Assembly: GCA_002862545.1 (NCBI GenBank)
Contig: PKDJ01000129.1
Coordinates: forward strand, 1 to 45,906
Reading direction: 5' to 3'
Length of the DNA stretch: 45,906 nucleotides
Source of the DNA: Pseudomonadota bacterium
GTDB lineage: Bacteria; Myxococcota_A; UBA796; GCA-2862545
How positions within the stretch are numbered: the first letter of the stretch is position 1; every line of letters begins with the position of its first letter. A program made the position numbers and the translations under genes. Positions 1-45,906 of the stretch are shown piece by piece. The notes beneath the pieces were generated by a model, which saw only the letters and a program-made list of their open reading frames with translations, was not told the origin of the DNA and made no database searches.

Positions 1-199
1 CATTATGTTAAGATTTTTTTCCATTTGAGTGTTGCCTTTTCAGAGTGATGCGTTCGCTTCTGCTCGCAGCGCCTCGGACCTTTTTTCGGAGTGTGCTCGC
101 GCCTTTTGTGTGAGACTTAACGTCGAGAGTAAGATCCGTGTTCCTTTTCTGGACAAGGACATGCTTGATGTCACCATGCAGACGAGTGGAGAATTTAAG

Positions 200-1567
200 A
201 TGGTCACGAAGGGCGGAAAGACCCAATTTGTTGAGAAGTGGCTGCTGCGCGCAGCCTTCGACACGCTGGTCGAGCACCTGACGCAGCGCACCGAGTCCGG
301 GGAGTCGTGGACGGTCGCCTTCGATGGCGAGGAGAGTGACTTCGTCCGGATCAACCGCGCGCGGGTTCGTCAGCCGGGCACGGTTCGGCAGGCCGAGCTC
401 ACCCTGCGCCTGGTCCGTGATGGCCGCCAGGCCATGGCCCAGGTGCCTGTCTCGGGGGGCGCCGACGAGGACCGCGCGCGCCTCGACGCGGCACTGAGCG
501 ATCTCCGTGCGCTGCTGCCGCACATCCCCGCCGACCCCCACCTGAACCTCCACGAGGCGTCGGACACGAGCGATGACGTTGCCCTGGGCGACCTCCCGCC
601 GACGCAGGAGGTGCTCGCGCTGATCTTGGAGGCGGCTGCAGGGACCGATCTTGTCGGCATCCTGGCCTCGGGCCCCACGTGGCGTGGTTTTGCCAGCTCC
701 TTTGGGCAGCGCGACTGGTTCGGTCGGAGTGCCCTGCACTTCGACTTCAGCCTCGTGCTGTCTGACGACAAGGCCTACAAGACCACTCTCGCCACCAGCC
801 ACTTCGACGCGGACGCCCTGCGTGCGCGGATCGAGGCGGGTCGACGGGCCATGGACGACCTCGCGCTCCCGCCGGTGGAGAAGCCCCCTGGGGAGTACCG
901 TGCCTGGATCACCTCGTCCGCCGCGGAGGAGCTGCTGAGCCTCCTGTGCTGGGACGCCTTCTCGGCACGGGAGCTGGACGCGCGAAAGAGCCCGCTGTCC
1001 AAGCTCTACGCGGGTGAGGTCTCGCTCGACCCCCGCGTCACCCTGTCCGAAGACACCGCTGCTCGTGGCCTGCCGTCCTTCGGGCCTGATGGCTTCCGCA
1101 AGCCCGACCGCGTGCCCCTGGTGACCGAGGGGCGGGCCGTGGGCTCGCTGGTGTCACCGCGCAGTGCTGCCGAGCTGGGCCTCGAGACCAATGGTGCCTC
1201 GACAGGGGAGAACAACCGGGCCCTGACGATGGCGGGCGGCTCGCTCGATGCCCATCGTGCTCTGGAGCATCTCGACACAGGGATCTGGGTGTCGAATCTC
1301 TGGTACTCGAACTGGTCTGACCGCACGAGCGCACGCGCGACCGGCATGACACGGTTCGCGACCTTCTGGGTCGAGGGCGGCCGCATCGTCGGACCCCTCA
1401 AGTCCATGCGCTTCGACGACACGATCTACCGCCTGCTCGGCGAGGGCCTGCTCGGGCTGTCCTCCACCGTCGACGAGCTGCCGAACGTGTCCACCTATGG
1501 GCAGCGCTCCCTCGGTGGCCTCGCGGCGCCCGCGTGGCTGGTCGAGGGGATGCGCTTCACCCTGTAG
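200..1567 (+). CDS. TldD/PmbA-family metalloprotease-like protein
   Basis: C-terminal block WYSNWSDRTSARATGMTRFATFWVEGGRIVGPLKSMRFDDTIYRLLG is typical of TldD/PmbA. GGAG Shine-Dalgarno (SD) lies before ATG at 200 (gtggagaatttaagATG); the ORF extends upstream to 29 and an alternative ATG is at 161. Confidence 0.82.
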   Translation: MVTKGGKTQFVEKWLLRAAFDTLVEHLTQRTESGESWTVAFDGEESDFVRINRARVRQPGTVRQAELTLRLVRDGRQAMAQVPVSGGADEDRARLDAALSDLRALLPHIPADPHLNLHEASDTSDDVALGDLPPTQEVLALILEAAAGTDLVGILASGPTWRGFASSFGQRDWFGRSALHFDFSLVLSDDKAYKTTLATSHFDADALRARIEAGRRAMDDLALPPVEKPPGEYRAWITSSAAEELLSLLCWDAFSARELDARKSPLSKLYAGEVSLDPRVTLSEDTAARGLPSFGPDGFRKPDRVPLVTEGRAVGSLVSPRSAAELGLETNGASTGENNRALTMAGGSLDAHRALEHLDTGIWVSNLWYSNWSDRTSARATGMTRFATFWVEGGRIVGPLKSMRFDDTIYRLLGEGLLGLSSTVDELPNVSTYGQRSLGGLAAPAWLVEGMRFTL

Positions 1568-1600
1568 AGCGGGTCTCGAGGCCCCTAGAGCGGGGCCTGG

Positions 1601-4600
1601 TCAGCGCCGTCGGCGGAAGGCGAGCATGCCGACGAGGCCGAGCCACCAGGCTCCAGCGGCCCCGCCGCTGCTGCAGGCGCAGCCCGAGGGGCCACTCTTC
1701 TTGGCGACCAGGCTCGGAAAACCGGTGTCCTGGACCACGTCGTCGGGGTCACGGGGGACCGAGGGGTCGGGGCGTCCGGTGTCGGTCACGGCCGTCTGCT
1801 GGGCCTCACCGTCGCAGTCCTCGTCGATGTCGTTGTCGAGGATCTCGTCGGCATCCGGATTCACGCTCGGGTCACCGTCGTCGCAGTCGTCACCGTTAGC
1901 GACCGTGCCGTCGGGCTGGGCGCAGTCGGTGACGAGGGACTCGGGGTCTCCGAAGCCGTCGCCGTCGTCGTCGAGCCACCAGTCGAGCTCCGCGAGGTCT
2001 TCGTCGATCTCGCCGTCGCAGTCGTCGTCCAGCGCGTTGCACTGCTCGTCGGCGCCGGGGAAGACGGCGTCATCGTCGTCGTTGCAGTCGTCTCCGGTGG
2101 AGACGTAGTCGTCGGGAGCGACGCAGGCCTCGAGGGGGTCTCCAGTGCCCACACCGTCGCCGTCGCCGTCCCTGTACCAGCTGCTCGCGTCGACGGGCAC
2201 ACCCTCGTCGGCGAGATCGTCACAGTCGTCGTCGAGGCCGTTGCAGAGCTCGTCGGCGTCCGGGAAGGCGTCGCTGCGTGCATCGTCGCAGTCGTCGGCG
2301 TTGTCGACGTAGCCGTCCGGGATCTCGCAGAAGCGCAGCGAGACCTCGGCGTCACCGTAGCCGTCGTCGTCGCTGTCTGCCCACGCGAGCAGACCATCGA
2401 CCGGGTCGTCGTCCGCGACGTCGTCGCAGTCGTCGTCGAGGCCGTTGCAGAGCTCGTCGGCCTCGGGGTTCACGCCCGCGTCGCCGTCGTCGCAGTCGCT
2501 CGCGTCGAGGACGTACCCAGGCACCTCTGCGCAGTCGATGACCGACACCTCGGCGTCTCCGAAGCCGTCACCGTCGGCGTCCGCGAACCACTCGACGTCG
2601 ACGAGGTCCTCGTCGACCACCATGTCGCAGTCGTTGTCCCGCTCGTCGCACAGCTCGGGAGCGCCCGGGTAGACGAGCGCGTCGTCGTCATCGCAGTCGT
2701 CATCTGAGGCCGCGAAGCCCTCGGGCAGGGCGCAGGCGAGGACGGTGACATCGGGGCGGCCGACGCCATCCCCGTCGGCGTCCAGGTAGAACTCTGCTCC
2801 GGTGTCGAGGTCCACGCTGTCGTCGTCGTCGTCGGTCAGGCCGTCGCAGTCGTCGTCGAGATCGTTGCAGACCTCGGGTGCGCCGGGGAAGACCTCGGCG
2901 CGGTCGTCGTCACAGTCACCGGGGATGCGAACGCCTCCATCCGGAGCGTCACAGCTCGCGGGGAGTGGAGCGTCGCCGAAGCCGTCACCGTCGGCGTCGA
3001 GCCACCAGGGTGTCTCTGGGCTCAGCTCCGGGTCGCTGTCGTCGCAGTCGAGCGGGTTGTCTGCGGTGCCGGGGGGCGCCTCGCAGGCGTCGACCGGGTC
3101 GGCCTCGCTGTCGCCGTAGCCGTCCCCATCGAGGTCGGCCCACCACGGGGTGGCTGCACCGACGGTGGGGTCGGCGTCGTCGCAGTCGTCGGCATTGAGG
3201 ACCGCGTCGGGCACGGGCTCACAGGAGAAGAAGGCCACCTCGGGGTCGCCGAGGCCGTCGCCGTCGAGGTCCGCGTACCAGGGGGTGTCGGGAGACACCT
3301 CGGGGTCGTCGGGGGCGCAGTCCCCCGCATCGGCGACGTAGCCATCGGGCGGACTGCAGGCCTCGACCGAGGCGTCGTCGTCGCCAAAGCCGTCTCCATC
3401 GGTGTCGGCGTACCAGGTCTGCAGGAGGGCGTAGTCGGGGTCGGAATCGTCGCAGTCGTCGGCGTTCGGCGCGTACCCGACGGGCTCGACGCAGGCGAGC
3501 AGCGGGTCGCCGAGCGGGTCGCCGTAGCCGTCGCCGTCGCCGTCCGGCCAGAAGGTGCCGACGCCGGCCACGTCAGGGTCGCTGTCGTCGCAGTCGTCCG
3601 CGTTGCGAACGTGCCGGTCGGGGGCCTCGCACTGCTCGAGGGAGCTGGCGGGATCGCCGAGTCCGTCGCCGTCGAGGTCGGCATACCAGAGGGTCTCGGG
3701 AGAGATCTCGCCGTCGTCTGGCTCACAGTCCAGGTCGTTCTCGACGTACCCCGGGGGCGGAGCGCAGGTGGTCTCGACATCTGCGGGATCGCCGTAGCCG
3801 TCCCCGTCGCTGTCGCCGTACCAGTCGCGAAGGAGCGCCAGCTCCGGGTCGGAGTCATCGCAGTCGTCGGTGTTGTCGACGCGGCCGGGGAGGGGGGTGC
3901 AGGAGAGCAGCGCCTCGGAGTCAGGGTCGCCGTAGGCGTCGCCGTCGGCGTCGACGTACCACTCACGCTCTGCGCCGATCTCCGGGGCCGAGTCGTCACA
4001 GTCGTCGGGATTGTCGGTCGCGCCCTCCGGAAGGAGGCAGGAGGCAATCGAGATGTCGGGGTCGCCGAAGCCGTCGCTGTCGGCATCGAGCCACCACCGC
4101 CGATCCGGATTGGTCAGCGGATCGTCGGGTGCGCAGTCGAGGTCGTTGTCGACGTAGCCGAGGGGCGGGGAGCACGCGGCCGTGGGGTCGTCGGGGTCGC
4201 CGTAGCCGTCGTCGTCGAGATCGGAGTACCAGTCGCGAATCTCGCCATAGGCGGCGTCGGAGGGGTCGCAGTCACCGCCGACTGCGGCGTAGCCATCCGG
4301 CATGTCGCAGGCGAAGAAGATGTCTGCGTCATCGCCGAGGCCGTCCCCGTCGAAGTCGGCGTACCACGCCGTCTCCTCGTTGATGTCGGGATCGCGGTCG
4401 TTGCAGTCGTCGCCGCGGCCGACGAAGCCCAGTGGCGGCTCGCAGCTCGCGATGACCACCGCCGGGCCGCCGTAGCCGTCACCGTCCTCGTCGGCGTACC
4501 ACAGGGACTCGGGCGAGATGTCGGGGTCGTCGGGCGCACAGTCGCTCGAGTCCGCGACGTAGCCCTCGGGCTGAACGCAGGCTGCCAGGCTGTCGTCGGG

Positions 4601-6793
4601 GTCGCCGTAGCCGTCCTCGTCTACGTCGGAGTACCACGTGACGAGCACGGCATAGTCGGGGTCGTCGGGGTCGCAGTCTCCGCCGATCGCGACGTAGTCG
4701 GCGGGGGCCTCGCAGGCGACGACCACGTCGGCGTCATCACCGACGCCGTCTCCGTCGCTGTCGCCGTACCAGGGCTGGGCAAGCCCGACAGCCGGGTCGC
4801 CGTCGTCGCAGTCCTCGGCATTGTCGACGTAGTCAGGGGGTGCGACGCAGGCGACGGTGCTGGTCAGGGCGTCGCCGAGTCCGTCTCCGTCTGCATCGAG
4901 GTACCAGGTGAGGCCGACGGAGCGGTCGGGGTCGTCGTCGAAGCAGTCCTCGTTGTTGTCGGCGTAGCCGTCCTCGCTGCAGGTCGGGACGGCGATGGCG
5001 TCGAAGGCGCCGAGGCCGTCACCGTCGGCGTCCACGTAGCGCAGCACCGCATCGATCACCGAGGCGTCGTCGTCGTCGATCAGGCCGTCGCAGTCTTCGT
5101 CTCCGCCGCCGCAGACCTCGTCCAGCAGGGGGCTGCGGAGGGCGTCGCTGTCGTCGCAGTCGTAGACGGCCGGCGAGCCGTCCCCGTCGAGGTCTTCCCA
5201 CAGTGCCGGGTCAGCGAAGGGGCCGCCGGCGAGGCCGACATCGTTGATCGTGCCGTCGAGGTCGTACAAGTCCTCAGCAACGAGGCCGCTATCGACCAAG
5301 GGGCCGTCCCAGATCGGGAGGTAGGCGGCCGGCGAGCAGAGGCCCGGAATGTATGACCAACCTGGGTCGCTGTCGTCGGAGCCCGGCCCCAGCGGTACGG
5401 TGGCGGAGCCCCCGAGGTTCAGCCAGTAGTGGTTCTGGGCGAGGCTGATCTCCGCATCACCGCCGTTCTCCTCGATGGCCCCGATGGCCGTGTGCCAGCC
5501 GAAGAAGCTGCTGTAGAGCTCGGCCTCGTTGGCATCGTCGATACCGTTTACCCACACCGAGCCGCCGGCCCTCGAGGCCTCGTTCGCGACGAAGACGCTG
5601 TTCGTGACGAGCGCGTAGGCGTCGAGCTCGAGGTGCAGAGCGCCGCCGTCGTCGTCGGCCTCGTTCTCCAGCAAGAGGCTGTTCGACAGCGTCACTTCAC
5701 TGGCTCGGACGTTCAGCACGCCGCCGTCTTGGTTGGTGTCGCCGGCGGCGGTGTTGAAGCACCAGGTGTTGCGCCGCAGGAAGGACTCGCCCTCCATGGT
5801 GTGCAGGTAGACCGCTCCGCCTCGGCGAGCCGAGTTGGACAGGAACTCAGTGTCGAAGACGTCGCAGGCCGCAGACTCGGTGCAGCGGATGGCCCCACCG
5901 AACTCGGCGGTGTTGCGCTCGAAGACCGAGGCCTCCACCTCGAGATCGGCACCCGCGATGGCCCCGATCGCCCCGCCACGGAGCTCGGCCTCGTTGTCTT
6001 CGAACAGGGAGCCCACGATGCTCACGGTGGCGCCGTCGACGAAGACACCGCCGCCGACGCCGTCACCGTCGAGCGCTTGGTTGCCGGAGAAGGTCGTCTC
6101 GGCGAGCTCGAAGTCGCCATCACCTGTGAGGTAGGCCCCGCCACCCAGCCCATTGTCCGACCCGCTCGAGACCGTGTTGCCGCTGAAGGAGCCGCCGGTC
6201 AGCGTGACCGAGCCGCCGTCGGTCGCGAGGAGCCCGCCGCCATACCAGGCCGTGTTGTCGGTGAAGGTGGTGTCGGTGAGCACGGCACTGCCGATGAAGA
6301 CGTAGAGTCCGCCCCCATTGACACCGTTGTTGTCTGTGAAGGAACAGTCGGTGAAGGTGGCGGCAGCAGCCTCGATGTCCACCCCCGAGCCGATGTCATC
6401 GTCACCAGGGACCCCACCGGTGAACTCGACGCGGGTGAAGGTGGCCTCCGTGCCCGAGAGCAGGCGGACCGCCGTGCGGTTGTCTGCCCCGTCGACCGTC
6501 AGGTCCTCGAACACGATTCCCGTCGAGCCGTCGGCGATGTAGACCGTCGCCGAGCCCACGCCGTCACGGATGATGGTCTCGCCGATGCCTGCGCCGCGCA
6601 GCGTGAGGTCTCGGGGGCCCTCGATGTTGACGTCTTCGGTCCACACGCCCTCTGCGATCAGGATGACATCGCCGTCTGAGGCGGCGTCGATGGCGTCGGG
6701 GATGCTGGTGTACGGGCCGGATTCGCTGACCGTGAGCTCGGCAGCGAGGGCCACGTGGGGGACGGCTAGTGTCAGGAGGAGGCGTCGGTGCAT
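1601..6793 (-). CDS. Very large secreted protein: signal peptide, right-handed beta-helix region, then tandem MopE-type Cys/Asp-rich repeats and a MYXO-CTERM tail
   Basis: N-term MHRRLLLTLAVPHVALAAELTVSESGPYTSIPDAIDAASDGDVILIAEG; repeated GG-rich NxAxxGGA strands; many DxDGDGYGDP....C..P.GYV....DCDD units; C-term GCACSSGGAAGAWWLGLVGMLAFRRRR. GGAG SD precedes the ATG. Confidence 0.9.
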   Translation of the reverse strand: MHRRLLLTLAVPHVALAAELTVSESGPYTSIPDAIDAASDGDVILIAEGVWTEDVNIEGPRDLTLRGAGIGETIIRDGVGSATVYIADGSTGIVFEDLTVDGADNRTAVRLLSGTEATFTRVEFTGGVPGDDDIGSGVDIEAAAATFTDCSFTDNNGVNGGGLYVFIGSAVLTDTTFTDNTAWYGGGLLATDGGSVTLTGGSFSGNTVSSGSDNGLGGGAYLTGDGDFELAETTFSGNQALDGDGVGGGVFVDGATVSIVGSLFEDNEAELRGGAIGAIAGADLEVEASVFERNTAEFGGAIRCTESAACDVFDTEFLSNSARRGGAVYLHTMEGESFLRRNTWCFNTAAGDTNQDGGVLNVRASEVTLSNSLLLENEADDDGGALHLELDAYALVTNSVFVANEASRAGGSVWVNGIDDANEAELYSSFFGWHTAIGAIEENGGDAEISLAQNHYWLNLGGSATVPLGPGSDDSDPGWSYIPGLCSPAAYLPIWDGPLVDSGLVAEDLYDLDGTINDVGLAGGPFADPALWEDLDGDGSPAVYDCDDSDALRSPLLDEVCGGGDEDCDGLIDDDDASVIDAVLRYVDADGDGLGAFDAIAVPTCSEDGYADNNEDCFDDDPDRSVGLTWYLDADGDGLGDALTSTVACVAPPDYVDNAEDCDDGDPAVGLAQPWYGDSDGDGVGDDADVVVACEAPADYVAIGGDCDPDDPDYAVLVTWYSDVDEDGYGDPDDSLAACVQPEGYVADSSDCAPDDPDISPESLWYADEDGDGYGGPAVVIASCEPPLGFVGRGDDCNDRDPDINEETAWYADFDGDGLGDDADIFFACDMPDGYAAVGGDCDPSDAAYGEIRDWYSDLDDDGYGDPDDPTAACSPPLGYVDNDLDCAPDDPLTNPDRRWWLDADSDGFGDPDISIASCLLPEGATDNPDDCDDSAPEIGAEREWYVDADGDAYGDPDSEALLSCTPLPGRVDNTDDCDDSDPELALLRDWYGDSDGDGYGDPADVETTCAPPPGYVENDLDCEPDDGEISPETLWYADLDGDGLGDPASSLEQCEAPDRHVRNADDCDDSDPDVAGVGTFWPDGDGDGYGDPLGDPLLACVEPVGYAPNADDCDDSDPDYALLQTWYADTDGDGFGDDDASVEACSPPDGYVADAGDCAPDDPEVSPDTPWYADLDGDGLGDPEVAFFSCEPVPDAVLNADDCDDADPTVGAATPWWADLDGDGYGDSEADPVDACEAPPGTADNPLDCDDSDPELSPETPWWLDADGDGFGDAPLPASCDAPDGGVRIPGDCDDDRAEVFPGAPEVCNDLDDDCDGLTDDDDDSVDLDTGAEFYLDADGDGVGRPDVTVLACALPEGFAASDDDCDDDDALVYPGAPELCDERDNDCDMVVDEDLVDVEWFADADGDGFGDAEVSVIDCAEVPGYVLDASDCDDGDAGVNPEADELCNGLDDDCDDVADDDPVDGLLAWADSDDDGYGDAEVSLRFCEIPDGYVDNADDCDDARSDAFPDADELCNGLDDDCDDLADEGVPVDASSWYRDGDGDGVGTGDPLEACVAPDDYVSTGDDCNDDDDAVFPGADEQCNALDDDCDGEIDEDLAELDWWLDDDGDGFGDPESLVTDCAQPDGTVANGDDCDDGDPSVNPDADEILDNDIDEDCDGEAQQTAVTDTGRPDPSVPRDPDDVVQDTGFPSLVAKKSGPSGCACSSGGAAGAWWLGLVGMLAFRRRR
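2918..4948 (-). repeat. Array of 15 short (44-46 aa, about 135 bp) MopE-like units, measured DC-to-DC, within the giant protein
   Basis: Manual unit count: eleven 45-aa, three 46-aa and one 44-aa unit = 677 aa = 2031 bp, matching the coordinates exactly. Confidence 0.88.
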
Positions 6794-6881
6794 CAGTACT
6801 CCACACGCACAACATACCGGGGTGCGCGCGACCCTGGCGCCTGCGCGGGCGTTAAATCGGTCCGACTATGGAGAACGACCG

Positions 6882-9800
6882 ATGAACTCACTCATCTTGC
6901 TTGCGCTGCTTGGCGGGTGTCCGCGGAGCGAGAGCCCCGTCGAGCCCCCGGAGACGCCGTCACCGCTCCTCGGCGTGCCCGAGAGTGAGCGATGGTCGCT
7001 GCCCGGTCTCGACGCGCCGGTGTACGTCATCCACACCGACGCCGGTGTGCCGAGGCTCTATGCGCACGACCGGGACGACCTGATGCGGGCCTACGGCTTC
7101 GTGCTCGCGCGAGACCGCTGGTTCCAGATGGACCTCATCCGCCGGCTGGCGAAGGGGACGGTCAGCGAGCTGCTCGGGGACGTCGGTCTCGACATCGATC
7201 TCGAGTCTCGGATGATCTCGATGACGGCCGCGACGGACTCCCTGCTGGCCGCTCTCGACGGCGAGCAGCAGGCGCTGCTCCAGGCCTACGCCGACGGCTT
7301 CAACGCCTACCGCGAGCGCGTGATCGCCGGGGAGCTGCCTCTGCCCTCGGAGTACGCCCTCGCTGGGCCCTTGATCGGCAAGGAGGACCCCGCGGAGCTG
7401 ATGCAGCCCTGGGAGCTGCGCGACGTCGCCGGCATCGGAGGCGCCATCCTCTTCCGTCTCGGGTACGAGACCGGCGACGTCGGCCGCACTGCAGACATCG
7501 CGCGCATCGAGGGCTTGTTTGCCGATGCCCCGCTGGGCGAGCTGCGCCAGGCGGGCGCGTGGCAGGTCCTCGAGGACGTGGCACCGCTGTTCGACGTCGC
7601 GAGTGCGCCGGATGGCTGGGGGCAGAGCGGCGCCAGACCTCGCGGTGCTCCGGCGCCGCGTCGTCCCCGTGCTCTGCCGGTCGAAGCGCGGCTGCTGGAG
7701 CGCGCCCGCGAGCGGCTGGACCGCTACCAGGACCGCATGGGCCGCGACCACGTCGAGGGGTGGGGGAGCAATGCCTGGGCCGTCGCGGGCTCTCACTCGG
7801 CAGACGGCCGCGCCTTGTTCGCCGGAGACGGGCACCTCGAGCTGGACATTCCCGCGCTGATGTACCAGGTCGGCTTCGACACGGCGCACCTCGGCGAGGG
7901 AGACGAGTCACAGGTCGGGCTCGTCCTGGTCGGGATGCCGGTGCTGAGCGTGGGCACCAACGGGCGCGTCGCCTGGTCGACCACCCAGTTCTCGGGGGAC
8001 ATCACAGACTGGTACGCCGAGCAGATGGTCCTCGGTGACGACGGCCTGCCGGCAGCCACGGTCTTCCAGGGGGAGGAGCGGCCCGTCGAGGGGGTCGAGG
8101 AGCGCTTCGAGATCGCCGACATCCCGCTGCTGGGCAGCGTCGGCCGCACCGAGAGCTGGGTGCGCTACACCACGTGGGACGGCAAGTGGATCACCGACGT
8201 CGAGGGCGAGGAGGTCGGCTGCGACTCAGCGGGGCCGGTGGTCAACCTCGCCGGCACCTGTGTCACTCCCGGTGACGTCGACGGCAACGGCGTGATCGAC
8301 GGCATCGCGTTCGACTTCACGGGCCTCGACGGCGGCAACCTGTTCGCGCTGTTCGACGACATCGGGCACGCGGGGGACGTGGTGGACATCCACGAGGCCA
8401 TGCGGAAGGCAAGCGCTCTGTCCCAGAACCTGGTGGCGGCCGACGTGAACGGGGATGTCTACTACTCGGGCTACGAGATGGTGCCCTGCCGGGGCTATCT
8501 CCCGCGCGAGAGCGACGGCACCTTCGTCGATGGCGCAGACCCGACCATGCTGATCGACGGCACCCGCTATGGCTCCTTCACCATCCCGATGGACGCCAGT
8601 GGGGCGGTCGACGAGACGCAGGGGGGAGACCCGTCGCGCTGTGTCGTGCCCTTTGACGAGTACCCACACGCCTTCACGCCCGAGCAGGGCTACCTGCTGA
8701 CGGGCAACAACGACCCTGCAGGCATCACCTTCGACGGCAACTTCTGGAACGAGCCGTACCACATCGGCGGGCCGTGGAACGAGGCCTACCGGGGCAACCG
8801 CATCGACGAGCTCCTCGCCGAGGCGGTGTCCTCGGGTGCGACCCTCGACGACATGGAGCGGATCCAGGGCGACCACCAGTCGCAGGTCGGTCGCTACATG
8901 GCTCCGCTGATGCTTGCAGCCGTGGAGCGGGTTCGCTCTGTCGACGCGGCAGAGCTGACGGACGCCGAGGCGAGGGCGCTCGCGCTCTACGAGGGCAGCG
9001 CGGATCGGATCGACGAGGCCATGGAGCGGCTGGAGGCCTGGACTGCGGCAGGCAGCCCGGCGCGCTCGGGTGTGGAGACCTTCTACTCGGCGGTCGAGCC
9101 GGGAGATCGCGAGCACGCGGTCGCCACGATGATCTTCAACACCTGGCTCGGTGATCTGAACCGGGACACGCTCGACGACGAGGGGCTGCCCGGAGCGGTC
9201 TACGCCAGCGGCGGCACGGCGGGTCGCCTGCGCCTGCTCATGCGCATGCTCGAGGGCACCGGGCCCGACAACCCCGAGGCGCTCGACCACTGGAACCCTG
9301 CCACGGGCGAGAGCGTGTTCTGGGACGTGCTCTCGACGGAGAGCGTCGAGTCGCAAGACGAGGTCATCGTCGGCGCTCTGGTTGCAGCTCTGGACTTCTT
9401 GGCCTCGGAGCCCACCGATGACGCCGAGGGAGGGTTTGGAACCGACGACATGAGCGCCTGGCTGTGGGGCCTGCGGCACCAGGTGGAGTTCCGGTCCTTG
9501 GTGGCGGCCTATGTCGACGACCCCCTCTTCACGCCGATCTTCGAGCCCTTCTCCATCACGACAGCACGCCTTCCGCTGGCAGACCGCCTCACGGTCGACG
9601 ACCCTCGCTACGCGCTGCAGTGGTTCCCACGGCATGGAGACAACCGCGCCATCGACGCGTCGAACAACGGCCTGTCCGGGCGAAGCTTCCGGTATGGCTC
9701 GGGTCCTGTGATGCGGATGGTGTTCGCGCTCGGGCCGGATGGTGTCGAGGGACGCAACGTGATCCCGGGTGGGCAGTCGGGACTCATCGACGGTACCCAC

Positions 9801-9911
9801 GCCACCGACCAAGCTGCACTCTGGCTGGGCAACGACACGGTCGCGGTGCCCTTCACTCCCGCCGAGGTCGCCGCGGCCGGGGTGAGTCGGACCACCTTCG
9901 TGCCCGAGTAG
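6882..9911 (+). CDS. Penicillin acylase (N-terminal nucleophile hydrolase) family lipoprotein
   Basis: Lipobox MNSLILLALLGGC; GWGSNAWAVAGSHSADGRALFAGDGHLEL...PMLSVGTNGRVAWSTTQFSGDITDWYAEQ-type block with the candidate nucleophile Ser in GSNAW; long downstream beta chain. Confidence 0.87.
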   Translation: MNSLILLALLGGCPRSESPVEPPETPSPLLGVPESERWSLPGLDAPVYVIHTDAGVPRLYAHDRDDLMRAYGFVLARDRWFQMDLIRRLAKGTVSELLGDVGLDIDLESRMISMTAATDSLLAALDGEQQALLQAYADGFNAYRERVIAGELPLPSEYALAGPLIGKEDPAELMQPWELRDVAGIGGAILFRLGYETGDVGRTADIARIEGLFADAPLGELRQAGAWQVLEDVAPLFDVASAPDGWGQSGARPRGAPAPRRPRALPVEARLLERARERLDRYQDRMGRDHVEGWGSNAWAVAGSHSADGRALFAGDGHLELDIPALMYQVGFDTAHLGEGDESQVGLVLVGMPVLSVGTNGRVAWSTTQFSGDITDWYAEQMVLGDDGLPAATVFQGEERPVEGVEERFEIADIPLLGSVGRTESWVRYTTWDGKWITDVEGEEVGCDSAGPVVNLAGTCVTPGDVDGNGVIDGIAFDFTGLDGGNLFALFDDIGHAGDVVDIHEAMRKASALSQNLVAADVNGDVYYSGYEMVPCRGYLPRESDGTFVDGADPTMLIDGTRYGSFTIPMDASGAVDETQGGDPSRCVVPFDEYPHAFTPEQGYLLTGNNDPAGITFDGNFWNEPYHIGGPWNEAYRGNRIDELLAEAVSSGATLDDMERIQGDHQSQVGRYMAPLMLAAVERVRSVDAAELTDAEARALALYEGSADRIDEAMERLEAWTAAGSPARSGVETFYSAVEPGDREHAVATMIFNTWLGDLNRDTLDDEGLPGAVYASGGTAGRLRLLMRMLEGTGPDNPEALDHWNPATGESVFWDVLSTESVESQDEVIVGALVAALDFLASEPTDDAEGGFGTDDMSAWLWGLRHQVEFRSLVAAYVDDPLFTPIFEPFSITTARLPLADRLTVDDPRYALQWFPRHGDNRAIDASNNGLSGRSFRYGSGPVMRMVFALGPDGVEGRNVIPGGQSGLIDGTHATDQAALWLGNDTVAVPFTPAEVAAAGVSRTTFVPE

Positions 9912-9926
9912 CAGGCTCCGGGCAGG

Positions 9927-12785
9927 TCAGCGTCGGCGCCGGCCCAGGGCGAGGAGGAGCAGCAGCATCGGCCATGAGCCCGGAGTTGGGCTCGCGCCAC
10001 AGCTGCAGCCGGTGGTCGGACTGCGGCGCGATTCGTCTCCCGGCGCCGTCGACGAGCTGCTCCCACTGGGGGCGGTGCTCGGTACACGGCTGACCGCCAC
10101 CGCGTTCTCGCCGGTGACCACGTCGGACCAGAGCGTCGAGCCGTCCGACGCGAACACGGCGTAGTGCCAGTCCCAGAGCTGGAACGCCGCGGCGTCGGAG
10201 TCGAGGTAGGCTCGGCTCGCGCCCGGCTCTCCCGGGAACACGCCAAGGCGGTCGCCATCATCGGGACCCGTCGGCGCGCTGCCGTGCTTTCGCACCAGCA
10301 CCGAGTGGTCGAGGGGCATCACCCAGGGGTCGGTCCAGGACAGCTCGATCGCGTCGGCACCTTCGTTCGCGGTCAGGTCCTGCACCCGGTAGTGTCGTGC
10401 GGGCTCATCGAGCGTGACGACACAGACATCGTCGAGGTGCCAGCCGCCGTACTCCAGTCCCTGGTCGGTCGTGAGGGTCCACGCGAAGTGTGCGGCCTCT
10501 TCTCCGAGGCCCCGCAGGTCGGTGCGCCACCGAGCCCATGCGCGATCGAGCACGTCCTCGCCGAAGGGATTGCGCCACAGCTCGGTGACGGACCCGTCGG
10601 GTGCGAGCGTGGTGAGCGTCGCCTGGTCGTAGCGGGAGCGCTCGACCGTGAGCCAGCGCTGCGTCTCCAGTCGTAGAATCGCCGGATGCGCGAGCCCGAA
10701 GTCGACGAGGGGAGAGAGCGCATACTGGCTGTTGTTGGCGCCGTATTGCCCGTCCCCCTCCAGCTGTGTCCCGAGCACGGCGGCGCCCGAGACAGCACGC
10801 GAGGGGCTGTTGGAGGCCTCGTCGGGGGGCGGGGCGACGGCCCACTCGCTGCGCCACTCGTCGCTCGGCTCGGCGCCGTCGAGCGCTCCGGTCGCGAAGA
10901 GCCAGGCTCCCTGGCCGCTCTCCATGTCGTCACACCAGAGCGGTGTCGTGTCACCCCACCAGACGTCGTAGAGCGCCTCGGGATCATCGCCGTGGCTGGT
11001 GTTCGGATACTCGCCGGTCTCCGTCGTCCACGAGAGGTGGTACACGGTGCGGCCACCGGCTGGTCGGGCCGGCAGTGTGGCCGTGTAGCGGCTGCCCGTG
11101 CGCTCGGGCACGACCTCCGTCCAGGTCCAGCTCTCGGGAGCGCCGCTGGGCTCCTCGACGAGCCGCAGGCGGGCGCCATCCGGGTCGAAGCGTGCGCAGT
11201 CGGGCGTCCCGTTCGTCAGCGTCCACGTGACGACACGGTCGTCGCGCGTGCTGGGCTGGTCCTCCGGGGGAGTGTGCTCGAGCACGACGTAGCCGATGGG
11301 TCCGGGCCCGATCCCGTGTTGGTCGAGCAGGCTGACCAGCTCGCAGCCGTGAGGCGTGCCGTTCGACAGGTCGCCGTCGTCATCGTCCGCGGCGAGCACG
11401 GCCTCGTAGAGGTCCGTCAGGCCCGGCCCGAGTGAGAGGGCATCGAGGAACAGCTCGTCCGTGCGCCGAGCGCCCTCGGCCGGACCGTGCTCGTCGATCC
11501 ACAGCTGTCGCAGGTTCCAGAGGAACGAGCCCCAGATCAGGCCGTCATTGTGGACCTGGCCCACCGCGTCGAAGGGGTAGACGCGGTCCGGCTCGAGGTC
11601 GCGAATCAGGCTGCCCGGCCCGAACGCGCCGAGGCCGACGCGGGGGTCGTCGAGGAGAGTCGCGGAGACGTAGTCGGCGCTCCCCTCGGAGACGTCGCCG
11701 GCGAAGGAGCCTGCGAGGAGTCCGCGGTCGTGCACGCCGTGACCGAACTCGTGGAACACCACGTCGGCGATGACGCCGAAGTTCACGCAGTCGCCGCCCG
11801 CGGAGAGGAAGTTGATGGTGCCGCGGGTGTAGAAGGCATTGCACTGCCCCTCGAGGTCGACCGCCGCGGGGATCTGCTGCGGGAGCCAGGGGTGCTCGGG
11901 CATGCGCTCCTCGAGCCAGTCGCGCACGGCATGGGTGTGATGCTGAACGGCTGCGGCAGCCTGCGACACGTCCTCTCCGCCGACGATCAGCTCGTCGTCG
12001 ATGCCCGATGCCACCACGGTGGTCTCGTCCCTGAGGACCTCGAGGAAGGGCCCCACGAAGGCCACCTCGACGGGTGACTCTCGGTCGTGCAGGCCTGCAT
12101 CGTCAGTCAGCGTCTCCCCGCTCGCATCCGACACCGTGACCTGGCGAGCCGGCACGCGGACGCGCTCGTCTCCGACGGTCCGCTCTGGAATGTCGAGCTC
12201 GAGGGGAAGGCGGTGGCTCCAGCGCAAGAGCTCTCGACCGTCGCGGTCGACGTAGACCACGTCGTCGCCCTCGTGATGCTCTGTGGCCAGGTGGTACGTC
12301 AGCCGGCCGTCGCGGTCGAGGGGGAGCACGACCTCTCCGGGCAGGGGAGCGTCGCCCAGTCCAGGACGGTGCAGTCGGGCCCAGATCAGGTGCACGCGCC
12401 CGTGCTGTGAGATCACGTCGAGTCCGGCATCGACGATGGGGGCACCGCGCCAGTGCTGTGTGAAGCGCACGACCGACCGCTCGCCCCGTGTGCGCCGTCC
12501 CTCCGCGAGCAGCGACGTGGGGTCGACCCCTCCGAGGCGGGCCACGTCGGCGGCGAGCAGCTCGGCGTGCGCCTCGGGGGAGCCAGGACCCATGAGCGCA
12601 CGTGGGGTGTGATTCCGCTCGTCCCAGCGGATGGCCCAGCGGCCATGAACCTCTCGGAACCAGGCGGACTCGCCACTCCAGCGTGCCTGAAGGTGGCTCG
12701 TGTAGGCCAGGTGCGGCGAGGGTGGACCGGGCTGCGGGCCACCGTCCGTCGTGAAACCCAGCAACAGCACGACAAGCCAGGGCAC
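9927..12785 (-). CDS. Secreted zinc metalloprotease (HEXXH) with MYXO-CTERM tail
   Basis: VVFHEFGHGVHDRGLLAGSFAGDVSEGSADYVSATL; C-term TTGCSCGASPTPGSWPMLLLLLALGRRRR. GTG start at 12785 preceded by GGGAGG (ctcgggaggtcgcGTGccc) and followed by a signal peptide WLVVLLLGF. Confidence 0.82.
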   Translation of the reverse strand: MPWLVVLLLGFTTDGGPQPGPPSPHLAYTSHLQARWSGESAWFREVHGRWAIRWDERNHTPRALMGPGSPEAHAELLAADVARLGGVDPTSLLAEGRRTRGERSVVRFTQHWRGAPIVDAGLDVISQHGRVHLIWARLHRPGLGDAPLPGEVVLPLDRDGRLTYHLATEHHEGDDVVYVDRDGRELLRWSHRLPLELDIPERTVGDERVRVPARQVTVSDASGETLTDDAGLHDRESPVEVAFVGPFLEVLRDETTVVASGIDDELIVGGEDVSQAAAAVQHHTHAVRDWLEERMPEHPWLPQQIPAAVDLEGQCNAFYTRGTINFLSAGGDCVNFGVIADVVFHEFGHGVHDRGLLAGSFAGDVSEGSADYVSATLLDDPRVGLGAFGPGSLIRDLEPDRVYPFDAVGQVHNDGLIWGSFLWNLRQLWIDEHGPAEGARRTDELFLDALSLGPGLTDLYEAVLAADDDDGDLSNGTPHGCELVSLLDQHGIGPGPIGYVVLEHTPPEDQPSTRDDRVVTWTLTNGTPDCARFDPDGARLRLVEEPSGAPESWTWTEVVPERTGSRYTATLPARPAGGRTVYHLSWTTETGEYPNTSHGDDPEALYDVWWGDTTPLWCDDMESGQGAWLFATGALDGAEPSDEWRSEWAVAPPPDEASNSPSRAVSGAAVLGTQLEGDGQYGANNSQYALSPLVDFGLAHPAILRLETQRWLTVERSRYDQATLTTLAPDGSVTELWRNPFGEDVLDRAWARWRTDLRGLGEEAAHFAWTLTTDQGLEYGGWHLDDVCVVTLDEPARHYRVQDLTANEGADAIELSWTDPWVMPLDHSVLVRKHGSAPTGPDDGDRLGVFPGEPGASRAYLDSDAAAFQLWDWHYAVFASDGSTLWSDVVTGENAVAVSRVPSTAPSGSSSSTAPGDESRRSPTTGCSCGASPTPGSWPMLLLLLALGRRRR

Positions 12786-12888
12786 GCGACCTCCCGAGTC
12801 AAGGTAACGCACGGTGAGTTGACACCAGCCGTCGTCGCGGACGAGCATGGGGACGGTGACAGGAGGCCGCTGCCGCGAGGAGGTCCGA

Positions 12889-13854
12889 GTGTTCCTGGCC
12901 ATGTTGCTCGCGGCCGCCTGGGCTCAAGACGCCCCACCGGTTCCCGAGCTGAGCGCACAGCTCTACCGCCCGCCCACCGACTCGAGGCACACGCTCTGGA
13001 CGGACGGCACCGGCTCGGTCGTCAGCGGCCTCAAGGCCGAGGGCCGTGCGGTGCTCCAGTACGTCAACCGGCCCTTCGTGTGGGTGCCCGACCCTGGCGT
13101 CGATGCGGAGAAGACCGCACTCGTCTCGGATGCGCTGCAGTTCGACGGCATCGGTGTGCTCCACGCCGGTCGCTTCCGGCTGGGAGTTGTCGTTCCGATG
13201 TACGTGTTCCAGGCCGGTCAGCTCACCCAGAATGGCGGTGGGATCGGTGATGTGGCGCTCGATGGTCGGGTCACCTTCCTGGACAAGTCCAGGGCGGCCC
13301 TCGGGCTGGCCGCGTCGGTGGAGGCGTCCCTGCCGACCGCTACCACCCAAGCACCCCTCGGGAGCGCTCGCCCCATGGTGGACGCCACCCTGCTGATCGA
13401 CGACGAGCTCGGGCCGCTGCTGCTGGCCGCGAACCTCGGCACGCGCATCGGGCCCTCGAGCACGCTGGACAACGTCGACCTCGGCGACCAGCTGCTCTAT
13501 CGGCTCGGTGCGGGCTACGCGCTCACGCCCGACACGGGGCTGTCCTTCGACCTGGGAGGGCAGCTCGCCTACTCGGCGCCACTCTCCAACCCGGCTGGGG
13601 CACCCCTCGAGGGCATGGTCGGCGCGTGGGGGCGCGTCTCGTCGGCGATGGTGCTGCGTGCTGGCGTGGGGCGAGGCCTCACACCCGGGATCGGCTCACC
13701 GGTCGCGCGTGTCGTGACCATGCTCTCGCTCGAGCCGCGAGGCATCCCCGACACGGACGGCGACGGGCTGATCGACACTGTCGACCGCTGTCCTCTGCAG
13801 CTCGAGGACTTCGACGGTGTCGACGACGACGATGGCTGCCCCGACCTGGACTGA
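12889..13854 (+). CDS. Outer-membrane barrel protein with thrombospondin-type-3-like Asp-rich end, no OmpA domain
   Basis: GTG start after GAGGAGG; signal peptide VFLAMLLAAAWAQ; barrel-like region; ends DTDGDGLIDTVDRCPLQLEDFDGVDDDDGCPDLD-stop. Confidence 0.75.
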   Translation: MFLAMLLAAAWAQDAPPVPELSAQLYRPPTDSRHTLWTDGTGSVVSGLKAEGRAVLQYVNRPFVWVPDPGVDAEKTALVSDALQFDGIGVLHAGRFRLGVVVPMYVFQAGQLTQNGGGIGDVALDGRVTFLDKSRAALGLAASVEASLPTATTQAPLGSARPMVDATLLIDDELGPLLLAANLGTRIGPSSTLDNVDLGDQLLYRLGAGYALTPDTGLSFDLGGQLAYSAPLSNPAGAPLEGMVGAWGRVSSAMVLRAGVGRGLTPGIGSPVARVVTMLSLEPRGIPDTDGDGLIDTVDRCPLQLEDFDGVDDDDGCPDLD

Positions 13855-13981
13855 TCTCTGGGGAGCGGGGTCTCTGCCCCGGGTGGCGTGTCGTCGCGTG
13901 AGGTCTCGCACCCAGCATGGCTCGCGAGCGTCGTCTCGATGCGCATCAGGGGACGCCGAGACGCCACCGTCGTCGACGAGG

Positions 13982-14000
13982 CCAGTCGAGAGTCGACTGG
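13982..14000. repeat. Perfect inverted repeat CCAGTCGA-GAG-TCGACTGG
   Basis: 8-bp arms with a 3-nt spacer in the intergenic region upstream of the serine protease gene. Confidence 0.85.
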
Positions 14001-14084
14001 ATTCGTGGGTCCTCGCTGCTCGACATGGCTTTGACTTCGAGGACGCAGATTTACGCTACCCCTGTGTAGCGACTGGAGGAAAGG

Positions 14085-15356
14085 ATGATCGCGCTGCTCG
14101 TTGCTCTCACAGCCAATGGCCAGGTCTTCGACGCGGAGGACGCTGGACTGGGAGTGGGCGACGGTGGGGAGCACCAGCCAGAGGCCGTGGTCAACGGAGA
14201 GCCGGCCAAGGCGGGTGACTGGGACGACGCGGTCGGCATCGTGATGTACGGCTCCTACGTGGGCTGCACGGGCACGCTGATCCATCCCCGGCTGGTGCTG
14301 ACCGCGGCGCACTGTGCGGGAGCGATCACCGACGTGGTGATCGGCTCGACCGACTGGACGCGCAACGGTGAGGTCATCGGCGTCGAGCGCACGGTCGTCT
14401 ACCCGAGCTGGGAGCGGAGCTACGACGCAGCGGTCCTGATCCTCGACGAGAAGGCCAAGGGCTACGAGCCCCGGCTGATCGCGCAGGAGTGCATCCTCGA
14501 CGACTACCTCTACGATGGTGCCGAGGTCGCGGTCGTCGGCTTCGGCGGCACGCGCATCGATGGGGGCGGGTACAACAGCCGGCTGAACGAGGGCTACACC
14601 TTCGTGCAGGACTCCGACGGTGACAGAGACCGAATCGATGGCATCTACACCGGGTTCAACCCCGCAGTCAGCCCGGGTGGCGAGATCGGAGCGGGCGGCA
14701 ATGAGGTCGACTCCTGCTTCGGCGATTCGGGCGGACCACTCTACCTGCTGACGGACGAGGGGGACTACCTGGTGGGCCTGACCAGTCGGTCGTACGCCGG
14801 CGTGCCCTGGAATGAGCCCTGTCTCTATGGCGGCATCTACGTGCGGCCGGACGCGCTGATCGAATGGATCGAGGACGAGACTGGGAAGAACCTCGACGCG
14901 CCGCTGTGCAACCTTGCCCCTTCAGCCTCGGCTGAGACGATCTACGTCCAGCCCGGTGGTCAGGGGAGCACCGTGGTCACGGTGGACGACCCCGACGGCA
15001 AGAACGACAAGGCGGTCTTGTCGATCGGCGTCGATCCTGCCGTCGGTACCGTCGAGGTCCTCGCGGGTGGAGAGATTCGGTACACCGCGCCCGCGGACTA
15101 CGTCGGTGACGACAGCTTCGTGGTGGTGGTCACCGACAAGGGTGCGGCGAGTCGCTATCCGCGAGGAGGTCAGCCGATCTCGATCGAGGTGGAGGTCCCC
15201 GTGGTGGTGTCGTCGGCGCCTGATCCGGGAGAGCTCGGGACGGAGCTGGCGGCGCTGGAGTCCACGGGGGGCTGTGGCTGCGACGCGGCCACACCGAGCA
15301 CCCTCGGATGGCTGTCGCTCACGCCCCTGCTGCTGTTGCTCCGCCGCCGGGATTGA
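14085..15356 (+). CDS. Trypsin-like (S1) serine protease with Big/cadherin-like domain and MYXO-CTERM tail
   Basis: LVLTAAHCAG (His), YDAAVLILDE (Asp), DSCFGDSGGPLYLL (Ser); VTVDDPDGKNDKAVLSI...APADYVGDDSFVVVVTD; C-term GGCGCDAATPSTLGWLSLTPLLLLLRRRD. GGAGGAAAGG SD. Confidence 0.9.
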   Translation: MIALLVALTANGQVFDAEDAGLGVGDGGEHQPEAVVNGEPAKAGDWDDAVGIVMYGSYVGCTGTLIHPRLVLTAAHCAGAITDVVIGSTDWTRNGEVIGVERTVVYPSWERSYDAAVLILDEKAKGYEPRLIAQECILDDYLYDGAEVAVVGFGGTRIDGGGYNSRLNEGYTFVQDSDGDRDRIDGIYTGFNPAVSPGGEIGAGGNEVDSCFGDSGGPLYLLTDEGDYLVGLTSRSYAGVPWNEPCLYGGIYVRPDALIEWIEDETGKNLDAPLCNLAPSASAETIYVQPGGQGSTVVTVDDPDGKNDKAVLSIGVDPAVGTVEVLAGGEIRYTAPADYVGDDSFVVVVTDKGAASRYPRGGQPISIEVEVPVVVSSAPDPGELGTELAALESTGGCGCDAATPSTLGWLSLTPLLLLLRRRD

Positions 15357-15434
15357 TCGCCCGATGCCGGACAGAGGGGTCCCCGCCCATCTCTCGCTGT
15401 TCCTCAGGCGTTCCGCGACTATGCTGAATGGGGT

Positions 15435-16298
15435 ATGGTAGGGCGGATGTCCGAGTCTCTTGTGTCACCTCAGCAGTTCCTGGCCCGCTTTTGGGGCGTG
15501 CGCGGCTCCATCTCGTGTCCGGGACCGACGCATGCCCGGTACGGCGGCCACACGTCTTGCGTCGAGGTGCGCTGCGGAGACCGTCTGTTCATCCTCGACG
15601 GCGGGAGCGGGCTGCGATGCCTCGGTGAGGTGCTTGGTGCGGAGCACCCGATCGAGGGGGACATGCTCCTGACCCACAGCCACATCGATCACATCATCGG
15701 CATCCCGTTCTTTCAGCCGTTCTTCCAGTCGAAGAGCGCGTTTCGCCTGTGGGCGGGGCACCTCGGCCATGGCAGCGGCGGACTCCGCGCCGCCCTCGGT
15801 GGCTTCATGCAGGCACCGCTGTTTCCCGTGCCGCCCCAGGTCTTCGACGCCGCCCTGGAGTACCGGGACTTCGACCCGGGAGCGACGCTCGATCTCGGCG
15901 ATGGCGTCCGCATTCGGACGGCACCCCTCAACCATCCGAACAACGCCACGGGCTACCGGGTGGAGTTCGGCGGGCGCTCCATCTGCTACGTCACCGACAC
16001 CGAGCACGTGCCGGGCGAGCCAGACCAGAACATCTTGGGCTTGATCGCGGGCGCTGACGTGATGATCTACGACTCGACCTACACCGATGCCGAGTTCCCG
16101 GAGCACGTCGGCTACGGGCACAGCACCTGGCAGGAGGGAGTCCGCCTGGCAGAGGCTGCGGGTGTGGGCCGCTTGGTGATCTTCCATCACGATCCCAGCC
16201 ACACCGACGACATCATGGACACCATCGCCGAGGAAGCGGCTGCGATGCGTCCTGGCACGGTGGTCGCGCGAGAGGGAATGACCCTCAGCGTGGCCTGA
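15435..16298 (+). CDS. MBL-fold metallo-hydrolase
   Basis: FWGVRGSISCPGP...YGGHTSCVEVRCGDRLFILDGGSGLR...LLTHSHIDHIIGIPFF...LNHPNNATGYRVEFGGRSICYVTDTEH; an alternative start is at 15447. Confidence 0.88.
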   Translation: MVGRMSESLVSPQQFLARFWGVRGSISCPGPTHARYGGHTSCVEVRCGDRLFILDGGSGLRCLGEVLGAEHPIEGDMLLTHSHIDHIIGIPFFQPFFQSKSAFRLWAGHLGHGSGGLRAALGGFMQAPLFPVPPQVFDAALEYRDFDPGATLDLGDGVRIRTAPLNHPNNATGYRVEFGGRSICYVTDTEHVPGEPDQNILGLIAGADVMIYDSTYTDAEFPEHVGYGHSTWQEGVRLAEAAGVGRLVIFHHDPSHTDDIMDTIAEEAAAMRPGTVVAREGMTLSVA

Positions 16299-16301
16299 GG
16301 C

Positions 16302-18104
16302 TCACCAGCCGCAGGTCCGTCCCTCGTTCTGCTCGGCCAGCCAGGCCTCGAGCGGTCCGAAGTACTCGCGGAGTGCCGAGGCATCCATCTCGCGGGTTCC
16401 CGCAATCTTCTCCAGCGCGTCGGGCCAGGGCTGGCTCGCGCCCATGGCCAGGAGGCCCTTCATGGCGTCGCCAGCCTCGTCGGAGCCGTAGACCGAGCAT
16501 GTGTGCAGCGGCCCCTCGTGACCCGCCTTGGCGCACATCGCACGGTGGAACTGGAACTGGAGCACGTGTGCGAGGAAGTACCGCATGTACGGGGTGTTCG
16601 CGGGGATGTGGTACTTGGCGCCCGGATCGAAGGCATCGGCCGGTCGCTCGCTGGGCGGTGCGATGCCCTGGTACTTCAGGCGCAGCTCCCACCAGCGCTG
16701 GTTGTAGGTCTCGGGAGTCACGCGGCCGTCGAAGACCTCCCAGCGCCACTGATCGATCATGCGACCGAAGGGGAGGAAGGCGATCTTGGCGAGGGCGTCC
16801 ATCATCTGCTTGTTGATCACGGCCTCGTCGGACTCCGAGACCTCGTCCATCAGCCCCAGCTCGTGCAGGTAGGTGGGCGTGATCGACAGCGCGATGGCAT
16901 CGCCGATGGCCTCGTGGAAGCCATCGTTGGCGCCCTGCTGGAAGAGCACGGGCGCCTCGTAGTAGTTCTGGTAGTAGTACAGGTGACCCAGCTCGTGGTG
17001 GATGGTCACCAGCTCCTCCATGGTGGGCTGGATGCACATCTTGATGCGCAGGTCGTTCCGCATGCCCACGTCCCAGGCGGATGCGTGGCACACGACCTCG
17101 CGATCCTCGGGCTGGGTGAACATGGAGCGCTCCCAGAAGGTCTCTGGGAGGGGGTCCAGACCCATGGAGGTGAAGAAGCCCTCTGCGGTCTTCACCATCT
17201 TCTGGTCGTCCCACCCCTGCGCGACCAGAGCCGCCGTGACGTCGAGGCTCGGCTGGCCCGGGTAGGGCTCGACCAGCGGGTAGATGTTCTCCCAGGACTG
17301 GGACCACATGTTGCCGAGCAGGTGTGCGGGGAGGGGACCTGACGTGGGCACGGCATCGCCGTAGGTCTCACCGAGCTCGGCACGGACGTGGCAGTGGAGC
17401 TGCTCGTAGAGCGGAGCGACCTGATCCCACAGGCGGTCGACCTCGGCCTCGAAGGCGTCGGGCTCCATGTCGTAGCCACTGCGCCACTGGTCACCGAGGT
17501 CGGCGAAGCCATTGGCCTGAGCCCCTTGGTTACCGAGCTCGACGAAGCGGGCGTACTTGGTCTTCATCGCCGGGCTGACGGTGCGCCAGCCGTCCCAGGC
17601 CTCGAGCAGGGCGTCGGGGTCGCGGCTCTCGGCGAGGACGGTCGACAGCTCACCGAGGTCGCGGCAGCCGGCGTCGGTGCAGAACTCGCCCTTGCCATAC
17701 ATGCCGGAGAGCTCGGCCGAGATGGCAGCTAGCTCGGCGCGGCCCTCCGCCTCGGGAGGCGCAGGAAGGGCTGTGGCGCGACGCAGCAGCATCAGCTGAC
17801 GTGCGGTGCGTGCGTCGAGCTCGGCGCCGTCGAAGCGAGCGACCTGCGGCACCACCTCGGAGAGGTAGGCCATGACGGCCTCCTCCTTCTCGACGGCGAT
17901 GGCCTCGTTGGCATCGGTGATGTCCGTCTCGTAGTTCCACCAGGCTTCCTCTTGGGCAAACCACAGCTCGTGGAGCTTGGCGTCTACGCCCGAGACCCAG
18001 GCCTCAGCGTCGAGCGGACCCGGAGCAGCCTCGGCAGGGGAGGCGGGTGGAGTGGAGCGGCCGGAGCAGGCCGCGAACGTCAGGAGAAGCAGAGTGTGTC
18101 GCAT
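16302..18104 (-). CDS. M2-family (angiotensin-converting-enzyme-like) zinc peptidase, lipoprotein
   Basis: VTIHHELGHLYYYQNYYEAPVLFQQGANDGFHEAIGDAIALS; N-term MRHTLLLLTFAACSGRS. Confidence 0.88.
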   Translation of the reverse strand: MRHTLLLLTFAACSGRSTPPASPAEAAPGPLDAEAWVSGVDAKLHELWFAQEEAWWNYETDITDANEAIAVEKEEAVMAYLSEVVPQVARFDGAELDARTARQLMLLRRATALPAPPEAEGRAELAAISAELSGMYGKGEFCTDAGCRDLGELSTVLAESRDPDALLEAWDGWRTVSPAMKTKYARFVELGNQGAQANGFADLGDQWRSGYDMEPDAFEAEVDRLWDQVAPLYEQLHCHVRAELGETYGDAVPTSGPLPAHLLGNMWSQSWENIYPLVEPYPGQPSLDVTAALVAQGWDDQKMVKTAEGFFTSMGLDPLPETFWERSMFTQPEDREVVCHASAWDVGMRNDLRIKMCIQPTMEELVTIHHELGHLYYYQNYYEAPVLFQQGANDGFHEAIGDAIALSITPTYLHELGLMDEVSESDEAVINKQMMDALAKIAFLPFGRMIDQWRWEVFDGRVTPETYNQRWWELRLKYQGIAPPSERPADAFDPGAKYHIPANTPYMRYFLAHVLQFQFHRAMCAKAGHEGPLHTCSVYGSDEAGDAMKGLLAMGASQPWPDALEKIAGTREMDASALREYFGPLEAWLAEQNEGRTCGW

Positions 18105-18185
18105 GGTCGGCGGCTTAACCGATGAGCTGTACTTGACGTGCAGCTGGAGGCTGGGAAAAATCCCGCGACTTCCCATGGAGGCAAG

Positions 18186-18503
18186 ATGCGCATGCTCGTG
18201 ATGAGTGCGGCCGTGATGATGGCGGTGGGCTGTGGTTCGTCGAACCAGGAGTGGGTCTGCGACTGCACGACCAACACCGACAACTTCGCGACCGAGGTCT
18301 GTGGGACGACGGGTGACGCGGAGGAGGTCTCACAGGGCGATGCGGAGAGCATGGCCAAGGCGACCTGCGAGGCTGCCGACGAGGCGCATGGGCCCTGTGT
18401 CTGCGACTGTACGCTGCAGGATGCGCCCGACGATGGCTCGAACGAGTGCGATGTCGCGGGCGGCTCGACCTCGACCACGGGCACAGGCACGACGGGCACC
18501 TGA
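18186..18503 (+). CDS. Small Cys-rich lipoprotein with Ser/Thr/Gly tail
   Basis: MRMLVMSAAVMMAVGCGSSNQEWVCDCTTNTDN...GGSTSTTGTGTTGT; lipobox VGC. Confidence 0.65.
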   Translation: MRMLVMSAAVMMAVGCGSSNQEWVCDCTTNTDNFATEVCGTTGDAEEVSQGDAESMAKATCEAADEAHGPCVCDCTLQDAPDDGSNECDVAGGSTSTTGTGTTGT

Positions 18504-18529
18504 TGGTGCCGGACCCCTGCCCGGGTCCG
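18495..18529 (+). terminator. Two adjacent GC hairpins at the 3' end of the small lipoprotein gene (candidate terminator or 3' stabiliser)
   Basis: GGCACC-TGAT-GGTGCC (18495-18510, loop contains the TGA stop) and CGGACCC-CTGCCC-GGGTCCG (18510-18529, C18510 shared so mutually exclusive at that base). No following T-run. Confidence 0.45.
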
Positions 18530-18593
18530 TTGCGCCCACTCGCAGGGGGGAGCCTCGCCGGATAGGCCCCCGCGCCTCGCAGGGAGGGCCCCC

Positions 18594-22247
<3,654 letters not shown>

Positions 22248-22257
22248 CGGAGGCCCC

Positions 22258-22926
22258 ATGTCGAGTCGCACCTGGCAGCTCCCCGAGGGGGTGCACCGTT
22301 GGCTCATCGATGCGACGGTGGACGAGCCCGAGGTGTGTCGGCGTCTGCGAGAGGAGACGGCCACCATGGAGTGGGCGCGGATGCAGATCTCGCCCGAGCA
22401 AGGGGCTTTCCTGACACTGCTCGTTCAGCTGCTGGGGGCGCGCCGGGTGCTCGAGGTCGGCACCTTCACCGGCTACAGCGCGCTGTGCATGGCACTGGCA
22501 CTTCCGGAGGACGGCGAGCTGGTCGCCTGTGATGTCTCGGACGAGTGGACATCGGTGGGCCGACGCTACTGGGACGAGGCCGGCGTAGGGCACAAGGTTG
22601 ACCTGCGGCTCGCCCCTGCGCTCGAGACGCTGGCCGCGCTGCGCGCCGATGGCGCAGACGGGACCTTCGACCTCGCGTTCATCGATGCAGACAAGGCCAA
22701 CTACCCGGCCTACTACGAGGCGGCGGTCGGGCTGGTGCGACCCGGTGGACTGGTCGCTGTCGACAATGCGCTGTGGAGTGGGGCGGTTGCCGACGAGGAG
22801 GACACCGAGCCCTCCACTGTTGCGATTCGCAACACGGTTGCAGCAGCGAAGAGAGACCCGAGAACCACTGGAATGCTGGTTCCAATCGGCGATGGCCTGC
22901 TCCTCGCGCGTGTCGCGGGCGGGTGA
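22258..22926 (+). CDS. Class I SAM-dependent O-methyltransferase (CCoAOMT-like)
   Basis: RRVLEVGTFTGYSALCMALALPEDGELVACDVS...FDLAFIDADKANYPAYYEAAVGLVRPGGLVAVDNALWSG; GGAGG SD, 10 bp after metH. Confidence 0.92.
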   Translation: MSSRTWQLPEGVHRWLIDATVDEPEVCRRLREETATMEWARMQISPEQGAFLTLLVQLLGARRVLEVGTFTGYSALCMALALPEDGELVACDVSDEWTSVGRRYWDEAGVGHKVDLRLAPALETLAALRADGADGTFDLAFIDADKANYPAYYEAAVGLVRPGGLVAVDNALWSGAVADEEDTEPSTVAIRNTVAAAKRDPRTTGMLVPIGDGLLLARVAGG

Positions 22927-22997
22927 AGCATGACGCCGAGGGGTGGACGATGACCCTCTCGGTGGCTAATCACCGCGCAGCGCTCCGGAGCCATCGT

Positions 22998-23025
22998 CCG
23001 TTCCTTCGCTGCAGTGAAGGAATGG
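22998..23025 (+). repeat. 28-nt near-perfect palindrome (candidate RNA hairpin)
   Basis: CCGTTCCTTCGCTGCAGTGAAGGAATGG: all arm positions pair in + strand RNA, with two G.U wobbles. Confidence 0.8.
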
Positions 23026-23170
23026 CCGCGGCACCCGACGATCCGGAGTGTCTACCAACGTTTGCGCGTCCCGATGCGGAGCTGGCAGCCCCTCATCCTG
23101 TCCCATCGACCGCGCGAGCGTCCACCACGCCGGAGCCTCACGAACAGCCGAGCCCAACGGAGCGAGCCGG

Positions 23171-23848
23171 ATGGCCTTCAAGTTCCTTTGTCCCAAGTGC
23201 AATGGAAACGACTTCAACATCGTGCGGGACAACCGCACGTTTACGCCGACGCGTGCGTTCGAGCTGATCTTCAGCTGTCGCTGCGGCAGACAGCTCTTCG
23301 GCGATCAGATTGAGCAGGAGTACGAGCGCCAGAAGCGCGCCTACGAGGCCGAGGCTGGCGAGCGCGAGCGGGCGGAGCGTGCGCGCATCCAGCGTGAGAA
23401 GGCCGAGGTGGAGCGCCAGGCGGCGATGCGCAAGGCGATGCTGTACCAGCAGCGCTACCGCGAGGAGCAGAGGCGCAAGGCCGATGCTCAGGAGGCCGAG
23501 CGCAAGGCCGAGCAGGACCGCCGCTGGCGTGAAAAGGTCGATGCCCTGCGCGAGAGCGACCCCACGGCCGAGCTTCCGGAGCGCGAGCCGCTGCCGCCTG
23601 CCGCCCCGGTCGACGAGGTGGAGCTGCCTGAGCCGCCGCCGGCCCCGCCAGAGGCCGAGCTTGCTGAGGGCGGTCCGGGCGTCGGACTCCCGGAGGGGCA
23701 CCCGATGCGGTGTGCTTGGGCCACCTGTGCGAATGAGCGGCGCAAGAACAGCAAGTACTGCAGCCGCAACTGCTCCAACAAGAACGCGCGGGCCCGGCAC
23801 AAGAAGCGCTCCGGAAAGAAGCGCAAGTCCAAGTCCGCAGCAGCCTAG
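23171..23848 (+). CDS. Protein with N-terminal zinc ribbon, charged coiled coil, and C-terminal Cys4 finger with basic tail
   Basis: FLCPKCNGNDFNI...FSCRCGRQLFG; long E/R/K/A helix; CAWATCANERRKNSKYCSRNCSNKNARARHKKRSGKKRKSKSAAA. GGAG SD. Confidence 0.8.
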   Translation: MAFKFLCPKCNGNDFNIVRDNRTFTPTRAFELIFSCRCGRQLFGDQIEQEYERQKRAYEAEAGERERAERARIQREKAEVERQAAMRKAMLYQQRYREEQRRKADAQEAERKAEQDRRWREKVDALRESDPTAELPEREPLPPAAPVDEVELPEPPPAPPEAELAEGGPGVGLPEGHPMRCAWATCANERRKNSKYCSRNCSNKNARARHKKRSGKKRKSKSAAA

Positions 23849-25059
23849 GCGCGAGCCACCAGCGCCCCGTCGCGCACACCCACGAGCTCCACGACCTCGA
23901 GGCTGTTCGGCGGTGCGTTCGTCGGGAGCACCGGCAGGAACGTGTCGGTCAGGCCACCGTGGCGTTCCCAGAGGACAGGGCGCGAGGTGCCGACGGCGGC
24001 CTGGAGCGCAGCACCTCGGAGATGGGCATCCAGGGCCCGAAGGTCCGCCGCGCGCTGGCGCACGATGGCGTGCGGCAGCTGCCCGGGCATTCGGGCGGCA
24101 GCCGTGCCCTCACGGGCGCTGAACGGAAACACGTGCAGACCCGAGAGCCCTGCTGCACCGAGCAACGCGCAGGTCGCAGCGTGGTCTTGGTCTGTTTCCC
24201 CCGGAAAGCCGGCGATGATGTCCGTCGTCACGAGCAGGTCGGAGCGCACTGTGCGCAGCTGCTCGAGGCGACGCAGGAAGTCGGATGGGGTGCCGCGACG
24301 GGCCATGCGCTTGAGCACGGCCCGACTGCCCGACTGCAGGGGCAGGTGAAGGTGGGGGCACAGGCGCGGGTGTCGAATGGCCTCCGTGAGTGCGTCGGTG
24401 AGCTTCCAGGGCTCGAGGGATCCAATTCGTAGGCGCGGCAGCTCGGTCTCGCTGAGCAGTGCGTCGACCAGTGTGGCGAGGTCGGTGCCGTGCTCCTCGC
24501 CGAAGCCACCGAGGTGAACGCCGGTCAGCACCACCTCCAGCGCACCCCCCTCCACCGCCCGTCGCACCTCGTCGACCACCTCGACGAGTGGACGGGAGCG
24601 CTCTGCACCGCGGGCAACGGTCACGATGCAGAAGGTGCAGCGGTTCCGGCACCCGTCCTGCACCTTGACGAACCTCCGCGTGCGGCGGTGACGGGTCAGC
24701 AAGAGACCGATGGGGTCTTCTGCGGGATGGGCAGCGAGGATCTGCTGGGCGAGGGTGTCCTTGTCGGCATTCGGGATCACCGTGTCGGCCTCGGGGACTC
24801 CGTCCGGATCGAGCGTGGCCGCACAGCCGGTGACCACGAGGGTTGCGCCTGGTGCCTCCCGTCGCAGGGCCCGTGCGCGCTTGCGCGACGTGCGGGCCGC
24901 CTTCGCGGTGACGGCGCACGTGTTGAGGACCACGATGTCTGCTACCGCCGGCCGGTCGACGAGCTGCGCGCCACCGCGGTGAAGAGCGACGGCCCAGGCG
25001 TCGCGCTCGGCCTCGTTGAGGCGGCAGCCGAGTGCCGTGAGGTGGACGGCGAGGGGCAC
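23845..25059 (-). CDS. mtaB: MiaB/MtaB-type radical SAM methylthiotransferase (probably tRNA t6A37 methylthiotransferase)
   Basis: LGCRLNEAERDAWA...VVLNTCAVTAKAARTSRKRAR...FVKVQDGCRNRCTFCIVTVARGAERSR...LRIGSLEPWKL. GTG start abuts the fhs stop. Confidence 0.85.
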   Translation of the reverse strand: MPLAVHLTALGCRLNEAERDAWAVALHRGGAQLVDRPAVADIVVLNTCAVTAKAARTSRKRARALRREAPGATLVVTGCAATLDPDGVPEADTVIPNADKDTLAQQILAAHPAEDPIGLLLTRHRRTRRFVKVQDGCRNRCTFCIVTVARGAERSRPLVEVVDEVRRAVEGGALEVVLTGVHLGGFGEEHGTDLATLVDALLSETELPRLRIGSLEPWKLTDALTEAIRHPRLCPHLHLPLQSGSRAVLKRMARRGTPSDFLRRLEQLRTVRSDLLVTTDIIAGFPGETDQDHAATCALLGAAGLSGLHVFPFSAREGTAAARMPGQLPHAIVRQRAADLRALDAHLRGAALQAAVGTSRPVLWERHGGLTDTFLPVLPTNAPPNSLEVVELVGVRDGALVARA

Positions 25060-26679
25060 TCAGAGACCCGTGATGACGCCGTCGACGACGCTGACCCCAT
25101 CAGAGGCGGGGCGTCGTGGCAGGCCGGGCATGCGGACCATGTCACCGGCGATGGCGACCACGAAGCCGGCACCCGTGGAGGGCAGCAGCCGCCGGACGGG
25201 AACGTCGAAGCCCGTCGGGCGGCAGCGCAGCTTGGGGTCGGCCGACAGCGAGGACTGGGTCTTGGCCACGCAGACGGGCAGGCGGTCCCAGCCGTTGCGA
25301 GCCATGCGCTTGAGGTCCCCCTTGGCGCGGCCGACGAAGACCACGTCGTTCCCACCATAGACCGTCCTCACGATGGCTCGGAGCTTCTCGGCGATGGTGC
25401 CGTCTGGAGGCGCGATGGGCGTGAGGGGGGTGGGGGACTTGGCGGCCTCCATCACCGCGTCGGCGAGCGGCAAGGAGCCCTCGCCGCCGCGAGCAAAGCC
25501 ATCGCTGATGGCGAAGCCCGTGCCCCAGGACTCGGCGGCGCGCCGGACCACGTCGATCTCGTCAGCCGTGTCCTCGGAGCGCTTGTTCAGCGCGATCACG
25601 GGGTTCTTGCCGAAGGCTCGGAGTGACTCGACGTGCTTGAGGAGGTTCGGGAGGCCGCCCTCGACACGGCTGGGGTCGGGCGTCGTGAGCTCGGCCAGCG
25701 ACGAGCCTCCGTGGTACTTCAGGGCGCGCACCGTGGCGACGAGCACGACGGCGACCGGGTCGATGCCGGCCAGCGGTGCCTTGATGTGGAGGAACTTCTC
25801 GCCGCCGAGGTCCATCCCGAAGCCGGCCTCGGTGACGGTCCAGTCTGCCAGGTGCCGCGCTACCCGGGTCGCCATCACCGAGTTGCAGCCGTGAGCGATG
25901 TTGGCGAACGGACCTCCGTGGACGATGGCAGGCGTGCCCTCGGTGGTCTGGACCAGGTTGGGCTGCATGGCGTCGACGAGGAGCGCGGCCATCGAGTCAG
26001 CGGCCTTGAGGTCACTCGCCGTGATGGCGTCGCCGCTCGGCCCGAAGCCGACGACGATGCGGCCGAGGCGAGACTTCAGGTCGTCGAGATCGCTCGCCAG
26101 GCAGAGCACGGCCATCACCTCGGAGGCCGCCGTGATGTCGAAGCCGGACTGTCGGGGCAGGCCGTTGCCTTGGCCCATGCCGACCACGATCTCGCGCAGG
26201 GCACGGTCGTTCATGTCCAGCACCCGACGCCAGGTGATGCGCCGAGGGTCGAGTGCGGGAGACTTGCGGAAGTGCAGGTGCGTGTCCACGAGGGCCGCCA
26301 GCAGGTTGTTCGCCGACGTGACGGCGTGCAGGTCGCCGGTCAAGTGGAGGTCGATGCGCTGTGAGGGCTCCAGGCGACACCTGCCGCCTCCCGTGCCGCC
26401 ACCCTTGACGCCGAACGTGGGCCCGAGGCTCGGCTCTCGCAGCGCACAGGCTGCCCGCTGCCCCCGCGCCGTGAGCGCCTGACCGAGGGCGATGCTGGTG
26501 GTCGTCTTGCCCTCTCCCGCGGGGGTCGGGGTGAGGGCGGTGACGAGGACGACCTTGCCCTCGCCCGCGGCGGGCGTCTCGAGCACGGCCGGGTCGATCT
26601 TGGCGGCGCCGGGCCCCCAAGGCGTCAGGTGCGTGTCGGTCAGGTCGAGCTTCGCGGCTACTTCGGTCAAGGGGAGCAC
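25060..26679 (-). CDS. fhs: Formate--tetrahydrofolate ligase
   Basis: LTPTPAGEGKTTTSIALGQAL...LREPSLGPTFGVKGGGTGGGRCRLEPSQRIDLHLTGDLHAV; GGAGG SD is better placed for GTG 26679 than for GTG 26685. Confidence 0.95.
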   Translation of the reverse strand: MLPLTEVAAKLDLTDTHLTPWGPGAAKIDPAVLETPAAGEGKVVLVTALTPTPAGEGKTTTSIALGQALTARGQRAACALREPSLGPTFGVKGGGTGGGRCRLEPSQRIDLHLTGDLHAVTSANNLLAALVDTHLHFRKSPALDPRRITWRRVLDMNDRALREIVVGMGQGNGLPRQSGFDITAASEVMAVLCLASDLDDLKSRLGRIVVGFGPSGDAITASDLKAADSMAALLVDAMQPNLVQTTEGTPAIVHGGPFANIAHGCNSVMATRVARHLADWTVTEAGFGMDLGGEKFLHIKAPLAGIDPVAVVLVATVRALKYHGGSSLAELTTPDPSRVEGGLPNLLKHVESLRAFGKNPVIALNKRSEDTADEIDVVRRAAESWGTGFAISDGFARGGEGSLPLADAVMEAAKSPTPLTPIAPPDGTIAEKLRAIVRTVYGGNDVVFVGRAKGDLKRMARNGWDRLPVCVAKTQSSLSADPKLRCRPTGFDVPVRRLLPSTGAGFVVAIAGDMVRMPGLPRRPASDGVSVVDGVITGL

Positions 26680-26710
26680 GAACACCTCCGGAGGCAGGCC
26701 GAAGTGTAGG

Positions 26711-29700
26711 CTACTTGGCGGCGGCCGCGTCGTCCTCTACCGAATCTTCGGGGTCGCTGGGCGTGTCATCCATCAAGCCGACCAGCCAGGAGAAGAGGCC
26801 GACGGCGTCCTCGACCACCAGGTACAGCGCGGGCACGAGGACCAGGATGATGCCGGTCGCGAAGAGGACTCCGAACCCGAGGCTGATGGCCATGGGGATC
26901 AAGAACTTCGCCTGGACGCTCTGCTCCGCGATCATGGGTGCGAGACCGAAGAACGTGGTGAGGGAGGTGAGCAGGATGGGGCGGAGCCGGCGCGTGCCCC
27001 CCCACACGATGGCATCGAGTGCCGAGGCCCCGTGGGAGCGCCTCTGCTCGTTGGTCGCGTCGATCAGCACGAGAGAGTCGTTGATCACCACACCCGAGAG
27101 TGCGACGACGCCGAACATGCTGATGATCGACAGGGGGTACCCCATCAGCAGGTGTCCGAAGACGGCCCCGGCGAAGCCCATCGGGATGGCGGCCATGACG
27201 ACGGCGGGCTGCACGTAGCTCTTGAAGGGAACAGCCAGTAGCGTGTACATCACGAACAGCGCGAGGATGAAGCTGCGACCCAGTGCCGCGTTGGTCTCGC
27301 TCTGCTCGCGCTGCTGGCCTGCGAGCTCGACCGTGAGCCCAGGGTACTTCGCGCCGAGCTCGGCGAAGGTCTCGGCCTGCAGGATGGACAGCACCTCTTG
27401 TGCCGACTGCTGGCCGGGTCCGAGCTCTGCGCTGACGTTCACTTTCCGGACGCCACTCTCGCGCTGGATCGAGGTGGGGGCCTGGCCTCGGCTCAGCGCA
27501 GCGACGGCGCCGAGGGGAACGAAGCCGCCGGCCGGCGTCCGGATGCGCAGCCGCTCGAGGTCGTACTCGCTGGTTCGCTGTGCTTCGGGCAGGCGGACCA
27601 TCACCTTCAGCTCGTTGCGGTCGCGCTGCTCGCGGATGGCCTCGGCGCCGTAGAAGGAGGACCGAAGCTGCCTGGCGATGTCGTTCGAGGTCAGACCCAG
27701 CGTCTTCGCCATCGGCTTCAGGGTGAAGTCCAACTGCGGCTTGCCCGCGGCGTAGCCGTTGTTCACGTTCTTCAGCGCCGGGAACGACCGCAGGATGTCG
27801 GTCATCTCGCCGCTGGCGGCCTCGAGCACGTCGGTGTCGGAGTGGGCGAGCTGAACATCGACGGCGGCTCCCGCCGCAGGGCCGACTGAGCTGCTGAAGC
27901 TGATGGCCTCGAGCCCGGCGAGGTTGGGCATCTCGGCCTGCCACAGGTCTGTGAGCTGGGCTGCGGTGAAGTCACGCTGTGGGCCTGGGACGAGCTCCAG
28001 CTCCACCGTGACGAGGTGCCCACCCGAGGCGCGCGTGCCACCGCCCGGGCCGCCCGCGGCCGGTCCCGAGCCGACCAGGGCGAACATTCCCGTCACGGCA
28101 GGTCGGCCGTCCACGGACTCGATGGCCCGCCAGCCGGCCGCCTCGATCTCGTCGCGGACCGTCTCGGTGCGAGCCATGGCGACGCCGTACGGGAGGCGGG
28201 CAGAGACGGTCACCAGGTTGCCCTCGAGCTTCGGGAAGAAGCTGAAGGCCACCGTGCCGCTGGAGAGCAGGCCGATCGTCACCAGGAACAGAGCCAGACC
28301 TGCGGCTGCGGTGACGTAGCGGTAGCGCAGCGCGACGAGGAGGGCTGGTCGGTAGAACTGGTCGGTGAAGGTGGCGAGGCCGCGGGTCACCAGGCCCTGG
28401 AATGCGCGCACTGGTCGCAGGACAGGCGCCGAGAGGCGCTGCAGCAGCTGGGGTACGCGGATGTCGTGCGCCAGGTGAGCGGGGAGGACGAAGAAGCTCT
28501 CCAGCAGCGAGAAGGTCAGCACGCAGATCACGATGATCGGCAGGATGCGGAAGAGCTTTCCGGAGACGCCGGGCACGGTCAGCATCGGCGCAAACGCAGC
28601 GATCGTCGTCAGGATCGAGAAGGTCACGGGCACCGACATCTGGCGAGCGCCGTCGATGGCGGCCTGCATGAAGCTCTTGCCCCGCTTCGTGTGCTCGTGG
28701 ATGTTCTCTCCGACGATGATCGCGTCGTCGACGACCATGCCGAGCGTCACGATGAACGCGAACAGCGAGATCATGTTGATGCTGATGCCGGTGGCCGGCA
28801 GGACGAGCATCGTGCCGAGGAAGCTGATGGGGATGCCGAGTGCGACCCACAGAGCCAGCCGAAGCTCGAGGAACGAGGCGAGGACGCCGAGCACCAGCAC
28901 GAGCCCCATCGCCGCGTTTCGCACCAAGAGGTCGATTCGCTCGTCCAGCAGCACGCTGTCGTCGTCCCACACCACGACCTCGACCGTCTCGGGCAGGTCG
29001 GCGGAGAGGGAGTCGGCCAGGTCTCGGGTCGCGTCGGCGACGGCGGCCGGGGTCTCCGAGCCCACGCGATAGGCCTGGATGCGAACGGCCGGGCGACCGT
29101 TGAGGGTGTAGGCGAGGTCGGTGTCAGCGTAGCCGTCGGTCACCGTCGCGATGTCGCCGAGCCTCACCTCCGAGCCGTCGAGCGTGCTGCGGACGATGAG
29201 GTCTTCGAACTCGTGGCCGGTGCGGCGACGGTCGCTCACACGGACCAGCAGCTCTCCCCCCTCGGTCTTGAGGGACCCGCCGGGCAGCTCGAGGGAGCTG
29301 GAGCGCACCTGCAGCGCGATCTGCTCGAGCGTCAGTCCGAGGGACTCGAGTGTGGCCTGGGGCACCTCGATGCTGATCTCGAGTGGTCGGACGCCCATGA
29401 TGTCGGCCTGGGTCACGTCCGGAGACTCCAGGAGCTGGGCGCGGGCGCCCTCCGCAATGGCCTGGAGAGCCTGCAGCTCCACGTCGGCAGCGAGGATGAT
29501 CGACACCACGGGCTGCTTGCGGCTGACGATGGTGACGCTCGGCTCCTCCGCGTCGAGGGGAAAGGTCCGGATGCGGTCCACGGCGGTCTTGATGTCGGCC
29601 AGGACCCGGTCGGGGTCGGCATCGATCAAGATCTCGGCGTTGACCGAGCCTGCGCCCTCGGACGAGACCGACGAGACGCGCTTCACGCCGTCGATGCCTC

Positions 29701-29947
29701 GCACGGCCTCCTCGACGGCGAGCACGATGCCCTGCTCCACCTCCTGCGGAGAGGCGCCAGGGTACGGCACGGAGACGCTGATCACGTCGAGCGTGAACTC
29801 TGGAAAGACCTCCTGCTTGAGTGTTGGCACGGTCATCAGACCGCCGATCAGCAGAATCAGCATCAGCAAGTTGGCGGCGACCGGGTTCTTCGCCATCCAG
29901 GCAATGGCCCCGGTGGAGAGCAGCCCGTCCTGGTCGGAGTCCGACAT
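26711..29947 (-). CDS. RND-family efflux permease (AcrB/HAE1-like)
   Basis: MAKNPVAANLLMLILLIGGLMTVPTLKQEVFPEF; GMVVDDAIIVGENIHEH; VVINDSLVLIDATNEQR; 12-TM type layout. Confidence 0.95.
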   Translation of the reverse strand: MSDSDQDGLLSTGAIAWMAKNPVAANLLMLILLIGGLMTVPTLKQEVFPEFTLDVISVSVPYPGASPQEVEQGIVLAVEEAVRGIDGVKRVSSVSSEGAGSVNAEILIDADPDRVLADIKTAVDRIRTFPLDAEEPSVTIVSRKQPVVSIILAADVELQALQAIAEGARAQLLESPDVTQADIMGVRPLEISIEVPQATLESLGLTLEQIALQVRSSSLELPGGSLKTEGGELLVRVSDRRRTGHEFEDLIVRSTLDGSEVRLGDIATVTDGYADTDLAYTLNGRPAVRIQAYRVGSETPAAVADATRDLADSLSADLPETVEVVVWDDDSVLLDERIDLLVRNAAMGLVLVLGVLASFLELRLALWVALGIPISFLGTMLVLPATGISINMISLFAFIVTLGMVVDDAIIVGENIHEHTKRGKSFMQAAIDGARQMSVPVTFSILTTIAAFAPMLTVPGVSGKLFRILPIIVICVLTFSLLESFFVLPAHLAHDIRVPQLLQRLSAPVLRPVRAFQGLVTRGLATFTDQFYRPALLVALRYRYVTAAAGLALFLVTIGLLSSGTVAFSFFPKLEGNLVTVSARLPYGVAMARTETVRDEIEAAGWRAIESVDGRPAVTGMFALVGSGPAAGGPGGGTRASGGHLVTVELELVPGPQRDFTAAQLTDLWQAEMPNLAGLEAISFSSSVGPAAGAAVDVQLAHSDTDVLEAASGEMTDILRSFPALKNVNNGYAAGKPQLDFTLKPMAKTLGLTSNDIARQLRSSFYGAEAIREQRDRNELKVMVRLPEAQRTSEYDLERLRIRTPAGGFVPLGAVAALSRGQAPTSIQRESGVRKVNVSAELGPGQQSAQEVLSILQAETFAELGAKYPGLTVELAGQQREQSETNAALGRSFILALFVMYTLLAVPFKSYVQPAVVMAAIPMGFAGAVFGHLLMGYPLSIISMFGVVALSGVVINDSLVLIDATNEQRRSHGASALDAIVWGGTRRLRPILLTSLTTFFGLAPMIAEQSVQAKFLIPMAISLGFGVLFATGIILVLVPALYLVVEDAVGLFSWLVGLMDDTPSDPEDSVEDDAAAAK

Positions 29948-29956
29948 GCTGTCCTC

Positions 29957-31126
29957 CTACTGGTCCGCATCACCGACGGCGTCGCCGTCGATGCGCACGG
30001 CCATGCCCTCGATGGCGAGCGCCAGGGGGCTCGTGACGACCTGGTCTCCCGGGTTCAGCCCGCGCGTGACGACCACGTCGGAATCGTCTCGCCAGCCGAT
30101 CTGAACGGTTCGTCGTGCGAGCTTGTCGTCGCTCACGACCCAGACCTGGTCGCCCTCGGACAGCGCGACGCGCGGCACGCGGAAGGTGCCCGGCAGCGTG
30201 CGGCCCCGAATCTCGACGTCGACGTAGGCGCCAGGGAGGAGCGGAAGCCCAGGGCCGTCCATGGGCTGCTGAATGGCGACCAGCAGACTGGCGGTGCGCG
30301 TCTGTGGGTCGAGCTGTCCGTAGAGCTGGCGCACGGCCCCGCGTCGCTGGATGGTCGTGCCGTCTGGAAGACGCTGCGTGATGCGGGCAGGGGAGCCGGC
30401 GCCCTCGTCGGAGGGAAGCTCGACGGCGGCGACCTGCTCCATCGGCACGCTCACCTTCACCCAGAGCTCCTCGGTGCCCACGAGGGTCGCCACTTGAGAG
30501 GAGGCGCCTACCACCTGCCCCACGTCGACGGACTCGGAGAGGACGACGGCGTCGAAGGGAGCCCGGAGGTTGGTGCGGGACAGGTTGAGCTGCGCGCGCT
30601 GCAGGCCGCTGCGCGCGCTCTCGAGGGCCTGCTCGGCCGCGAGCAGCTGCGGCCCACGGAGAGCCAGCGGCACCTCCTCGGCGGACCGACCGTCGCCGAG
30701 CAGCTCCCACTCGCGCTTGGCGATGCCCTGGCGCCCGAGCTCGAGCTGGAACTCGACCTCGGCCTGGCGTAGACGGGCCTCTTCCTGAGCCACGAGGATG
30801 CGGTAGTCACGGGCGTCGATGCGCGCAAGCGTCTCCCCGGCGGAGACACGGCCTCCCGGAACGAGCTGGTCGTGGACCTCGACGATCCGCCCTGCGACCT
30901 CGGGCAGGAGCACGATCTGGCGGGCGGGCTGAACGGCCCCCGTGGCGCGGACGACCGCGGCCTGATCCGTCGGGGTGGCCTCAGCGACCTCGACGGTGGC
31001 GACCTTCGGAGGGGGCGTCGTGCGCTCGGCCGATGGGGACAAGGCCACCATCGCCCCCGCGCACGCGGCTCCGAGCAGCACGACCGCCAGGGGGGCGACG
31101 ACGCGGGTGAGTACCTTCTCGATCAT
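29957..31126 (-). CDS. RND efflux periplasmic adaptor (membrane fusion protein)
   Basis: MIEKVLTRVVAPLAVVLLGAACAGAM; VRATGAVQPARQIVLLPEVAGRIVEVHDQLVPGGRVSAGETLARIDARDYR; ATGA overlap with the TolC gene. Confidence 0.92.
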   Translation of the reverse strand: MIEKVLTRVVAPLAVVLLGAACAGAMVALSPSAERTTPPPKVATVEVAEATPTDQAAVVRATGAVQPARQIVLLPEVAGRIVEVHDQLVPGGRVSAGETLARIDARDYRILVAQEEARLRQAEVEFQLELGRQGIAKREWELLGDGRSAEEVPLALRGPQLLAAEQALESARSGLQRAQLNLSRTNLRAPFDAVVLSESVDVGQVVGASSQVATLVGTEELWVKVSVPMEQVAAVELPSDEGAGSPARITQRLPDGTTIQRRGAVRQLYGQLDPQTRTASLLVAIQQPMDGPGLPLLPGAYVDVEIRGRTLPGTFRVPRVALSEGDQVWVVSDDKLARRTVQIGWRDDSDVVVTRGLNPGDQVVTSPLALAIEGMAVRIDGDAVGDADQ

Positions 31127-32655
31127 CGGGAAGCTCCGGACCAGAGGTCGTTCGTCCACGGGCCGCCGAGGGCATCGTGGAGCTGAATGCGAGCGGAGAG
31201 GAGGTCGCGGTGTGCCTGCAGCCGGTTGAGCTCGGCGTTCTGCAGCGCGGCCTGCGACTGAAGCACGGTCAGATAGCTGTCGAGCCCAGCCAGGTAGCGG
31301 TCTCGGGACTCGTCGAAGGTGGCCCGGGCCGCTTCCTCTTGGGCGACTGCAGCCTCGTGCGCAGCCCGACGCTCGACATCGGCCGCGACGGCTGCCTCCA
31401 CCTCTTGGAGCGCGGAGAGCCAGCCCTGGTTCCAGGTGGCGATGGCGGTGTGCTCTGCCCCTCGTGCCTGACGCACGCCGGACCACACGGCGCCCCCCTG
31501 GAAGACCGGCACCGACACGCCGACCCCGACATTCCAGAAGGGCTGGTCGTCGTACTCGGTGAGCCACGTGAACTGGCGACCCACGGCAGCGCTGGCTGAC
31601 AGCGTTGGAGCGAAGCCGAGCTTCGCACTCGTCGAGCGCTGGTGGGAGGCCGTGAGTCGCTCGGCCGCGGCGCGCACGTCGGGACGGTTGTCGGCGAGGT
31701 CAGCCGGGCGCCCGAGGGGAGGCAGGGGCGCGGGAGGCGGGAGGATGTCGGAGACCGTGGGTACGTCGGCGGGTGGGCGGCCGAGCAGCAAGGCCAGCTG
31801 CAGCTCCCGGGCCCGGAGACCGGCGCGAACTGGCGGGAGGATGGCGCGTGTGCCGGCAAGAGCCTGCTGTTGCTGGAGCACGTCGAGGCCGGTGGCTGAG
31901 CCGGCCTCGAAGCGGAGCCGGAGAAGCTCCAGCAGCTGCTCCTGTGCGAGGATCTGGTCTTCGATGACCCGGACCCGCGCCCGGGAGACCGCCACGTCGT
32001 AGTAGGCCTCGGCGATCAGCGTGGTCACTGCGATGGCCTGGGCCGCCCGGTCACCCTCGGCCGCACTCGCCTCGTGGTGTGAGGCGCGCCAAGCGAGTGT
32101 CTGTCGTCCGAAGACATCGAGCACCCAGCGTGCGTTGAGTGCGCCTTGGCCGCTGTGGAAGAGCTCGGGCAGCTCCGGGACCACGGGCGCTGCAGGAGCC
32201 TCGAGTGAGCCCGGCGGACCGGCAGTGCCCGTCGTCGTGCCGGTCGGTGTCGTCGTCGTCGGCTCCGTCGCTGGAGGAGCGGCTGCCGCCGAGCCCCCCC
32301 CGCCGAAGCCGAGGGCCGAGAACTGAAAGCCGAAGGTGTCGATGGGCTGGGTGGACGTCGTGATGTCGAAGGTCACCGACGGCATCAGCGGCGAGGCGGC
32401 CTGGAGTGCGCCGGCTCGGGCCTGGTCGAGTCGGCCCCACGCAGCCTGCAGGTCGAGGTTGCCGCCCAGACCCGCATCGAGGACACCGGCGAGTGCGGTG
32501 TCGCCGAGCGTCTGCCACCACGGGGTCGCAGACACGGGAGGACTCTCACCCGTGGTCCATGTCGTGGTGGTCTCGGGCCCGAGCGCCTCCAGGCGGCCGG
32601 CACGTGCCGGCGCGGCCCAGAGCAACACCAGAAGGGCAGGGACGGCAGCTCTCAT
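31123..32655 (-). CDS. TolC-family outer-membrane efflux protein
   Basis: Signal peptide; WWQTLGDTALAGVLDAGLGGNLDLQAAWGRLDQARAG; RPDVRAAAERLTASHQRSTSAKLGFAPTLSASAAVGRQF; ATGA overlap with the tetR stop. Confidence 0.93.
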   Translation of the reverse strand: MRAAVPALLVLLWAAPARAGRLEALGPETTTTWTTGESPPVSATPWWQTLGDTALAGVLDAGLGGNLDLQAAWGRLDQARAGALQAASPLMPSVTFDITTSTQPIDTFGFQFSALGFGGGGSAAAAPPATEPTTTTPTGTTTGTAGPPGSLEAPAAPVVPELPELFHSGQGALNARWVLDVFGRQTLAWRASHHEASAAEGDRAAQAIAVTTLIAEAYYDVAVSRARVRVIEDQILAQEQLLELLRLRFEAGSATGLDVLQQQQALAGTRAILPPVRAGLRARELQLALLLGRPPADVPTVSDILPPPAPLPPLGRPADLADNRPDVRAAAERLTASHQRSTSAKLGFAPTLSASAAVGRQFTWLTEYDDQPFWNVGVGVSVPVFQGGAVWSGVRQARGAEHTAIATWNQGWLSALQEVEAAVAADVERRAAHEAAVAQEEAARATFDESRDRYLAGLDSYLTVLQSQAALQNAELNRLQAHRDLLSARIQLHDALGGPWTNDLWSGASR

Positions 32656-33257
32656 GCCGCTTCCTCACACAGGATGCCTCGGCAGAGGACATCCACCAGG
32701 TGGTCGATGTAGTCATCGTCGGGCAGGACGACTGGGCGCACGCTGCCGAGCAGGTGAGCCAGGAAGGCCCGTGACTGGAGCGCGCCCAGAAAGACGAGGG
32801 CGGTCGAGTGGACGTCGACGTCGGCACGGATGTGCCCGAGTGCCTGCGCCTGCTGCAGCCAGCTACCGAGCGCGGCCTGGGCTCGCACCGGCGGAGGAAC
32901 GTCGTAGCTCTGCAGGATGTGCTGCATGTCGAAGCCGCCTGCGCGGAGCACAGCCATGCAGGGCACGATCTCGCTGAAGTAGCTCGCGATGCGGCGTCCG
33001 ATGGCATGCAGCTGTGGTGCGAGAGGCTCCTCACTAGGGCCGCTCGCGAGAGCATCGAGGAAGGGGGGCTCGTGGGGTGGCGCGAGTGCGCGGACCATCA
33101 GGTCGCTCTTGGTGCCGAACCGCTTGAAGAGGGCTGCCTGGGACAGGCCGATGCGTCGAGCGATCTCGTTCGTGGAGGCCGCAGGCCCAAGCTCCAAGAA
33201 CACGTCGCGCGCGACGTGAAGGATGGCTTCGGTAGAGACCTGGCGGGGACGAGCGAT
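32652..33257 (-). CDS. TetR/AcrR-family regulator, inferred ATC start
   Basis: (M)ARPRQVSTEAILHVARDVFLELGPAASTNEIARRIGLSQAALFKRFGTKSDLM. The provided ORF starts at GTG 33203, inside the first helix. In-frame TAG at 33287 and no ATG/GTG/TTG before the helix; ATC at 33257 has GGAG 7 nt upstream. Confidence 0.8.
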   Translation of the reverse strand: MARPRQVSTEAILHVARDVFLELGPAASTNEIARRIGLSQAALFKRFGTKSDLMVRALAPPHEPPFLDALASGPSEEPLAPQLHAIGRRIASYFSEIVPCMAVLRAGGFDMQHILQSYDVPPPVRAQAALGSWLQQAQALGHIRADVDVHSTALVFLGALQSRAFLAHLLGSVRPVVLPDDDYIDHLVDVLCRGILCEEAA

Positions 33258-33276
33258 GGCGGGGCTCCGCGGAGCA

Positions 33277-33296
33277 GTAAGTGACTACTCACTAAC
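33277..33296. promoter_or_regulatory. Operator-like inverted repeat upstream of tetR
   Basis: GTAAGTGACT|ACTCACTAAC; arms match at 8 of 10 positions. Confidence 0.6.
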
Positions 33297-33302
33297 TAAG
33301 AT

Positions 33303-33324
33303 GGTGAGTGCCGGCACACTAACC
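33303..33324. promoter_or_regulatory. Second operator-like inverted repeat sharing the GTTAGTG half-site
   Basis: GGTGAGTGCCGGCACACTAACC; outer 8-bp arms match at 7 of 8 positions. Confidence 0.45.
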
Positions 33325-33367
33325 CTCCATGCAGCGAGGGCTCATCATCGGTTGTCACGTCGGCGCC

Positions 33368-33940
33368 TCAGTCGGTCTCGCCCTGTCCGCGGCGTAGGCG
33401 AGCCGCGGAGGCTCGGAGCGACCCGGCGAGACCGCTCAGTGTCTCGGCGACCTGGGGCAGCGTCGACTCGATGCGCTCCTCGAGGCGCTCGAGGCTCTGT
33501 GCGAGGTTGCTGTCTTCACCTCGCACGGCATCGTCCATCGCAGCGAGGCGCTCGCGCAGCTTCGCTGCGGCGTCGTCTGGAACTCCCGCATCCTCGAGGG
33601 TCGCCGTCACGCGCGCACGCACGCTGCTGAGGCCGTCTCTCACGGCATCCGGATTGGTGAGGAACTCGCCCATGCTGCCACCGAGCAGCTCGACCGGATC
33701 GAGCTCGGCGGCGAGCAGGCCTCGGGTCGCGCTCCGTAGCGTCTCTGCGAGGCCCTCGTCGATGAAGGCGGCCGCGTCGGAGGCGGAGGTCTCCCAGGTC
33801 TGGAGGGCGCTGTCGTCGACGTCCCGTGCGGCGAGCCCCAGCGTGCGGATGCGGAGGGGCCCGGGGGGAAGAGGCTCTCCCTCTGGGATGAGCCAGAAGC
33901 GCTGTCGGTCTGCAGTGAACCACAAGCGTCGGTCGGACAT
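33368..33940 (-). CDS. Hypothetical protein, Ala/Leu/Glu-rich helical
   Basis: MSDRRLWFTADRQRFWLIPEGEPLPPGPLRIRTLGLAARD...; the internal start at 33940 is more likely than the long ORF start, and it is divergent from the 33984 gene. Confidence 0.65.
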   Translation of the reverse strand: MSDRRLWFTADRQRFWLIPEGEPLPPGPLRIRTLGLAARDVDDSALQTWETSASDAAAFIDEGLAETLRSATRGLLAAELDPVELLGGSMGEFLTNPDAVRDGLSSVRARVTATLEDAGVPDDAAAKLRERLAAMDDAVRGEDSNLAQSLERLEERIESTLPQVAETLSGLAGSLRASAARLRRGQGETD

Positions 33941-33983
33941 GAGGGCTCCGGGAGGCCGATGTGCTACCACGCTGGCCAGGAGG

Positions 33984-35327
33984 ATGCGCATGTTTCGACG
34001 TGGGCTCGGTCTGCTCGTCGTCAGCGGTCTGTTCATGGTGCAGACCGCGTGCCTGGAGGGCTTCGAGCGACTGGTGACGACCGTTCGGTACGACCCCTTC
34101 GAGCACCGCTTCGAGGTGCAGCGCACGCTCGAGAACGTCGATCCGCTCTTCTTTGGCTGCGGCGATGCGGCGGGCTGTGTCGAGGCCATGCAGCGCTCTC
34201 TATCGGGCGACACCGATCCGCTGGCGACACCGAGCCTCGGCGAGCGACTGGCTCGACGGCTCCTGGAGACGGGAGCGCTAGATGTCCAGGTCACCCTCAC
34301 GCGCGACGGTGATCGACTCGACATCGGTGCGACGTACACGGCCTCTCTGGGCACTCGGGCGGCCGAAGACACGATGATCCATGCCGAGTTCGAGGGACCG
34401 ACCGGTGACCGAGGGACGTACCGTCTCGTGGTCGCGGCGCAGGAGGGTATGCAGACTCCTGGTCTTCGCTACACGGTCCGCAAGCAGAGCACCTCGGGCG
34501 CAGCAGGAGTGGACTGGCGGGAGTACTGGCTGCTGCCCCCGCGTCGCTACGAAGTGACGACGGTCTTGCCTGTCGACGAGGTGGAGACACCGATGTTCGC
34601 CTTGGTGGGGGGACTCGCCGAGGCACTCGAAGAGGCCGGCTGGCTTGGGTCTCCGATGACTCCGGGCGGAGCGCCAGAGGCGCCGGTCGTGGCCACGGCG
34701 CCTGCGGTCTCTCCTGAGCCGGTCGAGCCGGTCGAGCCAATCGAGCCGGTCGAGCCAATCGAGCCGGTCGATGAGCCCCTGGTCGCACCGGTCTCAGTCG
34801 ACGACGTTCCGGTGGCTGTGGTCGAGATGGACGTGCCTCCCGAGCCGGAGCCGGCGGAGATGTCGGAGCCAGAGGTCGCTCCCGAGCCTGCACCCCCGCC
34901 GCCCGTCGCGGCGCCCGCTCGGACCTCGCCGACGACTGCACTCTGGCCCGACCCCGACCCCGAGTCGCCTGCCAAGGTCTACCGGCACGAGGCGAGGATC
35001 ACGGGACCGATCACGCTCGCGGCCGCCGAGGCCACCGCGCAGCCTCTGCTGCCATTGGTCCAGGTCTGCTACCAGCGGAGGCAGGCCGAGCGCCCGGAGC
35101 TCGCGGGCTACGCCTTCCTCGGTGCCGTCATTCGAGGAGACGGCTTCATCGTCAGCACCTCTGTCTACGGCGAGGTGGAGGACCCCGCGCTGCTGCGCTG
35201 TCTCGAGAAGGTCGTCGAGGCCTGGCAGCCCCCCGCGCCGTCGCGCCCTGACGCCACGGGCGACGTCGTGCTCCCGTTCACCTTCCGTGTCGAGGAGCCA
35301 GAGAAGAAGCGACGCAAGCGTAAGTGA
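33984..35327 (+). CDS. Lipoprotein with AgmX/PglI-like C-terminal domain and EPVEPI repeat linker
   Basis: MRMFRRGLGLLVVSGLFMVQTACLEG; C-term LVQVCYQRRQAERPELAGYAFLGAVIRGDGFIVSTSVYGEVEDPALLRCLEKVVEAWQPP. The start may be 33990 (GGAGG spacing). Confidence 0.75.
   Translation: MRMFRRGLGLLVVSGLFMVQTACLEGFERLVTTVRYDPFEHRFEVQRTLENVDPLFFGCGDAAGCVEAMQRSLSGDTDPLATPSLGERLARRLLETGALDVQVTLTRDGDRLDIGATYTASLGTRAAEDTMIHAEFEGPTGDRGTYRLVVAAQEGMQTPGLRYTVRKQSTSGAAGVDWREYWLLPPRRYEVTTVLPVDEVETPMFALVGGLAEALEEAGWLGSPMTPGGAPEAPVVATAPAVSPEPVEPVEPIEPVEPIEPVDEPLVAPVSVDDVPVAVVEMDVPPEPEPAEMSEPEVAPEPAPPPPVAAPARTSPTTALWPDPDPESPAKVYRHEARITGPITLAAAEATAQPLLPLVQVCYQRRQAERPELAGYAFLGAVIRGDGFIVSTSVYGEVEDPALLRCLEKVVEAWQPPAPSRPDATGDVVLPFTFRVEEPEKKRRKRK
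34716..34769 (+). repeat. Six 9-bp in-frame repeats (gagccggtc/gagccaatc)
   Basis: Order A A B A B A, encoding EPVEPVEPIEPVEPIEPV. Confidence 0.9.
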
Positions 35328-35435
35328 AGATAGAACGATGTAAGTCGTCGTTGGCATGGTCATGCCGAGCGTAGGGTCTACGGCGTCGGAACGAGAGCGT
35401 GGTGCTCTACGGCTTCTTTCTCGCTAAGATCCCTC

Positions 35436-36014
35436 ATGCGATTCCTCATCGTCTGTCTCATTGTCGGGGCCTCTGTCCCAGCTTTTGCCGGTCGTGCCGA
35501 ACCCAGAGAGAGCTCGGAGCGTGAGCGCCTCGAGCAGGAGCTGGAGACGCTCGCGACCAAGAACGCCTGGTCCGGCGTCGAGCGCGCGTACAAGCGGCTC
35601 GTCGAGCTGGGGACGACTCTGTCCGTCTCGGCTCACCTGCTCGGAGCACAGTCGGCGCGCGACTCCGGCATCACCCTCGCGTGCCTGCACCGGCTGAAGT
35701 CTGCGGTCCGCTCGGGAGCCGGCCAGCTCGTGGAGCCAGGCACGCCCATCGACGAGGCGATGCAGCAGCTCGACGACCTCGAGGCGCACTACGGTCGCGT
35801 GCGCATTCGCGTCGGAGGCAAGCGCGCCCCCGTGCTGATCCGTCCGAATCAGCCGTTCGCGCCCGACGCGCGAGCGAGCATCGACAACGCGCGGGTGGAG
35901 CTCGCCGAGCATCGATTCTTCCGAGGCATGCTGCCGACGGGTCGGTACATCCTGGACGGCTTCGAGTTCGAGGTCGCCGGGGGGCCCAACTTCCAGGACA
36001 TCACGCTGGACTGA
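35436..36014 (+). CDS. Exported protein of unknown function, possible PEGA-like C-terminus
   Basis: MRFLIVCLIVGASVPAFAG signal peptide; RIRVGGKRAPVLIRPNQPF...MLPTGRYILDGFEFEVAGG. Confidence 0.65.
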   Translation: MRFLIVCLIVGASVPAFAGRAEPRESSERERLEQELETLATKNAWSGVERAYKRLVELGTTLSVSAHLLGAQSARDSGITLACLHRLKSAVRSGAGQLVEPGTPIDEAMQQLDDLEAHYGRVRIRVGGKRAPVLIRPNQPFAPDARASIDNARVELAEHRFFRGMLPTGRYILDGFEFEVAGGPNFQDITLD

Positions 36015-36020
36015 GTCCGC

Positions 36021-38156
36021 TCACTCGGCAGCGGCTCGGAGCAGGGCGTGGTTGCTGGCCCCTGTGTCGTAGTGCAGCCACCGCGGCGCCTCCCACTCGA
36101 CCCGTGGGCGGTCGTCGGTGTTGAGCCAGCCGGAGCCGGCGAAGCGACGCACTTGCTCGGGGGTGAGCAGCGGACGGGCCGGCAGATTCGGCGGCAGCTC
36201 TGCGGCTCCCCCAAGCAGGAGCACATCCGAGCCATCCACCGTCACGAACAGCCAGGTGTCGGGAAAGACGTGTGTGAAGGTTCGGAGTACGCCGCGCAGC
36301 TCTTCCGGTCCCAGCCCATACAGCTGGACCCACTGGCAGAGCACACCATCCGGGCGCAGTCGGGCACGCGCGGCCTGCCAGTACTCCAGGGTGAACAGGC
36401 TGCTGACACCGGTGATCCAGGGGTTGCTCGGCTCGGAGACAATGACGTCCCAGGCCGGGCCCGGTCGCTGGAGCACGGCGCGTGCGTCGTCGAGGACCAG
36501 GGTGGTGCGTGGGTCGTCGAGGGGGCGACCATTCACATGGTCAAAGTACCGGGACGCGGCGACCACCGCTGGCTCCAGCTCGACGAGCAAGAGCTCCTCG
36601 ACGCCGGGCTCGGCGAGCACCGCCCCCGCCGTGACGCCGGACGCGAGGCCCACCACCAGCACCCTCTCCGCGCCGCCTGCGGCGCGCACCGGCAGCACCC
36701 CGGAGAGCTCCTGGGTGGGCATGTCGTCGCCGGTCGAGGCGTCCACCTTGCCGTTGATCGAGAGCCACACGTTGCCCGTGCGGTTGCTGCGCCCCACTGC
36801 GACCGCGCCGGTCGGTCCGTGGTCATAGGCCAACAGTGTCCAGCCTTCATCGGCAAACTGCCGGATCGCGCGAGGGGAGGGGTCGGAGAAGTCACTGATC
36901 CGAAGGTGCACTCCGACCGCGAACAGCTGTGCATCCCAGGTCGGCAGGAAGACGGCCAGCACGACAGCGGGCAGGGCCGGCCAGGGGCGAGCCGCCAGCG
37001 GTAGCGCGGAGAGCGCAGCTACGAGCGAGAACAGCAGCACCGCTCCGCGCGCCTCGAGCACGGGAAGAGCCCAGAGGCCGCCGAGCCAGGCGCCGGCGAT
37101 GCTGCCCACCGTGTTGGCGGCGTACAGGCCACCGGCTCTCTCGGGGCCGAGGCAGCGAACGAGGAGCGAGAAGGCCAGACCGGATGCGATGGGTGCCGCT
37201 CCCATGAGGAGGACGGCGAGAGCACCAGCGCCCCAGGATGGGCCGGACGGACCGGCGGCTGAGTACAGCTGTGCCACACCGTAGGGCAGCAGCCCCCAGC
37301 CCGAGGCACCGAGCAGCGCGAGGGCCCCCAGTGCGCCCAGAGCCCAGGGGATGGCCGTCCGGGGCTCGGCGGGCCAGCGCTCGCCTAGGGCTGCGCCGAG
37401 AGCCACGGTGCCGAGGAAGGTGGCCAGAACCAAGCCGATGGTCTGCACCGTGGCGCCGAGCGCGACGGCCGCGAGGCGCATCCAGATGACCTCCAGGCCA
37501 AGCGCCGAGAATCCGGCCGCAGCAGCGGCCAGCAGCCACGGCCATGTCGCTTGGCTCGACGCGACGCCCATGGAGCGTCTCTCCCCCGGCGGTCCGAGCT
37601 GTAGGGCGAGCGCTGCAGCGCCGAGGCCCGCACTCGCGGCGGCGAGCTCGGTGCCCCGCACGCCCAGGTTGGGGAGGAGCAGGAAGGTCGAGCCGAGGAC
37701 ACCCACGACGGCACCGGTCGTGTTGAGGGCGTACAGCCGTGCCGCGGCCTTGGCGGTGAGCGACCGGACGATGACAGGCCAGGTCGCTCCTAGAGCAGCT
37801 GCTGGTGGGATCAGGAGCACAGCCGCGACGAGCCAGCGGGCGCCCGGAGTGGTCACGCCCCAGGCGGCGAGGGGCTCGTGGAGGATGGGGAAGGCCAGCG
37901 CCCAGAGGGCGGCCGCGACCTCCAGCTTCGCGTAGGTGCGGTGTGCAGGGCCACGGAGCCACCGAGCGGCAAGTGCGCCCACGGCGAGACCGGCCATGAA
38001 TGCCCCGATGGTGAAGGCCGAGGCCAGCGCGCTTCCGCCCAGCAGGACCGAGAGGCGGCGCATCCAGACCATCTCGTAGACCAGTCCCACCCCGCCTGAA
38101 GCGGCGAAGAGGATCTGCCAGGGAGTCGGGAGCGGGGAGTGGGATTCGGTGGACAC
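36021..38156 (-). CDS. Fused MFS-type membrane domain and spermidine synthase-like protein
   Basis: GGVGLVYEMVWMRRLSVLLGGSALASAFTIGAFMAGLAVGALAARWL; VVGLASGVTAGAVLAEPGVEELLLVELEPAVVAASRYFDHVNGRPLDDPRTTLVLDDAR...VIVSEPSNPWITGVSSLFT. Start uncertain (GTG 38156 or upstream to 38207). Confidence 0.87.
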   Translation of the reverse strand: MSTESHSPLPTPWQILFAASGGVGLVYEMVWMRRLSVLLGGSALASAFTIGAFMAGLAVGALAARWLRGPAHRTYAKLEVAAALWALAFPILHEPLAAWGVTTPGARWLVAAVLLIPPAAALGATWPVIVRSLTAKAAARLYALNTTGAVVGVLGSTFLLLPNLGVRGTELAAASAGLGAAALALQLGPPGERRSMGVASSQATWPWLLAAAAAGFSALGLEVIWMRLAAVALGATVQTIGLVLATFLGTVALGAALGERWPAEPRTAIPWALGALGALALLGASGWGLLPYGVAQLYSAAGPSGPSWGAGALAVLLMGAAPIASGLAFSLLVRCLGPERAGGLYAANTVGSIAGAWLGGLWALPVLEARGAVLLFSLVAALSALPLAARPWPALPAVVLAVFLPTWDAQLFAVGVHLRISDFSDPSPRAIRQFADEGWTLLAYDHGPTGAVAVGRSNRTGNVWLSINGKVDASTGDDMPTQELSGVLPVRAAGGAERVLVVGLASGVTAGAVLAEPGVEELLLVELEPAVVAASRYFDHVNGRPLDDPRTTLVLDDARAVLQRPGPAWDVIVSEPSNPWITGVSSLFTLEYWQAARARLRPDGVLCQWVQLYGLGPEELRGVLRTFTHVFPDTWLFVTVDGSDVLLLGGAAELPPNLPARPLLTPEQVRRFAGSGWLNTDDRPRVEWEAPRWLHYDTGASNHALLRAAAE

Positions 38157-40035
38157 GTCGCCTGTGATACACCGAGTCGTGCTGCATGCCTTGGCCATTG
38201 CGCTCATCGGTGTGGCGGTCGCCCAAGATGGCGGCTTTGATGCCCACCGCCTTCACCCGGCGGCGATCGACGGCGATCTGCGTGATCCCTTGCTCGCGGT
38301 GCGCCCGGGTGCTCTGGCGCAGGGCGATGCCTTCGGTTCACTGCTGCTCGACTACGCTCGGGCTCCGCTGGTCCGGGTCCTAGAGTCCGAGGTGGGCTCG
38401 TCCGACCCAGTGGTCGAGTCGGTCGTCGACCACCTGACGGTCGCAAACCTGTCTGCCGGTGCGGCGATTCACGAGCGCGTCCGGCTCGATGCCCACGTGC
38501 CGCTGGCGCTGCTGTCGGTCGACGAGACCTCGACCGTGCAGCCACCGGCGATCGGCGACCTGCGGCTCTCTGCGCTGGGCCTCGCGCTGGCACCACAGCC
38601 GGGACGCCCGGGACTCGGCGTCTCCGGGCATCTGGATCTCCCCACGGGGGTGACGGGGCGGTTTCTCGGTAAGGGAGGCGTCGCGGGCGGACTTCGGGTC
38701 GCGAGCACGGTCGAGCTGCAGACCGTGACCCTCACGGCAGACGCTGGTGTGCAGCTCGACCCCGTGTCCAGCCTCGACAACCTTGTCGCGTCCGACCGCT
38801 TCGTCGCGGCGGCCGCGGTCGGCTGGCTGGCGACGGACGAGGTGGGGTTGACGCTGGAGGCGATCACCGAGCCGGTGCTTCGCCCTGCCACGATGCCGGG
38901 CACCGGCGTCCCCGTCGAGGTGGTCCTGTCGGCCCGAGCGCGCGCCTCGAGTGGGGCGTTCATCGTCGGCGGTGTTGCGGGCGGCATCACCGATGGCGCA
39001 GGTGTGCCGGCGTACCGCGCCTTCTTGGGGGGCGGCTGGGGCCGAGTCACGGAGGGCCGCCTCGTCGACATCGACGAGCTGGGCAGTCTCCGGATCCTGG
39101 ACGAGTGCCCCGGCGAGCTCGAGGTCGTCAACGGCTGGCTCGATGATGATGGCTGTGCAGACGAGCTCGGGACGCTGAGTGTCCGCGCGACTCGGCGCGG
39201 GCTTCCAGCTGCCGTTCAGGCGACCATCAAAGGACCGGAGGGGCCTCTCGAGCGCCTCATCCCTAAGAGTGGGCTCGCCCTGGATGCAGCGCCGGGCACG
39301 CGCTGGGCGTTCGCGGTCGCCGATGGTTGCTTGCGTGGCGAGGGAGAGGCCATCGCACTGGAGGGAGGCCGCGCAGTCACCCTGGACCTGCAGCTGGCGG
39401 AGGCCGGGACGGTCCGGGTCGAGGTGGTCGACCCCGCGGGCCAGCCCGTGCCGGAGGCCCTCGTCGCGTGGGAGAGCACGGAGCCCACCTGTGTACCTGA
39501 CGAGGTGCAGTCGGTGGACGGTCGCGGCGTGCTCGTGGTGGGCCTGGGCCTCGGAGCGCACCAGATGCTGGTGTCCGCGCCGGGCTACGCAGCCTCTAGG
39601 TCGAGAATCGTCACGCGCCCCGGTGACGAGCTCTCCCGCCAAGTCATCCTTCGACCCTCCGCGGTACGCCTGACCGGAACCGCCATCGAGATCAGCGACA
39701 AGGTCCTTTTTGGGACTGGCAATGCGGTGATCTCGGCAGAGTCCGATGGCCTGCTGGCGGATGTCGCCGCGGTGATCAACGCCCACCCGGCGGTCGGTCG
39801 CATCGAGGTCGCGGGTCACACCGACAGTCGAGGCTCCGACAGCCTGAACCTCGAGCTCTCACAGCGTCGCGCGGAGGCGGTCCGAGAGTTCTTGATCGCT
39901 CACGGTGTCGACGGGTCACGGCTGATCGCCACGGGCTACGGGGAGACGAGCCCCCTCGAGACCAACCGGACGGCAGAGGGGCGCGACGCGAATCGTCGCG
40001 TCGAGTTCGTGCTCATCGACGAGTCGCGACCATGA
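38149..40035 (+). CDS. OmpA-family outer-membrane protein with barrel and an inserted carboxypeptidase-regulatory-like region
   Basis: C-term AVGRIEVAGHTDSRGSDSLNLELSQRRAEAVREFLIAHGVDGSRLIATGYGETSP...GRDANRRVEFVL. Start ambiguous: GTG 38149, 38164 or 38179. Confidence 0.88.
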   Translation: MDTSPVIHRVVLHALAIALIGVAVAQDGGFDAHRLHPAAIDGDLRDPLLAVRPGALAQGDAFGSLLLDYARAPLVRVLESEVGSSDPVVESVVDHLTVANLSAGAAIHERVRLDAHVPLALLSVDETSTVQPPAIGDLRLSALGLALAPQPGRPGLGVSGHLDLPTGVTGRFLGKGGVAGGLRVASTVELQTVTLTADAGVQLDPVSSLDNLVASDRFVAAAAVGWLATDEVGLTLEAITEPVLRPATMPGTGVPVEVVLSARARASSGAFIVGGVAGGITDGAGVPAYRAFLGGGWGRVTEGRLVDIDELGSLRILDECPGELEVVNGWLDDDGCADELGTLSVRATRRGLPAAVQATIKGPEGPLERLIPKSGLALDAAPGTRWAFAVADGCLRGEGEAIALEGGRAVTLDLQLAEAGTVRVEVVDPAGQPVPEALVAWESTEPTCVPDEVQSVDGRGVLVVGLGLGAHQMLVSAPGYAASRSRIVTRPGDELSRQVILRPSAVRLTGTAIEISDKVLFGTGNAVISAESDGLLADVAAVINAHPAVGRIEVAGHTDSRGSDSLNLELSQRRAEAVREFLIAHGVDGSRLIATGYGETSPLETNRTAEGRDANRRVEFVLIDESRP

Positions 40036-40072
40036 GTGCGCTCACACTCGAGCTGACGATGCTGGAGGTGCC

Positions 40073-40639
40073 ATGTACTGGCCGCTGATGCTGCTGCGCC
40101 GCATGCGCGGGCGCCTCGGTGCGTGTGTCGTGCTCTGCTGTGTCGCGACGCCCGCCTTGGGGCAGGACCAGACGGTCAGCCGCTCTCGGGGCAAGCCCGA
40201 CGGCATCGTGGTGCTGTGGCCCAGGGTCGTTCCGGAGACGAGTGACGAGTCGATCCAGAAGCTGGCTCGCTCGCTTCAGCGTCGTCTCGCGAGCATCGCG
40301 GCCACTGTGGTGCCCGAGCGAAGGCTGATCGACGTGAGACCGGCGAGCGAGAGGGTCTGTCCCGCGTACAGGGGCTGCAAGGCGCCGAGTGTCGGGCTGG
40401 TCCTAGGGCATCAGGACGGCGGCTGCGCGGTCGTCGCGCTCGTCAGCGCGCCGGGAGAGTCACCACAGCGTCTGGTACCGTGGGCCGGAGACTTCAACTT
40501 TGAGGAGGGTGCTGTGCCCTTCCGCAGCCCACCGGAGGACGCCATCACCGTGACGGAGCTCGTGCCGTGCGCGCTCCTGCGCAAGGAGATCCGGAACGAG
40601 GTCGTGGAGCTGCCTCTTCGCCAGGCTCTGAAGGAGTGA
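40073..40639 (+). CDS. Exported hypothetical protein
   Basis: Signal peptide-like GACVVLCCVATPALGQ; GKPDGIVVLWPRVVPETSDESIQKLARSLQRRLASIAATVVPERR. Confidence 0.65.
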   Translation: MYWPLMLLRRMRGRLGACVVLCCVATPALGQDQTVSRSRGKPDGIVVLWPRVVPETSDESIQKLARSLQRRLASIAATVVPERRLIDVRPASERVCPAYRGCKAPSVGLVLGHQDGGCAVVALVSAPGESPQRLVPWAGDFNFEEGAVPFRSPPEDAITVTELVPCALLRKEIRNEVVELPLRQALKE

Positions 40640-40641
40640 GC

Positions 40642-41211
40642 GTGGAGACCAGGAAGAAGTGGATCTCACGGTTCATCGTCTGGCACTGGACGCTTGCTCT
40701 CCCGTGGTTGTTTCCTTTCCATGACGTGATCAACGCGGCCCGCGTGTTCGCGGACATGTACTACTTCACGACGGGCACCTGGCAGGCTTGGTACATGTTT
40801 GCCGGCGCTCCTCTCGGCTCATCGCACCTCGTCAGCGACGTGGAGCTGGCGGATGGCACGAGGGTTCGCTTCGAGCTGCCACGCGTCGCTGAGATGGGTC
40901 ACCTCGAGGCCTGGTGGGGCTACCGCTACCGGGAGTTCGAGCATCGCCTGATCACGGGTCACCGTCTGCATGTGGTGCTGCCCGAGCGCGCCATGGACGA
41001 CTGGGCGAGGTTCGTGACGCGCAAGGTGGACACCGGTGGACGGGAGCCTGTTCGGGTCATCCTCTCCAACTGCGGTCTGCCTACACCCACCCTCGACGAG
41101 ACGTGGGCAGAGACCGAGTGGGTCGACTACACGGCCCGGCTGCGCAACCCGGCGCTGTGGGAGTGCGAGGTGTTCCACACCCTCGAGCTGACCGGGGAGG
41201 AGTCGCCATGA
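40642..41211 (+). CDS. Small membrane-associated protein adjoining HTTM gene
   Basis: GTG start; one N-terminal hydrophobic segment HWTLALPWLFPFHDVINAARVF; soluble domain with WWGYRYREFEHRL; ATGA overlap with the next gene. Confidence 0.75.
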   Translation: METRKKWISRFIVWHWTLALPWLFPFHDVINAARVFADMYYFTTGTWQAWYMFAGAPLGSSHLVSDVELADGTRVRFELPRVAEMGHLEAWWGYRYREFEHRLITGHRLHVVLPERAMDDWARFVTRKVDTGGREPVRVILSNCGLPTPTLDETWAETEWVDYTARLRNPALWECEVFHTLELTGEESP

Positions 41212-42131
41212 TGGAGGGGCTCTCTTCCGCCTGGGACCGCTTCTTCTTCACGCCACAGCGCATGGTGGCCCTCGCGCTCTGCCGCATCGCCACGGGTGTG
41301 GTGACGCTGTACTGCTTGCTCCTCATGCTGCCGCTCGTGGAGATGTTCTTCACGGATGACGGATGGATCACGGCGAGCCAGCACCTCGCGACGGTGTTTC
41401 GGCCCGATCCCACCTTCTTCCTGATCACGGGCTCGCCGCCGGCGCTCGTCTGGGCGGTCTGGGTCGGTGCCATCCTGCTCTCCGTGAGCCTGACGGTGGG
41501 CTACCGCACGAAGGCCACCGCGATCATTCTGTACATCGTCCTGCTCTCGATCCACGAGCGGGACACGTTCCTGATCAACGGTGGCGACCTGGTGATCCGC
41601 ACCCTCGTGTTTTGGTTGGCCCTCGCACCTTGGGGGGGCGGTGCGGCGCTCTCCGTGGATGCCTGGCTGCGGGAGCGAGCCGAGCCGGGGGCCGCACCTC
41701 TCGAGGCCTGGGGCTGGGTGCAGCGCATGATCCAGATCCAGATCGTGATGCTTTACCTGATCACGTTCTCGTGGAAGCTCAAGTTCGACCGGTGGCACAA
41801 CGGCTCGGCGATTCACGAGTCGATGGGAGCCGTCGAGTTCGTGCCCCCCGGGATGGAGCTCCTGCTCAACTACCCGTGGCTCACGGCCAGCCTCACGTGG
41901 ATCGTGGTGGTCACGCAGGCTCTGCTGCCGCTCTGCCTGATCTGGCGTCGAGCTCGGCCCGTCGCCTTCCTGCTGGGCTTCCTGCTGCACGGGTGGATCA
42001 TCGTGTTCATGCGGATTCCCGTGTTCGGCCTGATCATGTGGGCGTCGTACTTCGCCTTTCTCGAAGAGGACCAAGCGGATCGCATCGTGGGATGGCTGCG
42101 TCGACGCGGACTGCCCACACCAGGCACGTAG
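41208..42131 (+). CDS. HTTM-domain (vitamin K-dependent gamma-carboxylase-like) membrane protein
   Basis: MMEGLSSAWDRFFFTPQRMVALALCRIATGVVTLYCLLLM...WITASQHL...SIHERDTFLINGGDLVIRTLVFWLALAPWGGGAALSVDAWL...MLYLITFSWKLKFDRWHNGSAIHES. Confidence 0.8.
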   Translation: MMEGLSSAWDRFFFTPQRMVALALCRIATGVVTLYCLLLMLPLVEMFFTDDGWITASQHLATVFRPDPTFFLITGSPPALVWAVWVGAILLSVSLTVGYRTKATAIILYIVLLSIHERDTFLINGGDLVIRTLVFWLALAPWGGGAALSVDAWLRERAEPGAAPLEAWGWVQRMIQIQIVMLYLITFSWKLKFDRWHNGSAIHESMGAVEFVPPGMELLLNYPWLTASLTWIVVVTQALLPLCLIWRRARPVAFLLGFLLHGWIIVFMRIPVFGLIMWASYFAFLEEDQADRIVGWLRRRGLPTPGT

Positions 42132-42134
42132 GGC

Positions 42135-43025
42135 TCAGTTCTCGTCGAGCCACTCGTCTGCTGCTCTGAAGTTGTTGTCGATGCCGTTGCGGGTGGTGCC
42201 GCTGACCATGTCATCAGACACGCTCAGGCCAAACTCGGTCTCGGCCCAGAGGCAGAGCATGCGGAGCGAGCCGCCCCCAGTGCTGTCCGTCTCGAACTCT
42301 GCCCCCTTGCCGGCGGTGTAGCCGCCGCCGTCACGGGGAACCCAGATGTCGATGCTGTAGGACTGCTGAATCTCGGCGTTGTCCTTCCGCCCTGGGAAGA
42401 CCTCGGTGGTCCAGGAGCGAGCGATGAAGGCCCAGCGCGGCTCACCCGTGTTGACGGCCTCCTCGCCGTCAGGCACGTCGGCGGGGTCGGGCAGGTTCAG
42501 GTCGACCCAGCGGTAGTCCTTGGGGAACCAGTAGTCGACCGTCATCAGGGCGTTCTCTTTCGTGAGCTCGTTCTCGACGCGCAGGAACTCGCAGCTCTTG
42601 TCGAGCCAGCAGTCCGCTCCCTCCAGGAACGTACGCTCGTAGTACTCGGGCGAGTACGGCTCCACGGGGGTGTGGTCGACGAGCATGTGGATGCGCTTGT
42701 GCTCGTCGGGCCCGTGTGGCGACAGAGCGGCCACAGCGACAGGCAGAGCATTGGCGAGGTCACGACCGGGGCGCTCGATGCCCTTTACGTCGGCCTTGGT
42801 GAGGACCTCGGGAGCGAGCGCGCGGTCATTGACGTTCTTCGAGGCGACATCCATGCCCTGGTAGATCTGGCCCTCCAGCTCCCGGATGGCGAAGGCGACA
42901 TCTTGAGGCGGCGCCTCGAAGGCCTGGAAGAGGTACTGGACCGCATCACTGAACTCGGGGTTCGCCTGCGGAATCTTGGAGCAGCCGGCGAGAGGCAGCA
43001 CGACCAGGAGCAAGGAGAGGTGCAT
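42135..43025 (-). CDS. Hypothetical lipoprotein
   Basis: MHLSLLLVVLPLAGCSKIPQANPEF lipobox; no family recognised. Confidence 0.75.
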   Translation of the reverse strand: MHLSLLLVVLPLAGCSKIPQANPEFSDAVQYLFQAFEAPPQDVAFAIRELEGQIYQGMDVASKNVNDRALAPEVLTKADVKGIERPGRDLANALPVAVAALSPHGPDEHKRIHMLVDHTPVEPYSPEYYERTFLEGADCWLDKSCEFLRVENELTKENALMTVDYWFPKDYRWVDLNLPDPADVPDGEEAVNTGEPRWAFIARSWTTEVFPGRKDNAEIQQSYSIDIWVPRDGGGYTAGKGAEFETDSTGGGSLRMLCLWAETEFGLSVSDDMVSGTTRNGIDNNFRAADEWLDEN

Positions 43026-43179
43026 CGAGACTCCGAGCGATGACGGCCCGCGATCGTACCCGGTAGTGCGTCGAGCGTCACGCTGTGTTCGTGGTCTCGA
43101 GGTGTCTCTAGCGACACACGGACACGCCTTGGGCGCGACGTCTGGTTGATGCGGCCTTAAGGGGCGGTCGGAGGTGAAC

Positions 43180-44271
43180 ATGGTGTGCACGACCCTCGCA
43201 TGGTGGCTCCTCGCTGCCGGTGCTCTGGCGCAGGAGACCGAGGGTTCTACTGTCGAGCCGACGACGAGCGAGTCCGCACCTGCTGCTCCCGCCGATGCGA
43301 CGGTGGCTCCGGTCAGTGCCTCAGATGACGACATGATCGAAGAGGTCATCGTCTACGGCGATCTGTTCGCTAGGTGGGACGGCACGCGCTGGTTGATCAT
43401 GACCGAGATGGGTGTGCCCTATGCGCTCATGATGGCCTCGAATGAGAACGACCAGTTTCGCACCAACTCCTTTCAGGTTCGCGCGGTGATTGCCTGCGAC
43501 AAGGACTGGAAGCTCGGCAAGAAGCGGTACGAGGTGCTGTGTGACGTCGAGGACTTCTCGATGCAGGCGGGTGTCCAGCGGAGCGAGCGCGGCACGAAGC
43601 CCCTTGCGCAGGCCGAGCGCACGCTCGCGGAGGTGGACGCCAAGCTCACCGGGGCGAAGCTGCAGCTGCAGGTGCTGGACGATGGGCGCGTCGCACAGAC
43701 GCAGATCGAGGGTGTCACGACGCGAAACCGAAGGGAGTCGCTTCAGAACCAGCTGATGAACCAGGTGCTCGACCGCTTGATGAGTGGGTTTCATCTCAAG
43801 CTGCGCAAGTTCAACCAGCTGAACGAGGGCGACTGGCTCGAGTACAACTCGACCCTCATGAGCATGCCGGCGCCGGTGAACATCACGCCGGCTGGAACAA
43901 ACATGGTCAAGCACTACCTGAACCACTTCGAGGGGCACACTCTGGTGCAGAGCATTGGCCGGGGAATGGTCAGCGTGCCGCTGGACCGCGAGACCAAGAC
44001 CTCTGGCCCCGAGGCCATCAAGAACTACAAGCTCGACCTGATCGGCGTGTCGATCTTCGATATCGACGAGGGCTACATGACCGAGAGGGTCTGGGCCCTC
44101 GAGGGCACCGTGACCGCGGGCGCGTTCTTCGACGACGGCGGCTACTGGTACGCGGGCCGCATCGAGATGCTCGACGAAGACGAGCGGCCCGATCTGGGTC
44201 CCACGCGGGTGATCAACAACCGCGGCGAGGAGGACTTGAACCTTCCGCCCTGGGTCGCCATCGAGCGCTGA
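43180..44271 (+). CDS. Exported hypothetical protein
   Basis: MVCTTLAWWLLAAGALAQETEG signal peptide; GGAGG SD 5 nt before ATG 43180 (GTG 43174 is the listed ORF start). Confidence 0.75.
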   Translation: MVCTTLAWWLLAAGALAQETEGSTVEPTTSESAPAAPADATVAPVSASDDDMIEEVIVYGDLFARWDGTRWLIMTEMGVPYALMMASNENDQFRTNSFQVRAVIACDKDWKLGKKRYEVLCDVEDFSMQAGVQRSERGTKPLAQAERTLAEVDAKLTGAKLQLQVLDDGRVAQTQIEGVTTRNRRESLQNQLMNQVLDRLMSGFHLKLRKFNQLNEGDWLEYNSTLMSMPAPVNITPAGTNMVKHYLNHFEGHTLVQSIGRGMVSVPLDRETKTSGPEAIKNYKLDLIGVSIFDIDEGYMTERVWALEGTVTAGAFFDDGGYWYAGRIEMLDEDERPDLGPTRVINNRGEEDLNLPPWVAIER

Positions 44272-44451
44272 GCCGCCTCGTCAGGAGGAGGGGCGTCAGG
44301 GTTGCGTCGGCTACGCGGTGCGCTTCCGGGGCCACGGTGTGTGGAGTGGTTCGTCTGCGCCGTGCCCCGATCCAATTCTGGACGATGGGTCAGTTTGGGT
44401 GTACGGTAAAACCGGACGGCCGGTCGGAATGTCGTTCTAGCGAGGCACTCC

Positions 44452-44760
44452 ATGCTCCATCTCGGTCTCACACTCTCCGATTTAGTTGGTGCTCTCTTTG
44501 CGATGGGCGAGGTGTCGAGTGAGATCCTGTTGCGAGATCTCGGCCTCGGGCACATCGCCGACACGTCCGTGGCGCTCCTGATCGGAGATCTCACGGTCCG
44601 AGAGACGATCGACTACGCCCGCATCCTGATGGAGCAGGGTCGAGCGATCGAGGCCGAAGAGCTGGCGATGGCTGCGCTGGCGGCCGCCGCCGGAGCCGTG
44701 GTGCAGACGGCTCAGGTGCGCTGGGTCACGTGGCGGCAGGGGAGCCAGGCCGTCGCCTGA
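44452..44760 (+). CDS. Small helical hypothetical protein (102 aa)
   Basis: MLHLGLTLSDLVGALFAMGEVSSEILLRDLGLGHIADTSVALLIGDLTVRETIDYARILMEQGRAIEAEELAMAALAAAAGAVV. Confidence 0.55.
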   Translation: MLHLGLTLSDLVGALFAMGEVSSEILLRDLGLGHIADTSVALLIGDLTVRETIDYARILMEQGRAIEAEELAMAALAAAAGAVVQTAQVRWVTWRQGSQAVA

Positions 44761-44769
44761 GTCTGCGGC

Positions 44770-45906
44770 TCATTCCCAGGGAATATCGACGACCGCGGCC
44801 GTCACGTTGTCGCTGCCACCCGCATCGTTGGCCGCGCGCAGGAGCCGGTTGACGGTGCGTCGTGGGTCGATGTCCGTGCCGAGGATGCGCTCGATGTCTG
44901 CATCGACGACCTCGCCCCACAGGCCATCCGAGCAGATCAACAGCCGGTCACCCGGCATCACGTCGAAGCCCTCGATGTCGGGCTCGAGATCGTCCGAGTT
45001 GCCGAGGAATGACAGCAGGACATTGGACTTCGGGTGGGTGCGGGCCTCGTCCTCGGTGATCTTGCCCGCGGCCACCATCGCGGCGACCATCGAGTGGTCC
45101 TCGGTCAACCGGCGTAGCTCGCCATCACGAAGGAGGTAGGCGCGGCTGTCGCCGGCGTGGCCGACGAAGACCTTGGACTTGGTGCCCTCGGTGACGAGCA
45201 GGGCGCACACGAGGGTCGTCCCCATGTGACGGCGATGCTCGTGGGCGAAGGTCACCACTGCGAGGTTGGCTTGCTCGAAGCCCTCCTCGAGCAGCTTGGG
45301 CGCCTCAGCCCAGGTGCAGGCGTCCTTGTCGCCGAACTTTCGCTGGATGGCTCGACAGGCCGTGCGCGTGGCGAGCTGCGAGGCGACATCCCCGCTGAAG
45401 TGCCCGCCCATGCCATCGGCCACGGCGATCAGGCTGGCGTTCTTTCCGAGTGCACGCCACTGGAAGGCGTCTTCGTTGAGGCTGCGCACCATGCCCGGAT
45501 CGCTGAGGCCCGCGGCGCGGGAGAGGCCGCGGAAGGGCTGTCGACGTCGGCTCGCGAACTGGGTGGCGGCGCCGGCGAGGAGGTCGGCGGTCTCCCACTG
45601 GCCGCGGCGCGCATCCTTGAGGAAGGTTCGAAGTTCTTCGTCTTCGACGGGGCAGTACGAGCCCAGGATCTCACAGATGTCGCGGACATCGCGGAGCGGC
45701 GGCTGGGTAAAGTCCTCGCAGGGACGAATCGGCCGATCCGAGAGCTGCTCGACCTCCAGGTCGAAGAGACGAACCTGTCCATTCGGCGCGATCAGGATGT
45801 TGCCGGCCTCGATGCGCTTGAGGACCACCCCGTAGCTGTGGAGGTGCGACAGTGCGTCCGCCAGGTTGAAGGTGGCGCGCAGCACATCCTCACTGGAGAG
45901 GGGGGC
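44770..45906 (-). CDS. PP2C-type Ser/Thr phosphatase with N-terminal degenerate kinase-like segment; 5' end beyond window
   Basis: MVRSLNEDAFQW; IAVADGMGGHFSGDVAS; VGHAGDSRAYLLRDGELRRLTEDHS; LLICSDGLWGEVVD; GGSDNVTAAVVDI. Upstream part ADALSHLHSYGVVLKRIEAGNILIAPNGQVRLFDLEVE resembles the kinase catalytic loop. The frame is open to the window edge. Confidence 0.88.
   Translation of the reverse strand, partial: APLSSEDVLRATFNLADALSHLHSYGVVLKRIEAGNILIAPNGQVRLFDLEVEQLSDRPIRPCEDFTQPPLRDVRDICEILGSYCPVEDEELRTFLKDARRGQWETADLLAGAATQFASRRRQPFRGLSRAAGLSDPGMVRSLNEDAFQWRALGKNASLIAVADGMGGHFSGDVASQLATRTACRAIQRKFGDKDACTWAEAPKLLEEGFEQANLAVVTFAHEHRRHMGTTLVCALLVTEGTKSKVFVGHAGDSRAYLLRDGELRRLTEDHSMVAAMVAAGKITEDEARTHPKSNVLLSFLGNSDDLEPDIEGFDVMPGDRLLICSDGLWGEVVDADIERILGTDIDPRRTVNRLLRAANDAGGSDNVTAAVVDIPWE

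Follow-up and report, generated by a model that had tools for sequence, protein, structure and literature searches.

Domain organization of the repeat protein

The window, that is the whole stretch of 45,906 nucleotides that was analyzed, belongs to a draft genome of 378 contigs. Its minus strand carries an open reading frame coding for a protein of 1730 amino acids, whose neighbors are a PmbA/TldD-type gene and a penicillin-amidase gene. From the N- to the C-terminus, the protein is composed of a signal peptide, a right-handed beta-helix (PF13229, best stretch aa 137-309), one long unit, 15 short units, several long PF11617 units and a C-terminal tail, located as follows:

1601..6793, minus strand, whole gene, 1730 aa (ORF; Pfam PF13229 and PF11617)
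4950..6793, minus strand, N-terminal part with signal peptide, right-handed beta-helix and first long unit (Pfam PF13229)
2918..4951, minus strand, array of the 15 short units, aa 615-1292 (678 aa)
1981..2917, minus strand, MopE-type long units (66-72 aa), C-terminal of the short array (PF11617 matches and spacing)
1601..1684, minus strand, MYXO-CTERM-like sorting tail, GCACSSGG-hydrophobic-RRRR (TIGR03901, 17.5 bits)

The array ends at 2918, as given in the initial annotation, and starts at 4951 rather than 4948 due to a unit cut that differs by one residue. The score of the tail lies below the TIGR03901 cut-off of 20, and the Cys signature, the hydrophobic stretch and the Arg cluster that are the hallmarks of MYXO-CTERM (PMC11980579) are all visible in it. 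A tail of this kind suggests an origin in Myxococcota, the uncultured source species being probably myxobacterial. The protein would be anchored and displayed at the surface, its array forming a rod-like structure. PF11617 is also abundant in the source genome (G000), with at least 150 matches spread over many proteins in 6.2 Mb. Elsewhere in the window, positions 34716-34771 hold a perfect 18-bp tandem repeat (TCGAGCCGGTCGAGCCAA, 2.7 copies).

The short unit is an acidic module with two cysteines

Twelve of the 15 short units count 45 aa, and units 8, 11 and 14 are, as initially annotated, the only ones of 46 aa. Their consensus is xDCDDxDPxxxxxxxWYxDxDGDGxGDPxxxxxACxxPxGYVxNx, in which D2, C3, D19, D21, D23, G26 and C35 are invariant in the alignment of all 15 units. 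With 163 Asp, 30 Cys (two per unit) and a single His, the array has a net charge of about -184. Judged by this motif, each unit of these acidic repeats probably binds calcium and forms a disulfide. A long unit looks like the short-unit core extended by some 22 residues belonging to the PF11617 motif.

Screening of the 678-aa short array with the Pfam and NCBIfam models matched no family; these collections contain no model for the acidic unit of 45 aa with two Cys, yet it forms arrays in several genera. A PDB sequence search returned nothing, and a search of a plasmid collection gave only weak Persicobacter matches. A three-unit fragment, modeled in AlphaFold2 with 44 other three-unit stretches, forms an ordered chain (pLDDT 95.4, pTM 0.75), for which Foldseek found no PDB match at E<=10 and no meaningful viral match. 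The AlphaFold2 model of eight units is too poor for measuring twist (pLDDT 47.5).

The short array has a period of three units

The initial annotation had proposed that the short units follow a period of three. We aligned all the units with each other (BLOSUM, 15x15 matrix) and obtained mean scores of 107, 102, 126, 98, 102 and 114 for lags 1 to 6. Lag 3 is the sole raised lag, so that the proposal survived the comparison named for it, namely that of lag 3 (126) with lags 1 and 2 (107 and 102). Permutation of the unit order gave, for lag 3, p=0.0005 for the score, p=0.014 for protein identity (51.7%) and p=0.023 for DNA identity (63.5%), values that are somewhat optimistic since the period was first picked out from the same sequence, and that come from a test of low power (15 units of 45 aa). 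The identity within classes minus that between classes gave p=0.0018 for period 3 and p>=0.17 for periods 2, 4, 5, 6 and 7. For 12 of the 15 units, the best partner lies at a multiple of three units (4.3 under the null, p=0.001), and for eight units it lies exactly three units away (p=0.0016). A maximum likelihood tree of the units, which has no strongly supported fork, shows 3 class changes for a minimum of 2; the mean after shuffling is 7.7, and a number as low was reached in 1 of 200 shuffles. The lag-3 maximum, the class-sorted tree and the position of the best partners all bear out the period.

The 46-aa units 8, 11 and 14 all fall in one class modulo 3 (chance p=0.066, or p=0.02 as a consecutive comb). 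The motifs described previously were found again by eye in the alignment: GDDAD(V/I)..AC is common to units 2 and 5, WYSD(V/L)D.DGYGDPDD to units 3 and 6, and.PDD to units 4, 7, 10 and 13, with SP(E/D)(S/T).WYAD in units 4, 10 and 13. Likewise, the 11-mer TCGGAGTACCA has exactly two copies in the window (0.02 expected), at 4221 and 4626, 405 bp apart. Unit 15 (LDC..SPET..WW) is out of phase and groups with class 1, and the period, at first described as regular over all 15 units, is thus clean for units 1/2-14, or about 4.3 blocks:

4412..4816, minus strand, block 1, units 2-4 (classes 2, 0 and 1) (period tests)
4007..4411, minus strand, block 2, units 5-7, unit 5 pairing with 2 and unit 6 with 3 (period and nearest-partner tests)
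3599..4006, minus strand, block 3, units 8-10, unit 8 having 46 aa (period and nearest-partner tests)
3191..3598, minus strand, block 4, units 11-13, unit 11 having 46 aa and unit 13 pairing with 10 (period and nearest-partner tests)
2918..3190, minus strand, end of the period, unit 14 (46 aa, class 2) and unit 15 (class-1-like) (tree, nearest partners)

Blocks 1 and 2 therefore pair at two class positions (2-5 and 3-6), and blocks 3 and 4 at one (10-13).

The period is carried by the linker and at the protein level

Within the unit, the signal sits in the DC-to-W linker, the 15 residues that precede each Asp-rich loop (z 4.5 for lags 3, 6, 9 and 12). The loop before the second Cys gave a weak period signal (z 2.2), and the same per-segment test detected no period-three signal in the Asp loop and in the segment after the second Cys. 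The linker comb reaches 41, 40, 39 and 38 at lags 3, 6, 9 and 12 versus 31 expected, and a gentle fall of this kind with distance is what stepwise copying predicts.

At the DNA level, lag 3 exceeds the mean identity by only some 2.5 points, and neither the use of identical codons (p=0.8) nor the third codon positions show a lag-3 excess. The best adjacent block pair of the array shares 69% DNA identity, and the maximum between any two short units is about 73%. Since the DNA excess is small and codon identity is flat at lag 3, block duplication is not visible here as DNA. Such an absence at the synonymous level is expected for old events, so it lowers the certainty of a block origin and remains compatible with it. 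Either old blocks have left their trace in the linker only, or the linker pattern is held by selection.

Blocks of several sizes occur in related arrays

The survey included 92 arrays, each with 8 units or more, taken from related members of the order as well as other genomes, the units being cut with an HMM of the unit core. The best lag was significant at p<=0.005 in 25 of the 92 arrays, and it was lag 1 in 14 of them, lag 3 in seven, lag 2 in two, and lags 4 and 6 in one array each, indicating that block size is variable. Three is the commonest of the multi-unit periods (7/11), in a sample that leans towards the relatives of a period-3 array, which served as bait in one survey search. When the 92 arrays are pooled, lag 3 is not above lag 2.

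Three-unit blocks were found in G007:C506 (L042) and G001:C19 (L090), where the best adjacent pairs share 87% and 85% DNA identity, respectively, and every segment carries signal. In L090 (G001:C19:31000-48500), 38 units of the long type, each about 68 aa in length, form a three-unit super-repeat that stands out very clearly (lag-3 z 7.9), and the classes have motifs of their own, such as NPGRTEVCNSIDDDCDGDIDG in one of them. Two other long-unit arrays have four-unit blocks (L217, G013:C23:72000-80000; z 6.7, best adjacent pair 81% DNA) and six-unit blocks (L183, G001:C18:119500-131500; best adjacent pair 89% DNA). Two-unit super-repeats were observed in Bacteroidota, in a Flavobacterium MAG (L049) and in Neolewinella xylanilytica (L047), the latter with a strict long/short alternation, two blocks that share 92% DNA identity and one pair at 97%.

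The linker-only period test detected no period in the homologous short arrays L032, L036, L037, L043 and L046. Its lack in these arrays from other genera makes the period look like something that happened to this gene rather than a general property of the fold. In G009:C37, a collinear homologue from another genus, the layout is the same and the short units number about 6 versus 16, a difference that is not divisible by three.

A universal three-fold structural period is disfavored by the pooled lags and by the five negative short arrays. Tests for a phase shared by period-3 arrays from different proteins gave some low p-values, but we set these aside, since shuffling of units yields too narrow a null if class members are near copies; a tree of two G001 arrays gave no resolution. 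In-frame TGA codons are present in related arrays at G043:C111:149682-150659 (two) and G013:C29:23171-24475 (one), possibly due to decayed genes or assembly errors. Arrays also occur in MAG records titled Klebsiella pneumoniae (L086) and Chryseobacterium gleum (L058), organism names that look doubtful.

Origin of the three-unit period

The pattern is real, the process is of a known kind, and the event is old. The period likely results from in-frame duplication of three-unit segments in the past, combined with at least one single-unit change. Long ago, a three-unit segment of about 405 bp would have been duplicated in tandem and in frame, through slippage during replication or unequal recombination involving similar units, giving rise to much of the array, and one or more single-unit changes would have occurred at its distal end. 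The copies would later have diverged to synonymous saturation, so that all that remains of the block history is a similarity at the protein level, found chiefly in the linkers that separate the Asp loops. For this gene we infer the duplication events, and the block copies of two, three, four and six units in relatives (92, 87, 81 and 89% DNA identity) offer a supporting likeness. Growth by three-unit blocks, as put forward in the initial annotation, is thus favored by the period, the tree, the 46-aa marker and the relatives' blocks, and weakened by the DNA level and the linker-only signal. Its corollary, blocks rather than single units, agrees with the period of three and was too strict, as single-unit events seem also to have occurred, judged by the phase of unit 15 and by the number of short units in G009:C37.

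Another explanation could be that selection keeps three alternating linker types, either because three units make one superhelix turn or because like neighbors misfold. Such a constraint would fit a signal that lies mostly in the linker, at the protein level only, and hardly decays with distance, as well as the ordered chain modeled for three units and the prevalence of three among the multi-unit periods. However, pooling the arrays gives lag 3 no advantage over lag 2, periods of 2, 4 and 6 occur, homologous short arrays have no linker period and the eight-unit model gives no usable twist, so we consider selection rather unlikely as the cause. It also seems unlikely that every third linker of the acidic rod faces the same way, in which case geometry would set both block length and linker type and period three would recur in unrelated arrays of the lineage.

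Growth by single-unit duplication, the period being a chance arrangement of similar units, would account for the phase of unit 15 and has parallels in the relatives, where lag-1 structure is frequent (14 of the 25 significant arrays). We nevertheless find it improbable, since lag 1 is not raised in the 15-unit array, several statistics gave permutation p-values of 0.0005-0.002, and the other periods (2, 4-7) are far from matching it, even with p-values that are somewhat optimistic. Finally, collapsed or mis-joined repeats in the metagenome assembly are hardly credible despite the fragmented draft, as the frame is open throughout and reads should resolve units that share about 73% DNA identity at most.

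Comparison with known repeat systems

The best-documented cases of repeat domains duplicated in blocks are eukaryotic. By their repeated D.D.DG.GD loops with Cys, the short units presumably resemble the calcium repeats of thrombospondin type 3; unlike those, the short array has no Pfam TSP_3 match, and no PDB fold match was obtained. The Cu-binding_MopE proteins (PF11617) are similar in that PF11617 units occur in the same protein and that a short unit is approximately a long unit minus PGA.E.CDG.DNDCDG.DE, but the 678-aa short array has no match above the gathering score, whereas the flanking long units do match. The copper site of MopE involves two His and a kynurenine, an oxidized Trp (PMC3423442), and with one His in 678 aa it cannot recur in the short array.

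The likeness to higher-order satellite arrays drawn in the initial annotation proved loose: satellite blocks are near-identical and homogenized, while the present copies are old and not homogenized, with 69% DNA identity at best. The A-band super-repeats of titin are a higher-order domain pattern tied to the thick filament (PMC10665226). In the present array, too, the types of domain follow a higher-order sequence along a long and presumably rod-like protein, although no comparable scaffold is known for it. Using lag-averaging of unit scores, Bjorklund et al. 2006 (PMC1553488) reported that domain repeats often expand by several domains at once, with sizes specific to each family, such as 7 in nebulin, 5 in cadherin, 4 in FN3 and 2 in LRR. 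Our test was of this kind, and in both cases the similarity autocorrelation peaks above one unit, several units having been, or in our case probably having been, duplicated inside the array; our case differs by a bacterial Asp/Cys repeat, a block of three, copies that are far more diverged and a signal confined to one segment. The arrays described here add a bacterial repeat family, with three as its most frequent block size above one. With scores of Asp/Cys arrays in the lineage, whose blocks of 1, 2, 3, 4 and 6 units differ in age and range from 92% DNA identity to saturation, it is practicable to ask by comparison whether block size is a matter of chance or is dictated by protein geometry.
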